Assembly (NCBI RefSeq): GCF_014695385.1
Contig: NZ_JACJOD010000030.1
Coordinates: 62,001 to 126,000, forward strand
Direction of reading: 5' to 3'
DNA length: 64,000 nt
DNA from: Trichocoleus sp. FACHB-46
Lineage (GTDB): Bacteria; Cyanobacteriota; Cyanobacteriia; FACHB-46
The notes beneath the pieces were generated by a model. The model was not told the origin of the DNA. It did no database searches and saw only the letters and a list, made by a program, of their open reading frames with translations. How positions within the stretch are numbered: position 1 is the first letter of the stretch; each line of letters starts with the position of its first letter. Below are positions 1-64,000 of this stretch, one piece after another. Made by a program: the position numbers and the translations under genes.

Positions 1-289
1 TTTTAGCGGCTGTAAGGCCGACGAGTAGAGCACCCACTAACCCAGGGGCACAAGTAGCGGCAATGCCATCAATCGCAGACCAATCGAGCGACGCTTCCTG
101 AAACGCTTGAGCGATCGCTAGATTAATCATCTCTACATGATGACGGGAGGCAACTTCTGGTACAACGCCGCCATATTGTTGATGAATATCAATCTGAGAA
201 GAAACAATACTACTTAAAACTTGACGATTTTTAACAATCGCGACCGCTGTTTCATCACAACTTGTTTCAAGTGCTAAAACCGTTGCCAT
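1..289 (-). CDS. tsaD: tRNA N6-adenosine threonylcarbamoyltransferase TsaD, N-terminal part
   Basis: The gene reads leftward and is cut by the window edge, so only about the first 96 residues are present. The ATG is the complement of 287-289 and the protein opens [19 protein letters not shown], the signature start of the TsaD/Kae1/Qri7 ASKHA-fold family. A histidine motif follows further in (ASRHHVEMI), of the type that binds the active-site metal in this family. TsaD transfers the threonylcarbamoyl group to A37 of ANN-decoding tRNAs, together with TsaB and TsaE. It is divergent from psaF, and the two share the 290-456 promoter region. Confidence 0.93.
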
Positions 290-391
290 TCGCTGGTAAT
301 TTTTTGAATGAATGAGCTACTTCTAGTAACTTAAAACTTTACTGGGTCTACTCGGAAGAGTATGATTGCTTCCAAGTTCAGCAAACTTTCC

Positions 392-419
392 TGTACAAAT
401 AGCGTAATCTTTTTGTACA
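392..419. promoter_or_regulatory. Paired TGTACA motifs upstream of psaF
   Basis: TGTACAAA (392-399) and TTTGTACA (412-419) form an 8-bp inverted repeat with a 12-bp spacer. The two TGTACA cores are 22 bp apart, close to two helical turns. The site ends 37 bp before the psaF ATG. This could be an operator for a light-responsive regulator or an RNA hairpin in the leader. It does not match the NtcA spacing (GTA-N8-TAC), and the regulator is unknown. Confidence 0.35.
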
Positions 420-456
420 ACAAACTTTGAGTTTTGTAACAAAAGGAAATGATTCC

Positions 457-1005
457 ATGCAACGACTGTTTGCTTTAGTTCTCATTGTTTGCCTCTGGCT
501 AGGCATGGCCCCCCCTGCCTCAGCAGATGTAGCTGGGTTAGTTCCCTGCGGTGAGACTCCTGCTTTTCAGCAACGTCTAAATAACACTGTGAGAAGCCAA
601 GAGGCTCGCTTACAAAAATATGATCCCAACAGCGATTCTGCTGCAATTATCAAAGGCAGAATTGATCGGGCTCGGGAACGGTTTGCACGCTATGAAGGGA
701 TGCTTTGCGGCCCTGAAGGTCTGCCCCGTTTAATCACCGATGGTCGCCCTAGCCACTGGGGTGATTTCCAATATCCTGGGCTGCTTTTCTTGTATCTAGC
801 TGGCTGGTTAGGTTGGTCTGGCCGTAGCTATATCAGGACTGTGAAAAAGAGCGAATATCCAGAATACAGCGAAATTCAAATCAATGTACCTCTGGCGATT
901 CAATGCTTTATTGGTGGGTTGCTGTGGCCTTTGGCAGCAATAAAAGAATTGATCAGCGGAGAGCTAGTTGAAAAAGAGGAAAACATCCCTGTTTCTCCTC
1001 GTTAA
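457..1005 (+). CDS. psaF: Photosystem I subunit III (PsaF)
   Basis: PsaF is the luminal/transmembrane photosystem I subunit next to the plastocyanin/cytochrome c6 docking side. The 182-residue protein starts with a cleavable signal peptide (MQRLFALVLIVCLWLGMAPPA, cleavage near ASA-DVAGL). The mature sequence DVAGLVPCGETPAFQQR is typical of PsaF, with a conserved Cys pair (VPCGE and GMLCGPEGLPRL) and a transmembrane segment near YPGLLFLYLAGWLGW. I chose ATG 457 because AAGGAA (443-448) lies 8 nt upstream; an in-frame TTG at 427 would spoil the signal peptide. It is followed by psaJ and psaL, and tsaD is divergent upstream. Confidence 0.96.
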   Translation: MQRLFALVLIVCLWLGMAPPASADVAGLVPCGETPAFQQRLNNTVRSQEARLQKYDPNSDSAAIIKGRIDRARERFARYEGMLCGPEGLPRLITDGRPSHWGDFQYPGLLFLYLAGWLGWSGRSYIRTVKKSEYPEYSEIQINVPLAIQCFIGGLLWPLAAIKELISGELVEKEENIPVSPR

Positions 1006-1014
1006 AACAGTCCT

Positions 1015-1038
1015 CTAAACTCCATTGCAAGAGTTTAG
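1015..1038 (+). promoter_or_regulatory. Hairpin between psaF and psaJ
   Basis: CTAAACTC (1015-1022) pairs with GAGTTTAG (1031-1038) over an 8-nt loop, just after the psaF stop. A run of T-rich sequence follows only later, so it looks more like an mRNA stability or processing element, or a leaky attenuator, than a full terminator. It lies within the likely psaF-psaJ transcript. Confidence 0.4.
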
Positions 1039-1100
1039 GTGATTCTCTCTTCGTTTTCATTTTCGTAATTTCTCCTTTAGCTTGTTCTTAGGAGTTTGGT

Positions 1101-1226
1101 ATGAACGATTTTGTCAAGTATCTGTCTAATGCTCCTGTGTTAGCAGTGTTGTTTGTGAGTGGTGCCCTGACAGCGTTTATTCTGATCAATAAAACGTTTC
1201 CAGACGGTCTTTTTCTGTCTCCTTAG
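1101..1226 (+). CDS. psaJ: Photosystem I subunit IX (PsaJ)
   Basis: A 41-residue single-span membrane protein, MNDFVKYLSNAPVLAVLFVS and onward to a C-terminal KTFPDGLFLSP. This is the usual size and pattern of PsaJ: an N-terminal stromal stretch, one hydrophobic helix (about residues 11-30) and a conserved FP-D-LF end. PsaJ stabilises PsaF in the photosystem I complex. TAGGAG (1089-1094) lies 6 nt before the ATG. It sits 95 bp downstream of psaF and is almost certainly co-transcribed with it. Confidence 0.95.
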   Translation: MNDFVKYLSNAPVLAVLFVSGALTAFILINKTFPDGLFLSP

Positions 1227-1317
1227 GCTACACTAAGAATTTCTTTTTCCTAGAATTCTTACTTTGCTAAAGTTAGCCAGCCTTGGTTCTAGAAAGATCA
1301 AGGTTTTTAACTTGAGA

Positions 1318-1349
1318 AACTCGCGATCGCCCTTTTGAAATCGCGAGTT
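1318..1349 (+). terminator. Hairpin after psaJ, terminator-like
   Basis: AACTCGCGAT (1318-1327) pairs perfectly with ATCGCGAGTT (1340-1349) over a 12-nt loop that contains the end of a HIP1 octamer. Only a short T stretch follows, so this may be a partial terminator that separates psaFJ from the psaL transcript. Confidence 0.45.
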
Positions 1350-1400
1350 TCCTAGCCGAACCAATGGTGACCGAAGTGTAAAATTAATTTTTTTTAAGTG

Positions 1401-1435
1401 CACTTTGGTCCCAGGAGTGAGAATAAATTTCTCAC
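1401..1435 (+). promoter_or_regulatory. psaL leader hairpin and possible small-RNA target
   Basis: In the 248-bp psaJ-psaL gap, GTGAGAA (1417-1423) pairs with TTCTCAC (1429-1435). Just upstream is CACTTTGG (1401-1408). Both CACTTTGG and TTCTCAC are exactly complementary to neighbouring parts of the candidate small RNA at 5.2 kb (CCAAAGTG 5265-5272, GTGAGAA 5270-5276). A TAAAAT-like -10 hexamer lies at 1379-1384, which would place both elements in the 5' UTR. Chance matches of 7-8 nt cannot be excluded. Confidence 0.35.
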
Positions 1436-1474
1436 CTAAAATAGGGCTACAACGTTATTAACTAAAAGAGCAAT

Positions 1475-1996
1475 ATGGTACCCGTAGACGCGATAGATAG
1501 ATCAAAAGATCGCTTAGGCGATCCGAGAAACCGGGAAGTCGTTCGTCCAGCAGGCGGCGACCCTCAAACTGGTAATTTGGAAACCCCAATTAACGCCTCA
1601 GGTTTCACAGAAGCTTTCATTAATAACCTACCTGCTTATCGCCGTGGTCTTTCTCCATTACGGCGTGGTCTAGAAGTGGGGATGGCTCATGGTTACTGGC
1701 TCATTGGCCCCTTTGCCAAGCTAGGCCCCTTGAGAGATACAGATGTGGCAAACTTAGCTGGTTTGCTGTCCACAGTTGGCTTAGTTGTTATCTCAACTAT
1801 TGCCCTATCCTTGTACGCAAACAGCTGCCCTCCTGATCCAACCAAAACCATTACTACTCCAAATCCTCCAGCGGCTTTGACTACCGCAGAAGGATGGAAT
1901 GAGTATGCTAGTGGCTTCCTAATTGGTGGAATTGGCGGAGCAGCTTTTGCTTACGCCTTACTCGCCAATATCCAGCTGCTACAAAATCTGTTCTAG
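1475..1996 (+). CDS. psaL: Photosystem I subunit XI (PsaL)
   Basis: PsaL is the membrane subunit at the centre of photosystem I oligomers. The 173-residue protein has the conserved NLETPINASGFTEAFINNLP near residue 35, RRGLEVGMAHGYWLIGPF (chlorophyll-ligand region), and two clear hydrophobic helices (VANLAGLLSTVGLVVISTIA and the C-terminal GFLIGGIGGAAFAYALLANI). The loop between helices is proline-rich (CPPDPTK, TPNPPAA). The ATG at 1475 has no strong ribosome binding site. Placement after psaF-psaJ, with no psaI found nearby, is the order associated with lineages that make tetrameric rather than trimeric photosystem I. Confidence 0.96.
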   Translation: MVPVDAIDRSKDRLGDPRNREVVRPAGGDPQTGNLETPINASGFTEAFINNLPAYRRGLSPLRRGLEVGMAHGYWLIGPFAKLGPLRDTDVANLAGLLSTVGLVVISTIALSLYANSCPPDPTKTITTPNPPAALTTAEGWNEYASGFLIGGIGGAAFAYALLANIQLLQNLF

Positions 1997-2029
1997 TAAT
2001 TCTTGACCAGAATCTAGAATTATTTCTGA

Positions 2030-2124
2030 GGCAGTCAATCGTTCACTTTTAGTCTCTAAAGTTGCCAGCTTGATAATTTACTTCACTGGTACCTTTAGTA
2101 GGAATGGAAGTGTGATTGACTGCC
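2030..2124. repeat. Long-spaced 11-bp inverted repeat downstream of psaL
   Basis: GGCAGTCAATC (2030-2040) and GATTGACTGCC (2114-2124) are perfect reverse complements separated by 73 bp, and the right arm is followed by TTAATTT. It lies between the convergent psaL and gmk genes. It may close a structured 3' UTR or act as a terminator. Confidence 0.4.
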
Positions 2125-2148
2125 TTAATTTATGGCTTTAACTGCAAG

Positions 2149-2721
2149 CTAGGCGCTATAGCAGTGAACGGGGGCAAGCAAAGCCGCCTCAATCTCAGTT
2201 AAAGCTTTTTCAAAATCGTCGTTGATGATTTGAATATCGAACTCGCTGGCGGCGTCGATTTCGGCTCGTGCCCTCTGCAACCGTCGAGCGATCGCGTCTT
2301 CCGAGTCTTGCCCGCGATTACGAATGCGAAACTCTAGTTCATTCAAAGAAGGTGGCAGGATAAAGATGCGAAAGGCAGTCGGAAAGGTTTGCCGAACTTG
2401 TCTAGCTCCTTCCAGCTCGATTTCTAAAATCACGCACTTGCCTTGCTGAACTTGTTGCTCTACAGCTAGGCGGGGCGTGCCATAATAATTTCCCGCAAAC
2501 TCTGCCCACTCTAAGAGTTCACCACCAGCGACCATGCGCTCAAATTCGGTGCGATTCACAAAGTAGTAATGCTGCCCATCCACTTCACCAGGACGGGGAG
2601 CACGAGTCGTGACTGAAATAGAAACATAAAGATCTGGATGGCGTTGTAGAAGAGATCGCAGTAAGGTGCCTTTTCCAACTCCACTCGGCCCAGTCAATAC
2701 AACCAACTTGCCTGCTTGCAT
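2149..2721 (-). CDS. gmk: Guanylate kinase
   Basis: GMP + ATP gives GDP + ADP in purine nucleotide metabolism. The 190-residue protein has the P-loop [14 protein letters not shown] near its N-terminus, the GMP-binding motif [20 protein letters not shown] and [13 protein letters not shown], and ends with the usual helical [10 protein letters not shown] region. I place the start at the ATG complementary to 2719-2721 ([14 protein letters not shown]), which gives the normal family length; the frame is open upstream to a TTG at 2793. It lies downstream of the RemA-family gene on the same strand, a conserved pairing. Confidence 0.95.
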
Positions 2722-2842
2722 GCTCCTACTACCCGTTCGACTTACGTTGCTTAAACCTCTTAGGGTAGCACTATCTATAGGCGATCGATTCAACGGTTTG
2801 AGCCGCAGGGATTAGGATTGTAGCGGGAGCTTGACATGCTTG

Positions 2843-3109
2843 CTATTCGTCGTTGCCCGCTCCGTCTTTACTGACAATGAAGCGGTTGGCAACAGTCTCA
2901 GGCTGAATGGCAGAAAGGATAATATGGCCTGAATCGGTGATGATGACCGCTCTGGTGCGCCGGCCATAGGTTGCGTCAATCAGTTGCCCCCGGTCTCTAG
3001 CATCCGTAATGATTCGTTTGATGGGTGCGGACTCTGGGCTGACAATGGCAACCACTCGGTTGGCAGACACAATATTGCCAAAACCGATATTGATCAGCTT
3101 AATATCCAT
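2843..3109 (-). CDS. RemA-family (DUF370) regulatory protein
   Basis: The 88-residue protein opens [20 protein letters not shown] and contains [19 protein letters not shown] and [20 protein letters not shown], the diagnostic blocks of the DUF370/RemA family. In Bacillus subtilis RemA is a DNA-binding activator of biofilm matrix genes, and its gene also sits next to gmk. The role in cyanobacteria is not established. It is probably co-transcribed with gmk and is divergent from the RqcH gene; the 3110-3344 gap holds both promoters. Confidence 0.9.
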
Positions 3110-3344
3110 ACTGAACGGCGGCTTGACCGCGTGAGGGGTTCATAAGTATTTAATTTCAATGGTATCCACAAAAATTTGGACTAACAAGGCTAAAATTCGC
3201 AGCATAACAGAGTTTTTTAGCTTGCTATGAAGCTTTCTATCTTTGGGTATAGATCTGACTCACTAATCCCTTAGCTCGGTGATCGATCCGGTGCAATTAG
3301 CGTTAGACTGGGCAGCGATCCTGTGACTTGTACGATTTCTCACT

Positions 3345-5099
3345 TTGCAACCTGTTGACTTTACTACGCTAACTGCTGCCTGCTGTGAACTTCGAGCTGA
3401 TTGGCTGCCATCCCGACTGGAGCAGGTCTATCAGCGCGATCGCTTTACCCTTGCCATTGCCTTGCGAACTCTGAAGCACCGGAGTTGGCTAACTATTTCC
3501 TGGCACCCGCAAGCCGCTCGGCTTTGTATTGGCGATCCACCCCCTCGCACTCCTGACACCTTTACCTTTAGCCAGCAACTCCAACATCAACTGGGCGGCT
3601 TGGCCCTAGTTGCCATTGAGGCGATCGCCCCTTGGGAGCGGGCTTTGGATTTGCAGTTTGCTCGACGACCTGGAGACCCTCCGTTGTGGCACTTGTATGT
3701 CGAAATCATGGGCAAGTACAGCAATGTGATTTTGGCGAACCAGGAGAACTTGATTGTCACAGCGGCTCATCAGGTTAGTGCCCAGCAATCTAGCGTTCGC
3801 CCGATTCTGACCGGACAACCTTATGAGTTACCGCCTGCTCTTACCGATCCCGCTCCCAGTTTAAGTGAGTCTTATGAGCGCTGGCGAGAACGGATTAGCT
3901 TAGTGCCTGGGGCTTTACGCCGTACCTTAATCAAGAATTATCGTGGCTTAAGCTCAGCCTTAGTGTTGTCAATGTTGCAGGCCATCGAACTTGACCCAGA
4001 GCAATCAACAGAGGAGCTAAGCGAGTCAGAGTGGCAGCGGTTGTTTGCAACTTGGCAAACTTGGTTGCGATCGCTAGAACGTTGTGAACTGAATCCAGGC
4101 TGGACTCAGCAGGGATATACCGTTTTGGGCTGGGGCAAAACGCAAGCGGTAGAGAGCGTACAAATCTTGCTCAACCAATACTACACCGCACAACTGAATC
4201 GCCAAGAGTTTGTGCAACTCCACCATCAATTGACCCAAAAAGTCAATAATGTTTTGGCGAAAGTGCGCCTCAAGGCTGACTTGTTTCGGCAGCGCTTAGC
4301 CCAATCGGACCAGGCCGATCAATACCGGGAGCAAGCAGACTTGTTGATGGCCCATTTGCAAGAGTGGCAACCCGGAATGAAAGTCATGACCCTGGCAGAT
4401 TTCCATACTGAGCAACCTGTAGCGATCGCCCTTGATCCAGAAAAAAATGCGGTACAGAATGCTCAGTCTCTCTACAAAAAACACCAGAAACTCAAGCGAG
4501 CCCGTCTGGCAGTAGAGCCATTGCTGGCCGAGGTGCAAGTGGAAGTGGATTATCTGGAGCAAGTAGAAGCGGCCTTAGTGCAAATGGCTAGCTACCAAGC
4601 GCCCGCAGACCTAATCACTTTAGAAGAAATTCGCGATGAGTTGATTCAGCAGCAATATTTGGAGTCGCTGGAGTATCGCAGCCGCCCGGAGAGCAAAGCT
4701 AGTACAGAATTTTACCGCTTTCAAACGCCGAGCGGGTTTGAGCTGCTGATCGGTCGCAACAATCGCCAAAACGATCAGTTAACCTTCCGACTCGCGGGCG
4801 ATTATGACCTGTGGTTTCACACCCAAGAAATTCCCGGCAGCCATGTCCTCTTGCGTCTAGATCCAGGAAAAGTGCCAGAAAAATCAGACCTGGAATTTAC
4901 GGCTGACTTAGCTGCCTATTACAGTCGTGCCCGTCAGAGTGAGCAAGTTCCTGTGGTTTACACCGAGCCAAAACATGTCTATAAGCCCAAGGGGGCAAAG
5001 CCAGGAATGGCGATTTATAAGCAAGAGCAAGTAATTTGGGGGCAGCCTCAGCGAGCCTGTCTCTATTTATCTGCGTCGAATGAATTAAGTAGGCAATGA
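3345..5099 (+). CDS. rqcH: NFACT-family protein, RqcH homologue
   Basis: A 584-residue protein of the Rqc2/FpbA/NFACT family. The N-terminal NFACT-N domain begins MQPVDFTTLTAACCELRADW; a central helical/coiled-coil part covers about residues 280-430 (QKVNNVLAKVRLKADLFRQ, KKHQKLKRARLAVEPLL). The C-terminal NFACT-R domain has GFELLIGRNNRQNDQLTFR and DYDLWFHTQEIPGSHV. In bacteria RqcH binds stalled 50S subunits and adds C-terminal alanine tails. The start is a TTG at 3345, chosen because homologues begin with MQPVD. The gene ends 105 bp before a separate small-RNA promoter. Confidence 0.92.
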   Translation: MQPVDFTTLTAACCELRADWLPSRLEQVYQRDRFTLAIALRTLKHRSWLTISWHPQAARLCIGDPPPRTPDTFTFSQQLQHQLGGLALVAIEAIAPWERALDLQFARRPGDPPLWHLYVEIMGKYSNVILANQENLIVTAAHQVSAQQSSVRPILTGQPYELPPALTDPAPSLSESYERWRERISLVPGALRRTLIKNYRGLSSALVLSMLQAIELDPEQSTEELSESEWQRLFATWQTWLRSLERCELNPGWTQQGYTVLGWGKTQAVESVQILLNQYYTAQLNRQEFVQLHHQLTQKVNNVLAKVRLKADLFRQRLAQSDQADQYREQADLLMAHLQEWQPGMKVMTLADFHTEQPVAIALDPEKNAVQNAQSLYKKHQKLKRARLAVEPLLAEVQVEVDYLEQVEAALVQMASYQAPADLITLEEIRDELIQQQYLESLEYRSRPESKASTEFYRFQTPSGFELLIGRNNRQNDQLTFRLAGDYDLWFHTQEIPGSHVLLRLDPGKVPEKSDLEFTADLAAYYSRARQSEQVPVVYTEPKHVYKPKGAKPGMAIYKQEQVIWGQPQRACLYLSASNELSRQ

Positions 5100-5190
5100 A
5101 TGGTAATATATCATCCTGCTTTAGCGCACGAATGATGCAGATGCTCAAAAACTGCTGTAAACATTCATGACGAAAAGTTTGTGTATCTTG

Positions 5191-5197
5191 TTACAAT
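5191..5197 (+). promoter_or_regulatory. Extended -10 promoter for the small RNA
   Basis: TACAAT (5192-5197) is preceded by TG at the extended -10 position (TG-T-TACAAT), and it ends about 7 bp before the G-rich start of the structured RNA. No convincing -35 hexamer is seen. This placement predicts a 5' end near 5204. Confidence 0.45.
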
Positions 5198-5203
5198 ACT
5201 TTC

Positions 5204-5328
5204 GGAGTAGGGAACAATAACCCTATACCCGCTGCAAGTGTGGGAACGCGCAGCTTGGGTTCCTCCAAAGTGAGAAGACAACGTCATTAAAAATTAATAG
5301 TAGCCAGCTATGGGAGCTGGCTTTTTTT
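5204..5328 (+). ncRNA. Candidate trans-acting small RNA, about 125 nt
   Basis: Three hairpins follow the promoter. Hairpin 1 is TAGGG (5208-5212) with CCCTA (5221-5225). Hairpin 2 is ACCC-GCTGC-(AA)-GTGT (5227-5241), loop GGGA, then ACGC-GCAGC-(TT)-GGGT (5246-5260). Hairpin 3 is the intrinsic terminator at 5302-5322. Between hairpins 2 and 3 lies an apparently unpaired tract with CCTCC (5262-5266), an anti-Shine-Dalgarno-like core, then AAAGTGAGAAG. This is the layout of a cyanobacterial trans-acting small RNA. It lacks the Yfr1 core (ACTCCTCACAC). A PsrR1-like identity is a guess based on length, layout and possible pairing with psaL. It could alternatively be a leader attenuator for the downstream oxygenase. 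Confidence 0.6.
5302..5328 (+). terminator. Strong intrinsic terminator
   Basis: AGCCAGCT (5302-5309), loop ATGGG, AGCTGGCT (5315-5322), then a run of seven T's (5322-5328). This is the clearest Rho-independent terminator in the left third of the window. It ends the candidate small RNA and would also stop read-through from the RqcH gene. Confidence 0.85.
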
Positions 5329-5401
5329 GTGCCTAATGTTGGCGGATTTGGTGCCGTACAGGTTAATAGTTTCTGTAGAACTTAAGTTACAGCAGGGATG
5401 T

Positions 5402-6277
5402 ATGAAGCGCTACCAAAATCTACATCAAATTCACCAACTAGACCCTATACAAGATCATCAGGAAATTTGCCGCCTCATGGCAGGCTACGAATTTCCGTGG
5501 GATATTAATCGAGCTCTAGAAATTGCGCTGTTTCGGACGTTTTGTGTGCCAAGTATTTCAGCCCTGCTCGACAAAACTGGAGAGTTTCATCAGCGCCCGC
5601 AAAAACGTTATGACGATACAGCTCTAACTGTGGCTGAAATTTTGAAGTGGGGGTATGACAGCGATCGCGGGCAAGAAGTCATTCGCCGCATGAATCACAT
5701 GCATGGGCACTTTCAGATCAGCAACGCCGATTTCTTGTATGTGCTTTCCACATTCATCTATGAGCCTGTACGTTGGCTCGACCGTTTCGGCTGGCGACCT
5801 ATGTCTGAGAACGAACGCTTGGCTTCCTTCTATTTCTGGCAGGCCGTGGGTCAGCGAATGCAGATTCAAAATATTCCTGACACCTACGAAGCCTTTGAGC
5901 GCTACAACGTGGAATATGAGCAACAGCACTTCCGTTACGCCCAAACGAATCGTTTGGTGGGTGACTCCACGCAAAACTTGATGCTGAGTTGGTTTCCATG
6001 CTGGTTGCGCCCTTTAGTTAGGCCAAGCGTCCACAGCTTCCTAGATGACCGGATGCTAGAAGCTTATGGATTCACCGCTCCACCTGCTTTCCTGCGACAA
6101 GCGATCGCCTACAGCTTGAGATTGAGAGGCCGAGTTCTCGGCTGGTTGCCACCCCGGAAACAACCAAAGTTCTACACCGATGCTGATCACCGGAGCTATC
6201 CCAACGGTTATCAGCTCACGCAGCTTGGCCCGCCGCGGATGCTAGAGTCACTCAATCAGGGTACGAAGCCTGAGTAG
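5402..6277 (+). CDS. MpaB/Lcp-type oxygenase family protein (DUF2236-like)
   Basis: A 291-residue protein with the helical fold signature of the MpaB/latex-clearing-protein family: RRMNHMHGHFQISNADFLYV near residue 95 (histidines likely to bind haem), then FIYEPVRWLDRFGWRPMSENE and the tyrosine/glutamate-rich RYNVEYEQQHF. Fungal MpaB and bacterial Lcp are haem-containing oxygenases; the substrate of the cyanobacterial members is not known. I chose ATG 5402; the reading frame is open upstream through the terminator at 5.3 kb, which would be implausible as coding sequence. The gene is monocistronic and convergent with the MetF-type gene. Confidence 0.75.
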   Translation: MKRYQNLHQIHQLDPIQDHQEICRLMAGYEFPWDINRALEIALFRTFCVPSISALLDKTGEFHQRPQKRYDDTALTVAEILKWGYDSDRGQEVIRRMNHMHGHFQISNADFLYVLSTFIYEPVRWLDRFGWRPMSENERLASFYFWQAVGQRMQIQNIPDTYEAFERYNVEYEQQHFRYAQTNRLVGDSTQNLMLSWFPCWLRPLVRPSVHSFLDDRMLEAYGFTAPPAFLRQAIAYSLRLRGRVLGWLPPRKQPKFYTDADHRSYPNGYQLTQLGPPRMLESLNQGTKPE

Positions 6278-6321
6278 GCTTGTTGGCATAAGCCTTGGTG
6301 AGCTAAGTTGAGCGATCGCCC

Positions 6322-7299
6322 TTAGCTTCCCGCAGCTTGAAAGGCAGGAGCGGCTTGCGTGATGGGCGGAATCCCAGCTAAATCGAGAATTTGGGGAATT
6401 AAGTCTTCTCGGCGCACAGCCATCATATGTACGCCTTGGCAAAGTTCTTTTGCTAACTTGACTTGCTCAGCCGCGATCGTAATGCCTTCTTGTAGGGGAT
6501 CAGCGGCTCGCTCTAGACGCTGAATGATCTCATCTGGGATGGAAACGCCTGGTACATTGCGGTTAATGAATTGAGCGTTTTTAGCTGACTTAAGCAGAAA
6601 AATTCCTGCTAAAACGGGCTTATTGCTGCCTACTGCAATCTGGGTCATGAACTTTTCTAGCCGCTCAAAGTCGCAGATTAACTGACTTTGAAAAAATTGC
6701 GCCCCAGCCGCTAACTTACGATCAAAGCGACGCTGCAAACCTGACCAGCTATTGAGTTGCGGATCAACCGCCGCACCCACCAGCAGATCGGTGGGACCAT
6801 CAGGCATCAATTTATCGTTGCAGTCGAAGCCTTGATTCAACTTGAAGATGAGTTGCAGCAGCCGTACCGACTCTAAATCAAATACGGCACGGGCATCCGG
6901 GTGATCGCCCGCTTTGACGGGGTCTCCGGTTAAAGCCAAAATATTACGAACGCCTAAGGCATGGGCTCCCATCAAATCAGCTTGTAAGCCAATGCGGTTG
7001 CGATCGCGGCAAGCCACCTGACAAATTGGCTCAATGCCGTGCTGAAGCAGAATAATGGACGCTGCCAAGGAACTCATACGAAGCACAGCTCGACTGCCAT
7101 CGGTAATGTTGACGGCATGGACTCGATCTTTGAGCAGTAGGGCCATTTGCAGCATGTGAGCCGCATTGCCACCTTTGGGCGGGGCCACTTCAGCGGTCAC
7201 TAAAAATTCACCTGACTGAAGCGCATTGCGGAAGCAAGAAGGAGATGGAAATAGAGATGAATTAAGCATCGCGAGATTGTTTTGACCGTTATCCATCAC
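6322..7299 (-). CDS. metF: Methylenetetrahydrofolate reductase family protein
   Basis: The family uses FAD to reduce 5,10-methylene-THF to 5-methyl-THF for methionine synthesis. Visible blocks are GEFLVTAEVAPPKGGN (the Glu-containing beta-1 motif), VHAVNITDGSRAVLRMS, HALGVRNILALTGDPVKAGD (the typical LTGDP block) and FFQSQLICDFERLEKFM. The length of about 325 residues fits a single TIM-barrel enzyme without the eukaryotic regulatory domain. Start codons at 7299, 7296 and 7269 are all possible. It follows trpS on the same strand with a 76-bp gap, so co-transcription is possible. Homologues of this subtype are often annotated only as MTHFR-like, so the exact reaction is inferred. Confidence 0.82.
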   Translation of the reverse strand: MMDNGQNNLAMLNSSLFPSPSCFRNALQSGEFLVTAEVAPPKGGNAAHMLQMALLLKDRVHAVNITDGSRAVLRMSSLAASIILLQHGIEPICQVACRDRNRIGLQADLMGAHALGVRNILALTGDPVKAGDHPDARAVFDLESVRLLQLIFKLNQGFDCNDKLMPDGPTDLLVGAAVDPQLNSWSGLQRRFDRKLAAGAQFFQSQLICDFERLEKFMTQIAVGSNKPVLAGIFLLKSAKNAQFINRNVPGVSIPDEIIQRLERAADPLQEGITIAAEQVKLAKELCQGVHMMAVRREDLIPQILDLAGIPPITQAAPAFQAAGS

Positions 7300-7375
7300 C
7301 TAATTAACCTCACCATCATCACTTCATCTTGCATTCCGTACTCCTGCTAAGCTAATGAGCTGTTGAGTATCCCGG

Positions 7376-8386
7376 TTATAAGGGCAAAGCATACCCCAAG
7401 GCTGATTTTGCCTGGTTCAGGGTTTGGTTGGCGATCGCGGCGGCGGCTTCCTGGCCTTGGCGCAGCACCGATTCCAAATAGCCCTTGTCCGCCATGATGT
7501 CGTTGTATTTGTCTTGGATGGGCTGAAGAGCGCTAATCGTAGTTTCAGTCAATAAAGGCTTGAACTGGCCCCAACCCATATCTTGACACTCCGTTGTTAC
7601 CTCAGCTTTAGTTTTGCCTGACATGAGCATATAAAGCGTCAGCAAGTTGTTACACTCAGGTCGCTCTGGGTTGTCAAACTCCAACCCTCTGACCGGGTCA
7701 GTTTTGCAGCGCTTAATCTTGCTTTGGATCTGCTCAGGCGCATCTAAAACATTGATCCGACTCAAGTCTGAAGGATCAGATTTAGACATTTTGCGAGTGC
7801 CGTCGGTCAAGCTCATGACTCGTGCACCTGCCGCCCGAATCAATGGCTCTGGTAGCTTAAAGGTCGGAGATTTGTCTTTACAAAACTGATGGTTAAACCG
7901 TGCAGCAATATCGCGAGTTAGCTCTAAGTGCTGCTTTTGGTCTTCTCCCACTGGAACCTTGTCAGCTTGGTAGAGCAAAATATCGGCAGCCATCAGCACC
8001 GGATAGTCAAGCAAACCTACATTGACATTCTCGCCTTGCCGCACCGCTTTTTCCTTGAACTGAATCATGTCTTCGAGCCAGTTCAGGGGTGTGATGCAGT
8101 TCAGTAGCCAAGTTAACTCACTGTGAGCGGGAACGTGGGACTGCACGAAGATGTGGGCGTGCTGCAAGTCGATGCCACAAGCCAAATAGATAGCTGCGAT
8201 CGCGTAGGTGTCAGCCGCTAGCGTGGCTGGATTGTGGGGTGCAGTAATGGCATGGAGATCGACGACACAGAAAAAATTTTCGTATTGGCTTTGGCCTTCC
8301 ACCCAATTGCGAATGGCTCCCAAGTAGTTACCTAAGTGGAGATTGCCCGTTGGTTGAATGCCAGAAAGAACCCGCTGCTTAGCCAT
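7376..8386 (-). CDS. trpS: Tryptophanyl-tRNA synthetase
   Basis: This class Ic synthetase charges tRNA-Trp. The 336-residue protein begins MAKQRVLSGIQPTGNLHLGN, which includes the HIGH-type signature PTGNLHLGNYLGA. It also shows VGEDQKQHLELTRDIAARFN and the KMSKS loop in MSLTDGTRKMSKSDPSD. Its length matches bacterial TrpRS. The ATG complementary to 8384-8386 is the family start; upstream in-frame codons to 8428 are not conserved-looking. Confidence 0.96.
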   Translation of the reverse strand: MAKQRVLSGIQPTGNLHLGNYLGAIRNWVEGQSQYENFFCVVDLHAITAPHNPATLAADTYAIAAIYLACGIDLQHAHIFVQSHVPAHSELTWLLNCITPLNWLEDMIQFKEKAVRQGENVNVGLLDYPVLMAADILLYQADKVPVGEDQKQHLELTRDIAARFNHQFCKDKSPTFKLPEPLIRAAGARVMSLTDGTRKMSKSDPSDLSRINVLDAPEQIQSKIKRCKTDPVRGLEFDNPERPECNNLLTLYMLMSGKTKAEVTTECQDMGWGQFKPLLTETTISALQPIQDKYNDIMADKGYLESVLRQGQEAAAAIANQTLNQAKSALGYALPL

Positions 8387-8754
8387 AATTTTCAAATGAT
8401 CACATGCCAAAGCTGTCCTAGAGCGCAAGCAAGGCCCAATTGCTGCTGTTAGTCACAGTTGTCTATGTCAAAAGCAGGGACAGTCTAAAACCAGAGTAAA
8501 GCTTTACGATGCAAAGATTAACTTTTCTTTATGTAAAATCAAAGATGATTACAAAGCCTGGGTTCTGAAATTATCAAAGTTATCTATCTCTAAGACTCTT
8601 CAGTCCTTCCCAATTATGGCGCAGTCTGATCAGAATCCGGTGGACCAAGTCAAGGCTTGCCTGTCTCTTTCCCACGACCTCCCCAATAAGCACAGTAGAG
8701 AACAGTAGCAGCAGGTTGTACAGTCTATTCATTCATGCTTTTCACCTGCTCATC
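8387..8754. other. Gap between trpS and the metal permease
   Basis: No confident gene. It holds the trpS promoter region on the minus strand. On the plus strand a 30-codon reading frame, 8616-8708 (MAQSDQNPVDQVKACLSLSH...), stops 46 bp before the permease ATG. It resembles no family I know and has no clear ribosome binding site. No obvious Zur or Fur palindrome was found. Confidence 0.5.
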
Positions 8755-9630
8755 ATGCTCCTAGACTGTCTACCTTGGCTTCAGGTTGACCAGTTTGCGG
8801 TCACGCAACCCCAACAACTTCTTGATCTCCTACAATTTCCTTTCATGCAACGGGCGATCGCAGGTGGGATTCTCATGGGTGTGTTGGGTGGGCTACTGGG
8901 TTGCTTTGTCACACTGCGGCAGTTGTCATTCTTTAGTCATGCAGTCGGCCATGCGGCTTTAGTAGGGGTGGCTTTAGGCGTTTTGCTCCAGCTCAATCCC
9001 ACCTGGATGTTGCTCCCTTTTACCCTGTTGTTTGGTCTAGCAGTGCTCTACCTGATTGACCAAACCGATTTGTGGAGTGACAACATCCTCAGCATTGTGC
9101 TCTCAGGCGCTTTAGCGATCGGGGTGATTTTGACTAGCTTTATTCAAGGCTACCGAGGCAACTTAATGGGGGTGTTGTTTGGTGACATCCTAGCCATCAA
9201 CCGTACTGACCTACTGCTGACGCTGTTGTTGTTGATTGTCAGTGCTGTTTTTTTACTATCGACGCTACGACAACAAATTTTGCTAACTCTGAATCAAGCA
9301 GTGGCGCAAGTGCAAGGGATTCCAGTCCAACTGCATCGCTATTTGTTTGTAGTCTTGCTGTCTTTGGCAGTTGCCGTTTCCATCAAAGCGATCGGAATTT
9401 TGCTAGTGAATGCCTTTCTGGTCATTCCAGCCTCAACTGCCAAACTGCTGAGTCAAAGGTTCACTCGGTTCTTGCTGCTATCGGTAGCGATCGGAGCACT
9501 GAGCAGCATTTTGGGCATGTTGGTGTCTGGAGCACTGAATTTTGCTTCTGGCCCTAGTATTGTGTTAGTTCAGTTTGTCCTCTTTCTGCTTGTACTCAGC
9601 TTGACCAAGCTGAAAGCATTGCCAACATGA
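8755..9630 (+). CDS. Zn/Mn-type metal ABC transporter permease (ZnuB/MntB family)
   Basis: A 291-residue inner-membrane protein with about eight hydrophobic helices. It carries typical ABC-3 family blocks: FPFMQRAIAGGILMGVLGGL, LRQLSFFSHAVGHAALVGVA, LVVNAFLVIPAS-like text (ILLVNAFLVIPASTAKLL) and SGALNFASGPSIVLVQ. The family imports Zn2+ or Mn2+ with a periplasmic binding protein and an ATPase. Neither partner gene is adjacent, which is unusual because they normally form one operon. I chose ATG 8755; the frame is open to a TTG at 8716 and a shorter start at 8846 is possible. Confidence 0.85.
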   Translation: MLLDCLPWLQVDQFAVTQPQQLLDLLQFPFMQRAIAGGILMGVLGGLLGCFVTLRQLSFFSHAVGHAALVGVALGVLLQLNPTWMLLPFTLLFGLAVLYLIDQTDLWSDNILSIVLSGALAIGVILTSFIQGYRGNLMGVLFGDILAINRTDLLLTLLLLIVSAVFLLSTLRQQILLTLNQAVAQVQGIPVQLHRYLFVVLLSLAVAVSIKAIGILLVNAFLVIPASTAKLLSQRFTRFLLLSVAIGALSSILGMLVSGALNFASGPSIVLVQFVLFLLVLSLTKLKALPT

Positions 9631-9912
9631 GTCATAGCATTTTCTAGCCTAGGGATTATGCAGCAATTTCCTGATTGTGACTTGAGGAATCGTAAAGATC
9701 TAAAAGTGTTTGAGATTTAGCGAGATCGAATTTCTTTCAGCCTCCAAGGCTTGGTAAGCGGGGCGCATGTCTTACTTCTCCCTGCATTTTGACTAAAGAG
9801 GGGTTGAGTTGGAAAATAATTCATATTTTCGTCAACTTTTTATCCCGGAGTGTGGCAAACTCGGCGATAACGTCCTTAAGCAGCTTCAATCTCCCTAATC
9901 TCTAAACTGACT

Positions 9913-11091
9913 GTGCAATTAAAGTACGCGCTGGTTCATGAATGGTTGACGCCAAAAGCAACAGGTGGCTCGGAACTAGTCGTGCAGGAGATTTTGCAGC
10001 ATATCGATGCAGATCCCTACGCCCTAATTGATTTCGAATCCACAAATCCAGAGAGCTATTTGTTTAAGCGTCAGATTGGCACGACTTTTTTGCAGTATTT
10101 TCCGGGGGCTCGCGGGGGTGTGCAGAAATATTTGCCCTTGTTGCCTTTGGCGATCGAGCAAATAGATTTGCGTCCGTATGACGTGATTCTTTCTTCTTCC
10201 CACGCGGTGGCGAAAGGAGTCTTGACGGGGCCACATCAGTTGCACATTTGTTACTGCCATACTCCCATGCGCTATGCCTGGGATTTAACCTTTGACTATT
10301 TGCGCAGCAGTGCCTTGGGGCGTGGGGTCTTAGGCTGGGTAACACGTTGGCTGCTGCACTATCTGCGGCAATGGGATGTCTTATCTGCGAATCGGGTAGA
10401 TTATTTCATTGCCAATTCGCAAAATACAGCCCGTCGCATTTGGCGCTACTATCGGCGACCCGCCACGGTAATTTATCCGCCTGTGCATACGGAGCGATTT
10501 CCTTTTCAAGCTCAGAAGCAAGATTTTTACCTCACAGTTTCTCGCTTGGTGAGCTACAAAAAAACTTCGCTGATTGTGCGTGCTTTTAATCAGTCAGGGC
10601 GATCGCTGGTGGTGATTGGCAGCGGTCCAGAACTGCAAGAGCTACGCAAAATCGCTAAACCAAATATCCAAATACTAGGATGGCAACCAGATGCCGTAGT
10701 AGCAAAATATATGGCTGAAGCGAAGGCGTTTGTTTACGCGGCCCATGAAGATTTTGGTATCGCTCCCGTAGAAGCTCAAGCCTGTGGTACTCCTGTGATT
10801 GCTTATGGAGCAGGAGGAGCTTTGGAAACGGTGCGAGATGTGCGTCAGTACTCGGATACTGCTACAGGAGTTTTGTTCTCAACTCAATCGGAGGTGGCTT
10901 TAATTGAAGCAGTGGAGTATTTTGAAACTCATGCCCAAGCGTTTAATCCTGAGGTGGTGCGATCGCATGCCCTAACCTTTGACGCTAAAGCGTTTGCGCG
11001 ACAATATCTCAGTTTTGTGGAACACTGCTGCCAAGAATTTAGGTCTAGCAATCCCAGTGAAGTACTGGCTTTTAGGCCTAAATTGCCGTAG
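9913..11091 (+). CDS. GT4-family glycosyltransferase
   Basis: A 392-residue GT-B-fold enzyme that probably adds a sugar to a lipid-linked exopolysaccharide repeat unit at the cytoplasmic face of the membrane. It begins QLKYALVHEWLTPKATGGSE, with the Gly-Gly loop of the acceptor-side domain. The C-terminal donor domain has YLTVSRLVSYKKTSLIVRAF, LVVIGSGPEL and the E-x7-E motif EDFGIAPVEAQACGTPVIA. The start is a GTG at 9913. A sugar-transferase gene follows after 64 bp, then gmd and fcl, so the donor may be GDP-mannose or GDP-fucose. The 9631-9912 gap holds its promoter. Confidence 0.88.
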   Translation: MQLKYALVHEWLTPKATGGSELVVQEILQHIDADPYALIDFESTNPESYLFKRQIGTTFLQYFPGARGGVQKYLPLLPLAIEQIDLRPYDVILSSSHAVAKGVLTGPHQLHICYCHTPMRYAWDLTFDYLRSSALGRGVLGWVTRWLLHYLRQWDVLSANRVDYFIANSQNTARRIWRYYRRPATVIYPPVHTERFPFQAQKQDFYLTVSRLVSYKKTSLIVRAFNQSGRSLVVIGSGPELQELRKIAKPNIQILGWQPDAVVAKYMAEAKAFVYAAHEDFGIAPVEAQACGTPVIAYGAGGALETVRDVRQYSDTATGVLFSTQSEVALIEAVEYFETHAQAFNPEVVRSHALTFDAKAFARQYLSFVEHCCQEFRSSNPSEVLAFRPKLP

Positions 11092-11155
11092 AAGCTGTTT
11101 CTGGCTTTATGATCAGGACTGTGTGTGGTGTGAGTTTGTGAGTTGAAGGAGTACA

Positions 11156-11860
11156 ATGACTGCCGAAAGTCAACTTATCTCCGGCAAGACAATTCGGGCT
11201 ATTTTCAAGCGGGGCTTGCCGCCAGTCACGTTAGTTAATCTAGACGGAGAGTTTTCCAAGCGGTTGTTTGATATTGGATTTTCGCTTGCGGTTTTGATTT
11301 TGTTCTCTCCGGTTTATTTGCTCCTGGTCCTGTTGATTGCCTTTAGCTCTCCAGGGCCGATTTTTTATGTGCAAGAACGGATTGGCAAAAATCGTCAACC
11401 TTTTGGTTGCATCAAATTCAGAACGATGGTCGAAAACGCTGACGAAGTACTACTTAAGTTGTTGGAAACCTCTCCTGATGCTCGGCAAGAATTTGAAGAA
11501 AACTTCAAACTGAAATACGATCCTCGGATTACCTGGATTGGTCGGTTCTTGCGAGTCACCAGCTTGGATGAGTTCCCCCAATTTTGGAATGTGCTTAAAG
11601 GTGACATGAGCGTCGTAGGTCCTCGGCCTCTTGTCGAGGAAGAATTGCCAAGGTACGGCAGATATATGGACCGGATTTTGACGATTCAACCTGGAATCAC
11701 AGGCTTGTGGCAAGTTTCTGGACGCAATGATATTCCTTACCATCGACGGGTCTTGATGGACCTTTATTACGTTAACTGCCGCAGTTTTTCGATGGACCTA
11801 TGGTTGATTGTTAAAACAATTGGCGTTGTGGTCTTTCCCAGTAAAAATGGTGCTTATTGA
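11156..11860 (+). CDS. Polyprenyl-phosphate sugar-1-phosphate transferase
   Basis: A 234-residue member of the bacterial sugar-transferase family (WbaP/PglC catalytic domain). It would start an exopolysaccharide unit by loading a sugar-1-phosphate onto undecaprenyl phosphate. A re-entrant membrane helix (FDIGFSLAVLILFSPVYLLL) precedes the catalytic core: SPGPIFYVQERIGKNRQPF, IKFRTMVENADE, RVTSLDEFPQFWNVLKGDMS and VGPRPLVEEE. It lacks the four-helix N-terminus of full-length WbaP, so it is the short catalytic form. The start is supported by an AAGGAG about 10 nt upstream of ATG 11156. Confidence 0.92.
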   Translation: MTAESQLISGKTIRAIFKRGLPPVTLVNLDGEFSKRLFDIGFSLAVLILFSPVYLLLVLLIAFSSPGPIFYVQERIGKNRQPFGCIKFRTMVENADEVLLKLLETSPDARQEFEENFKLKYDPRITWIGRFLRVTSLDEFPQFWNVLKGDMSVVGPRPLVEEELPRYGRYMDRILTIQPGITGLWQVSGRNDIPYHRRVLMDLYYVNCRSFSMDLWLIVKTIGVVVFPSKNGAY

Positions 11861-12220
11861 AGCTCATCTCTCACTTGGAGAGGGAAACTTCATTTGTTTT
11901 TGTGTCCAATTATACGGTATTGACTGATTAGCGTCTTCTGGAAGCGATAGCTGTAATCTTTGACAAAAATATACAGAGGCTACAAATTCTTTGCAGACAC
12001 TACATAGTTTTTTGATGTTTTGTTGAGAGTTTCAGGCTAACGTATGGATTGACTCTTAACAAAAATGGGATGTATAGAGGTGTAGCGGCTAGGCACAAGC
12101 TTGAAATTGCATCTGTCTGCTCCAGACTCTCAGGGGAATTGCTTGGAGTTGTGACTAGCTTAAACCGCTAAAACTTATGTTTCCCCAGCCCCCATGTCAG
12201 CCACAGAAGGAACTTTTCAA
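11861..12220. other. Gap between sugar transferase and gmd
   Basis: No gene is seen. It holds the gmd promoter (12049-12078) and A+T-rich sequence. An ATG at 12194 is in frame with gmd but is probably not the start. Confidence 0.5.
12049..12078 (+). promoter_or_regulatory. Sigma-70-type promoter for gmd-fcl
   Basis: TTGACT (12049-12054) and TATAGA (12073-12078) are separated by 18 bp. This predicts transcription from about 12085 and a leader of roughly 135 nt before gmd. Confidence 0.5.
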
Positions 12221-13294
12221 ATGACCCAACGGAAGCGAGCGCTAATCACAGGTATTACAGGTCAAGATGGCTCTTACCTCAGCGAATTGCTGTTAGAAAA
12301 GGGTTATGAAGTTCATGGCATTATCCGACGAACTTCAACTTTTAATACAGACCGCATTGACCACGTATACGAAGACCCTCATAAAGAGGGAGCGCGTTTG
12401 TTTCTGCACTACGGCGACTTAACGGATGGGACAACGTTGCGCCGCATCCTAGAAGAAGTGCAGCCGCAAGAAATTTATAACTTGGGGGCTCAGTCGCATG
12501 TGCGAGTCAGTTTTGACTCACCTGAGTACACCGCAGATGCAGTAGGGATGGGCACACTCAGACTGCTGGAAGCTATCCGTGACTACCAACATCGAACTGG
12601 CTTAGAAGTGCGGTTTTACCAGGCAGGTTCCTCAGAGATGTTTGGCAAGGTGCAGGAAGTACCTCAAACCGAAACCACACCCTTCTATCCTCGTAGTCCC
12701 TACGCCTGCGCTAAGGTCTATGCTCATTGGCAGACTGTAAACTACCGGGAATCTTACGGCATGTTTGCGTCCAACGGGATTTTGTTCAACCATGAGTCTC
12801 CGCGTCGGGGTGAAACCTTCGTCACTCGCAAAATTACCCGGGCGATCGCGCGAATTGTGGCGGGCAAGCAGAAGAAGATCTACTTGGGCAACTTAGATTC
12901 CAAGCGAGACTGGGGATACGCCAAAGATTATGTGCGGGCAATGTGGTTGATGCTGCAACAAGATCAACCCGATGACTATGTAGTGGCAACAGGTGAAACG
13001 CACTCAATCAGTGAGTTTTTAGATTTGTCCTTTAAGTGTGTCAACCTGGATTGGAACGACTACGTTGAGTTTGACGAGCGTTACCTACGTCCCGCAGAAG
13101 TTGATCTGCTGATTGGAGATCCTGCTAAAGCCAAGCAGAAGCTGGGTTGGGAACCCTCTGTGACTTTTGAGCAGCTTGTCGCCATCATGGTGGAAGCTGA
13201 TTTGCAAGCCTTGGGACTTACTATGGAAAATGGTAGAGGTGCGTCTTTGGAACACGCTACCATTCGCCACGAAGTCAGCAATGTAATGAGCTAA
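12221..13294 (+). CDS. gmd: GDP-mannose 4,6-dehydratase
   Basis: It converts GDP-D-mannose to GDP-4-keto-6-deoxy-D-mannose, the first step to GDP-L-fucose. The short-chain dehydrogenase fold shows the NADP-binding start [19 protein letters not shown], then [15 protein letters not shown], the family-typical [18 protein letters not shown], and the catalytic YxxxK in [29 protein letters not shown] is the conserved nucleotide-sugar block. I place the start at ATG 12221, with AGAAGGAA 8 nt upstream, giving 357 residues; ATG 12194 would add nine residues. fcl follows after 43 bp. Confidence 0.96.
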
Positions 13295-13301
13295 TCTCTG
13301 A

Positions 13302-14279
<978 letters not shown>

Positions 14280-14300
14280 GCCACAGTCTAGACATCATCT

Positions 14301-14366
14301 GTAGGGGTGGGTTTTGTAGTTCAGGTATCGCGATAATGCGAACACTGCTGCTAAACCCACCCCTAC
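14301..14366. repeat. 14-bp perfect inverted repeat, dispersed-repeat type
   Basis: GTAGGGGTGGGTTT (14301-14314) is perfectly repeated in inverse as AAACCCACCCCTAC (14353-14366) with a 38-bp spacer. Sequences of the form GTAGGGG(C/T)GGGTTT are common palindromic dispersed repeats in cyanobacterial genomes. It lies between the convergent fcl and gdhA genes. Confidence 0.6.
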
Positions 14367-14402
14367 GTTCATTGCGACTCATATAAACAATGAGAGACAG
14401 AA

Positions 14403-14445
14403 AGCGATCGCCATCTTCCCCTCAAATCAGGTAATGGCGATCGCT
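14403..14445. terminator. HIP1-cored hairpin between convergent fcl and gdhA
   Basis: AGCGATCGCCAT (14403-14414) pairs with ATGGCGATCGCT (14434-14445) over 19 bp, followed by AAAAC. Each arm holds a GCGATCGC octamer. Its position, 36 bp past the gdhA stop and downstream of fcl, suggests a bidirectional 3' element. There is no strong T-run. Confidence 0.4.
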
Positions 14446-14480
14446 AAAACCTCAATCCTTTAACTAGTGGGGATAGAGAA

Positions 14481-15770
14481 TTAGGGATAGAGACCGCGAT
14501 CGCTGACAGCTTGGGCCACACGACCCACAGCCAGAGTATAGGCTGCTAAGCGAAGTGGAACTTGGCGGTTTTGGGATTGCTGCAAGACACGCTGGAAGGC
14601 ATACACCATCAAGCTTTCCATTTCGCGGTTTACTCGTTCTTCGTCCCAGAAGACATAGGAAAGCCCCTGCACCCATTCCAGGTAACTCACGACGACTCCA
14701 CCTGCGTTAGCGAGAATATCAGGAAATACCGTAACACCTCTCGCTTCCAGGGCTTGATCTGCGGCTAATGTCACTGGGCCATTGGCTGCTTCTACGATGA
14801 TCTGAGCCTTGACTTGAGCGACATTAGCTTCAGTAATTTGGTTTTCTAAAGCGGCTGGAATCAAGACATCGCAGGGAAGGAGCAAGAGATCGTCATTGCT
14901 AATCGGCATGGAACCGGGAAATCCAACTAAGCTCTTATGGTTTTCGGCAGCATAGGCTAGCAAGGCTGGAATATCCAGGCCAGCGTCAGCAAACAGACCG
15001 TTGGTACTGGTGGAGACAGCCAAAATTCTAGCGCCAGCTTCGTATAGCAACTGGGCGGCGGATCGGCCAACATTACCAAATCCTTGGATGACAATCCGGG
15101 CACCTGCCAAAGACTTGCCCTGAGCTGCTAGCGCCTCCCGGACTGTGATCATTACGCCTCGACCTGTAGCCATTTCTCGTCCGCGAGAACCGCCAATTGA
15201 GATCGGTTTGCCTGTCACTACTCCAGGTACAGCGTGGCCCACGTTCATGGAGTAGGTGTCCATCATCCAGGCCATTTCTCGTGCGGAGGTGCCAACATCG
15301 GGCGCAGGAATATCTACAGAGGGCCCAATATCTTTGATTAACTCGTTGGTGTAGCGGCGAGTAATTCGTTCTAGCTCACTCACACTGTAATCGTTAGGAT
15401 TAATGGCAATTCCCCCTTTCGCACCTCCATAAGGAATGCCCAAGAGGGCACACTTCCAGGTCATCAGCATGGCTAGAGCCGAAACTTCCCGTAAAGTCAC
15501 GGCGGGATGATAGCGTGTACCGCCTTTATAGGGACCGAGGACATCACAGTGCTGAACTCGGTGCCCTGCCAAAACTTGTACAGTACCGTTATCCAGTTTG
15601 ATGGGGATCGAGACGGTGACGACTTTACGAGGATGGCTCAAGATAGCTTGTAAACCAGCATCTAGTTGAAGTTCTCTAGCGGCTTCGTCCAAATAGCTAC
15701 AGGTTTGATCTAAGGGACAAATGTGGGCAGGTGAAGCAGGTTCTAGAGGCAGGAGTGATGGTGAACCCAT
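14481..15770 (-). CDS. gdhA: Glutamate dehydrogenase (Glu/Leu/Phe/Val family)
   Basis: It interconverts 2-oxoglutarate + NH4+ and glutamate with NAD(P)H. The 429-residue length is typical of the hexameric enzyme. Visible motifs are YKGGTRYHP, the catalytic-lysine block GIPYGGAKGGIAINP, DIPAPDVGTSAREMAWMMD, and the Rossmann-fold ARIVIQGFGNVGRSAAQLL. The C-terminal half has FPDILANAGGVVVSYLEWVQ. Substrate specificity (Glu versus Leu or Phe) cannot be read with certainty, but the sequence resembles GDH. It stands alone and is divergent from the DUF924 gene. Confidence 0.9.
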   Translation of the reverse strand: MGSPSLLPLEPASPAHICPLDQTCSYLDEAARELQLDAGLQAILSHPRKVVTVSIPIKLDNGTVQVLAGHRVQHCDVLGPYKGGTRYHPAVTLREVSALAMLMTWKCALLGIPYGGAKGGIAINPNDYSVSELERITRRYTNELIKDIGPSVDIPAPDVGTSAREMAWMMDTYSMNVGHAVPGVVTGKPISIGGSRGREMATGRGVMITVREALAAQGKSLAGARIVIQGFGNVGRSAAQLLYEAGARILAVSTSTNGLFADAGLDIPALLAYAAENHKSLVGFPGSMPISNDDLLLLPCDVLIPAALENQITEANVAQVKAQIIVEAANGPVTLAADQALEARGVTVFPDILANAGGVVVSYLEWVQGLSYVFWDEERVNREMESLMVYAFQRVLQQSQNRQVPLRLAAYTLAVGRVAQAVSDRGLYP

Positions 15771-15979
15771 AACATTACTCTCACAATCGCAGTCTCTCTG
15801 CGAACTGGGTATCTATCCGTAGCCTAGCCTTCTGAATGAGGATCACTCTGGATTTTGGTAAAATTCGTTACATTTTCCCTGGAGCAAAAGTGATAAGTGG
15901 TGGCTACCAAAACATAGGTGGTAGCGATCGCTAGAATTTTGATTAGGACAAGTTTGGGAAAGCCACAAAAATAGGCAGC

Positions 15980-16555
15980 ATGTTACGCATTGAGCAAATC
16001 CTAAATTTCTGGTTTGGCATTCCAGAATCAAGTAGTTATGGCAAGAGTCGCAAGATTTGGTTCGTAAAAGACCCAAATTTTGATCGAGACATCAGCGATC
16101 GCTTTCTATCCAACTACGAAGCAGCCGTGGCTGGTCACTACAATGGTTGGACAGCTTCCCCTGATGGTTGCTTGGCGTTGATTTTGTTGTTCGATCAGTT
16201 TCCGCGCCATATCTTTCGGGGCGATCGCCGAGCTTATGCTACGGATGCTCAAGCTTTAATCACGGCTCAGCAAGTGATCGCGCAGGACTTTGACCAAGCT
16301 TTGTTGCCTGTGCAGCGGATGTTTATTTACTTACCTTTTGAGCACAGTGAGAATTTAGAACATCAGCGCTTATCAGTAGAACTGTTTCGGGAGTTGAGTG
16401 ACGATCCAGATGCTGGTGATATGTTTCCCTATGCGGTTCGCCATAAAGAAATTATTGAACGATTTGGGCGCTTTCCCCATCGCAATCAAATTTTGGGCCG
16501 TACGACAACTCCTGAAGAAGCGGAGTTCTTGAAGCAACCGGGTTCATCGTTTTAA
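15980..16555 (+). CDS. DUF924 family protein
   Basis: A 191-residue soluble protein with the DUF924 hallmarks: an IEQILNFWFG start, KIWFVKDPNFDRDISDRF, CLALILLFDQFPRHIFRGDR and FIYLPFEHSENLEHQRLS, ending VRHKEIIERFGRFPHRN. The family has a tetratricopeptide-like helical fold; its biochemical role is unknown. It is followed 49 bp later by recD2 on the same strand and may be co-transcribed. Confidence 0.85.
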   Translation: MLRIEQILNFWFGIPESSSYGKSRKIWFVKDPNFDRDISDRFLSNYEAAVAGHYNGWTASPDGCLALILLFDQFPRHIFRGDRRAYATDAQALITAQQVIAQDFDQALLPVQRMFIYLPFEHSENLEHQRLSVELFRELSDDPDAGDMFPYAVRHKEIIERFGRFPHRNQILGRTTTPEEAEFLKQPGSSF

Positions 16556-16604
16556 GTGTTTGAAATTTTGATTTGGTAGCTGTTGACAAGGTTATCGGGT
16601 TACT

Positions 16605-18842
16605 ATGTCCACTCCTTCACCATCCTATGGCCAAGCGAATGCCGTCCCAGCGGCTCAGACCGAGCAACTGCAAGGAGTGGTAGAGCGCCTGACCTTTCAT
16701 TCTGAAGAATCAGGTTACACGATCGCTCGACTCAAAGCACCGCGAGCCAGAGACCTAGTCACCATTGTCGGTAACTTCCCCAGTATTCAAGCGGGCCAAA
16801 CGCTGCAAATGCAAGGGATCTGGCGAGATCATCCCAAGTTTGGGCCGCAGTTTGAGGTGACTTATTACCGAGAAACCAAACCTGCAACCCTGACAGGCAT
16901 TGAAAAATATCTAGGGAGTGGACTAATTAAGGGGATTGGCCCTGTAACTGCCAAGCGGATTGTGGCGCACTTTGGCCTGGAAACCTTAGATGTGATTGAG
17001 AACCAGTGCGATCGCCTAGGAGAAGTGCCCGGAATTGCCAAGAAGCGGGTCAAAATGATCCAGGCGGCTTGGGAAACTCAGAAGGCGATCAAAGAGGTGA
17101 TGCTGTTTCTGCAAAGTCACGGCGTTTCTACCACTTATGCCGTCAAAATCTATAAGCAGTATGGCGCAGAAGCGATCGCCACAGTCACCAACAACCCTTA
17201 CCAACTGGCAACCGATGTGTATGGCATTGGTTTCGTGACGGCAGATGCGATCGCCCGAAATCTCGGCATTGCTCCAGATTCAGAATTTCGCTACCGTAGC
17301 GGCTTGTTGCATGTTTTATCCGAGGCGAGCGAGGAAGGCCATTGCTTTTTACCCCAGCCAGAGTTGGTAGAGCGAACGGTGCAGCGCTTAGCCTTGAGCG
17401 ATCATGAGCCAGATCCAGAGCAAATTTCGGCGATCGTGACCCAAATGGGTTTAGAAGATCAATTGGTGATGCAAGGTGGCTCTGGCGAGTTACAAGGCCA
17501 ATTCATTTGCTATAAACCTGCCTTTTTCCAGGCAGAGACCAATATGGCAGATCGGTTGCGCCAATGGTTGCAGCGTCCAGTCACAGTGGATTTGCCCAGA
17601 GTCCAAGCTTGGATCGATCGCTTTACAGCCAAAACTAGATTGGCACTTTCCGAGCAACAACGCCAAGCCGTAGAGATGGCAGCCACTCAGCGGGTATTGA
17701 TTCTCACCGGAGGCCCAGGTTGCGGCAAAACCTTTACGACTCGCACGATTGTGGCGCTCTGGAAAGCTATGGGAAAGGTGATCGCGCTGGCTGCTCCCAC
17801 CGGACGGGCCGCACAACGACTGAGTGAGATGACTGGACAGGAAGCCAAAACGCTACATCGTTTGTTGGAGTTCGACCCAAAAACTTTTGGCTTTAAGCGC
17901 GGCTACGACAATCCTCTAGAAACCCAGGCTGTGATCGTAGACGAATCCTCAATGTTGGATTTGTTTCTTGCCAATTCCTTGATCAAAGCTGTGCCACTGG
18001 AGGCCCAGATGTTGCTAGTCGGCGATATCGATCAGCTACCCAGTGTCGGTCCAGGCAATGTGCTGCGGGACTTGATTCGATCTGGACAAGTCCCGGTAAT
18101 TCGGCTGACTGAGGTGTTTCGGCAAGCTCAGGCGAGTTACATTGTGCAAAATGCTCACCGGATTAATCAAGGACAGGTGCCACAACTCGAACCCGTTTCT
18201 GCTGTGCCTCAAACCGATTGTCTCTGGTTAGGAGCACCGCAACCAGAAGACGGTGTTCAGGCAATTCATGACCTGATTAACGACTTGATTCCACAGTTGG
18301 GTTTTGCCCCTGCCCAGGATGTGCAAGTCCTATGTCCGATGACGCGCGGCGAAGTAGGAACTCGGAATCTCAACACCGTGTTGCAACAGTTGATCAACCC
18401 TCCCTATAGCGGCAAAACTGAGATTGCCAGAGGCGGCATGACTTTACGAGTTGGCGATCGCGTGATTCAACAAGTCAATGACTACGACCGGGAAGTGTTT
18501 AACGGGGACTTAGGAGTCATTGCCGCGATCGACCCAGAAGAGCAAGAAGTAACGGTGCGATTCGGCGATCGCCTCGTCAACTACGATCGCGCTGACTTAA
18601 ATGAAATTACGCTGGCGTGGGCTGTCACAATTCATAAAGCCCAAGGCAGTGAGTATCCGGTGGTGATCTTGCCCTTATATTTGCAGCACTACATGATGCT
18701 CAGCCGCAACTTGCTTTATACCGGACTGACTCGGGCCAAGCAACTTGCCTTTCTAGTCGGACCGAAAAAAGCGATCGCGATCGCGGTGAATCAAGTCAAA
18801 GACCAACAACGTTACACGGCTTTAGCTCGTCGTTTAAGGTAG
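16605..18842 (+). CDS. recD2: RecD2-type ATP-dependent DNA helicase
   Basis: A 745-residue superfamily 1B 5'-to-3' helicase not tied to RecBC. The N-terminal OB-like domain opens EQLQGVVERLTFHSEESGYT. A helix-hairpin-helix region follows (KYLGSGLIKGIGPVTAKRIV, YGIGFVTADAIARNLGI). The motor shows Walker A ILTGGPGCGKTFTTR (about residue 367), Walker B VIVDESSMLD, LVGDIDQLPSVGPGNVL, and motif VI ITLAWAVTIHKAQGSEYPVV with YTGLTRAKQL. RecD2 acts in DNA repair and mismatch-linked processes. Full length with all motifs intact. Confidence 0.95.
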   Translation: MSTPSPSYGQANAVPAAQTEQLQGVVERLTFHSEESGYTIARLKAPRARDLVTIVGNFPSIQAGQTLQMQGIWRDHPKFGPQFEVTYYRETKPATLTGIEKYLGSGLIKGIGPVTAKRIVAHFGLETLDVIENQCDRLGEVPGIAKKRVKMIQAAWETQKAIKEVMLFLQSHGVSTTYAVKIYKQYGAEAIATVTNNPYQLATDVYGIGFVTADAIARNLGIAPDSEFRYRSGLLHVLSEASEEGHCFLPQPELVERTVQRLALSDHEPDPEQISAIVTQMGLEDQLVMQGGSGELQGQFICYKPAFFQAETNMADRLRQWLQRPVTVDLPRVQAWIDRFTAKTRLALSEQQRQAVEMAATQRVLILTGGPGCGKTFTTRTIVALWKAMGKVIALAAPTGRAAQRLSEMTGQEAKTLHRLLEFDPKTFGFKRGYDNPLETQAVIVDESSMLDLFLANSLIKAVPLEAQMLLVGDIDQLPSVGPGNVLRDLIRSGQVPVIRLTEVFRQAQASYIVQNAHRINQGQVPQLEPVSAVPQTDCLWLGAPQPEDGVQAIHDLINDLIPQLGFAPAQDVQVLCPMTRGEVGTRNLNTVLQQLINPPYSGKTEIARGGMTLRVGDRVIQQVNDYDREVFNGDLGVIAAIDPEEQEVTVRFGDRLVNYDRADLNEITLAWAVTIHKAQGSEYPVVILPLYLQHYMMLSRNLLYTGLTRAKQLAFLVGPKKAIAIAVNQVKDQQRYTALARRLR

Positions 18843-19056
18843 TAGCAAGGCTCAGTTCGCTAAACTGGTTTTTCTAAGTGTTGGGGAAACTCAATTGCCG
18901 CAAAACTTCTGGTTCGAGAAAAACTCTCAAGGAAAATTATTTAGAGACAGAGTCAAAAACATGTCAATCTGATTACAAGCCTCTGGCTACAAATCTCCTA
19001 AACTAAAAAACGAACCTTGAGGTCTGTTAGGTTTCAGTGCAGGCTAAATTGTCATT

Positions 19057-19653
19057 ATGATTGAGATTCTAGCCGCGCTCTCCGCTTCTTCGGCGGCAGG
19101 TTTAAGAATTGCTTTGCCGCTATTGATTATTGGGTTGCTGCAAGGCGAAGACTTGTGGTCTCGTGTACCAATCTTGTCTCAGGTGCCGCCGCCTGTCGTG
19201 ATTGGCGTGTTGGTGAGCTGGTCGCTATTAGAAGTCTCGATTTCGAAGCGACGGTTAGGGCAGCGGGCTTTACAAATTATTCAAGTGATTTTTAGCCCCA
19301 TTGTTGGAGCCTTGATGGGGATGGCGATCGCTCGCGTGGCCGCAATGTCGCCTTGGCTGGTAGGGCTGATTGGTGTCGTGGGTGGTCTGTTAGCGTTAGT
19401 TTTACAGTTAGTGCAAATCGGCTGGTTTTACCGCCTCCGCAAACTGCCGCTTTGGATGATTTTTGCCCAAGATAGTTTGTGCATCATCTTGGTCTTTTTT
19501 GCTTTTGATGCGCCTCGCCAAGGTGGGCTCATCGCCTTACTGCTGCTGTGGCTAGCCATCCGGAGTTCTAAAGAATGGCGACGCTGGTATGCCGAGCAAG
19601 CTCATCCTCGCGATCGCCAACGGCCCCGGCGACACAAGCAAGAACCAGATTGA
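19057..19653 (+). CDS. DUF4126 membrane protein
   Basis: A 198-residue integral membrane protein with about five hydrophobic helices. Its N-terminal block MIEILAALSASSAAGLRIALP matches DUF4126, and SPIVGALMGMAIARVAA and LVQIGWFYRLRKLPLW are further conserved-looking parts. The tail is basic (RDRQRPRRHKQ). The function is unknown. Start ATG 19057. It is convergent with hemH, with a 76-bp gap. Confidence 0.75.
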   Translation: MIEILAALSASSAAGLRIALPLLIIGLLQGEDLWSRVPILSQVPPPVVIGVLVSWSLLEVSISKRRLGQRALQIIQVIFSPIVGALMGMAIARVAAMSPWLVGLIGVVGGLLALVLQLVQIGWFYRLRKLPLWMIFAQDSLCIILVFFAFDAPRQGGLIALLLLWLAIRSSKEWRRWYAEQAHPRDRQRPRRHKQEPD

Positions 19654-19729
19654 CAAAACTCACCGGGTAAAAGCGCGAGAGCCTAATAAATCAGGTTATC
19701 CCGCGCTTCTATACTCGCTTAAAGCCAAC

Positions 19730-20893
19730 TTATAGCAATCCCACAAAGTGCAGCGGCCCACGACCGCTGAGCAGTTCGATCATCAGCGCAATAAAGCCCA
19801 GCATGGCGATTCGGCCATTCCAAACTTCCGCCGCAGTCGTCATACCCCACTCCCACCGCTCTTGGGGGTACATCTTCACCATCTTCTTCATTTGGGTGAC
19901 TTGAGACAGGGCGATCGGGGGAGCTTCTAATGCCTCAACGACGAGATCGGCTAAGTCCTCAATAAAACCAGGATGGGTATCGAGAGCAGGAACCCGCTGA
20001 AAATGATGAATTCCGGATTCTTCTGCTAACTCGCGGTACTCAATATCAATTTCTTGCAAGGTTTCAATATGTTCTGAAACGAAGCTGATCGGAACGATGG
20101 CTAAATCTTGAACACCTTGAGATCCTAATTCTGCGAGCGCATCCTCTGTATAGGGCTTTAGCCACTCTACTGGACCCACTCGGCTTTGGTATGCCAGTGT
20201 ATGAGCATTGGGCCGATTGAGGGTTTGCATGATTAGCGCCGTGCATTCCTCAATCTCTTTCTGGTACGGATCGCCCGCTTCTTCGACATAGCTTACAGGA
20301 ACGCCATGAGCGCTGAAGAAGATATGCACCTGGTCAGGGTTAGGAAATTTATCTAGTTCCTGAGCAATTAGCTGAGCCATTGCCTGGAGGTAACCAGGGC
20401 GGTTGTACCAGGACGCTACCGTTGTATATTCAACCTGGTTGAGAGCAGGGTCTTCTTGCCAAAGCTTCTCGAGTAAACGGAAGCTAGAGCCACTGGTGCT
20501 AATGGAAAACTGAGGATATAGGGGCAGGATTACTAGCTTTTCAATTTGGTCCCGCTTAATCCGGGCGATCGCTTCCTCAGTGAAAGGATGCCAGTAGCGC
20601 ATGCCAATGTAGACCGAGGCATCATGGCCTTTTTGCCGCAAGGAAGCTTGAATTGCTTGGGCCTGAGCTTCTGTAATCCGTCGTAGAGGGGAGCCACCAC
20701 CAATCTGACGATAGTTTTCCTGAGATTTCTTGGCTCGGCTCGTGGCGATAATCCAGGCTAGCGGCTTCTGCAACCAAGGAAATGGTAGACGAATGATTTC
20801 TGGATCAGAGAATAGGTTAAACAGGAAGGGACGGACGTCCTCCAGTTGATCAGGCCCACCTAAATTGAGCAATAGAACGCCAGTACGACCCAT
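19730..20893 (-). CDS. hemH: Ferrochelatase with C-terminal chlorophyll-binding (CAB/HLIP) domain
   Basis: It inserts Fe2+ into protoporphyrin IX to make haem. The 387-residue protein begins [20 protein letters not shown] and has the catalytic histidine motif [19 protein letters not shown] and [18 protein letters not shown]. After a linker the C-terminus is a single-helix chlorophyll-binding motif, [20 protein letters not shown], as in cyanobacterial and plastid type-II ferrochelatase. That tail is thought to link haem synthesis to chlorophyll status in the membrane. I use ATG 20893; a GTG lies nine bases upstream. Confidence 0.96.
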
Positions 20894-21135
20894 TGTGGTC
20901 ACGATCCCCCTACCCTCTCATGTTTGTTACTGATTTTAACAATTAATTTCCTAAATCCGTTTGACATCACGGTGCTAAATACCCAACTTTAATTACTAAA
21001 GTTATGTATGGCGATCCCAAATGGGTTGTGAAAGATGCACCTCTCACAAGCCGCCAGTTTCATAAATTTTTTAGGACTGCTATATATTTCAAGTTCTTAA
21101 AAGATTTAAAACTCCTGTTAACTATTAAGTTTGCC

Positions 21136-22314
21136 ATGACTGATGCCAATCAAGCGCTTGATGCGAAAATTCTTCAAGTAAATCAACGCCTCAAAGCGGC
21201 AAAGTTGGGACTGCAAATTGAGCGGCGGGGACAGAAGTTAAATTTGCGGGGTACTCTACCACCTCGACCGGATAGTTCACGTCTGCGTCCTCACCAACAA
21301 CGACTGGTTTTGGGACTATCCGCTACCCCAAGCGGGTTGAAGCAGGCAGAACAGGAAGTTAAGGTGATCGCGGCTCAACTCATTCAAAAGACGTTTGATT
21401 GGCGGCACTATTTAGCTGTCTCCGGTGGAGGCCGATTGTATGACCTAGATTTGCCAGAACAAATTCAGGTCTTTGAAGAACATTTCTTGATGCAGCCGCA
21501 GCGAATAAAAAACTCAGCCTCCGCCAAGACTACCTGGCGCTTCACTTATGCGCCGTACCTGCGAAAATTAGTTGCGATCGCCCAAGAGCATCCCAAATTT
21601 AGTTTAGCTGAAGCGATTTACGCCACGGTGCGCTCAACTGATGACCAGTCTCGCAGTCGTCAAGCTTGCTGTACTGCACTAAGTGCCTTAGCAGAGTTTC
21701 TCAATTTAGAGTTGCCCATTGACCTAAAATCTCTCTGGGGCAGCTATAGCCCGAATCAAACTCAAGCGCGAGAACTCCCGTCCGATGAGCTGATCGTCAA
21801 AACGTTTGAGCAAATTCCCAACCCAGCGTGGCGATTTGTTTATGGCATTATGGCGACCTATGGGTTACGAAACCACGAAGTATTTTTTTCTGATTATTCC
21901 GGTTTAAGCCAAGGCGATGCGGCGAGCACGATTCAAGTCTTGTCTACAACTAAGACTGGAAGTCATGAAGTCTGGCCTTTCTTCCCTGAATGGATCGAGC
22001 AATTTGATCTCCGCAGCATTTGCTTGCCTCCCGTGGACACTGATCTCAACCGCACGACACTGCAACGAGTTGGGCAACAAGTGACGACCCAATTTCGCCG
22101 CTATCAAGTGCCCTTCTCACCCTACGATTTGCGCCATGCCTGGGCGGTCAGAACGATTCACTTTGGTCTGCCAGATACTGTCGCGGCTCGGATGATGGGG
22201 CACTCCGTCACGGTACACACCCGCACCTACCATCAGTGGCTGACGCGACGTGACCAACAGCAAGCGGTAGAAGCAGCTCTGAACCGTACTCAGCTCAAAG
22301 CGCCACTACGTTAA
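21136..22314 (+). CDS. Tyrosine-recombinase-type site-specific integrase
   Basis: A protein of about 392 residues. The C-terminal half has the tyrosine recombinase catalytic set: Arg I in MATYGLRNHEVF, box II YDLRHAWAVR (first His replaced by Tyr, as seen in some members), MGHSVTVHTRTYHQWL with the second His and the nucleophilic Tyr. The N-terminal half would hold a SAM-like core-binding domain (YATVRSTDDQSRSRQACCTA). I chose ATG 21136 (MTDANQALDAKIL); the frame is open to an ATG at 21004. No phage genes, tRNA or direct repeats flank it, so it looks like a resident chromosomal recombinase rather than part of an element. It is convergent with argJ, with a gap of only 16 bp. Confidence 0.82.
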   Translation: MTDANQALDAKILQVNQRLKAAKLGLQIERRGQKLNLRGTLPPRPDSSRLRPHQQRLVLGLSATPSGLKQAEQEVKVIAAQLIQKTFDWRHYLAVSGGGRLYDLDLPEQIQVFEEHFLMQPQRIKNSASAKTTWRFTYAPYLRKLVAIAQEHPKFSLAEAIYATVRSTDDQSRSRQACCTALSALAEFLNLELPIDLKSLWGSYSPNQTQARELPSDELIVKTFEQIPNPAWRFVYGIMATYGLRNHEVFFSDYSGLSQGDAASTIQVLSTTKTGSHEVWPFFPEWIEQFDLRSICLPPVDTDLNRTTLQRVGQQVTTQFRRYQVPFSPYDLRHAWAVRTIHFGLPDTVAARMMGHSVTVHTRTYHQWLTRRDQQQAVEAALNRTQLKAPLR

Positions 22315-22330
22315 TTCCCCCACTCAATAG

Positions 22331-23671
22331 TTAGGTGGTGTACTCGGCGTTGATTTTGACGTAGTCGTAGCTGAGGTCGCACCCCCAAGCGGTGCCAGAG
22401 CCAGATTCATTGCCGATGCTGACTGCGATTGTGACGACGTTTTGAGCTTGGCTTTCGCTGGTAGTCATGCGGGGGAAAGGAACTAGCTCGCCATTTTTCA
22501 TCACCATCAAGTCATTACTTACCTCGGTGCTGACCACATCGGGCGGTAGCATCTCTTTGGCTGTTGCTTGTTTCAGGTAGGCACTCGCCGCAGCGCGATC
22601 GAATTTCAGCGGCTGGCCTTGCTCCATCAGCAAAAAGTCACCTAACTTGATTTGCAGATTTTCTTGACCAAAAGAAACTCCTGCACGACCTGCTGCAGCA
22701 GCAATACGCCCCCAGTTCGGGTCATGGCCGAAAATAGCTGATTTCACTAAGGAAGAACCCGCGATCGTGCGAGCGATTTGCCGAGCCGAGCTGTCGTCAG
22801 GCGCACCGGAGACTTGCACCTCCATTAAGCAAGTCGCTCCTTCCCCGTCGCGGGCGATCGCCTTAGCCAAATAGACACAAACCTCGGTCAACATGGCTTC
22901 TAGCTTGTCCGCATCGGGGCCAGGTTCGGTAATGGCAGGTGTGCGCGACTGACCGTTGGCCAGCGCTAAGAGCGTATCGTTGGTACTGGTGTCGCCATCT
23001 ACTGTGATTTGGTTGAAGCTGCGATCGGCGGCGCGACTCAGCATGTCTTGCCAAAGGGGTGGGGAAACAGCGGCATCACAGGTAACGAATGCCAACATCG
23101 TCGCCATGTTGGGGTGAATCATGCCAGACCCTTTAGCAATTCCCCCGATCCGTACCGGACGACCGTGCAGGGTCGTTTCTAGGGCGATCGATTTAGTCAC
23201 AAGATCGGTCGTAGCGATCGCTTGAGCCGCATGGTCCGAGCCTTGGTCAGAAGCAGCAGCGATCAGATGCGGAATCGCGGCTTTCAAGGCTGACATGGGG
23301 ATACGCTGACCAATCACGCCAGTCGAGGCTAGCAAGATCGAGTCTGAAGAAATGTTCAGGGCTTGGGCTAAACTTTGGGCACTCTCGATCGCGTCAATCC
23401 AACCTTGGGAGCCAGTAGCGGCATTTGCTTGACCTGCATTACAGAGAATGGCTTGGGCACTTCCCTTCACTTGTAAGCGCTCTCGGCAGTAGTCCACACA
23501 GGCGGCTCGGACTTGAGTTGTAGTGAAAACACCTGCCGCGATCGCCTCCGCCTCCGACAAAATCAAAGCCAGGTCGGGCAAGCCAGAAGGTTTCAATCCA
23601 GCAGCTATTCCCGCAGCCCGATAGCCTCGCGGCGCTGTGATTCCACCGGGAATGTTTCGCCAATCTGACAT
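22331..23671 (-). CDS. argJ: ArgJ, ornithine/glutamate N-acetyltransferase
   Basis: A bifunctional enzyme of the acetyl-recycling arginine pathway: it moves acetyl from N-acetylornithine to glutamate, and may also use acetyl-CoA. The 446-residue precursor cleaves itself before a threonine nucleophile; that site is in KGSGMIHPNMATMLAF (A|T). Also visible are the start MSDWRNIPGGITAPRGYRAA, AILCNAGQANAATG, VDGDTSTNDTLLALANGQS and the C-terminal DLSYDYVKINAEYTT. The start at ATG 23671 is decided by GGAGGAA a few bases upstream; a GTG start at 23689 is less likely. Confidence 0.96.
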   Translation of the reverse strand: MSDWRNIPGGITAPRGYRAAGIAAGLKPSGLPDLALILSEAEAIAAGVFTTTQVRAACVDYCRERLQVKGSAQAILCNAGQANAATGSQGWIDAIESAQSLAQALNISSDSILLASTGVIGQRIPMSALKAAIPHLIAAASDQGSDHAAQAIATTDLVTKSIALETTLHGRPVRIGGIAKGSGMIHPNMATMLAFVTCDAAVSPPLWQDMLSRAADRSFNQITVDGDTSTNDTLLALANGQSRTPAITEPGPDADKLEAMLTEVCVYLAKAIARDGEGATCLMEVQVSGAPDDSSARQIARTIAGSSLVKSAIFGHDPNWGRIAAAAGRAGVSFGQENLQIKLGDFLLMEQGQPLKFDRAAASAYLKQATAKEMLPPDVVSTEVSNDLMVMKNGELVPFPRMTTSESQAQNVVTIAVSIGNESGSGTAWGCDLSYDYVKINAEYTT

Positions 23672-23829
23672 TGTTCCTCCTCCCACCACTGAGACGCTTG
23701 AAAGGGGATTATATCAACTGGCCGCTATTACTTCACTACATTCGGCAGGTGCAGAACTTGTCTGCTAGGGTGCAAAATTCTGTGCGATCGTCACTAGATG
23801 GTTAACAATGGCAAATTGCCAAAGAAAAA

Positions 23830-23853
23830 GGGAGAGTCTGTAGCGACTCTCCC
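23830..23853 (-). terminator. Intrinsic terminator (minus strand), distal
   Basis: GGGAGAGTC (23830-23838) and GACTCTCCC (23845-23853) form a 9-bp stem with a 6-nt loop. Read on the minus strand, the stem is followed by TTTTTCTTT. It would catch read-through from gatB before argJ. Confidence 0.65.
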
Positions 23854-23894
23854 CGCCATCAGGGTGCATCTACTTATCACATTATGCCATCAAG

Positions 23895-23914
23895 GGGGTG
23901 TGGGGTGACACCCC
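23895..23914. other. GC-rich hairpin in the gatB-argJ gap
   Basis: GGGGTGT (23895-23901) and ACACCCC (23908-23914) form a 7-bp stem with a 6-nt loop. It sits between two terminators in the 323-bp gap 23672-23994, which otherwise holds only the argJ promoter region. Its role is unknown. Confidence 0.4.
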
Positions 23915-23931
23915 TCATCAAAATTTCATCC

Positions 23932-23975
23932 AAAAAAAACACCAGGGTCTAATCCGACGCGGACGATCCCTGGTG
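23932..23975 (-). terminator. Intrinsic terminator for gatB
   Basis: CACCAGGG (23940-23947) pairs with CCCTGGTG (23968-23975). On the minus strand the stem is followed by eight T's (complement of 23932-23939). It starts 20 bp past the gatB stop, so assignment to gatB is clear. Confidence 0.8.
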
Positions 23976-23994
23976 AGTTCCGTTGAACAGAGGG

Positions 23995-25479
23995 TTATGG
24001 GTTCAGCTTTTGAGCGAGCAACTGATTAGTTAGTTTAGGGTTGGCCCGTCCACTCGTCTTCTTGAGCACCTGACCCACGAAGAAGCCTAACAGCTTGGTT
24101 TTACCACCCCGGTATTGCTCTAGTTCTTTGGGGTTGGAAGCAATCACTTCATCAATAATGGCCGCGATCGCATCAGGGTCAGAGAGTTGAGCTAAGCCGC
24201 GCTCCTCGACAATTTTGGCGGGAGAACCCCCGTTAGCCAGTAGGTCGGGCAGAATTTCCTTCCCAGCGTTGTTACTGATGGTGTTGTCTTCAATCAGCTT
24301 GACGAGTTCTGCCAGTGCCTCTGGCTTAAAGCCAATTTCGGTAATGCTGAGCTTGTTGGCATTGAGGTAGGCGGCAATATCACCCATGATCCAGTTGGCC
24401 GTTGGTTTGGGGCTAGCTTGGGCGGCGATCGCGGTTTCAAAATATTCAGCCACGCTGCGATCGTCGGTCAGAACTCGCGCGTCGTAGGCGGACAAGCCCA
24501 ACTCGGTTTCGTAGCGATGCCGCTTTTGAGCAGGCAGTTCTGGCAGTTCTGAGCGCCATTGCTCTAGCTGTTCCGTGGTGACTTGGATCCCAGTCAGATC
24601 GGGTTCGGGGAAATAGCGGTAGTCGCTGGAGCCTTCTTTGACGCGCATACTAATGGTGCGCTGAGAGCCTTCTTCCCAGAGACGCGTTTCTTGAACAATT
24701 CGCTCTCCAGTAGCTAGCGCTTGAGTTTGCCGTTCAATTTCGTACTCAATTGCTTTTTGAATGGCACTGAAAGAGTTCATATTTTTGATTTCGACCTTGG
24801 TGCCGAACGCTTCCTGCCCTACTGGACGGATGGAAACGTTGACATCGCAACGCAGGGAGCCTTCCTGCATATTGCCGTCACCCACGCCGAGATAACGAAT
24901 AATGCGGCGGAGTTCTTGAGCATACTCAGCCGCTTCTTGGCCTGTGCGTAAATCTGGCTCAGAAACAATTTCTAGGAGAGGAACTCCGGTGCGGTTGTAG
25001 TCAACCAAGGAGAAACTAGAACCCGCCAGGCGATCGCTGCCGCCGTGGACCAGTTTACCCGCATCTTCTTCCATGTGCAGTCGGGTAATGCCGATGCGCT
25101 TACGGGCTGGGTTGCCGTCTGAGTCTACCAGCTCAATTTCTAGCCAACCATGCTCAGCGATTGGTAAATCGAACTGAGAGATTTGGTAGTTTTTGGGCAA
25201 GTCAGGATAGAAATACTGCTTGCGATCGAATTTGCTAAAGGGAGCAATTTGGCAGTTGAGCGCCGTGCCTGTCTTAACCGCGTACTCCAGCACTTTCTGG
25301 TTCAGTACTGGTAGCACCCCTGGCATACCCATGCAAATTGGACAAATTTGGCTGTTGGGGTCACCGCCAAATTCGGTGGAGCAGTTGCAAAAGATCTTCG
25401 TGTCAGTTTTGAGCTGACAGTGGGTTTCAAGGCCAATAATCGCTTCGTACTGAGTTTTAACCGGAGCAGCAGTCGTCAT
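23995..25479 (-). CDS. gatB: Asp-tRNA(Asn)/Glu-tRNA(Gln) amidotransferase subunit B
   Basis: GatB is the kinase/tRNA-binding subunit of GatCAB, which converts Glu-tRNA(Gln) to Gln-tRNA(Gln). The 494-residue protein has [20 protein letters not shown] at the N-terminus, a Zn-binding Cys set ([28 protein letters not shown]), the [20 protein letters not shown] block and the C-terminal YqeY-like helical domain. The start [13 protein letters not shown] at 25479 is preferred over the upstream in-frame codon at 25506. gatA and gatC are not in this window, which is usual in cyanobacteria. Confidence 0.96.
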
Positions 25480-25590
25480 GGGATACAGATTGCAGCGATG
25501 CAACAATTTGGCTCTATTGTAGCCCCGCAGCGCCTCACTCGGCGTTTTGCCAGAGCTTTTGTCCTAGATCAAGGGACTTTGAGTCTAGCT

Positions 25591-25612
25591 CCCCTTCCCT
25601 CTAGGGAAGGGG
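25591..25612. repeat. Near-perfect palindrome, dispersed-repeat type
   Basis: CCCCTTCCCT (25591-25600) and AGGGAAGGGG (25603-25612) are separated by only CT, with TTGGGGGTTAGGT following. This CCCCTTCCCT/AGGGAAGGGG form is a frequent dispersed repeat in intergenic regions of many cyanobacteria. It lies between the divergently placed start of gatB and the end of the FKBP gene. Confidence 0.6.
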
Positions 25613-25686
25613 TTGGGGGTTAGGTCTCTTGATCTAAAGAGCAGGAAGGGCGAGGGAAGTCTGTCTAAACCATTAGGATGACGAGC

Positions 25687-26115
25687 TTAGGCAATATTTA
25701 CCAGTTGAATATCGAAAGTTAACTCCTCGCCCGCCAGAGGGTGATTGGCATCTAGAGTCACGGTGCCATCGTTGACATCCGTAATCACCACCGGGATCAC
25801 ACCCCCGGTTTCTTCGCGAACTTGCAACTGTTGACCCACCTCAGGCTCTAAATCTTCCGGCATCTGCTGCCGATCGATCTCTACGACCATTTCTTCGCGG
25901 TAAGGGCCATAAGCTTGCTCGACTGGAATTTTTTCGGTTTTAGATTCTCCGGGAGCCATGCCGACAACGGCTTTCTCAAAACCAGGAATTAGATCGCCCT
26001 GACCAAGGGTGAATTGTAGTGGATCACGATTAGTCGAGGAATCAAATACAGTGCCATCATCTAGACGACCTGTGTAGTGAACAGTTACGGTATCACCAAT
26101 TTTTGCTTGTGTCAT
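25687..26115 (-). CDS. FKBP-type peptidyl-prolyl isomerase, SlyD-like
   Basis: A 142-residue cytosolic folding helper that isomerises X-Pro bonds. The FKBP part is split around an inserted flap (IF) domain, as in SlyD: VTVHYTGRLDDGTVFDSST and LIPGFEKAVVGMAPGESKT, then the insert (YGPYREEMVVEIDRQQMPED), then TLDANHPLAGEELTFDIQLV. It lacks the His/Cys-rich metal tail of E. coli SlyD, so a nickel role is unlikely. Confidence 0.93.
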   Translation of the reverse strand: MTQAKIGDTVTVHYTGRLDDGTVFDSSTNRDPLQFTLGQGDLIPGFEKAVVGMAPGESKTEKIPVEQAYGPYREEMVVEIDRQQMPEDLEPEVGQQLQVREETGGVIPVVITDVNDGTVTLDANHPLAGEELTFDIQLVNIA

Positions 26116-26680
26116 TTTTTAATCTCGCGTTTCTAGTCTTGCAGGACCAATAAGGAGGGGCTAACACTGTTTTTATCCAGGCTGGAACTTTGCTCCTTGG
26201 GCTTAATTTCCAACGTTAGCGGATCGAGTGGTTAATCGGCTTCATTTTAGGGTCAATTTAATAATTTAATCGGTACTTTTTAAGAGCCGAGGTTGCTGAA
26301 TCCGTTTCAGATCAAATCGCAGCCTAAGCTAAAGAAATTTTGTCAGAATTGATTGATTTGTGTTACTAGGTGCCGTTTTATTCAGGTGGCTCAGAATTTT
26401 TTGGTTCCTTTTAGGTTGTGGAAATCTCTTGGGAAGCTATCTTGTATGTGTATAAAAGCTACTTGTCGCAACTAAAGCTCAAAAAGTTGATTCGCAGTTT
26501 AGCTTGTTATTAAAGTTACAAAGAAATACAGGGATTTTGATTTCTCAAAGAGGAATTGCCGTAGCACAATCTACCTAATAATTTAGATATTTTACTGCGA
26601 TCGCTGCCTTAAGTACCTATCAAGATTTCTATCAATTCTGGGGTGGCTTCAGCCTGGTTTCAGAGACTTAGCAAATTGAC
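26116..26680. other. 565-bp gene-free stretch
   Basis: It separates the FKBP gene start from the 3' end of the hybrid kinase, both on the minus strand, so it holds the FKBP promoter. On the plus strand a TTGGGA / TATAAA pair with a 16-bp spacer near 26430-26456 could be a promoter, but no terminator or reading frame follows. I see no supported gene. Confidence 0.4.
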
Positions 26681-29600
26681 TCAAGACGTGACAGTTCGAC
26701 CGAGTAGATTCGCGAGAGCGCTAACGAGAGAAGTTGGCTCTACAGGCTTAGCAAAATGCATTTGAAATCCCGCACTCAATGCCTGAGCCTGGTCTTCTTC
26801 TCTTGCATAAGCGGTTAAGGCGATCGCAGGCATCGGTTTGACTGGGTGATGTTCCAGGGTCTTGACTCTATGAATCAGGGCATAGCCATCTTCCCCTGGC
26901 ATGGCAATGTCACTAATCAGAATGTCCGGTTGGAGATTTTCGTAAGCGGCGATCGCTTCGGCGACAGAAGCAACAGCAGTCACGTTGGCTCCAGATTGCT
27001 CCAAGATCGTTTGTAGCAGTTCTCTGGCATCATTCTCATCATCAACGACTAAGACACTCACGCCCTTTAAAATGGAGGACTCCAAGGCATTAGCGATGCC
27101 CTCCAGCAAGCAGTGCGTGGAAGGCGGAAGTTCTGGGTCGGAGGCTGATAGAACCAGAGGCGGCAGCTTGACCGTAAAGGTTGCGCCTTGTCCTTCTCCA
27201 GGGCTTGCAGCGCTGACTGTTCCTCCTTGCAACTCGACCAGGTGCCGCACGATCGCCAGACCCAAGCCTAAACCGCCATGCGATCGCGTACTGGTACTGT
27301 CTGCTTGTCGAAAGCGATCGAAGACGTGGGGCAAAAATTCTGCCGGAATACCTTGGCCTGTATCTTGGACCCGAATTTGAATGCAGGAGTCTATCAGCTC
27401 CAGACTAATCTCTACCTGACCACCCCTGGGCGTGAACTTAATTGCATTGGCCAACAGATTCCAGACAATTTGTTGCAGGCGATCGGGGTCTCCTAACACT
27501 TGAGTTGCCGCCTCGTTTAGCTTTGGCTCCAAGCTGATGCCTTTAGCCTCTGCTGCGGGGCGCACTGCATCAGTTGCCGCCGTAATGACTGTGATTAACT
27601 CTACAGGGCGCACTTGCAGTTGTAGCTTGCCTTGCACAATCCGCGAAACGTCTAGAATATCTTCAATCAGTTGAGCTTGAGATTTGGCATTGCGTTCAAT
27701 GGTTTCTAAGGCTTTCGCTGTAGTAACTTCATCAAATTTGCGGCTTCCCAGTAACCGGGACCAACCCAAAATCGAGTTCAACGGAGTGCGTAACTCGTGA
27801 GAAAGCGTGGCGAGAAACTCGTCTTTCATCCGGTTCGCATCTTGAGCTTCTTGGTAAAGTCTGGCGTTGTCCACGGCTAAGGCTGCCCGCCGAGCTAAGT
27901 CTTCCGCCAGGGTGAGGTCAACCGAGTTATAGTGTCGCTGAGATTCGGAAATGGTGAAAGAAATGACCCCAATGGTGCGCCCAGCCGCAATCAGGGGCAC
28001 AATCATGACCGACTTGGGGTGCAAGGAGCGGATCAGCCGTAGGTAGTCAGCATCGGTGGTGGAATCAGCGATCGCCGCTTCCGACACCTCAGCCAGTAGT
28101 TGAGATTCTCCCGTCTGTAGAGCTTGGAGCACAGGACGCAAGTGGCTGAGGCGCAGCGGATAATATTGCTGGAGTTGGCGAGCTAAATCTTCTTTGGCAG
28201 GGTCAATGTGAGCCACAGTCAGAGGCCGCAGCGACTCCCCATCCTCCACCATGTCGATGACACACAAATCGGCTAGATATGGCACTGCCAACCGAGCTAG
28301 GCTGATCAGCGTGGCCTCGTAATCCAAGGAGGCAGATAGGACCGCGCTGGCTTCGGCTAAAAATGTCGAGCGTTGTTCTGAGGCTTCGGCTACGGCGCGG
28401 GCTGCTTGCTCACAAATTAGTTGGGCTCGTTCCTCCTCGGCTTGCTTGCGTTCCGTAACATCCTGAATCTGAGCAATAAAATGTACAGGTTCGCCTTGGG
28501 AATTATGCACCAGCGAAACGTTCAGTAATACCCAAACAACGTGTCCCTGCTTGTGGAGATAGCGCTTTTCCATCTCATAAGCCTGAATCTCTCCAGTCAG
28601 CATTTGACAGACAAAGATTAAGGTTCTGTCTAAGTCGTCTGGGTGGGTGACCGCTTGAAAGTTGGTATTGAGCAATTCTGAATCTGAATAGCCCAGCATT
28701 TGGCAAAGGGAACGATTCACTTGCAAGAAGCGGCCATCTGTGGCGATCAGGGCCATTCCTACCGCTGAATCGTGGAAGGCTCCCTTAAAACGCTCCTCAC
28801 TTTCACGCAGGGCAGCTAGCGCCGTTGTGTGTTCTACCACCATCGCTTGGCGGGCTTCAAACTCAGCGGCATGCATTACTGCTGCTGCAATAAAGCCTGC
28901 CATGAGGCGGAGCGTGTGCGTGTCTTGCTCACTAAAAGCATTGACGTTAGGAGACAGAACCTTCAGTACCCCGGCAATTCGGCGTTCGTAGCGCAAAGGG
29001 ACTGCAATCATCGAGCGAGCTCCTACCCGTCGATAAACCTCTGGACTGATCCGGGGATCAGTTTCAGCGTCATCACATCGTAGAATTTCTCCGGTGTGAA
29101 AACATTGCCCAGAAAAGCAGGTATCAGCTTTAACGCGCAAGCCCACGTAAGGCGCTGCCGTTCCACTGGCAACTCGATAGACCATGTCTTCGCCGTTGGG
29201 TAGCAAAATGACCGCGCCTGTAGCCGAAGTAATCTTTTGCGTTCGCTCGGCAATTAAGTTCATGACGCGCAGTAAATCTAGCTCTGCGGTGGCGATGTCA
29301 TGTTGGGTATCAATAATGGCTGTCAGCCGCTCAGCGTCATCGCGCAACCAAGCTTCTGTGCGTAAGCGCTCTGAAATCTGCTCTTTTAGGGCTGAGTTCG
29401 CAGTAGAAAGTTCAGCCGTTCGTTTAATTACTTCGGCTTCTAACTGGTCGTGGGCTGCCTGAAGGGCTTCCTCGGTGCGTTTACGCTCGGTCATGTCGCG
29501 CATCAGTTTTGAGAAGCCCCGTAAGCGCCCAAAGCGATCGCGTAAGGCCGTGGTGATGCCACTAGCATAGAAACGGCTCCCATCTTTTCGCACATGCCAG

Positions 29601-30232
29601 CGTTCGTCTTCGGCTCGGTCTTCGGCGATCGCTTGCTTAATCTCTTGGTCTGGCTTGCCCTGCTGCACATCCTCAGCCGTAAAAAAGCAAGAAAAATGCT
29701 GCTCTAGAATTTCAGCTTCTTTGTAGCCTAAGATCCGCTCGGCTCCTGGATTCCAACTCGTAACTCGGCCCCGCGTATCCAGCATGAAAATGGCATAATC
29801 TTTGACATTTTCGATTAGCAGCCGATACCGTTCCTCGCTACGGCGCAGGGTTTCCTGGTGCTGCTTTGATCTCAGCCAAAAAACTTCTGTCCCCTTCTGG
29901 GCTCGGTGGAGAGCGGCGCTCAGTAGGCTAATTAAAACTCCCTCCACCGCAAAGAGCCCCAGGGCAAAAGCCTGCTCTGAAGACGGCGATGTCAAGGAAT
30001 CAAACGGGGCAACGTAAAAATAAGCGCAGCCCAAGGTGGCTAGCAGAGTGGCGACCATCCCAGGACCGAAGCCACCATACCAAGCGCTGGCTATGACAGC
30101 GCTAAATAGCAATAAGAATGGAACTTGTGATTCTAATAAATCAGCTAGTGGAGATTGCAGAAGTAGAGCCAATGCTACTCCTAGGACAGCAATCCCATAG
30201 CGCAGGAATAGTGAACGGTAGACTGGCAGCAT
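26681..30232 (-). CDS. Hybrid sensor histidine kinase, PAS-GAF-PAS-GAF-HisKA-HATPase-REC
   Basis: An 1183-residue membrane-anchored two-component hybrid. Order: KdpD-like DUF4118 membrane bundle (about 10-110, with a VPFLLLFSAVIASAWYGGFGP-type block), PAS/PAC (about 130-250), a coiled linker (AEVIKRTAELSTANSALK), GAF (about 305-450), PAS/PAC (about 475-595), GAF (about 630-790), HisKA with phospho-acceptor His812 in FLATLSHELRTPLNS, HATPase (NLLANAIKFTP, DTGQGIP, GGLGLGLAIVRHLVELQGG) and REC with Asp1108 in ILISDIAMPGEDGY. All catalytic residues look intact. The ligands of its sensors are unknown. No partner regulator is adjacent, so signalling may end in its own receiver or pass to a distant phosphotransfer protein. 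Confidence 0.93.
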   Translation of the reverse strand: MLPVYRSLFLRYGIAVLGVALALLLQSPLADLLESQVPFLLLFSAVIASAWYGGFGPGMVATLLATLGCAYFYVAPFDSLTSPSSEQAFALGLFAVEGVLISLLSAALHRAQKGTEVFWLRSKQHQETLRRSEERYRLLIENVKDYAIFMLDTRGRVTSWNPGAERILGYKEAEILEQHFSCFFTAEDVQQGKPDQEIKQAIAEDRAEDERWHVRKDGSRFYASGITTALRDRFGRLRGFSKLMRDMTERKRTEEALQAAHDQLEAEVIKRTAELSTANSALKEQISERLRTEAWLRDDAERLTAIIDTQHDIATAELDLLRVMNLIAERTQKITSATGAVILLPNGEDMVYRVASGTAAPYVGLRVKADTCFSGQCFHTGEILRCDDAETDPRISPEVYRRVGARSMIAVPLRYERRIAGVLKVLSPNVNAFSEQDTHTLRLMAGFIAAAVMHAAEFEARQAMVVEHTTALAALRESEERFKGAFHDSAVGMALIATDGRFLQVNRSLCQMLGYSDSELLNTNFQAVTHPDDLDRTLIFVCQMLTGEIQAYEMEKRYLHKQGHVVWVLLNVSLVHNSQGEPVHFIAQIQDVTERKQAEEERAQLICEQAARAVAEASEQRSTFLAEASAVLSASLDYEATLISLARLAVPYLADLCVIDMVEDGESLRPLTVAHIDPAKEDLARQLQQYYPLRLSHLRPVLQALQTGESQLLAEVSEAAIADSTTDADYLRLIRSLHPKSVMIVPLIAAGRTIGVISFTISESQRHYNSVDLTLAEDLARRAALAVDNARLYQEAQDANRMKDEFLATLSHELRTPLNSILGWSRLLGSRKFDEVTTAKALETIERNAKSQAQLIEDILDVSRIVQGKLQLQVRPVELITVITAATDAVRPAAEAKGISLEPKLNEAATQVLGDPDRLQQIVWNLLANAIKFTPRGGQVEISLELIDSCIQIRVQDTGQGIPAEFLPHVFDRFRQADSTSTRSHGGLGLGLAIVRHLVELQGGTVSAASPGEGQGATFTVKLPPLVLSASDPELPPSTHCLLEGIANALESSILKGVSVLVVDDENDARELLQTILEQSGANVTAVASVAEAIAAYENLQPDILISDIAMPGEDGYALIHRVKTLEHHPVKPMPAIALTAYAREEDQAQALSAGFQMHFAKPVEPTSLVSALANLLGRTVTS

Positions 30233-30657
30233 GGTTCTGTACAGGCGGTAGCAGGGGAAGTTGAATCATTCCAGAAGCACCTTCAAAGGTATAGACGATT
30301 TGTGAGGGCACAAAAGTCATAAAAGGTTGACCGTTGCTCTATAAGACAAGCCAATTAGAGTTAGAGCTCATCTCTCAAACTCTCCCAATCCAACCTTTAA
30401 GGCGGAGTCAGCTCAGGATTGAATAGAAATAGCTCAGGGCGCTAACTAGATTGGCTATAGAGTTGTCAGCGATGGAAGTAAATTCGTTGCTACCAGTTAA
30501 GCCAGTCAGTCAGTTGGTGGTTCATTGTCTTTAATTAATGAGTTATTCATCATGTTTTTAATATCTAAGTAACAAGGTATAAACTGAGGCGGGCCTTGTC
30601 TTCTGTCTTTAGTGAAGTCCTATGGAACTTACCTCTCATCCGCTAGTTCATACGTAG

Positions 30658-30675
30658 TCAGGGTTTCTACCCTGA
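30658..30675. terminator. Short stable hairpin with T-rich flank
   Basis: TCAGGGT (30658-30664), loop TTCT, ACCCTGA (30669-30675), then TTGTTTAG. It resembles a terminator, yet no plus-strand gene ends here; it may end a leader or antisense transcript, or be a small dispersed repeat. Confidence 0.4.
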
Positions 30676-30808
30676 TTGTTTAGCACTAACGCCTCAAGAG
30701 TTAAGCTCATTTAAGCTCCCTCCCCCTGGATCGGGGCAAGATGGTGAGATGACGACGCTGTTCGCACACCTGAACCAGCTAATGTAGTGAACAGCAAACG
30801 TTACAATC

Positions 30809-30836
30809 CATAGCAACAGTTACATAGCAACAGTTA
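30809..30836. repeat. Tandem 14-bp direct repeat upstream of the PP2C gene
   Basis: CATAGCAACAGTTA occurs twice head to tail (30809-30822 and 30823-30836), ending 50 bp before the PP2C ATG. A related GCAAACGTTAC lies just upstream (30793-30803). Tandem copies at this distance suggest a regulator binding site. Confidence 0.5.
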
Positions 30837-30886
30837 GGCTCGCAAACTATGGCTGCGCCCCTTTGGTGGCTCTGGTAGGACCATTC

Positions 30887-33373
30887 ATGAATCATGCTAC
30901 GGCACCCATTTATTGCCCCATTTGTCAGACGCTCAATACGGAGGCGTACAACTTTTGCCAACAATGCCGATCCTCTCTGCCCAAACGATATCTCTGGGCT
31001 GTAGGGACAGGGGTTGATGCCTATCAAATCGGAGATGTCTTAGGCGATCGCTATGTCTTAAAAAGCCGCCGAGTTTTGTTCGACACTAAACCAGGGCTGC
31101 TCCCCGATCTACCCAGTGATATTTCCGACGCGATCGCCCCTTATCTCAGGTTGTTTCCGTATCAACTGCATATTCCCCAGGTATATGGGCAAGTGCAAAC
31201 GGAAAAGGGCGCTCCAGTGGTGCTGCTGGAGCAAGTTCCGCTAGAGACGAGGCGTTGGAGCCAGAGTGCAGCCGAACTATCGCATCCACTGTTCCCTGCC
31301 TTGGCTGATGTCTGGACAGAGGCCCCAGCAATCCGACAACTGAATTGGTTGTGGCAAATCTCGCAGTTATGGCAGCCGTTTAGTAGTGAAAGGGTAGCTT
31401 CTAGCCTAGTCGAGCCCCAACTGTTGCGAGTGGAAGGGCCACTGGTGCGCCTACTGGAACTACAGAGCGATCGCAAATCCGCTCCTACTTTGAGGGAACT
31501 CGGACAGTTATGGTTGCAGTGGGCACCGACGGCCCAGCCTGAAATTGCGCGTTTTCTAGCAGCCTTGTGTCATCAAATGATTCAAGGGCAGATTCGTACG
31601 CCCGAACAACTGACTGCTCAACTAGACCGAGGCTTGGTTGTTTGTGGGCGATCGCAAGCTCGTTTGGCCCAGATTGCTACGCGCACTGACCAAGGCCCCA
31701 GTCGCCAACGCAATGAGGATGCCTGCTACCCGGCGAGTGGTACTGCTTTTTCAGTGCCATTGCATCCTGGGGAAACGCCCAAAACCCTGACCTTGGTTTG
31801 TGATGGCATTGGTGGTCATGAAGGAGGGGATGTTGCTTCTAATCTCGCGATCGCTGCCGTTCAGGAACGAATTCAAGATCTAGAACTGGACGTAGCTCTG
31901 CAACACCCAGATAGCTTAATGGCAGAACTGGAGCAGGCTGTGTGTCTTGCCAATGATTTAATTTGTCAGCGCAATGACCAAGAGCAACGGCTAGACCGCC
32001 AACGCATGGGCACCACTTTAGTCATGGCATTGGCCCGTGGTCATGAAGCTTATATCACTCATATTGGCGATAGCCGCGTCTATTGGATTACCCGAACTGG
32101 TTGTTACCAACTCACAGTAGATGACGATGTCGCTTCGCGGGAAGTGCGCTTGGGCTATGCCTTATACCGAGATGCGGTACAGCAACCAGTTGCAGGTTCG
32201 CTGGTGCAAGCTCTAGGCATGAGTAGTTCAGCTACGCTGCATCCGACTGTGCAGCGTTTGATTCTGGATGAAGCGGGTGTCTTCTTACTTTGTTCGGACG
32301 GCTTGACTGAGAACGATCGCGTTGAGGAGTGCTGGGAAACCGAAATTCTGCCAATTTTGGACGGTAAGGTGGATGTAGCCACTGCTTGCCAACGCCTGGT
32401 CGAAATTGGCAACATGCGGAATGGGCATGACAACGTTACTGTCGGCCTGCTCTACTACCAAGTGACGCATACCGAAGCGATCGCAGAATTGCCAGCGTCT
32501 CTGTTGACGGAGTCACCGGATCTAGACCTCCCCCCAACTAGGCAGCCCACGGCGATCGTAACTGACACACCCACTCAGGTGGTGAATGCAGCTCCATCCA
32601 CCCTAAAAACTCAAATCTTACCGCCACGGCGTTCTCCGAATGGAGCTCTACTGCTGCTAGGCATTCTGTTGTTGGTTGGTCTAGGCGGCGTTCTCGCTTA
32701 TCTGCTTTTGCCTGGGGTTAGTCGTCGCATCGATCCACTACTGGGTCGGGCTCCCCAACCAGATGGAGCGCAAGTAAACCCTGGTACGCCTATTCCTACC
32801 CTGCCCTCACCAAATTCCTCGCCCCTTGTCTCGTCGCTCACCTTGGCCCCAGGGACTTTGATTCAAATTCGTCAACCCACTTCAGGGCTTGCTAGCGATC
32901 GCGAAACCGGATCAATTCAATTGCAACCTCAGCCGGGCAGTTCTACAACTGCACCTGATCCCGAATCAGGCACTGCATCAGGCGATCGCACTCCTAATGC
33001 TGCAACGGCTCAGTTAGTTCCCGCAGGGGGACTACTGCAAGTCTTGAGCAAGCAAGTCATTCCTGCTCAAGGCAGTTGGGTCAAATTAAAAGTTTGCTCC
33101 ATTCCTAGTGGCACGAACGCTCAGGAACCCGCGTCTCCAAAAACCGCAACTCCCATTCCTACCGCCTCGCCTGCCAACCGCGCGACAACCCCGTCACCCA
33201 GCGATCGCTTTCTGCAACCTGGAGCCAGTGGCTGGATTGAAGAAGCAGTTTTAATGCCCTTGATTGAGCCTAATTCGCCCTCACCAAATCAATTAGGAGC
33301 TTGTAGCAATCCCCCATTAACCTCGACACCCACGCCTACCACTGCACCCAGCCAATCACCAGCTCCAGAATAA
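30887..33373 (+). CDS. PP2C-type protein phosphatase with zinc-ribbon and kinase-like N-terminal region
   Basis: An 828-residue Ser/Thr phosphatase. N-terminus: four-Cys zinc ribbon (CPICQTLN, FCQQC, residues about 10-30), then a region starting YQIGDVLGDRYVLKSR that resembles a kinase lobe but shows no Lys/HRD/DFG set, so it may be a pseudokinase. The PP2C core begins near residue 265 with RQRNEDA, then CDGIGGHEGGDVAS, MGTTLVMALARG, HIGDSRVYWI, LLCSDGLTEND and NGHDNVTVG, all metal ligands present. A single membrane helix (about 585-608, ALLLLGILLLVGLGGVLAYL) leads to a Pro/Ser/Thr-rich, probably extracytoplasmic tail that ends in an SH3-like stretch (GGLLQVLSKQVIPAQGSWVK). ATG 30887 is chosen over GTG 30863 because GGTAGGA lies just upstream. 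It is followed 95 bp later by the CHAT-FHA gene on the same strand. Confidence 0.88.
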   Translation: MNHATAPIYCPICQTLNTEAYNFCQQCRSSLPKRYLWAVGTGVDAYQIGDVLGDRYVLKSRRVLFDTKPGLLPDLPSDISDAIAPYLRLFPYQLHIPQVYGQVQTEKGAPVVLLEQVPLETRRWSQSAAELSHPLFPALADVWTEAPAIRQLNWLWQISQLWQPFSSERVASSLVEPQLLRVEGPLVRLLELQSDRKSAPTLRELGQLWLQWAPTAQPEIARFLAALCHQMIQGQIRTPEQLTAQLDRGLVVCGRSQARLAQIATRTDQGPSRQRNEDACYPASGTAFSVPLHPGETPKTLTLVCDGIGGHEGGDVASNLAIAAVQERIQDLELDVALQHPDSLMAELEQAVCLANDLICQRNDQEQRLDRQRMGTTLVMALARGHEAYITHIGDSRVYWITRTGCYQLTVDDDVASREVRLGYALYRDAVQQPVAGSLVQALGMSSSATLHPTVQRLILDEAGVFLLCSDGLTENDRVEECWETEILPILDGKVDVATACQRLVEIGNMRNGHDNVTVGLLYYQVTHTEAIAELPASLLTESPDLDLPPTRQPTAIVTDTPTQVVNAAPSTLKTQILPPRRSPNGALLLLGILLLVGLGGVLAYLLLPGVSRRIDPLLGRAPQPDGAQVNPGTPIPTLPSPNSSPLVSSLTLAPGTLIQIRQPTSGLASDRETGSIQLQPQPGSSTTAPDPESGTASGDRTPNAATAQLVPAGGLLQVLSKQVIPAQGSWVKLKVCSIPSGTNAQEPASPKTATPIPTASPANRATTPSPSDRFLQPGASGWIEEAVLMPLIEPNSPSPNQLGACSNPPLTSTPTPTTAPSQSPAPE

Positions 33374-33468
33374 ATGGACTCTGCTGTCGGAACTCAACTC
33401 TTCCAAGACCAGATAGACTGATAGGAAAACTAGCGATCGCTCAGATTCTTACAACTTACGGTTTTTGA

Positions 33469-35181
33469 ATGCCTGTGTCAGAAACTCCTTGCCTTAGCCT
33501 GTCCATTCAGCGTTTGGCAGCTTCAGGAACAAATCGATATGTAATCTGGGTTATCAATGCCCCCTACCCGAGTGGGTACGTCTTACACGATTGCGTTTGG
33601 CCTGACACGCTAACGCAAGCTTGGCAAGCTTGGCAGGAAATGTTTTCTCTGCGCGGTCTGCCGCAAGTGCCTCATGTCTCTTCGGTGCCACCAGCGACAT
33701 CGCCTCCAGCCTCTACACCAGAACCCAACGCCCTACCGTATGGGGCTCGCTTGATGCAGAACTTAGGGGTCAACTTGTGGCAATGGCTATTTGACGGCCC
33801 CGTAGAAGCTAGCATCAATCGTAGCCAAGGCATGGCTTTTGGGCTAGGTACACCGCTGCGATTGCGCTTAGAGATTCGCGACCCTGAATTGATTGCCTTG
33901 CCTTGGGAAATCATGCAATCCCAAATGGGCCGCTCAGTGATTTCGATCGCTAGTGATCAGATTTTGTTTAGCCGTACGACTAGTGAGGTAGAATCGCTGC
34001 CAGCTTTACGGATGGAGCAATCCCTCAAGGTGCTTTTGGTCCTAGGGCAAGGCATAGATACAGCCTCTAATCATTCTGAAAATGTTGGGGCTGGGGCTGC
34101 ATCCCCGCAACCAGCAACGCTGAATCTAGAACAAGAAGCCGCTGCATTAGAAGAAATCCTGACCAATCATGAGGTTTCAGACACAGGCGGCCAGCAAACA
34201 GTAGCAGTGCGCTCCCAGGTAGACACTCTGATCCAGCCCACTCCAGCACAGCTAATTGAGCACCTAGAAACAGGAAAATACAACATTTTCTTTTACGCAG
34301 GGCATGGTGTACCTGCACCTGACGGCGGCTTGCTCTTGTTGGGTCCTGGAAACGCTCTTAATGGCACCGAATTAGCTCAAGTTTTGACTCGTTGCCGCGT
34401 TACTCTCGCAGTATTTAATGCTTGCTGGGGTGCCCAGCCAGATCACACCAATGACCAACCAATTCCACGCAGCAGTCTGGCAGAAGTCCTGATTCATCAT
34501 GGAGTCCCTGCGGTTCTGGGCATGCGCGATTCTATTACAGACCAAGAAGCGTTGAGTTTTATCCGTTCCTTCGCCCAAGCCCTGAGAAAAAGTGAACCGA
34601 TCGATCGGGCAGTAGCTTTGGCAAGACAGCATCTTTTAATGCTGTACAAATTTAATCAGCCTGCTTGGACCTTGCCAGTTCTGTACATGCATCCACAATT
34701 TGATGGTCGATTGATCCACACGGAGGGTGGTATCCAGTTCGGGCAGGACATTAAGGAAGATAAAGGCAACAACACCATGCTGCCGCCAGAAGGATTTCCT
34801 AGCGACATCAGACCTCGGATTCCAATGGCTTCTCTACGCTTAAGCGGACTTCCACCTAAAGCTTGGCCAATTCGAGACGGAGTAATTCGGGTAGGCAGCC
34901 AAGGAGATAATGATTTGGTTTTACCAGAAGCTGGAGTTTCTCGATACCATGCCAAAATTTTCTATAGAGATGCTTCAGATCAGCCAGATAACCAGCCAGC
35001 CTACATCCTGCAAGATGTGTCTCGATATGGAACTTTCATTTTAGGGTCAAATGGCTGGCGAAGAATCCACCAACAGGAAGTCTCTTTGCGCTCTGGAGTT
35101 CAGCTAAAATTTGGCAATCCTAATGGGCAAGCGTTAGAGTTTTTGATCGAGCGCCCAACTTCTGAGGAAAACCACATCTAA
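33469..35181 (+). CDS. CHAT (caspase-like) protease domain fused to FHA domain
   Basis: A 570-residue protein. CHAT is a clan CD cysteine-protease domain of the caspase/separase group. The catalytic dyad is visible: His279 in IFFYAGHGVPAPDGG and Cys319 in AVFNACWGAQPD, followed by FIRSFAQALRKSEPIDRAVALAR, as in typical CHAT domains. An N-terminal region (1-150) with LALPWEIMQ-type text (ELIALPWEIMQSQ) is common upstream of CHAT cores. The FHA domain (about 465-560) carries IRVGSQGDNDLVLP, VSRYHAKI and SRYGTFILGSNGW, the phosphothreonine-reading motifs. The FHA could bring the protease to phosphorylated targets, and the adjacent PP2C could remove those marks. Substrates are unknown. No signal peptide or membrane helix is seen, so it is probably cytosolic. 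Confidence 0.9.
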   Translation: MPVSETPCLSLSIQRLAASGTNRYVIWVINAPYPSGYVLHDCVWPDTLTQAWQAWQEMFSLRGLPQVPHVSSVPPATSPPASTPEPNALPYGARLMQNLGVNLWQWLFDGPVEASINRSQGMAFGLGTPLRLRLEIRDPELIALPWEIMQSQMGRSVISIASDQILFSRTTSEVESLPALRMEQSLKVLLVLGQGIDTASNHSENVGAGAASPQPATLNLEQEAAALEEILTNHEVSDTGGQQTVAVRSQVDTLIQPTPAQLIEHLETGKYNIFFYAGHGVPAPDGGLLLLGPGNALNGTELAQVLTRCRVTLAVFNACWGAQPDHTNDQPIPRSSLAEVLIHHGVPAVLGMRDSITDQEALSFIRSFAQALRKSEPIDRAVALARQHLLMLYKFNQPAWTLPVLYMHPQFDGRLIHTEGGIQFGQDIKEDKGNNTMLPPEGFPSDIRPRIPMASLRLSGLPPKAWPIRDGVIRVGSQGDNDLVLPEAGVSRYHAKIFYRDASDQPDNQPAYILQDVSRYGTFILGSNGWRRIHQQEVSLRSGVQLKFGNPNGQALEFLIERPTSEENHI

Positions 35182-35268
35182 GCCAATTGGCCTAAATTTC
35201 AATTGCTTGCGGAACTTCCAAAAATCGGCGTGTAGCTACCCACGTCAAATGCAATCAGGAGTAGCACG

Positions 35269-35883
35269 ATGAGAAACGGAACTATGCACTCAGACTATTT
35301 CGAGCACTCTCAATTCCAAGTTGAACTAGATGATTTACTAGAGGCTACTCTGAGCATCGATACTCCTTACCCTTGGAACATCGCAGACCCGGAAGCAGCG
35401 TCCTATCTGGAAAAGCTAGAGCAAGGATTTTCTCTAGATAACTGGCCTGAGGATGAAGTAGCAGCGCGATCGCAGGACTTCTTCGCTCGTCTAGATGGAA
35501 TTTGGGCACAAAATTCTCTATCGCAGCGTTTTGCTACCTGGGCTCCTCAAAGTGTTTTAAACGCGATTGTGCAGCAAGCTCAAAAGCTGGTTGCTAGCAA
35601 TTTGTCTCTCGCTGAGCAGCTAGTTCAGTGCGTGCAGCAAAGCTTACCTAATTGGGATGCTGATGACCTGCAAGTCTTAGCACGTCCGCTGGCTTATGCG
35701 ATGCGGGGTGTAGAAGCAGAAACCACTGAAGTTGTGGAGTCTACGCTTAAGGCAGTGCGACCCGTAAGTTGGGAAGAGCTATCAGAACTGGAGCAGGCCC
35801 GTCTGAGCCTGTCGATCGCTCGTTGTGCTTTGGCTCAGCTGCATCAAACTGACAGCGCTCAAACTGATGAGAGTTGTGAATGA
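35269..35883 (+). CDS. Unknown acidic helical protein in the PP2C/CHAT locus
   Basis: A 204-residue soluble, acidic protein that I do not recognise. It has no membrane segment and no Cys pattern apart from scattered residues. The sequence is rich in Ala, Leu, Gln and Glu and looks all-helical (AIVQQAQKLVASNLSLAEQL). The start at ATG 35269 has a good AGGAG about 10 nt upstream. It follows the CHAT-FHA gene by 87 bp on the same strand and is convergent with the FHA-PrsW gene, so it could be a partner, adaptor or regulated substrate of the protease. That role is inferred from position only. Confidence 0.7.
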   Translation: MRNGTMHSDYFEHSQFQVELDDLLEATLSIDTPYPWNIADPEAASYLEKLEQGFSLDNWPEDEVAARSQDFFARLDGIWAQNSLSQRFATWAPQSVLNAIVQQAQKLVASNLSLAEQLVQCVQQSLPNWDADDLQVLARPLAYAMRGVEAETTEVVESTLKAVRPVSWEELSELEQARLSLSIARCALAQLHQTDSAQTDESCE

Positions 35884-36010
35884 TGAGCTAGGCATTGATA
35901 GTCTCCGTTGAGTTTTAGGTATAAAAGATTGCTTTCAATGATTCTATTCAAGCATCCTCTGAGAACTGCATCATCGCCCAACTGGGCGAACTGAGCTAAA
36001 AGTTCAAAGG

Positions 36011-37393
36011 CTAAGGAGACTTGGAAAGCCGAGTAGCAAAGTTTTGAGAGCGTGTCGGTGACAGTTGTCGAGCCTTGAGGATTGCTGCTGCCAAAAAAGC
36101 ATAAGAGACAACTCCAACGATCATCAGCAGTAGAGCGTTAATGGTACCAGCTGCATTCCATAAAGCATGCAGGATCGCTGCGGTAAGATAGCCGATGCTG
36201 AGAATGAACCAACGTTTTCTAGGTTTGAGCACAGTGAGACCTACAAAATAACCTAGGTAGCCACTGTAAGCAATATGACCAGCCACAGAGCCCAGAACTC
36301 GTGGAATTAAGAGTTGGAGACCTTCTAGGGAACTAGACTGCTGCTCAATGTCTGGAACGTATTGGCCCAAAGTTTCTACTAGCGTAAATCCAGCGGCGGC
36401 AGCGGTGCCCAACAAAATGCCATCTAGAGGTTCCCAAACGCCAATTTGTTCTCGCCAGGGCGATCGCAGACAGCGACCGAGCCAGTAAGCTAGCAGGACG
36501 GGCAGAGCTTTTAGCAACTCCTCCATCAAGCCAGCCCCAAAGAACATGCTAGTGATGAGCCTGAGAAAACTAGTAGACTCATCTGGAATTGGTAAACGAC
36601 CGGGAAGCACTTGGCGAAACAGCACAATGAAAGTCGATAGAATGGGACTCCGCAAAATGAGCACCATGACGCCTAGAGCCCCTAGTAGCACCCACCACGG
36701 CTTTCTTTTACCGCAGAGCTGATAAACGAGATAATAAGCTGCCCCGACTAGGTAGGTAGCAAGCAGCAGATTAAAGGCGACTGGCTGACCCACAGCGGCA
36801 AACATAAGCACGACAAAGCCGACTGTGACGATACCAGGAACTAAGTAGGCTTTGTGCGCTAGCTCTCTTCCAGTCGAAAGAATAGGAAATAGTTGCGTTA
36901 AAGTGACCGAGTCTGTCGCTACTAACCGAGGGCTTCTTAAGGGCGGTGCGGTGGCAGCAGACTGGAAGGGCACAGTATGGCTAGGCTGTGGCACGACCGC
37001 TAAATGGGAAGCAGCTGAAGGCTCGACTAAATGACACTCAAAAATAAATTCTGGGCCGTTACCACCGAGCCCAATGCGATCGCCGACCTGCAAAACTTGG
37101 CACCCCTGTAAGCGCTGTCCATTTAAGTAAGTGCCATTGGCGCTATTAAGGTCGCAAATTTCCCAGAGCGGTTCTTGAACTTGAGTTTTGAAGTTGAGGA
37201 TGGGACGGATTTGAGCATGTCGTCGTGACACCATCCCAAACAAACTTGAGTCTAAAACAATCTGGCAATAAGTATCTCGTCCAACCGTTACTGATTGGGT
37301 GCGCGACAACGGGTAGCAAGGAGAATTCCGTTCTATAGAAGTTGCAGAAGGAACTTGCCAGAGGAAGGCGACGTAAGGATCTTGATCCGTCAT
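36011..37393 (-). CDS. FHA domain fused to PrsW-family intramembrane metalloprotease
   Basis: A 460-residue protein. The N-terminal FHA domain (about 25-120) has VTVGRDTYCQIVLD, SRRHAQI and LNSANGTYLNGQRL. The C-terminal half has eight or so membrane helices and the PrsW/CAAX-protease-like signature: MFFGAGLMEELLKALPVL with Glu291-Glu292, LGTAAAAGFTLVETLGQY, and His in SVAGHIAYSGYLGYF and AAILHALWNAAG. PrsW in Bacillus subtilis makes the site-1 cut of an anti-sigma factor; the substrate here is unknown. I chose ATG 37393; a GTG lies six bases upstream. It is convergent with the CHAT locus and 47 bp downstream of a small membrane-protein gene. Confidence 0.88.
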   Translation of the reverse strand: MTDQDPYVAFLWQVPSATSIERNSPCYPLSRTQSVTVGRDTYCQIVLDSSLFGMVSRRHAQIRPILNFKTQVQEPLWEICDLNSANGTYLNGQRLQGCQVLQVGDRIGLGGNGPEFIFECHLVEPSAASHLAVVPQPSHTVPFQSAATAPPLRSPRLVATDSVTLTQLFPILSTGRELAHKAYLVPGIVTVGFVVLMFAAVGQPVAFNLLLATYLVGAAYYLVYQLCGKRKPWWVLLGALGVMVLILRSPILSTFIVLFRQVLPGRLPIPDESTSFLRLITSMFFGAGLMEELLKALPVLLAYWLGRCLRSPWREQIGVWEPLDGILLGTAAAAGFTLVETLGQYVPDIEQQSSSLEGLQLLIPRVLGSVAGHIAYSGYLGYFVGLTVLKPRKRWFILSIGYLTAAILHALWNAAGTINALLLMIVGVVSYAFLAAAILKARQLSPTRSQNFATRLSKSP

Positions 37394-37440
37394 CGTCACG
37401 AAGGCTGGGTTTTAAAAGCTAGGCTTATCTTGCCACACTT

Positions 37441-37635
37441 TCACTGGTTTGCCCTGGCATCTCGAACCGCTGCCAAGAAAAAGACTACAGTCAACGGGAT
37501 GCTAATGGCCAGAATAATTCCGGTGACTAGTCCACCTAGATCTGGTTTTCCAGAAGATAGCTCAAATACAGAGCCAACCGCAGCGATCGCGGCTACGCAA
37601 GAACCGCCCAAGAATACACCACTTTTCGGGGTCAA
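37441..37635 (-). CDS. Small two-helix membrane protein
   Basis: A 64-residue protein with two hydrophobic stretches, GVFLGGSCVAAIAAVGSVFE and GLVTGIILAISIPLTVVFFL, and a short basic tail. I do not know a named family. The start would be a TTG at 37635, a weak point. It precedes the FHA-PrsW gene on the same strand by 47 bp, so it could be a co-expressed partner or substrate. A longer frame on the opposite strand (37295-37666) shows no protein-like features and is rejected. Confidence 0.5.
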   Translation of the reverse strand: MTPKSGVFLGGSCVAAIAAVGSVFELSSGKPDLGGLVTGIILAISIPLTVVFFLAAVRDARANQ

Positions 37636-37720
37636 TGCTATTCAACCTTTAATCAAGCAACAATAGTAAAGAATAGATGCAATCAGTCACTAATGCTTAA
37701 AGAATGTAGGGCGGATCTAT

Positions 37721-37744
37721 AAATAGCCCTTCAAATAGCCCTTC
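37721..37744. repeat. 12-bp tandem direct repeat
   Basis: AAATAGCCCTTC is repeated twice in tandem (37721-37732, 37733-37744) in the gap between def and the small membrane-protein gene. It is possibly slippage; no role is seen. Confidence 0.4.
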
Positions 37745-37797
37745 GGTCAATCACTAACTCAGCAACACTCTGGGCTTGATTCTGTGATTACGATTAA

Positions 37798-37855
37798 CCT
37801 CTATGAGAGATTTGCAGGTTCGCGTACAAGCTCACGTAGAAAAATCTCATAGAGG
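37798..37855. repeat. 11-bp inverted repeat downstream of def
   Basis: CCTCTATGAGA (37798-37808) and TCTCATAGAGG (37845-37855) are perfect reverse complements 36 bp apart, 34 bp past the def stop. It may act as a 3' stem for the def transcript; the T-run expected of an intrinsic terminator is missing. Confidence 0.4.
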
Positions 37856-37888
37856 CTACAGCGTCATTTCCGAATTTAGACAATCGCC

Positions 37889-38452
37889 CTAAGCAACAGG
37901 CTTCACAGCCTGAGCCGAAAACCCATACTTAGCCAGCTCTTGATTGAGTGCTAGGCCATTCTCGACTCGGTCTACAAATAACACACCGTTTAAGTGATCC
38001 ATTTCATGCTGAATCGCCCGAGAGAGTAGTCCAGTTGCAGTTAGTTTCTGTGGCCGTCCATACTCGTCTTTATAAGACACCTCGACTGCCGCAGGTCGTT
38101 TGACATCTAGATAAACCCCTGGAATGCTGAGGCAGCCTTCTTGAGCTACACAAATATCGCGGCCCATGTGCTTGACGCTGGGATTGATCAAGATCAGCGG
38201 TTGATTAGTGGGGTCATCTGGTTCGCAATCTATGACAATCAGTTGTTTCTGCACAGCTACTTGGGGAGCAGCCAACCCAATACCATCAGCGCTGTACATG
38301 GTTTGGAGCATTTCACGTACTAAATCGCGGATTTCTGCATCCACTTTATTAATTCGCTTTGCTGGCTGGCGTAAGACGCGATCGCCAAGATGGTGAATTT
38401 CCAGAGGCGGATTATCTAACTTTTTCTTTTCGACAAGAACCTCAGAAGTCAT
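37889..38452 (-). CDS. def: Peptide deformylase
   Basis: This enzyme removes the formyl group from the N-terminal Met of new proteins. The 187-residue length is typical. All three metal-site motifs are present: GIGLAAPQVA, the Cys-containing QEGCLSIPGV and HEMDHLNGVLFVDR (HExxH). The start is ATG 38452. It lies downstream of the giant repeat genes on the same strand but behind their terminator, so it is probably transcribed alone. Confidence 0.96.
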   Translation of the reverse strand: MTSEVLVEKKKLDNPPLEIHHLGDRVLRQPAKRINKVDAEIRDLVREMLQTMYSADGIGLAAPQVAVQKQLIVIDCEPDDPTNQPLILINPSVKHMGRDICVAQEGCLSIPGVYLDVKRPAAVEVSYKDEYGRPQKLTATGLLSRAIQHEMDHLNGVLFVDRVENGLALNQELAKYGFSAQAVKPVA

Positions 38453-38590
38453 GAACGTATGCTCGCAATTAGGGCTAAATTCCGGAATGATTCCGCTTTA
38501 CATTCATCTTATCAACCCTTGCTCTGGATTGCCTGGGTAGAAAATGCCTAATTTGCGATCGCACCCGGCTGAACTGGGATTGCTTTAAAG

Positions 38591-38620
38591 ACAAAAGAGG
38601 TGTGGTTTACCACACCTCTT
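38591..38620 (-). terminator. Intrinsic terminator of the 1657-residue repeat gene
   Basis: AAGAGGTGTGG (38595-38605), loop TTTA, CCACACCTCTT (38610-38620) form an 11-bp stem. On the minus strand it is followed by TTTGT. It lies 78 bp after the stop codon. Confidence 0.75.
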
Positions 38621-38697
38621 CTCAATTAACACTAGTTGTCGATTCAACCTTTACTCAAGAGCAAGTTGAAATCAGCTTGGTTTCCAGTGGCCTCACT

Positions 38698-41600
38698 CTA
38701 AACTGTGAAATGGTTTTCGATGGAAACATTGAGCGTGTAACTATCATTCGCCGTGAGCGGTGTACCCGTGATTCCGCTGCCAATGGTGTTGGTTGACTCA
38801 ACCTTGGCAACTCCAATAACGTAACGCCCTGGGGCATTAAAGTTATAGGTCAGATATGAATCATTCAAGGACGAACTACCAGCATCAGGGCTACCAGCAT
38901 CATCATTTGTTGCTAAGAGAGTACCTCTGTTGTCAAAGAGGAATATCTCGGTATCCAAAGCCGCAGTACCACCCTGATCGGCAAAGTCAATATCAAAGAT
39001 ACCTTGGACAGAACCTTGCCCTGAGGCACTACCGATAATAAACGAGTAGTAGTCAAAGGAGCCATCTCCCCTAACTGAGACAGAGGTGTGCGGAATGGTT
39101 GTAGCAGCAGTGATGTTTTCGTTGGCGGCTAAGGAGAAATTAGAATCAATGCTCTGAGCCACGATCAAATTTACTGTCGCTGTCGCATTGCCGCCTGCGC
39201 CATCACTCACTGTGTAAGTGAAGCTATCACTGCCATTAGCGCCACTAGTAGCGTTGTAGACATAGGTACCATCAGGTCTAGCCTCCAAGCTACCACGGGT
39301 TGGCTGGGTGGTACTGGCGATCGTTAGGGTTCCCTCAACATCCGTATCATTGGCTAACAAGGTACCAGGAATGATGGTGGTTGAAGTCGTAGCATCTACT
39401 ACTAATAGGTCAGCCGAAGCTTTGGGTAAGTCGTTGACAGCAGCAACCGTGATATTGACTGTGGCAGAAGCCGTTCCCCCATTGCCATCACTGATGGTGT
39501 AGGTGAAGCTATCAGAGCCGTTGAAGTTGGTCGTCGGGGTATAGCGGAAGGTACCGTTGTTGCTGATAACGGAGCCATTCGCAGGATTGGTATTTCCGGT
39601 AATTGACAGAGTGTTGCCCTCAACATCAGTGTCATTCGCTAGGGCTGCGATCGTGACTACTGTATCTTCGTTAGTTGTGACCGTATCACTGTTGGCAATC
39701 GGAGCATCATTGACCGGGGTGATGGTGACATTAACTGTGGCAGAAGCAGAGCCACCATTGCCATCACCGATGGTATAGGTGAAGCTGTCTGTGCCATTCG
39801 CATTCGCATTGGGCGTGTAAGTGAAGACGCCGTTGTTGCTGACCACAGAGCCCCGAGTGGGATTGACAGAGACCCCTGTAATCGAAAGGGGATTGCCTTC
39901 TACATCCGTGTCATTGGTCAGGACAGGGATGTTGACCTGTGTGTCTTCAGTGGTGCTTGCTGTATCGCTGATGGCAATCGGAGCATCGTTGACTGGAGTG
40001 ATGGTGACATTAACTGTGGCAGAAGCAGAGCCGCCATTGCCATCACTGATGGTGTAGGTGAAGCTGTCTGAGCCATTCGCATTCGCATTGGGCGTGTAAG
40101 TGAAGACGCCGTTGTTGTTGACCACAGAGCCCCGGGTGGGATTGACAGAGACCCCTGTAATCGAAAGGGGATTGCCTTCTACATCCGTGTCATTGGTCAG
40201 GACAGGGATGTTGACCTGGGTGTCTTCAGGGGTGCTTGCCGTATCGCTGATGGCAATCGGAGCATCATTGACCGCGTTAACCGTGATGTTGACCGTTGCC
40301 GAGGCAGAGCCGCCATTGCCATCACTGATGGTGTAGGTGAAGCTGTCTGTGCCATTCGCATTCGCATTGGGCGTGTAAGTGAAGACGCCGTTGTTTTGGC
40401 TCAGGCTACCCTTGGTCGCCAGAGAGAAATTACTAACACTCAGAACATCGTTTTCAGCATCGGTGTCATTAGCAAAAGCATTAATCGTGACCACTGTGTC
40501 TTCAGGGGTGCTTGCTGTATCGCTGATGGCGATCGGAGCATCATTGACCGCGTTAACCGTGATGTTGACTGTGGCCGAGGCAGAGCCGCCATTGCCATCA
40601 CTGATGGTGTAGGTGAAGCTGTCTGTGCCATTCACATTCGCATTGGGCGTGTAAGTGAAGACGCCGTTGTTGTTGACCACAGAGCCCCGAGTGGGATTGA
40701 CAGAGACCCCTGTAATCGAAAGGGGATTGCCTTCTACATCGGTGTCATTGGTCAGGACAGGGATGTTGACCTGGGTGTCTTCAGGGGTGCTTGCCGTATC
40801 GCTGATGGCAATCGGAGCATCATTGACTGGGGTGATGGTGACATTAACTGTGGCAGAAGCAGAGCCGCCATTGCCATCACTGATGGTGTAGGTGAAGCTG
40901 TCTGTGCCATTCGCATTCGCATTGGGCGTGTAAGTGAAGACGCCGTTGTTTTGGCTCAGGCTACCTTTGGTCGCAAGGGAGAAATTACTAACACTCAGAA
41001 CATCGCCTTCAGCATCCGTGTCATTGGTCAGGACAGGGATGTTGACCTGTGTGTCTTCAGTGGTGCTTGCTGTATCGCTGATGGCAATCGGAGCATCATT
41101 GACCGCGTTAACCGTGATGTTGACTGTGGCAGAAGCAGAGCCACCGTTGCTATCAGTAATGGTGTAGGTAAAGCTATCTGTGCCGTTGAAATTGGTGTTT
41201 GGGGTGTAGCGGAAGGTGCCATTTCCCTGATCAATTAGCTGACCATTCGTAGCTGAGGTACTGCTACTGAGGAAAAAGGTATCACCCTCAATGTCACTGT
41301 CGTTGGCTAAGACATTGACAATTGTGGCTTGTGTATCTTCATTAGTGCTTGCCGTATCGCTATTGGCAATGGGCAGGTCGTTCACCGCGTTAACAGTGAT
41401 GTTGACGACGCCAGTAGTACTGCCTCCCCTGCCATCACTAATGGTGTAGGTGAAGCTATCAGACCCGTTGAAGTCAGGATTGGGTATGTAATTAAACGAG
41501 CCGTTGTTGCGACTGTCTACTGTACCGCTACTAGGCTGAGTGAAGCTAATAATTGCGATCGCGTCTTGGTCTGCATCTCTATCGTTGGTGAGTACATTAG

Positions 41601-43671
41601 TAATTAAAACCAACGAATCTTCATTCGTGGTTACTGCGTCACTACTCGCAACCGGAATATCGTTGACTGACGTAACATTGACGTTGACCGTAGCAGTCGC
41701 GGTTCCACCACTACCATCTGTAATGGTGTAGGTGAAGCTATCAGAACCGTTAAAGTTAGGGCTTGGAGTGTAAGTAAAGGTTTGATTGCCGTTATCTCTG
41801 ATAGCACCATTTAATGCTGGACCAAAGCTATTGATTAGCAGTTGCTGTTGGTCTGCATCACTATCGTTTCTCAGGAGCTCATTAGGAGTAATGAGTAACT
41901 CTGTGTCTTCACTGGTCGTGAATGCATCATTGTTGGCAACAGGAATATCTTGAACTGAGTTGACAACTAGGGTGACAGTAGCAGTCGTAGAACTACCTTT
42001 GCCATCAGTAACGACATAAGTAAAGCTATCACTGCCACTAAAGTTGGCAGTAGGTGTGTATGTAAGACTCCCATTACTACTCGCTAGCACTCCCCGTCCC
42101 GGTTGGGAGAAGCTAGTAATTAAAGGGGTATCTTGGTCAGCATCGCTGTCATTAAGTAACAGATTGGCCTGAGTAAAGGTAACCGATGTATCTTCGTTTG
42201 TCGTAATAATATCGTTACCCGCGATCGGTGCGTCGTTGATCGCGTTAACGTTCAGAGTCACAACAGCAGTTGTATTACCACCGCGACCATCTGTAATGGT
42301 GTAAGTGAAGGTATCTGTGCCGTTGAAGTTGGACTTGGGGGTATAGATATAGGAGCCGCCAAGATCAACGAGCCTACCGTTTAGTGGCTGAGTAAAGCCT
42401 GTAATTAAGATAGGATTGCCATCAGCATCCGTGTCATTGCTTAACAGCGTAGCTCGACTGAAACTGACTTCCGTATCTTCGTTGGTACTGAAAGTATCGT
42501 TGCCCGCTATGGGTACATCATTGACGGAACGAACAGTGAGGTTGACGGTACTAGCGACTGTAGTACCATTGCCGTCTGTAATGGTGTAAGTGAAGCTATC
42601 TGTGCCGTTGAAGTTGGACTTGGGATTGTAGATAAAGGTGCCATTGCCCAAGCCCTCGACCGTGCCATTGGCAGGTTGCACGAAGTTATCGAAGAAGAAG
42701 GTGTCTCCCTCAGGATCGAAATCGTTCCTCAGTAGCTCGGTGCTAGTGAAGCTAAGCGCAGTGTCTTCGTTGGTAGTAAACGCGTCATTACCTGCAACCG
42801 GAGTATCTGGGCTGGGGTTAATGGTAATGGTGACAGTACTACTCGCTACACCACCATAACCATCACTCACTGTGTAGGTGAAGCTATCAGTTCCCTCATA
42901 GTTAAGCTCTGGGGTGTAGGAGAATGTCCCATCGGTATTAGTCGTCAGCGACCCATGAGCAGGACTAGTGAAACCTGCAATGACCAGTGGATCACCATCG
43001 CGATCGCTGTCATTGGCCAAGAGACTGGGGAGGAGTGTAAGAGTATCTTCATCAACAGTAAAGCTCTCACTACCAGCAACCGGAGGCGTATTTATCGCAG
43101 TTCGTCCCTCCTTAATTCCGAAAAAGACGAAATGTCGGAAGCCACTGGCAAAAGAGCCACTCGCAACAGCTGCCGCGACGTCTGAGTTGTGTTCTAGATA
43201 GAATCGCTCGTTATAAAAAATACTTGGATTGCGAGTCTGAGTAGTATCAGCCTCAAACTGACCAAAACGAATAAAGTGCTCGAAGCCACTGTTAAAGACG
43301 CTTGCCTTAACTGCTGAGAGGACATCTGGGTTATTGGCCAGATAATATGCCTCATCAAACAGAAAACTGGGAGAACGAGTTGGACTGTTCCCAAGCTCAA
43401 ACTGACCAAACTGAATGAAGTGCTGAAACCCGTTAGGAAAGAAGCCTTGCCGAACAGCTTCCGCTACATCCGGGTTATTGGTTAGATAAAACGCCTCATC
43501 AAATAAGGGGCTAGGGTTGCGGCTAGGGCTGTTGACAACTTCAAACTGACCAAATTGAATAAAGTGTTCAAAACCACTGATAAAAAAACCTTGCCGGACA
43601 GCCTCTGCTACGTCCGGATTATTCACGAGATAGAAGCTCTCATCAAATAGGTCGCTAATACTCAAACTCAT
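38698..43671 (-). CDS. Giant surface/secreted protein: NPDV repeats, 14 cadherin-like (tandem-95) repeats, PPC-like C-terminus
   Basis: A 1657-residue protein. Residues 1-195 are four copies of a 48-residue module with the core FYLxxNPDVAxAV and HFIQFGQFE. Residues about 200-1505 are 14 tandem repeats of about 93 residues, each with TxEDT, NDTDxEG, NGTDSFTYTISDGxGG and ATVNITVNAVNDAPIA, the pattern of cadherin-like Ca2+-binding adhesin domains. The last 150 residues resemble a pre-peptidase C-terminal domain (TIPHTSVSVRGDGSFDYYSF). There is no classical signal peptide, so export by a type I-like route is inferred. A second, larger paralogue lies upstream with the same start and leader. Likely roles are cell-surface adhesion or sheath structure. 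The protein is strongly acidic. Confidence 0.88.
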   Translation of the reverse strand: MSLSISDLFDESFYLVNNPDVAEAVRQGFFISGFEHFIQFGQFEVVNSPSRNPSPLFDEAFYLTNNPDVAEAVRQGFFPNGFQHFIQFGQFELGNSPTRSPSFLFDEAYYLANNPDVLSAVKASVFNSGFEHFIRFGQFEADTTQTRNPSIFYNERFYLEHNSDVAAAVASGSFASGFRHFVFFGIKEGRTAINTPPVAGSESFTVDEDTLTLLPSLLANDSDRDGDPLVIAGFTSPAHGSLTTNTDGTFSYTPELNYEGTDSFTYTVSDGYGGVASSTVTITINPSPDTPVAGNDAFTTNEDTALSFTSTELLRNDFDPEGDTFFFDNFVQPANGTVEGLGNGTFIYNPKSNFNGTDSFTYTITDGNGTTVASTVNLTVRSVNDVPIAGNDTFSTNEDTEVSFSRATLLSNDTDADGNPILITGFTQPLNGRLVDLGGSYIYTPKSNFNGTDTFTYTITDGRGGNTTAVVTLNVNAINDAPIAGNDIITTNEDTSVTFTQANLLLNDSDADQDTPLITSFSQPGRGVLASSNGSLTYTPTANFSGSDSFTYVVTDGKGSSTTATVTLVVNSVQDIPVANNDAFTTSEDTELLITPNELLRNDSDADQQQLLINSFGPALNGAIRDNGNQTFTYTPSPNFNGSDSFTYTITDGSGGTATATVNVNVTSVNDIPVASSDAVTTNEDSLVLITNVLTNDRDADQDAIAIISFTQPSSGTVDSRNNGSFNYIPNPDFNGSDSFTYTISDGRGGSTTGVVNITVNAVNDLPIANSDTASTNEDTQATIVNVLANDSDIEGDTFFLSSSTSATNGQLIDQGNGTFRYTPNTNFNGTDSFTYTITDSNGGSASATVNITVNAVNDAPIAISDTASTTEDTQVNIPVLTNDTDAEGDVLSVSNFSLATKGSLSQNNGVFTYTPNANANGTDSFTYTISDGNGGSASATVNVTITPVNDAPIAISDTASTPEDTQVNIPVLTNDTDVEGNPLSITGVSVNPTRGSVVNNNGVFTYTPNANVNGTDSFTYTISDGNGGSASATVNITVNAVNDAPIAISDTASTPEDTVVTINAFANDTDAENDVLSVSNFSLATKGSLSQNNGVFTYTPNANANGTDSFTYTISDGNGGSASATVNITVNAVNDAPIAISDTASTPEDTQVNIPVLTNDTDVEGNPLSITGVSVNPTRGSVVNNNGVFTYTPNANANGSDSFTYTISDGNGGSASATVNVTITPVNDAPIAISDTASTTEDTQVNIPVLTNDTDVEGNPLSITGVSVNPTRGSVVSNNGVFTYTPNANANGTDSFTYTIGDGNGGSASATVNVTITPVNDAPIANSDTVTTNEDTVVTIAALANDTDVEGNTLSITGNTNPANGSVISNNGTFRYTPTTNFNGSDSFTYTISDGNGGTASATVNITVAAVNDLPKASADLLVVDATTSTTIIPGTLLANDTDVEGTLTIASTTQPTRGSLEARPDGTYVYNATSGANGSDSFTYTVSDGAGGNATATVNLIVAQSIDSNFSLAANENITAATTIPHTSVSVRGDGSFDYYSFIIGSASGQGSVQGIFDIDFADQGGTAALDTEIFLFDNRGTLLATNDDAGSPDAGSSSLNDSYLTYNFNAPGRYVIGVAKVESTNTIGSGITGTPLTANDSYTLNVSIENHFTV
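39820..41210 (-). repeat. Highly similar 276-279-bp repeat units inside the 1657-residue gene
   Basis: Five consecutive cadherin-like units (repeats 8-12 from the N-terminus) are nearly identical at DNA level. Two unit types alternate: type A (NPLSITGVSVNPTRGS) and type B (DVLSVSNFSLATKGS), in the order B-A-B-A-A. The same DNA stretches recur at 39840, 40119 and 40677 (type A) and at 40394 and 40949 (type B), a two-unit period of about 555-558 bp. Confidence 0.85.
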
Positions 43672-43866
43672 GCAATTTACCTACTGAAGCGTGAAGTGAA
43701 GACGAAGCGCTCCATCAAACTCTAGCGATAGTTGGAATTTGCGATGGAGCGCCAGAAATGCTAGTTCGCGATCCTGATGAATTACGTAACTAGCTAGGAA
43801 ACACTGCCCCTTCCGCGATCGCAGTTGAGGCAGTGTTACAGCTATAGAGTGATAGCCTCCAGATTA
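43672..43866. other. Gap between the two giant genes: duplicated leader and hairpins
   Basis: The 40 bp next to the 43671 start copy the leader of the larger gene (52267-52308) with a 3-bp length difference. GCGCTCCATC (43707-43716) and GATGGAGCGC (43743-43752) form a 10-bp inverted repeat. AACACTGCC (43800-43808) and GGCAGTGTT (43829-43837) form a 9-bp hairpin 30 bp past the stop of the upstream giant gene, a probable terminator without a clear T-run. Confidence 0.55.
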
Positions 43867-46800
43867 TTAGACAAACGGATGACCTTCAACAGAAACTTGC
43901 AGGGTATAAGTTTGCCCAGGATTTGGTGGATTACCAAATAACTGACCACCAGAGAAGCCAGCTCCAGATTGGCTAACCCCCACAATGTAGACTTGGTTCG
44001 CAGTCAGGTTAGTTGCTTTGATGTAAGCATCGGCTCCAGAGGCACTACCAAGGCCACCATTACTGGTTGACGCATTGTCATTCTGTACTACTAAAGCTCC
44101 TGTCTGATCAAAGAGGAAGAGTTGCGTATCGATTGACCCTGTTGCTTTCACACCAAAGTCAATGTCCAGAATCGCGGTCGGACCTCCTGCTGTAAATGAG
44201 TAGTAATCAAATGTCCCATCTCCTGTAGCAGAGACAGTTGCGTGAGGAATCGTCGTCGAATTCTCGATATTGTTATCGGAACTCTTCGAGAAGATGAACG
44301 GGCTATCTAGATTGCGAGCTACCACAAGATTGACAGTACCCGTAGCAGTACCACCCTGAGGATCGCGAACGATGTAGCTAAAGCTATCGTTGCCATTGAA
44401 GCCTGACCTTGGTGTGTAATTGAACCCACCATTCCCACGAGTGATAGTGCCGTTCACAGGTGAGCTAGCGAGACCAACAATCCTCAAGCTGCTTTGTAGA
44501 TCATCATCATCAAAGTCATTAGCTAGGAGATTCGTATCGCTGAGCGTACGCGACGCACCTTCTCCCACTACAAAGTAGTCAGTACTCGTAATCGGCAAGT
44601 CATTCACAGGCGCGATCGCGACATTGACTGTAGCAGTCGCCGAGCCACCACGACCATCCGAGACCGTGTAGGTGAAGCTATCTGTGCCACTGAAGTTGGG
44701 ATTGGGATTGTAGTTAAAGGTGCCATCGCCGTTGTCAGTAACAGCGCCGTTGCTGCCCTGTGTAGAACCAGCGATCGTGAGGAAATCACCGTCTACATCC
44801 GTGTCGTTTGCCAATACGTTAACGGTGACAGCCGCATCCTCATTAGTCGTAACAGCATCGTTCACCGCGATCGGTAGATCGTTAACTGGGCTAATAGTGA
44901 TGTTGACCGTAGCCGCCGCAGTACCACCGTTGGCATCATTCACCACATAAGTGAAGCTATCAGAGCCGTTGGCATTGGCATTCGGAGTGTAAGTGAAACT
45001 GCCATTCCCTGCACTTGTGATACTCCCCTTACCAGGGTCAGTGAAGTTAATCACAATGAGCGAATCACCATCGGCATCAGTGTCATTAGTAAACACATTA
45101 AATGTCGCCGGGGTGTCCTCATTAGTGGTCACACTGTCGTTGCCCGCGAGCGGAGCGTCATTCACAGGATTAATCGTGACATTCACAGTACCGGTTGATG
45201 TGCCACCTCTGCCATCTGTAATGCTGTAGGTAAAGCTATCTGTACCGTTAGCATTGGGATTTGGTGTGTATGTAATGGTGCCGTTGTTATTGCGCACCAC
45301 ACCCCGACTAGCTGGACCAAAATTGAACAGCGTGATTGGGTCACCGTCAGCATCCGTGTCATTGGTAATGACATTGATCGTGCCAGAAGCATCCTCATTG
45401 ACGGTCAAGACATCGTTGACAGCCACTGGTAAATCGTTGACAGAGGCGATGTTGATCGTGACCGTTGCACTGGCAGAGCCACCATTGCCATCATCAACGA
45501 CGTAGGTGAAGCTGTCGCTGCCGTTAGCATTCGGGCTCGGCTGATAGCTGAAGGCGCCGTTGTTGAACGTCAATGCTCCCTTGGTGGTCTCCGTGAAGCT
45601 AATCACCGTTAGTGTATCCCCATCAGCATCCGTGTCATTGGCCAGGATATTGATAGGAGTAGCCGCAGCATCTTCATTGAGGCTGAGGGTGTCATTGCGA
45701 GCAATGGGAGCATCGTTAATCGAGTTAACCCCAACACTGACCGTGGCAGTGGCAGTGGCACCAGCAGCATCACGAACAGTGTAGGTGAAGCTGTCAGAGC
45801 CGTTGAAGTTGGTCAGCGGTTGGTAGGAGAAGTTGCCGTTGCCGAGGTTTCTCACCGTACCGCGACCCGCTTGAGTGAAGCTGAGGACGCTAAAGGTGCT
45901 GTCGGCATCCGTGTCATTGGCAATGACGTTGATGCTACCCGTCGTATCTTCGTCCAGCGTCAAGCTGTCGTTCACCGCGAGCGGAGCATCATTGAGGGAG
46001 CGAATGACGATGTTGACCGTGGCAGAAGCAGAGCCGCCTTGACCATCATCAACGATGTAGGTGAAGCTGTCGCTGCCGTTGGCATTCGGACTCGGCTGAT
46101 AGGTGAAGGTGCCGTTGGCGTTGTCGGTGAGCGTTCCTCGGGTGGCATCTGTGAAGCTGACGATGGTGAGGGGGTCGCGGTCTACATCGGTGTCATTGGC
46201 AATGACGTTGATGAGAATCGCTGCGTTGTCCTCGTTGATCGTCTGACTGTCATTGCGAGCAATGGGAGCATCGTTAATCGAGTTGACTCCGACACTGACC
46301 GTGGCCGTGGCAGTGGCACCAGCAGCATCACGAACGGTGTAGGTGAAGCTGTCAGAACCGTTGAAGTTGGTCAGCGGTTGGTAGGAGAAGTTACCGTTGC
46401 CGAGGTTCCTCACCGTACCGCGACCCGCTTGAGTGAAGCTGAGGACGCTAAAGGTGCTGTCAGCATCCGTGTCATTGGCAATGACGTTGATGCTACCCGT
46501 CGTATCCTCGTCCAGCGTCAAGCTGTCGTTCACCGCGAGCGGAGCGTCATTGAGGGAGCGAATGACGATGTTGACCGTGGCAGAAGCAGAGCCGCCTTGA
46601 CCATCATCAACGATGTAGGTGAAGCTGTCGCTGCCGTTGGCATTCGGACTCGGCTGATAGGTGAAGGTGCCGTTGGCGTTGTCGGTGAGCGTTCCTCGGG
46701 TGGCATCTGTGAAGCTGACGATGGTGAGGGGGTCGCGGTCTACATCGGTGTCATTGGCAATGACGTTGATGAGAATCGCTGCGTTGTCCTCGTTGATCGT

Positions 46801-49800
46801 CTGACTGTCATTGCGAGCAATGGGAGCATCGTTAATCGAGTTGACTCCGACACTGACCGTGGCCGTGGCAGTGGCACCAGCAGCATCACGAACGGTGTAG
46901 GTGAAGCTGTCAGAACCGTTGAAGTTGGTCAGCGGTTGGTAGGAGAAGTTACCGTTGCCGAGGTTCCTCACCGTACCGCGACCCGCTTGAGTGAAGCTGA
47001 GGACGCTAAAGGTGCTGTCAGCATCCGTGTCATTGGCAATGACGTTGATTCTGCCTAGGGTGTCTTCGTCTAGGGTTAGCTCATCATTGACGGCCAGAGG
47101 AGCGTCATTGAGGGAACGAATGACGATGTTGACCGTGGCACTCGCAGAGCCACCTTGCCCATCATCGATGACGTAGGTAAAGCTGTCAGAGCCGTTAGCA
47201 TTGGGATTCGGCTGGTAGCTGAAGGTACCATTGTCGACGAGTAGCGTCCCCTTGGTGGTCTCTGTGAAATTAATCACAGTCAGCGCGTCCCCATCAGCAT
47301 CGGTGTCATTGACCAGGATGTTGATAGGAGTAGCCGCAGCGTCTTCGTTAATCGTCAGGGTGTCATTGCGGGCAATGGGAGCATCGTTAACCGAGTCGAC
47401 AGTGACATTCACTGTGCTTGTGGCAGTAGCGCCTCTGCTATCACGAATGGTGTAGGTGAAGCTGTCAGAGCCGTTGAAGTTAGTCAGTGGTTGGTAGGAG
47501 AAGTTACCATTGCCGAGGTTTCTCACCGTGCCACGGCCCGCTTGAGTAAAGGTGAGAACACCAAATGTATCGTTATCAACGTCGCTATCATTAGCTAGGA
47601 CGTTGATGGTGCCTAGGGTGTCTTCGTTGGTAACTAGGTCATCACTAATGGCTGTTGGAGCGTCATTGCCAGGCCGAATGGTGAGATTGACAGTTGCTGT
47701 GGCTGTGCCTCCGCGACCATCATCAATGACATAGGTGAAGCTATCAGAGCCATTGAAGTTTTCATTGGCTTGATAAGTGAAGGTGCCATCAGCATTGGGT
47801 GTCAGGGTACCATTGGCAACTTCAGTAAACTCAGCTACATTGAGCGGATCACGTTCAAGGTCAGTGTCGTTAGCTATCACATTAAAGGTGAACGCTGTGT
47901 CTTCATTACCTGTGAACCTGTCATTTCTAGCAACTGGTGCGTCGTTGACGTCCTCTACGGTAATGTTAACGGTGGCTAGAGCGGTGCCGCCTCTGCCGTC
48001 ATTGACTCGGTAGGTAAAGCTATCGCTGCCGAAGAAGTTGAGCCTTGGTGTGTAAGTAAAGACGCCGTTGTTGTTGTTGACAACGCTACCATTTCTAGGA
48101 TTAGTCCCTACAGAGAATGCTAGTGAGTCACCATCGACATCGCTGGCATTATCTAGCAGGTTAATGGCGATCGCGGTTTCTTCACCGGTGCTGACATCTT
48201 CATTCGTTGCGACAGGCCGATCATTAACAGGTGTGACTGTTAGCAGAACCGTCGCTTCAGCTGTACCCCCTTTAAGATCATCAACTACATAAGTGAAGCT
48301 GTCAGTGCCGCTAAAGTTAGTAGTTGGTGTGTACGAGAACGTGCCATTACCGTTATTAACAACAGTGCCGTTAGTTGGGTCAGTGTTGCTTGACACGGAG
48401 AGGGGGTCACGATCAACGTCAGTGTCGTTGGCTAATACATTTGGAATCGTGACGCTGCCTGGGTCTTCGGTAGTTGTAAAGCTATCGTTGCGGCCTACTG
48501 GTATGTCATTGACGTTAGCAACAGTAATTGAAACTGTAGAAGTGGCCGTTCCTCCCCTACCGTCGTTAACTGTGTAGGCGAAGCTATCACTGCCAGAGAA
48601 GTTAACATTTGGTGTGTAGTTAAAAGTTCCATCACCGTTGTTGGTAACCGCTCCATTTCTAGGATTGGTTGCAGTAGCAAACGTGAGAACATCCCCATCA
48701 ACATCACTGGCATTATCAGTGAGGTCAATTGTGATTGCTTCTTCCTCATTCGTGGTAACTGCATCAGGCGTTGCTGTAGGCCGATCATTAATTGGGTTGA
48801 CCGTCATGATGACCGTAGCTGAACTGATGGCACCGCTTGGATCAGCAACGGTATAGGTAAAGCTATCTGTCCCACTAAAGTCAGTGGGAGCCTGGTAAGT
48901 GAAGCTGCCATTGTTATTGACAACGACAGTTCCACCTTGGGCGCTGTTAGTGTCAGAAACGCTAACAATCAGGCGATCGCCATCAATATCAGTGTCGTTT
49001 CTTAGTACCCCATTCGTAGCAGTGATCGAGAGCCGAGTGTCTTCATTAACGGTGTAGGCGTCATCCCGCGCTGTAGGAGCATCGTTAACGGGCCCGATCG
49101 TAAGATTGACAACGCCGTTTGCAGTACCACCTCGACCATCACTAATCGTGTAGGTAAAGCTATCTGTTCCACTGATGTTGGTGTTTGGTGTGTAGAGATA
49201 GGTGCCATCTCCTTGATCTACCAGTGAGCCCCGGCCTGGTTGAGCAAAGCTGGTAATAAACGGGATGTCCCCGTCTGGATCAGAATCATTACCGAGCAAC
49301 GTCGGATCAATCGTGATCAGAGTTTGAGTGTCTTCATTGACAGCGATCGCATCGTTGCCCGCAATGGGAGCATCATTAGTCGAATTGACAACAATGTTAA
49401 CCGTTGCGCTAGCTGTGCCGCCGTTAGCGTTATCTCTAATTGTGTAGGTAAAGCTATCACTACCGTTAAAGTTGGCATTAGGCGTGTATGTGAAGGTGCC
49501 AGCGCCATTACGGCTTAGACTGCCTTGGGTAGGTTGGCTAAACGTATTGATGCTAAACGGATCGCCGTCACCATCATTGTCATTCGCCGTAAGAAGATTA
49601 CTGCCAAAACTGAGTTGTGCATCCTCATTAGTTGTGATCGCATCGTTATTAGCAACCAGAGGATCTTGAACAGAGTTGACGATGATGCGAACAGTCGTTG
49701 AAGCTACGCCACCATTGCCATCACTGATGGTGTAGCTGAAGCTATCGGAGCCATTGAAGTTAGCCCTGGGCGTATAAACAAACGTGCCATCACCTGTACT

Positions 49801-52266
49801 AGTCAGTGATCCGTTGGTTGGCTGCGTGTTGCTAAGCAGCGTAATCAGGTCACCCTCAGTATCAGTGTCATTGGCAAGTACGTTGAAGCTAGCGCTAGCC
49901 GTATCTTCATCCGTCGTGACACTATCAGCATTAGCAACCGGAGGTCCATCGTTAACTGAATTAATGGTCAGATTAACGACTCCCAAGGCAGTACCACCGT
50001 TGCCGTCGCTGACAACGTAGGTAAAGCTATCCGTGCCGTTGACATTGGCGTTCGGTGTGTAGGTAAAGGTGCCGTTATTGTTGGTTAACGAACCCCTAGA
50101 GGGCAAACCTACGCTCGTAATGGAAAGAAGATCACCTGGATCTGGATCGCTGTCATTATTTAAAAGAGCCGCACCGCTGATCAGAACTGCTGTGTCTTCG
50201 TTCGTGGTAAAGGCGTCACTAACAGGTACGGGAGGTCCATCATTAACTGGAGCAACTGTAAGGTTGACTGTGGCAGAAGTATTACCACCTTTGCCGTCGG
50301 TGATGGTGTAACTAAAGCTATCTGTACCACTGTAATTGGGGCTAGGCGTATAGGTCAGGAATCCATTGCCGTTGTCAACAACTCGACCATTCCCTGCTTG
50401 CGAAAATCCAGTAATGATCTTGGGATCTCCATCGGCATCGGAATCATTCGCTAATAAATTAGCAGTGCTAATGGCGAATGCCGTATCTTCAGTCGCACTA
50501 ACAGCATCATTGGTTGCTACAGGGACGTCGTTAATGGAATTAACGATTAGCCTAACGGTGGCGGTTGCACTGCCACCTGCACTATCCTGAATCCTGTAAG
50601 TAAAGCTATCGGTGCCGTTAAAGTTAGGTCCAGGGTTGTAAGTGAAGGTTCCATCCCCATTGCCAACGACGCTGCCTCGGCTAGGTTGAGTAAAGCCGTT
50701 TAGGAAGATTTGATCGCCATCTGGATCAGTATCATTCCTGGTTAAGTCAGTAAACCTGAATGGGAATGGTGTGTCTTCATTCGTGGTAAACGCGTCGTCA
50801 CCAGCGATCGGTGCGTCTTGAATTGAGTTGACAGTAATGTTGACTGTTGCAGTCGCTGTGCCTGTGCGCCCATCGCTAACGACATAAGTAAAGCTATCAT
50901 TACCGCTAGTATTAGCGTTTGGTGTGTAAGTTAAGGTGCCGTTGCTGTTGGTAACACTACCTTTGCTAGGTTGACCAAAACTAACCAGGGTCAGTGGATT
51001 ACCATCTGGGTCACTGTCATTGGCCAAGGGATTGACTGTGCCCGGCGTATCTTCGTTGATCGTCAGCGCATCATTGTTCGCGACTGGGTCTAGGTTAACT
51101 AAGTTAACGGTTAAGTTAACGGTGGCAGTGGCGGTTCCTCCTTTCCCATCACTAACGAGATAGGTAAAGCTATCAGTACCAAAAAATCTTGCTGTAGGGT
51201 TGTAAGTAAAAGCACCATTGTTACTAGTGATCGTGCCGTTAGTAGGCTGACGACCGACCCCTGTTACTAAGAGAGTATCCCCATCCCCATCACTGTCATT
51301 GATGAGTAAGTTAGCAAAGCTAAGAATAAGAGGTGTATCTTCATTCCCTGTGGCAGTATCGTTTCCAGCAGTAGGAACATCATTGACTGGATTGACTGTG
51401 AGGGTGACTGTACTGCTCGCTACTCCACCAAAACCATCACTAACCGTGTAGGTAAAGAAATCAGTGCCGCTGAAGTTGGGGCTAGGAGTGTAGGTAAATG
51501 TGCCATCTCGGTTGTCAACCAATGTCCCATTAGCAGGGAGCGTGAAACCTGCGATCGCAAGTGCGTCTCCATCGCGATCGCCATCGTTTGCTACCAGGAT
51601 AGGCGTGATCGTGACACTATCTTCGTTTGCAGTAAAACTATCCCCATTAGCAACTGGCGGCGTATTAATAGCAGCGCGACCTTCTCGCCGACCAAATAGG
51701 ATGTAATGCCGGAAACCACTCTCAAAAAATCCACTTGTAACCGCATTGGCTACATCTGTGTTGTGGGCTAAATAGAACTGCTCGTTGTAGAGAAGACTAG
51801 GATCGCGGGTTCCAACTGTATCAGTCTCGAACTGACCGAAGCGAACAAAATGTTCGTATCCACTACTGAATTGCCCGCCTTGAACCCCTGAGGTGACATC
51901 TGTGTTATTGGCTTGGTAGAAAGCCTCATTAAATATAGGGCTGGGAGAGCGCGAGGAGGGAGCTTCTACTGATCCAGGATTTTGGCCCAACTCAGATTGC
52001 CCAAACTGAATGAAGTGCTGAAACCCACTCCTAAACACTCCTGCTTGGACAGCTGCTGCAATATCTGGATTGTTGGTCAGATAATGACGTTCGTCATAGA
52101 GAGGACTAGGAGCACGACTAGGGCTGCTACTTAACTCAAACTGGCCAAACTGAATGAAGTGCTCAAAACCACTGCTAAAAAATCCTTGGCGAACGGCTTC
52201 TGCGACATCTGGATTGTTGAAGAGGTAATAACTCTCCTCGAACAGGTCGCTGATACTCAGGGTCAT
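43867..52266 (-). CDS. Giant surface/secreted protein: NPDV repeats, 26 cadherin-like (tandem-95) repeats, PPC-like C-terminus
   Basis: A 2799-residue paralogue of the protein downstream. Residues 1-205 are four NPDV modules (DLFEESYYLFNNPDVAEAV, HFIQFGQFE and so on). Residues about 206-2650 hold 26 repeats with NEDT, NDTDADGD and NGSDSFTYxVxDGxGG motifs, which carry many Asp residues for Ca2+. The C-terminal 145 residues again look like a PPC domain (IPHATVSATGDGTFDYYSF). No signal peptide or cell-wall anchor motif was found. Repeats 17-22 come from recent duplication of a two-repeat cassette. It is divergent from ftsX and shares the start region AAATTGCATG with its paralogue. The length of 8.4 kb without a frameshift argues that it is maintained by selection. 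Confidence 0.88.
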   Translation of the reverse strand: MTLSISDLFEESYYLFNNPDVAEAVRQGFFSSGFEHFIQFGQFELSSSPSRAPSPLYDERHYLTNNPDIAAAVQAGVFRSGFQHFIQFGQSELGQNPGSVEAPSSRSPSPIFNEAFYQANNTDVTSGVQGGQFSSGYEHFVRFGQFETDTVGTRDPSLLYNEQFYLAHNTDVANAVTSGFFESGFRHYILFGRREGRAAINTPPVANGDSFTANEDSVTITPILVANDGDRDGDALAIAGFTLPANGTLVDNRDGTFTYTPSPNFSGTDFFTYTVSDGFGGVASSTVTLTVNPVNDVPTAGNDTATGNEDTPLILSFANLLINDSDGDGDTLLVTGVGRQPTNGTITSNNGAFTYNPTARFFGTDSFTYLVSDGKGGTATATVNLTVNLVNLDPVANNDALTINEDTPGTVNPLANDSDPDGNPLTLVSFGQPSKGSVTNSNGTLTYTPNANTSGNDSFTYVVSDGRTGTATATVNITVNSIQDAPIAGDDAFTTNEDTPFPFRFTDLTRNDTDPDGDQIFLNGFTQPSRGSVVGNGDGTFTYNPGPNFNGTDSFTYRIQDSAGGSATATVRLIVNSINDVPVATNDAVSATEDTAFAISTANLLANDSDADGDPKIITGFSQAGNGRVVDNGNGFLTYTPSPNYSGTDSFSYTITDGKGGNTSATVNLTVAPVNDGPPVPVSDAFTTNEDTAVLISGAALLNNDSDPDPGDLLSITSVGLPSRGSLTNNNGTFTYTPNANVNGTDSFTYVVSDGNGGTALGVVNLTINSVNDGPPVANADSVTTDEDTASASFNVLANDTDTEGDLITLLSNTQPTNGSLTSTGDGTFVYTPRANFNGSDSFSYTISDGNGGVASTTVRIIVNSVQDPLVANNDAITTNEDAQLSFGSNLLTANDNDGDGDPFSINTFSQPTQGSLSRNGAGTFTYTPNANFNGSDSFTYTIRDNANGGTASATVNIVVNSTNDAPIAGNDAIAVNEDTQTLITIDPTLLGNDSDPDGDIPFITSFAQPGRGSLVDQGDGTYLYTPNTNISGTDSFTYTISDGRGGTANGVVNLTIGPVNDAPTARDDAYTVNEDTRLSITATNGVLRNDTDIDGDRLIVSVSDTNSAQGGTVVVNNNGSFTYQAPTDFSGTDSFTYTVADPSGAISSATVIMTVNPINDRPTATPDAVTTNEEEAITIDLTDNASDVDGDVLTFATATNPRNGAVTNNGDGTFNYTPNVNFSGSDSFAYTVNDGRGGTATSTVSITVANVNDIPVGRNDSFTTTEDPGSVTIPNVLANDTDVDRDPLSVSSNTDPTNGTVVNNGNGTFSYTPTTNFSGTDSFTYVVDDLKGGTAEATVLLTVTPVNDRPVATNEDVSTGEETAIAINLLDNASDVDGDSLAFSVGTNPRNGSVVNNNNGVFTYTPRLNFFGSDSFTYRVNDGRGGTALATVNITVEDVNDAPVARNDRFTGNEDTAFTFNVIANDTDLERDPLNVAEFTEVANGTLTPNADGTFTYQANENFNGSDSFTYVIDDGRGGTATATVNLTIRPGNDAPTAISDDLVTNEDTLGTINVLANDSDVDNDTFGVLTFTQAGRGTVRNLGNGNFSYQPLTNFNGSDSFTYTIRDSRGATATSTVNVTVDSVNDAPIARNDTLTINEDAAATPINILVNDTDADGDALTVINFTETTKGTLLVDNGTFSYQPNPNANGSDSFTYVIDDGQGGSASATVNIVIRSLNDAPLAVNDELTLDEDTLGRINVIANDTDADSTFSVLSFTQAGRGTVRNLGNGNFSYQPLTNFNGSDSFTYTVRDAAGATATATVSVGVNSINDAPIARNDSQTINEDNAAILINVIANDTDVDRDPLTIVSFTDATRGTLTDNANGTFTYQPSPNANGSDSFTYIVDDGQGGSASATVNIVIRSLNDAPLAVNDSLTLDEDTTGSINVIANDTDADSTFSVLSFTQAGRGTVRNLGNGNFSYQPLTNFNGSDSFTYTVRDAAGATATATVSVGVNSINDAPIARNDSQTINEDNAAILINVIANDTDVDRDPLTIVSFTDATRGTLTDNANGTFTYQPSPNANGSDSFTYIVDDGQGGSASATVNIVIRSLNDAPLAVNDSLTLDEDTTGSINVIANDTDADSTFSVLSFTQAGRGTVRNLGNGNFSYQPLTNFNGSDSFTYTVRDAAGATATATVSVGVNSINDAPIARNDTLSLNEDAAATPINILANDTDADGDTLTVISFTETTKGALTFNNGAFSYQPSPNANGSDSFTYVVDDGNGGSASATVTINIASVNDLPVAVNDVLTVNEDASGTINVITNDTDADGDPITLFNFGPASRGVVRNNNGTITYTPNPNANGTDSFTYSITDGRGGTSTGTVNVTINPVNDAPLAGNDSVTTNEDTPATFNVFTNDTDADGDSLIVINFTDPGKGSITSAGNGSFTYTPNANANGSDSFTYVVNDANGGTAAATVNITISPVNDLPIAVNDAVTTNEDAAVTVNVLANDTDVDGDFLTIAGSTQGSNGAVTDNGDGTFNYNPNPNFSGTDSFTYTVSDGRGGSATATVNVAIAPVNDLPITSTDYFVVGEGASRTLSDTNLLANDFDDDDLQSSLRIVGLASSPVNGTITRGNGGFNYTPRSGFNGNDSFSYIVRDPQGGTATGTVNLVVARNLDSPFIFSKSSDNNIENSTTIPHATVSATGDGTFDYYSFTAGGPTAILDIDFGVKATGSIDTQLFLFDQTGALVVQNDNASTSNGGLGSASGADAYIKATNLTANQVYIVGVSQSGAGFSGGQLFGNPPNPGQTYTLQVSVEGHPFV
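45690..47040 (-). repeat. Recently duplicated 558-bp two-repeat cassette
   Basis: The DNA at 45890-46447 and 46448-47005 is nearly identical, with a period of exactly 558 bp (186 codons, two cadherin-like units). Similarity extends left to about 45690 and right to about 47040. It encodes the alternating units LAVNDSLTLDEDTTG and IARNDSQTINEDNAA. Confidence 0.9.
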
Positions 52267-52308
52267 GCAATTTACCTACTACTGAAGCGCGAAGTTAAGA
52301 TGAAGAGC
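52267..52308 (-). promoter_or_regulatory. Leader shared by both giant genes
   Basis: Reading on the minus strand, the segment ends GTAGTAGGTAAATTGC just before the ATG and matches the leader of the smaller giant gene at 43672-43712 with few changes and a TAG repeat difference. A weak AGTAGG-type ribosome binding site is present. Promoter elements must lie within 52267-52445, shared with the divergent ftsX. Confidence 0.6.
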
Positions 52309-52445
52309 TGAAATACAAACAAAACTGAAAATTTTTAAAGAGGCACCAATATGAATCAGGATGGACAGAATTGGTGTCAGAATTAACACTGTGACGATCT
52401 AAAAATTATTTCGAATTGTCAGTAACTCCAAAGGCGTAGGGAAAT

Positions 52446-53348
52446 GTGTTTCGATTTCTAACGAAGTTGGACTATTTATTGCGAGAGACACTGCTTGGCC
52501 TTCGTCGGGGAGGGTGGATGAACTGGGCTGCGGTCAGCACTGTAACTGTGTTGCTCTTCCTGTTTGGCATTAGCTTACAAGCTTCTTGGCAACTGGAAGG
52601 CCTGTTGGGTCAGTTTGGTAGCCAGTTAGAGGTGTCGGTTTACCTGAATACAGGGGTGGAGGCAACAACACTGGAACCTATTGTGGAAGCACTGCCAGAA
52701 GTAATTGCTGTAAAAGCAATTACTAAAGAGGAGGCTTGGGCCGCGTTAGTCAAAGAAATGGGAATCTCAGACATTGCGGGCGCAACGCAGCAGTTAAACG
52801 GCAATCCCCTTGTAGATGAACTCAAGGTGAAAGCCCGCACCTCTGAGGGCGTACCAACTTTAGCCGAGCAATTGAGAAAATTGCAAGGTGTTGAAGAAGT
52901 TCGATACGTGGATGAAGCCGTTAAGCGTATTGCTCAACTCAATCAGGGATTGAATTGGATTAGCTTCACGATTACAAGCGTATTAACACTGACTGCGATC
53001 GCCGTAATTACAACCACGATCCGCCTAATTGTGATGGCAAGGCGCCGGGAGATCGAAATCATGCAGTTGGTGGGAGCCACTACAGCCTGGATTTATCTAC
53101 CCTTTATCTTGCAAGGGATTACTTTTGGCATTGCTGGTGCAGTTGTGGCTTGGGGTTTGATTAGCGCTGTCCAGCATTTCCTCGGAAACCTGTTAGCACA
53201 ACAACCCGACCTGATCCAGTTTCTAACAGATGGCGTACAACTCAGCCCTATTAAGCTGCTCTTATTGCCGTTAGTCCTCCTCAGCTTCGGCGGGTTAGTC
53301 GGTCTCATGGGTAGTTTATTTGCGGTGCGTCGCTTTGCCGTTCGCTAA
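52446..53348 (+). CDS. ftsX: Cell-division ABC-type membrane protein FtsX
   Basis: A 300-residue protein with the FtsX layout: N-terminal cytoplasmic stretch, helix 1 (MNWAAVSTVTVLLFLFGISL), an extracytoplasmic domain (QLEVSVYLNTGVEATTLEP), then three C-terminal helices of the FtsX/MacB permease fold, with the ARRREIEIMQLVGATTAWIY block. FtsEX transmits signals to cell-wall hydrolases during division. ftsE is not adjacent, as is common in cyanobacteria. The start is a GTG at 52446 with TAGGGA just upstream. The DUF3598 gene follows almost directly. Confidence 0.9.
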   Translation: MFRFLTKLDYLLRETLLGLRRGGWMNWAAVSTVTVLLFLFGISLQASWQLEGLLGQFGSQLEVSVYLNTGVEATTLEPIVEALPEVIAVKAITKEEAWAALVKEMGISDIAGATQQLNGNPLVDELKVKARTSEGVPTLAEQLRKLQGVEEVRYVDEAVKRIAQLNQGLNWISFTITSVLTLTAIAVITTTIRLIVMARRREIEIMQLVGATTAWIYLPFILQGITFGIAGAVVAWGLISAVQHFLGNLLAQQPDLIQFLTDGVQLSPIKLLLLPLVLLSFGGLVGLMGSLFAVRRFAVR

Positions 53349-53356
53349 GGGTGAAG

Positions 53357-54217
53357 ATGAAGTCTCAGTGGGAGTGCTTGCTAGAAAATCTAGGGGAGTG
53401 GCAGGGATCATTTATCCAGCTTGGGTCTGACGGAGAAGTCTTAGCGAATACGCCTACCCTGGTTGCCTTTGAAGGGATTAATGATAATCAAACGATGCGG
53501 CAATTGGTGCGCCGCTTTCTGCCAAGTCAAGACGCTTCTGGAAAGCCAGAAATCCAGGACAAGATTTTAGAATACAGCTCTCTTAACCGTGGGACTCTCT
53601 TCTTTGAAAATGGTGCTTTCTCGCAAGGCTCCATGCAGTTCGGGCCGTTTGCTGACTTTGGTGCCGAGTTAGGTCTAATTGCTGGAGACCGACGATTACG
53701 TTTGGTGCAGTTATTTAACCGAGATGGAAATTTCCACCAGTTGACCCTGATTCGAGAAACCCGAACTGGAACGGAAGTGTTTGAGCGGCCTCTGCTACGG
53801 TTGCCTGACTTGTTGGGGGAATGGCAGGGAGAGGCTGTAACCATTTATCCGGATTGGCGATCGCCTGATACCTATCCCACTCGCTTAAAGCTGCATCAAG
53901 AGAGTCCTGAGCGACTAGTACAGCAATTAACTTTTGGAATAGGGAATGCAGCTCGGACCATCACTTCAACAGCAAGGATTGATGGGTCTATCCTTCATTT
54001 TGACCAAAGTGCTCAGGCAGTACGGGTTTTGTTGTTACCCAATGGGGCTTCTTCTAATTGTCCTCAGCATCTGAAAGTAGGGCAGCCGTTTGTCCTAGAG
54101 GTTGGCTGGTTAATTGAGCCTGATTTGCGTCAACGCATGGTCCGCCGCTACGATGCCCAGGGAGGTTGGAGCAGCCTCACCCTAGTGACCGAGCAGAAAA
54201 TTTTGGCTGCCAACTGA
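53357..54217 (+). CDS. DUF3598 family, lipocalin-like protein
   Basis: A 286-residue soluble protein made of two related lipocalin-like halves: the first starts WECLLENLGEWQGSFIQL and the second LPDLLGEWQGEAVTIYPDW, both with LGEWQG. RRFLPSQ and RRYDAQGGW are further typical parts. DUF3598 proteins are found in cyanobacteria and plants; a role in binding hydrophobic ligands is plausible but unproven. It starts within 9 bp of the ftsX stop (ATG 53357; GTG 53351 also possible), so the two are surely co-transcribed. Confidence 0.78.
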   Translation: MKSQWECLLENLGEWQGSFIQLGSDGEVLANTPTLVAFEGINDNQTMRQLVRRFLPSQDASGKPEIQDKILEYSSLNRGTLFFENGAFSQGSMQFGPFADFGAELGLIAGDRRLRLVQLFNRDGNFHQLTLIRETRTGTEVFERPLLRLPDLLGEWQGEAVTIYPDWRSPDTYPTRLKLHQESPERLVQQLTFGIGNAARTITSTARIDGSILHFDQSAQAVRVLLLPNGASSNCPQHLKVGQPFVLEVGWLIEPDLRQRMVRRYDAQGGWSSLTLVTEQKILAAN

Positions 54218-54227
54218 GTTACCTGAA

Positions 54228-55937
54228 TCAGTCGATACTGACGCCTCTAAAGGTTGTTGGACGTTTGCGTCCTACCACAGGCGCGACCTCAACTTCACGC
54301 TCTTGAACTCGATGGGGCTGGAAGTACTTTTGCCACATATCGGGAGCATTCAAAGTTTCACCACCGTGAGATGTGAGACGTTGCCGCACTTTACAGAGCA
54401 CTGGCGTATTGATGCAAGCTCCTGAAATAATCACTTGTCCCTTAGTCAGGGCAGGTAACTCCTTCAGTAAGTCTCGACCTGCTGCTTCAACGCCGTACTT
54501 CAAACTTTCCTGATCTACTGGGTTAACAATCCGCATCAGAAACTGACTCATACATTGGGACAGAACGTCAGCATCCAACTTGCCAGGACGCTGCGTGATC
54601 AGCCCTACCCCTAAGCCAAATTTGCGACCCTCGCTCAAGATTGTCCGCAAGACAGCTTTACAACGAGAAGGCTCGTGAGCTGGAGCAAAGCGATGAGCCT
54701 CTTCAATCAAAATAAACACAGGGTAGGGCAAATAGTTTTCATCTTCAGGTGTCAGCAGTTCCTTCTGCGTGTTCATGCGAGCATGATTGGCTTGACGCAA
54801 GACAGCCGCACAGATCACCTGTTGTTCTTCTTGGCTAATCTCGTTCATTTGCAACACAGTGACTTGTCCGGGGGCAAACAAGTCTTTAGGAGTCAGGTGC
54901 TCGAAGGCATGAAAATAAGGCGATCGCTCCAGTCGCTCTAACTTCCATTCCAGAGCAGGGGCTGAAGAACCTGCTTTCTCATTCCCTTCTTCATCGGTTT
55001 GCTTATCTGCTTCATAGACCGCAGCAATTAAGTCTTGTACGTCCCAGCGGTACTCGCCACGTTTATGCCGTTTGACTAAGTTGAAAGCTTTGTTCAAAAT
55101 CGACTGCTGGCGATCGCTCATCTCTGGCAACAACATCAAAATGTCGTAATAGTCCAAAGAAGAAATGCGAATTCGGATACTATCGGGCCGTAAAATCTTC
55201 ACTTCAGGCGAGTAGCCATCGGCAGCAAAGGCAGGATGGCCGCGCATTTGCTCCAGTGTGCTGTATTCACCGTGAGGATCGAAAATTAGTACCGCTGCTC
55301 GATTATAGGGCCGCAACAATTCCTCAACGAGCACCCCAGCAGTGTAGGACTTACCAGATCCTGTACCCGCTAGAATCGCCATGTGTGTGCTCACCAACTC
55401 TTTCACATCTAGCACAATCGGCACCGCTTCACCTTCGCGCAGCAAAATTGAACCGATCTGGGCTGCTCCAATGTCATCAGGCTGCTTTTTGTTGAGAATG
55501 CTTTGAAGAAGTGCGTCGCTGGCTAAATGAACTTTGGCCCCTGGATCAGGGCTTTTACGAGGATTCATGAACCCCAGATTACGATCGAAATAACCAATGA
55601 CTTCGACAGTTACCTCGTAAATCTCGGGATTGGGATAGGCAAAACCCACCAAAGCTGCGATCGCGTCTGGACTAATTTCTGTATCGGCAAAAATGCGATC
55701 TGGTAGGTGATCAATCAACCGCAGAGCAGCAATTTTGCCCAAAATTTGAAGCGTGATTTGTGCCTTATCTCCGGCTGCTTTAAGGGCGGTCTCATAGTAG
55801 ACAAACTCACCAATCTTGACCTGCTGATTGTCCGTAGTGATAAACACGTACTGATTCCCATTCTCCCCTGGCCCTTTTACTGTTCCAATCACGTTGGGGA
55901 TAGGCTGCATAGCCGAAGAAAGTTGTTGTGAGTTCAT
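54228..55937 (-). CDS. herA: HerA-type hexameric ATPase/helicase
   Basis: A 569-residue protein of the HerA/FtsK clan. A HAS-barrel-like N-terminal region (VIGTVKGPGENGNQYVFITT) precedes the ATPase core with Walker A AILAGTGSGKSYTAGVLVEE (near residue 190), DPHGEYS, Walker B PVFILIEEAHRFAP, and the sensor/arginine region RTILSEGRKFGLGVGLITQRPG. HerA pumps DNA and usually works with the nuclease NurA in end resection; no nurA gene is beside it here. It is convergent with the ftsX-DUF3598 pair, with a 10-bp gap. Confidence 0.9.
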   Translation of the reverse strand: MNSQQLSSAMQPIPNVIGTVKGPGENGNQYVFITTDNQQVKIGEFVYYETALKAAGDKAQITLQILGKIAALRLIDHLPDRIFADTEISPDAIAALVGFAYPNPEIYEVTVEVIGYFDRNLGFMNPRKSPDPGAKVHLASDALLQSILNKKQPDDIGAAQIGSILLREGEAVPIVLDVKELVSTHMAILAGTGSGKSYTAGVLVEELLRPYNRAAVLIFDPHGEYSTLEQMRGHPAFAADGYSPEVKILRPDSIRIRISSLDYYDILMLLPEMSDRQQSILNKAFNLVKRHKRGEYRWDVQDLIAAVYEADKQTDEEGNEKAGSSAPALEWKLERLERSPYFHAFEHLTPKDLFAPGQVTVLQMNEISQEEQQVICAAVLRQANHARMNTQKELLTPEDENYLPYPVFILIEEAHRFAPAHEPSRCKAVLRTILSEGRKFGLGVGLITQRPGKLDADVLSQCMSQFLMRIVNPVDQESLKYGVEAAGRDLLKELPALTKGQVIISGACINTPVLCKVRQRLTSHGGETLNAPDMWQKYFQPHRVQEREVEVAPVVGRKRPTTFRGVSID

Positions 55938-56225
55938 ACGGAGTCTCTACAGCAAGAGCAGTTCTTATGTATCAACATAACGGTAAAGCTGGCAATATTT
56001 GCCTCTAATCAAAAATCGCCGCGAAATCACGGTTACTTTTACCACTGAGGCCAGGGTAATCTGAGCGAGCGGAATATTAAGAACAAGCAAAGAATAAGCC
56101 CGAAAAACAACTCTTGACTTGCTCTAAATTAATCAAGCCAACCTGCTAGAGACTAAGTGCAGATGGGAACTTTAACCTTAAGCGGGGTGGCTACGTAGGT
56201 AAAGCTAGCTGAAAATTTGTAGTTC

Positions 56226-58376
56226 ATGATGGACTCCCAGGAAACAAGAGAATTCGCCGCGCAGCACTCAGCAAGTGTTTTCAAGCATCATGGAACTCAA
56301 AGCCAACTCCGGCATGCTCCACCTTTAGAAACGTTGCTACCTGTAGAATCGCAAGTTCCTGTTACTAGAACAGGTGCTTTGCGATCGCCTGATTCAACGA
56401 ACCTGGTTTTGGCGCAGGACACCCTGTCTCTATCCATGCCCCATGTTGTAAGCTACGTTCCCCTTCTGCAAAAGCTAAGTCATATTTTGGTGACTGCCGC
56501 TGAACCAGAAGTGATTTTACAGAAAATTACCCAAACTTTAGGTCAAGCATTTGAGGCAGATTGTTATCTGGCTGTTTGTCCCAATAGCCAATTCTTGCCT
56601 CACTCCATTTACTGGTGGCAGGCAGCAGAGGATATAGTTGTCCACCAGCCTCAAGCTCAGCTGGCTAAACATCCAGCACTAAAAGCGATTCTTAGCAGTA
56701 GCTCCACTGAGTTATGTAATATTTCTGATTTAGCAGCCATTCCAGGTGAGACGGGTGCTAAAAATCAATGGGATGGCCCACCGGTCCGGGCTCTTTTAGG
56801 TAGTACAACTCAATTTCAGGGTCAGCAAAATGGAGTGGTTGGTTTAGTTCGATCGCAAGCTCACCATTGGACAGCTACAGAAATGGCGAATTTGAATGGT
56901 GTGCTACCCCAAGTCGCGATCGCCATTTCCCAATTTCATACTCAACGTCAAATTCAGCAGCAAAACTGTCGACAAGCCTTGATTGAGCAGTTGACTGTAG
57001 CCGTTCGCAATGCTCTAGAACTAAATCAAATTCTAAAGTTAGCTACTGAGGGAGCTGCCCAAGCTCTACAGGTAGACCGCAGCTTGCTATTAATGCTCAA
57101 ATACTCTGACCCAATGGCCAAAAGCCGCTCCCTAGAGCGATCGCTCAGAGTTAAAGCTTCAGTTGTGTGTGAGTGGCTGAACCCTACTCCAAACAGTCAT
57201 AATCAGTCGCCTGTTTTGGCTCCAGTACTGAATGAAGGATTCTGGATTCCGGAATGTGCCCTGAGCCAGCAAGCATTTTCCGATCCCAGCAAGCTAGTAG
57301 TAGTAACCAACGGATACGAATCTTACCTCACAGCTCCTCCAGAGGCCGTGGCTTCAGTTTTTGCCCCAGAGACTTTTCCTGCTCTCGTGATGGTGCCTTT
57401 GGAAAGCCAGGGAACGATTTTGGGATTTTTGATTTTACAGCATAGCCAACCTCGGAGTTGGGAACCCGAAGAATTAAAATTTCTGGAGTTGGTCGGGGCG
57501 CAAGTGAGCACTGCCATTATTCAATCTCAGACTCTGCGACAAGTACAAGCTTTAGTAGAAGAGCGCACTGCGCAACTAAAGCGGAGTCTAGAGGTTCAAG
57601 CAAAACTTTATGAGCGAACTCGCAAACAGATCGACCAACTGCGCCAGCTCAATCAGCTTAAGGATGAATTTTTGAGCACCATGAGCCATGAGTTGCTCAC
57701 TCCTTTAACCAGCATGACTTTAGCAATTCGGATGTTGCGGCAAGCAGAGCTGTCGCCGGAGCGCCAAAATAAATACCTTGATATTCTGGAGCAGCAATGT
57801 AATCAAGAAACAAACTTGATCAATGACCTGCTAGCCTTGCAAAAGCTAGAGTCTAATCAAGCTTCTGTTTATCTGCAAAAAGTTGACTTCAAAAGTTTGA
57901 TTGGTGAACTAGTAGAATCCTTTGAAGAAAGGTTGGCAAGTAAAGGCTTAACCCTCACTACTGACTTACCAAAGCGATCGCTAATCTTACAAACCGATTA
58001 CGACAGCTTAAACCGTATTTTAGTAGAATTGCTAACCAACGCTGGCAAGTACGCAGAGCCTAACAGCATCATTCGACTGGTTGTCGCCCATCCATCTGAG
58101 TCGTCAGATAACCAAATAGTTTTAACCTTGTGCAACACAGGCCCTGGAATTGCAGAGGAAGAACTGCCGTACATTTTTGATAAGTTCCGTCGAGGCCAAG
58201 GCGTAACCCAACGGGCAGTGCAGGGAACCGGCTTGGGGCTTGCTTTGGTGAAATGTCTAGTCCAACATTTGAATGGGGCGATCGCGGTCGCCAGTCATCC
58301 TCTGCCCGCAACAGACAGTTTCGAAACTTGCTTTACATTAACTTTGCCGCACACTTTCAATAGTGCTAATCCCTAA
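56226..58376 (+). CDS. Soluble histidine kinase with two GAF domains
   Basis: A 716-residue kinase without membrane segments. Order: variable N-terminus (1-70), GAF 1 (about 75-235, VPLLQKLSHILVTAAEPEVI), GAF 2 (about 255-440, LEPN-like QALQVDRSLLLML and FPALVMVPLESQGTILGFLI), coiled coil (VEERTAQLKRSLEVQAKLYE), HisKA with His488 in FLSTMSHELLTPLTSM, then HATPase (LLTNAGKYAEP, GPGIAEEELPYIFDKFRRG, GTGLGLALVKCLVQH). The conserved Arg after HEL is replaced by Leu (HELLTP). No canonical Cys ligand for a bilin was identified with certainty in the GAFs, so phytochrome function is not claimed. The start is ATG 56226 or 56229. The 3' end is 35 bp from the SRPBCC gene. Confidence 0.9.
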   Translation: MMDSQETREFAAQHSASVFKHHGTQSQLRHAPPLETLLPVESQVPVTRTGALRSPDSTNLVLAQDTLSLSMPHVVSYVPLLQKLSHILVTAAEPEVILQKITQTLGQAFEADCYLAVCPNSQFLPHSIYWWQAAEDIVVHQPQAQLAKHPALKAILSSSSTELCNISDLAAIPGETGAKNQWDGPPVRALLGSTTQFQGQQNGVVGLVRSQAHHWTATEMANLNGVLPQVAIAISQFHTQRQIQQQNCRQALIEQLTVAVRNALELNQILKLATEGAAQALQVDRSLLLMLKYSDPMAKSRSLERSLRVKASVVCEWLNPTPNSHNQSPVLAPVLNEGFWIPECALSQQAFSDPSKLVVVTNGYESYLTAPPEAVASVFAPETFPALVMVPLESQGTILGFLILQHSQPRSWEPEELKFLELVGAQVSTAIIQSQTLRQVQALVEERTAQLKRSLEVQAKLYERTRKQIDQLRQLNQLKDEFLSTMSHELLTPLTSMTLAIRMLRQAELSPERQNKYLDILEQQCNQETNLINDLLALQKLESNQASVYLQKVDFKSLIGELVESFEERLASKGLTLTTDLPKRSLILQTDYDSLNRILVELLTNAGKYAEPNSIIRLVVAHPSESSDNQIVLTLCNTGPGIAEEELPYIFDKFRRGQGVTQRAVQGTGLGLALVKCLVQHLNGAIAVASHPLPATDSFETCFTLTLPHTFNSANP

Positions 58377-58411
58377 TCTTCTCAAACTTGTAGTTTTGAT
58401 CGGAAAAACTT

Positions 58412-59011
58412 GTGATTAATGAATTCACTTCCAACTTAGATCCTGACTTACCAGCAAATGCTGAAGTTCAAGCAGCAATGCTGAACCTGACCACCGAACT
58501 TGTTGACCTAGCACTGCTTCAAGCCGTAGAAGTTAAGACTGAGCAAGTTGAAGGAAGAAAGCGAAGAATCTCTGCCAAAATATCCATTCCTCGTCAAGTG
58601 GAACAAGTTTGGCAAGTTCTGACTGACTATGAAGCCTTGGCTGAATTCATTCCTAATCTAGGTAAAAGTGAGCGCTTAAAGCATCCTCAAGGCGGAATTC
58701 GCTTAGAGCAGATCGGTACTCAACGTCTGCTACGGGTTAACTTCTCAGCTCGGGTTGTCTTAGATATTGAAGAAGTATTTCTGCAAGCAATTCACTTCAA
58801 TATGGTTGAAGGAGACTTTAACGCATATTCAGGCTGTTGGCGGCTGGAACCTGAAACGAAAGAAGATGGGTCAGGTACCAGCCTTAGCTATACCGTATTA
58901 GTCTGGCCTAAACGGACAATGCCGATTGTCTTTTTAGAGCGCTGCTTACAGCACGATTTGCCGTTAAATCTCTTAGCTATTCGTCAGCGAGTAGAAGAGT
59001 TATTTAGCTAA
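58412..59011 (+). CDS. SRPBCC (START-like) family protein
   Basis: A 199-residue protein with a helix-grip fold signature: RISAKISIPRQVEQVWQVLT, DYEALAEFIPNLGKSERLK, RLEQIGTQRLLRVNF and the C-terminal helix [20 protein letters not shown]. Cyanobacterial relatives are usually labelled cyclase/dehydrase-like; the ligand is unknown. The start is a GTG at 58412. It probably follows the histidine kinase gene in one transcript. Its last 16 codons and stop lie in a tandem duplication (58963-59180). Confidence 0.82.
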   Translation: MINEFTSNLDPDLPANAEVQAAMLNLTTELVDLALLQAVEVKTEQVEGRKRRISAKISIPRQVEQVWQVLTDYEALAEFIPNLGKSERLKHPQGGIRLEQIGTQRLLRVNFSARVVLDIEEVFLQAIHFNMVEGDFNAYSGCWRLEPETKEDGSGTSLSYTVLVWPKRTMPIVFLERCLQHDLPLNLLAIRQRVEELFS

Positions 59012-59180
59012 GTACTTGCAGAGCAATAAATCAAGCTTACTTTTAGCAGCTTCTGAAATTTTATCTAGAGGGTTAAATCTCTTAGCTATTCGTCAGCGAG
59101 TAGAAGAGTTATTTAGCTAAGTACTTGCAGAGCAATAAATCAAGCTTACTTTTAGCAGCTTCTGAAATTTTATCTAGAGG
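58963..59180. repeat. Perfect 109-bp tandem duplication over the junction of two convergent genes
   Basis: The segment 58963-59071 is repeated without any difference I can see at 59072-59180. Each copy contains the end of the SRPBCC gene (stop in TTTAGCTAA) and, on the other strand, the last 24 codons and stop of mtnP. Copy 1 serves the SRPBCC gene and copy 2 serves mtnP. Confidence 0.95.
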
Positions 59181-59987
59181 TGTGAGAATGGCATACTTCA
59201 AGGCTGAGTGGGCGTCAGAAGTTGGTGGATTTTCACTAAGACGACGTACCGTTTCCTGAATCACTCGCTGAGCGTTAACTGCATTGCGTTGCAAGTTAGC
59301 AATGACCATATCTACCGTCACACTGTCGTGATCTGAGTGCCAACAATCATAATCTGTAACCAGCGCTAGGGTCGCGTAAGCAATCTCTGCTTCTCTCGCC
59401 AACTTTGCTTCTGGCAAGTTGGTCATCCCAATGACAGTAGCATCCCAGCTGCGGTACAAATGCGATTCAGCTTTGGTAGAGAATGCGGGCCCTTCCATAC
59501 AGACGTAGGTGCCGCCTTGGTGTAGGGTTACATCCGGCAAATTCAAGCTATTGACACCATCTGCTAAAACTTGAGCAAGGCGCAGACAAACTGGGTCGCC
59601 AAAGGCAATATGAGCCACGATGCCATCGCCAAAAAAGGTAGAAATACGGTTTTTAGTGCGATCAATAAACTGGTCGGGCACCACCATATCTAGCGGTTTG
59701 ACTTCTGCCTTTAAGGAACCAACAGCGGAAGCTGAGATTAAATACTCTACGCCCAAGCTTTTCATGGCGTAGATGTTGGCTCGAAATGGGAGTTCCGATG
59801 GTAGAAGATGATGGTTTCGGCCATGACGCGCCAGGAATGCAACGCGAGTTCCTTCTAAGCTTCCTAAAATGAGTGCGTCTGAAGGCGGGCCAAATGGTGT
59901 TTCTATATGTAACTCTTCTACATCCTTCAAAGCTTCCATCTTGTAGAGGCCGCTTCCACCAATGATGCCGATCTTTGCCTGAGCCAT
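59109..59987 (-). CDS. mtnP: S-methyl-5'-thioadenosine phosphorylase
   Basis: It splits methylthioadenosine, a by-product of polyamine synthesis, into adenine and methylthioribose-1-phosphate. The 292-residue protein begins [20 protein letters not shown] and shows the phosphate-site [59 protein letters not shown] and the base-binding [18 protein letters not shown] and VTDYDCWH. The ATG at 59987 is preceded by AGGGAAAT and matches family starts; an upstream in-frame codon at 60023 is rejected. A TATAAT on the minus strand (complement of 60051-60056) is a likely -10 element. Confidence 0.95.
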
Positions 59988-60483
59988 TTTTATTTCCCTG
60001 TATTTCCCAAGTAGCATCGCCAAGCTATTCTACTGGCAAGAGGGACATTCATTATATAATTACAGCCTATAGTTTTAGGTGAAATCATAAAAAGATTTTA
60101 TGAAATGTTCTGATGCCTGCTAAGTTTGTAGTGCATCAAGATAATTCTTATGAGCATGTCTGGTGACCCAAAATCAGGTTCCGTAGAAATGCAGTTGTTG
60201 GGGATTCGGGATAAAGAATAACTTTAATGTGCGACTGTATAGCCCACCAAAAGACGAAAGTTATATAGATTGACTCACGAATAGAATAATTTGTTTTGAG
60301 CTAAATCTAGTTTCTCTGCCCTGTACAAGCTTTTAGTTTTTTACCTCAATGATGGAAAACTATCGCAAGGGTCGCAGTTAAATATTCTACATATCACAGC
60401 CCTAGCTGCGAGGGGCTGGTAAGACTGAAGAAGACTTTATCTGGTGCTTATCAAGTTCACTGCTCTACCACCTGAATCTCGTC
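59988..60483. other. Gap between divergent mtnP and sigF
   Basis: About 500 bp with no gene. It contains the mtnP promoter region (palindromic ATTATATAAT at 60051-60060) and a long A+T-rich sigF leader. Confidence 0.5.
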
Positions 60484-61260
60484 ATGCAAACTACCGCCAC
60501 CAATGAACTCAAGAGTGAAAGCTTACAACTGTTGCGAGAGTACCAGAAAAACCCCTCCGCGAAACTTCGGAACCAACTAGTTCAACTCAATTTAGGACTT
60601 GTTAGGAGAGAAGCACATCATTGGATTAACCAATGTACAGAAAACTATGAGGACTTACTTCAAGTTGGCTCTATCGGTTTAATTCGGGCGATCGAGCGAT
60701 TTGATATGTCAAAGGGGCATGCGTTTAGTTCCTTTGCTATTCCTTACATTCGAGGTGAGATTCAACATTACCTCAGAGATCGGGGTTCTTCGGTGAGAAT
60801 TCCTCGTCGTTGGCAAGCACTACAAAAACAAGCGGCTTGGGCAATTCAGAATCTGCAAACTCAACTTAACCGCCAACCAAGCGATGCAGAGGTGGCTACA
60901 GAGTTAGAGATTTCAGTATCAGAATGGCAGGAAATTAAATTAGCTCTAAAAAACCGTGCACCTCTAAGTCTTGATGCACCTGTGCGGGACGAAGATGAAG
61001 GGTCCGCCTCTCTAGGAGAACTAGTTCCTGATAATCGCTACCGCAGCTTCCAACTGGCTCAGGAAGATCAAATTCGCCTACACCAAGCTTTGTTCCAATT
61101 AGAGAGTAGAACTCGTGAGATTTTAGAGTTTGTTTTCTTGTATGACTTGACTCAAAAAGAAACTGCTGAACGTTTAGGAATCAGTGCCGTTACGGTTTCT
61201 CGGCGAGTTAAGAAAGGACTGCATTTACTTAAGGAATCAATGGCTACTGTGGAAGAGTAA
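60484..61260 (+). CDS. sigF: RNA polymerase sigma factor, SigF type (group 3)
   Basis: A 258-residue sigma factor of the SigB/SigF/SigG class. Region 2 has VRREAHHWINQCTENYEDLL and QVGSIGLIRAIERFD, then FSSFAIPYIRGEIQHYLRDR; region 3 is DAEVATELEISVSEWQEI; region 4 ends with the helix-turn-helix KETAERLGISAVTVSRRVKK. In Synechocystis, SigF controls type IV pilus genes, motility and surface properties. A PilP-like lipoprotein gene lies immediately downstream. No anti-sigma gene is adjacent. Start ATG 60484. Confidence 0.93.
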   Translation: MQTTATNELKSESLQLLREYQKNPSAKLRNQLVQLNLGLVRREAHHWINQCTENYEDLLQVGSIGLIRAIERFDMSKGHAFSSFAIPYIRGEIQHYLRDRGSSVRIPRRWQALQKQAAWAIQNLQTQLNRQPSDAEVATELEISVSEWQEIKLALKNRAPLSLDAPVRDEDEGSASLGELVPDNRYRSFQLAQEDQIRLHQALFQLESRTREILEFVFLYDLTQKETAERLGISAVTVSRRVKKGLHLLKESMATVEE

Positions 61261-61771
61261 GTTGGCTTCAATCTATTAATTGTTTCTTTGCTCTGGGTTG
61301 GTTTAGGAATATGAAACTGTAGGCCAATCGCTGATTTTCAGAGCTTGCCTTTGATGGGTTGACTCATAAATCGTGTTAGTAAGCGGTAGTTAATCAAAAA
61401 GATTAAATTGGCGATCGCAGAGTAGTTTCATTAACCAAACCATACGCATTCTCAAATAATGAAATTTGAGCTTGTACTACAAAAAGCATCTGTCGAACGA
61501 GAGCTTTAGGGTTGAAGAAACTTTCAAATAGCAAGTTATTTAGTGCTGTTGCCGAGCTTACCCATTTTCTCGCTGAATCTTACTCTCTTCTTGAAACTTT
61601 ACGTTAAAAACGGACAAGTTGCTTGGCTACTAGGCGGGAAGTAATCAACAGTAGGTAGTGTTCAAAGAACTTAGCAAAAGTAACATTATTTCTAGTATGA
61701 TTTCAGTCGAATCCTTAGCACAAAACAGTGCAAGTAAGGCTATTCTGTAAGAAAGTTTTGGGGAATTGGCG
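61261..61771. other. Gap between sigF and the lipoprotein gene
   Basis: About 510 bp, A+T-rich, with one HIP1-like octamer near 61412. A TATGAT near 61697 could be a -10 hexamer for the lipoprotein gene. I see no coding sequence or stable terminator. Confidence 0.4.
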
Positions 61772-62704
61772 ATGCGTCAAGTTAAAGTGATTGCATTTAC
61801 AGGGATGCTGGCTCTTTTAATGAGTGGGTGTGCCGGAGAGGGAGGTGACGAGCAAGCTGCTTCGCCGGCCCCTTCTGTTGCCCCTACAGCGGTGACACAA
61901 GCTCCTGCCAAACCTTCCCCCAAAGCACAACCTTTCTCAGCTAAGAAACCACCGCTAGTTGCTCAAAAGCCCAGAACTGGCGCTGCTGCCCCCGCTTTGA
62001 TCCAGTCAACCAATCCTGATGAACGGGCTCGTCAGGTACAGCAGGGTCGTCAAGATCCGTTTGCTTTGTTGCCGCTCCCTCCAGTTCCTGTTATTTCTCC
62101 AAATGCAACTATACCGACTGCTGCTCCACGCGCCGTTCCTCAGGTCCGAACCCTCCCAGGAGCCTCTCCAGTAGCCTCAAGGCCCAATACAACTAATACA
62201 ACTAATAGATCTCCTGGTGCTACTCGCAGGTCTCCAGGAACGACTGCTGGTGCAGGAAGTCCTGGAAGAACAAACACGGCAGGAGCTCGGCCAGTCGGCA
62301 GACCTACAGTGCCAGGAGCAACACCCATTCGGCCAGGAACGTTGCCTCGGTCGATACCTCCTGCAATTGCAGCTTTGCCACCATTACCGCAGCCAGCTCT
62401 AGCTCAGGCAGTTGAGGTTTCAGGAGTGGTTCAAGTTGGCGAACAAGCTCAGGCAATTATTAAGGCACCTAACGAAAATACTAGTCGCTATGTCAGCGTG
62501 GGACAGCGACTTGCTAACGGTCAAGTATTAGTGAAGCGGATTGAAATGAATGAAGGCTCTGATCCAATTGTGATTTTTGAGCAGTACGGAATTGAAGTTG
62601 CTAAGAGAGTTGGAGAGAGAGTGCAACCCGCAACCGGCACGCCAACAGCAGCTATTTTCAATGCTCCTTGGCTCAGTAATGGCGGGAGCGCTGCTATCTC
62701 GTAG
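61772..62704 (+). CDS. Proline-rich lipoprotein with PilP/GspC-like C-terminal domain
   Basis: A 310-residue protein. The N-terminus is a lipoprotein signal with lipobox LLMSGC (Cys at about residue 20). A long low-complexity Pro/Ala/Thr/Arg-rich spacer follows (NTTNRSPGATRRSPGTTAGA). Before the spacer is GRQDPFALLPLPP, a DPF motif as in PilP-type pilus assembly lipoproteins. The C-terminal 80 residues (EVSGVVQVGEQAQAIIKAPN, YVSVGQRLANGQVLVKRIEM) resemble the small beta domain of PilP and GspC. A role at the outer-membrane pilus or secretion gate is inferred. ATG 61772 is preferred over TTG 61766. Confidence 0.7.
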   Translation: MRQVKVIAFTGMLALLMSGCAGEGGDEQAASPAPSVAPTAVTQAPAKPSPKAQPFSAKKPPLVAQKPRTGAAAPALIQSTNPDERARQVQQGRQDPFALLPLPPVPVISPNATIPTAAPRAVPQVRTLPGASPVASRPNTTNTTNRSPGATRRSPGTTAGAGSPGRTNTAGARPVGRPTVPGATPIRPGTLPRSIPPAIAALPPLPQPALAQAVEVSGVVQVGEQAQAIIKAPNENTSRYVSVGQRLANGQVLVKRIEMNEGSDPIVIFEQYGIEVAKRVGERVQPATGTPTAAIFNAPWLSNGGSAAIS

Positions 62705-62972
62705 CCCTATCACTCAGATCGGAAAGAATCTACCCCAACACGTTGAAAATCTTCAGTGGAGAAGCTAGGCGATCGCTCTGCTTCTCTATTTGTTTTGTAT
62801 AGCTAGAGTGTGCTCTTCAGCTTTGCTTGACTGGATAGCGCTGATCACGAATTGCTTTCTAGGCTCATGGTTTCTAACTAGGTAACAACAAAATTTTTAA
62901 CTCTTTCTAGGTAGGAACGTTAGAGTTAAAGGAGACTGCTATTGCTAAATTGATCAGTTAAGTTGGGGTGTT

Positions 62973-63623
62973 ATGGCCGCCTTTGCTTCTGAAAAGAATA
63001 GCGAATCTCTGAGCTTTTGGAACCCTGAACTGCTGCATCCAAGCCAGACTCAAGATACTGATCTCCTAAAACAACTTAGCTTCATTCCTGCTCTCAAAGA
63101 GCTTTTGATGTTGCGACAAGTTCATGCCTTGGAGCATGCAACGGTTTGGGTTTTAAGTGAGTCTTCTCATAGCGTTAATGCTGGGACAGTTTCTAGATCC
63201 CTATCCGCAGACAATGAATTGTTGGGAGGGATGTCTACGGATCGGGGGTTTTATCTTTATGGTCAAGTGGATACAGTATATCTACGGTGGTCAGTGCATC
63301 AGGCTTTGCAGCGAATTACGGAGGGGGAGTGGAACTTAGCGGTTCATCCTCGTTGCGGCACTAATTTATCGGTCAATATGCTACTCACGGCAGGATTAGC
63401 CCTTGGTATCCACTTGCTTCTGCCTAAAGGCCCAATTGAACAGCTACTAGGCCTGGGATTAGCTGCTACCACAGCAGCTCACTTGGCACCCGACTTAGGG
63501 AGCGTGGCCCAGCAGTATGTTACGACCGCGATTCCCTTCAATTTAGCGATCGCAGGGGTAACCGCAATTCGGGATGATTGGGGCCGGCCAGCCCACTTTG
63601 TGCGGGTTCGCTGGATTGAGTAG
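62973..63623 (+). CDS. DUF6391-type membrane protein
   Basis: A 216-residue protein. The first 60 residues are polar; then comes a conserved-looking LRQVHALEHATVWVLSE with an HxLEHA motif, GGMSTDRGFYLYGQVDT, and hydrophobic segments (NMLLTAGLALGIHLLLP, LLGLGLAATTAAHLAPDLG). Cyanobacterial homologues carry the DUF6391 label; function is unknown. The HALEHA stretch could bind metal or a cofactor. ATG 62973. It lies 103 bp upstream of psaE on the same strand. Confidence 0.7.
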   Translation: MAAFASEKNSESLSFWNPELLHPSQTQDTDLLKQLSFIPALKELLMLRQVHALEHATVWVLSESSHSVNAGTVSRSLSADNELLGGMSTDRGFYLYGQVDTVYLRWSVHQALQRITEGEWNLAVHPRCGTNLSVNMLLTAGLALGIHLLLPKGPIEQLLGLGLAATTAAHLAPDLGSVAQQYVTTAIPFNLAIAGVTAIRDDWGRPAHFVRVRWIE

Positions 63624-63726
63624 AAATAAAACTTAAAGAGCAGAACGAACCGAGAGGCCTTCTGGAGTAGTACTCTGAGGATCGATTAGCCATATGTGTT
63701 GAAAATTAGTTAAGGAAAAAACACTC

Positions 63727-64000
63727 ATGGTTCAACGTGGTTCTAAAGTCCGTATCCTCCGTAAAGAATCTTTCTGGTTCCAAGATGTAGGCACTGTTGC
63801 CTCGATTGACCAGAGTGGTATTAAGTATCCAGTTATTGTTCGCTTTGATAAGGTTAACTACGCTGGTGTCAATACCAACAACTTTGCGACCGAGGAAGTC
63901 GTAGAGATCGAAGCTCCAAAAGCTAAGGCGAAGCAAGGAGTACCTGCTGCGCCTGGTGGTGGAAACACGACTCTCGACGCTGCTAAGCGTAGAACTGGAC
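63727..64000 (+). CDS. psaE: Photosystem I subunit IV (PsaE), 3' end outside window
   Basis: PsaE is a stromal SH3-like subunit that helps ferredoxin docking and cyclic electron flow. The sequence opens [20 protein letters not shown], followed by [20 protein letters not shown] and [18 protein letters not shown], unmistakable PsaE. AAGGA lies about 12 nt before the ATG. Family members normally end at about 65-75 residues, just after a short APKAK tail. Here the frame stays open to the window edge (91 codons) with a Gly/Ala/Pro tail ([20 protein letters not shown]). The protein is therefore extended, and its true end is not visible. Confidence 0.95.

Follow-up and report, generated by a model that had tools for sequence, protein, structure and literature searches.

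The window, a stretch of 64 kb from a cyanobacterial genome of 6.56 Mb, carries five reading frames (Table 1) that had been read in an earlier note on this DNA (the original prediction) as one system. All five are present where they had been placed, and Pfam confirms the PP2C, CHAT, FHA and PrsW domains assigned to them; no significant Pfam match was obtained for U204 or the 64-aa protein. Only three of the five genes, those for the PP2C protein, CHAT-FHA and U204, lie on the same strand, and the genes for FHA-PrsW and the 64-aa protein are convergent to them. The transmembrane helix of the PP2C protein is assigned from a reading of the sequence only. Directly upstream of the PP2C gene, on the opposite strand (26681-30232), a hybrid sensor histidine kinase of 1183 aa with PAS/GAF-like repeats and a receiver domain is encoded, which is retained in two close relatives only (L009 and L010). 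At 38698-43671 (minus strand) there is a gene for a 1657-aa protein with many cadherin-like NDAPIA repeats, which is likely to be a surface adhesin. A scan of the locus for promoters and terminators gave matches at chance level.

Table 1. Genes and catalytic residues at the locus, with positions in the window
Feature	Position	Strand	Evidence
PP2C protein, 828 aa: zinc ribbon (four Cys), predicted pseudokinase, PP2C, one TM helix, Pro-rich tail	30887..33373	+	Pfam PP2C_2 1.5e-13
CHAT-FHA, 570 aa: CHAT at about aa 99-418, C-terminal FHA at aa 473-549	33469..35181	+	Pfam CHAT 1.6e-23, FHA 8.9e-12
Catalytic His279 of CHAT	34303..34305	+	Conserved 80/80 (best 80 of 371 relatives)
Catalytic Cys319 of CHAT	34423..34425	+	Conserved 80/80 (best 80 of 371 relatives)
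U204, 204 aa, all-helical, PatU-like; putative substrate or regulator of CHAT-FHA	35269..35883	+	Model pLDDT 85, profile homology, co-occurrence
FHA-PrsW, 462 aa, glutamic intramembrane protease; convergent, loosely linked	36011..37399	-	Pfam PrsW-protease 2.4e-37, FHA 7e-16
64-aa protein, probably two TM helices	37441..37635	-	Adjoins FHA-PrsW and def in 23/25 loci
Peptide deformylase (def), conserved beside the FHA-PrsW block	37889..38452	-	Recurrent neighbour

The conservation of this arrangement was followed among the best 80 of 371 relatives of CHAT-FHA, all from named genomes, neighbours being counted only where room allowed. In this sample U204 comes directly after CHAT-FHA in 66 of 72 loci, with a median gap of 139 bp, and the PP2C gene precedes CHAT-FHA in 45 of 74, with a median gap of 124 bp. 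The FHA-PrsW gene is found convergent in 25 of 65 loci, in 23 of which the 64-aa gene and def lie alongside. Since the gene order recurs across many cyanobacterial families, the arrangement is not due to chance. Adjacency even survives rearrangement: in one locus (L096, 9060-11653) the order is reversed, U204 coming immediately before CHAT-FHA in the same orientation, and the two genes are still side by side. Upstream of the PP2C gene other lineages have ndhM (26 of the 80 loci) or a gene for a DUF6737 protein (nine loci); for example, both are found in locus L036 (5952-7086).

Co-inheritance was analyzed in 155 genomes drawn evenly from the cyanobacterial class. Both CHAT-FHA and U204 are encoded in 72 of these genomes, neither in 82, U204 alone in one and CHAT-FHA alone in none, counts for which Fisher values overstate independence because the sampled genomes are related. 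The two genes are adjacent in 58 of the 72 genomes and apart in 14, some of the splits possibly being contig breaks; in at least two genomes (G007 and G154), however, both genes are on one long contig and clearly far apart. Co-inheritance is therefore not merely a by-product of linkage. Scattered joint absences within families (G012 in family f11, G121 in f16) point to a joint loss of CHAT-FHA and U204. The PP2C family accompanies CHAT-FHA in 69 genomes and is missing in three; it occurs without CHAT-FHA in 17, a count obtained with a loose threshold that includes some low-scoring proteins, perhaps paralogues. It is adjacent in 51 of the 69 genomes, and there is no close PP2C gene in the other 18, where contig breaks are possible. 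The proposal that the CHAT-FHA, 204-residue and PP2C families occur together and stay adjacent was thus borne out. The sole genome with U204 and without CHAT-FHA (G038, locus L022) has the genes for PP2C, U204, FHA-PrsW and the 64-aa protein and def in order, as if the protease gene alone had been lost.

As judged from sequence comparison, the nearest characterised relative of CHAT-FHA is HetF. The best NCBIfam family of CHAT-FHA is HetF (E = 2.7e-41, 141.7 bits), matched by residues 98-418 only, and because the score is far under the equivalog cut-off of 1200 bits, CHAT-FHA is considered a relative of HetF rather than HetF itself. The HetF-like protein of the same genome (L166) scores 893 bits. 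When whole genomes are searched with CHAT-FHA, the matches other than its orthologues are mainly a single HetF-like protein in each genome. In a tree, HetF and CHAT-FHA are joined against ten other CHAT domains of the same genome with a support of 100/100, the placement of one very long branch (own_L168) being unsure. A TPR region after the CHAT domain is not present in CHAT-FHA, in which Pfam recognizes only CHAT and FHA. The catalytic dyad proposed earlier, His279 and Cys319, is kept in every one of the best 80 of 371 relatives.

CHAT domains serve as effectors in conflict systems, and the locus could be read as a cassette for defence or programmed death, comparable to anti-phage and other conflict systems with CHAT, in which a caspase-like effector is gated by phospho-signals. 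This is very improbable: the distribution is vertical, single-copy and conserved, the neighbours ndhM and def are housekeeping genes, and HetF, to which CHAT-FHA is most closely related, is a divisome protein. An anti-phage defence system was set aside, none of the four proteins searched having a match in PADLOC. HetF functions in cell division and in heterocyst development (PMC8406250, PMC12288457), and mutation of its active site leads to loss of function (PMC8406250). The association with cell death that had been suggested for the caspase-like domain is unsupported; HetF acts in division and differentiation. PatU3 inhibits both division and differentiation and, as reported in PMC12288457, is a target of HetF, which cleaves it and so limits PatU3 as a negative regulator.

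It is this regulator family to which U204 is related. By profile comparison U204 is a remote homologue of PatU. When 39 genomes were searched with a single U204 sequence, there were two weak extra matches beyond the U204s, in two genomes; each is a protein of about 340 aa whose gene overlaps the gene for HetZ (NCBIfam HetZ up to 1e-86) and comes immediately after it. In all of 30 further loci the end of HetZ was likewise found upstream of PatU. The genes that follow hetZ in Anabaena are patU5 and patU3 (PMC12288457). The alignment of U204 with PatU in hhalign has a score of 47.6 (E = 5e-6), as compared with 24.1 and 20.8 for reversed alignments and at most 22 for three other families. The U204 profile places 28 of 31 PatU sequences above all 2118 background ORFs as well as above 620 shuffles and 31 reversals. 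In the opposite direction, the PatU profile ranks 32 U204s ahead of every control and of any other sequence that is not a PatU. The match is collinear with approximately 24% identity, and it covers the middle of PatU only; motifs common to both are YPW, P..L...Q, approximately LV.cV/aV..LFP, and Q..LSL..AR..L. The predicted model of U204 is helical (pLDDT 85), and a comparison of its fold with the PDB gave no usable match (the lowest E in Foldseek was 0.5, and the highest Z in VIA was 5.9, for portions of P450s). A sequence search of the PDB found coiled or designed helices only, and Pfam on 73 U204s gave only scattered chance matches. The 204-aa protein, which the original prediction had left without a role, is here the protein most closely partnered with the protease and, from its profile, a homologue of PatU.

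How the two protease-PatU pairs are inherited was compared in the 39 genomes. HetF and PatU are both encoded in 23, neither in 15, HetF alone in one and PatU alone in none; CHAT-FHA and U204 are both encoded in 22, neither in 16, U204 alone in one and CHAT-FHA alone in none. Crossing the pairs gives seven mismatches each. It follows from the concordance of the matched pairs and the mismatches of the crossed ones that the two pairs have been gained and lost as separate units. The genome under study also encodes hetZ, an unsplit PatU (371 aa; L154, G000:C14:186556-187632) and the HetF-like protein mentioned above. We consider it probable, with a likelihood of roughly 60%, that CHAT-FHA and U204 form a pair paralogous to HetF and PatU3 of the heterocyst-forming cyanobacteria, with CHAT-FHA either cutting U204 or being checked by it.

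The core of the system would then be a unit of two proteins, a cysteine protease of the HetF type and a soluble, helical, PatU-like regulator. Since cleavage of PatU3 by HetF has been reported, CHAT-FHA is by analogy most likely to cut U204 and in this way would set the level of the regulator, perhaps for growth or division. Within the same reading U204 could instead hold CHAT-FHA in check. A candidate cleavage site is Arg146 of U204 (window 35704-35706), which is kept in 72 of 73 U204s, lies in the short stretch that separates two predicted helices and corresponds approximately in position to a conserved PaRS in PatU; as an Arg it would be an attractive P1 residue for a protease of clan CD, which is speculation. 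It should be noted that co-occurrence alone does not tell a substrate from an inhibitor, an activator or a subunit of a complex. Indeed, a near-obligate one-to-one co-occurrence with tight adjacency is typical of stable complexes, and U204, unlike many substrates with linear motifs, is predicted to be well folded. U204 might therefore be an activating or inhibitory subunit of CHAT-FHA, the real targets being elsewhere, as in CHAT/separase enzymes with dedicated partners. This we regard as possible, if rather unlikely; PMC12288457 reports PatU3, the relative of U204, to be the target of a protease, which favours the substrate role by analogy only. For the HetF-PatU-type pair, the sequences establish which genes are there, that the active sites are conserved, that the two partners are inherited together and that they are homologous to HetF and PatU, and the pseudokinase fold is predicted; the cleavage of U204, the physiological output and any control by phosphorylation are inferred.

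The phosphorylation signal, if there is one, would probably be linked to the pair by the PP2C protein, a usual and not obligatory third member. The original prediction had recognized the phosphatase correctly, its metal-binding Asp residues (D277, D305, D470 and D514) being conserved in 41 of 41 sequences, and had overlooked the zinc ribbon and the pseudokinase. The four Cys in the first 30 residues are conserved in 40 of 40 aligned relatives. Residues of approximately 43-260 are predicted to have the fold of a protein kinase (model pLDDT 92.8): the top Foldseek matches of the model are to the pseudokinase of Rv3910/MviN (E = 4e-5), and VIA aligns about 180 residues with kinases at Z = 10-12, all being kinase-fold among the matches listed. 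In a weak underlying sequence alignment the positions of HRD and DFG read ASSL and LEL, and the N-terminal domain is therefore a pseudokinase according to the model. The protein has no Pkinase match in Pfam, and hhalign of its N-terminus against the kinases of the same genome is not significant (probability 0.9%), so that the domain is assigned to the kinases by its predicted fold. The genome encodes two paralogues that share this zinc-ribbon and pseudokinase N-terminus (L122 and L123, on contigs C13 and C6 of G000), one of them with a double zinc ribbon. In mycobacteria the FHA protein FhaA binds the pseudokinase of MviN when the latter is phosphorylated (PMC11898655, PMC3601408). The pseudokinase at the locus could likewise be a docking or phospho-acceptor domain, and by analogy with MviN-FhaA a kinase signal might conceivably reach the pair through it.

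Whether the FHA domain of CHAT-FHA can read such a signal depends on the residues it has kept. Ser477 replaces the Arg and Tyr520 the Asn of the canonical domain, and Ser491 is present. Among the best 80 of 371 relatives the Arg is found in 64, the Ser in 79 and an aromatic residue in place of Asn in 73; the Ser for Arg is seen in the genus studied here. In the absence of both Arg and Asn, phospho-reading is doubtful in the protein studied here and possible in most orthologues, and phospho-gating of CHAT-FHA is weakly suggested. The FHA domain of FHA-PrsW, on the other hand, has the canonical Gly-Arg, Ser and Asn-Gly residues in 25 of 25 sequences. The same 25 sequences keep the Glu-Glu pair, His375, His411 and Asn415 of the protease, and the pair predicted as Glu291/Glu292 is correct when numbered from the conserved ATG (293/294 from the GTG at 37399).

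The original prediction combined these observations in a five-gene system of phosphorylation-gated proteolysis: targets would be marked by an unseen kinase, the two FHA domains would bring the proteases to them, and the PP2C would reset the system. The frequency and adjacency of the PP2C family in genomes with CHAT-FHA, the Foldseek match of the pseudokinase to a protein that binds an FHA protein when phosphorylated, the canonical FHA of FHA-PrsW, and the 39 Pkinase matches in the genome as candidate kinases are all consistent with it. However, neither Arg nor Asn is present in the FHA domain of CHAT-FHA at this locus, and of the orthologues most have lost the Asn and a fifth the Arg; no kinase gene was found as a recurrent neighbour of the CHAT-FHA loci; and FHA-PrsW, on the opposite strand and in a block of its own with the 64-aa gene and def, is phyletically loose, occurring with CHAT-FHA in 55 of the 155 genomes, being missing in 17 with CHAT-FHA and being present without it in 40. 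We therefore judge this system improbable. An obligate unit of five genes including FHA-PrsW is ruled out by the phyletic table. FHA-PrsW is a frequent neighbour and no working part of the unit, for which a role of PrsW is unsupported. What stands of the earlier model is the neighbourhood of CHAT-FHA, U204 and the PP2C and the active sites; the membership of FHA-PrsW and the cell-death link are unsupported, and phospho-reading by CHAT-FHA is doubtful in this genome. A more elaborate version of the HetF-PatU-type reading would be a second, phospho-controlled switch in which a kinase phosphorylates the pseudokinase, the FHA domain docks, U204 is cut and the PP2C resets the system, regulating growth or division in many cyanobacteria, whether they form heterocysts or not; we put it forward tentatively and think it unlikely in this complete form.

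Work on HetF and PatU3 has dealt with them as factors of heterocyst formation and division in Anabaena. The presence of another CHAT-PatU-like pair, inherited independently of the first, suggests that the scheme of protease and regulator is general in cyanobacteria and has been duplicated. U204, a previously unannotated family, thereby gains a testable role, and two proteases with two PatU-like proteins allow a direct comparison of what the proteases recognise. The adjoining pseudokinase-PP2C protein may tie the scheme to Ser/Thr phosphorylation, of which the targets and kinases in cyanobacteria are mostly unknown (review PMC11863333). In a literature search of incomplete coverage no paper was found on CHAT-FHA, U204, the pseudokinase-PP2C protein or FHA-PrsW in cyanobacteria. 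The type of system is already known from HetF-PatU3, of which the CHAT-FHA/U204 pair would be a further form.

Of the known systems, the PP2C phosphatases of the PRK14559/Stp1 type share with the PP2C protein the core and the metal residues, but the latter scores 263 bits against the PRK14559 cut-off of 374 and belongs to a distinct orthologous group. With MviN/Rv3910-FhaA of mycobacteria it shares a predicted pseudokinase fold and an FHA protein encoded alongside; here, however, the pseudokinase is part of a fusion with a zinc ribbon and a PP2C, and the FHA of the putative partner is degenerate. FHA-PrsW has the EE, His and HxxxN motifs in common with PrsW, from which it differs by the N-terminal fusion to FHA and by a score of only 22.7 bits against an equivalog cut-off of 225. 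U204 and PatU/PatU3 share a collinear helical core, motifs and a profile match in both directions, but U204 is without the N- and C-terminal parts of PatU, is encoded after CHAT-FHA and not beside hetZ, and pairs with CHAT-FHA and not with HetF. CHAT-FHA, finally, has the CHAT dyad in common with HetF (Anabaena alr3546; divisome, heterocyst development), to which it is 35-37% identical over about 320 aa and sister in the tree; its 570 aa include an FHA domain in place of the TM and TPR parts of HetF, and the putative partner of each protease is a protein of the PatU family.
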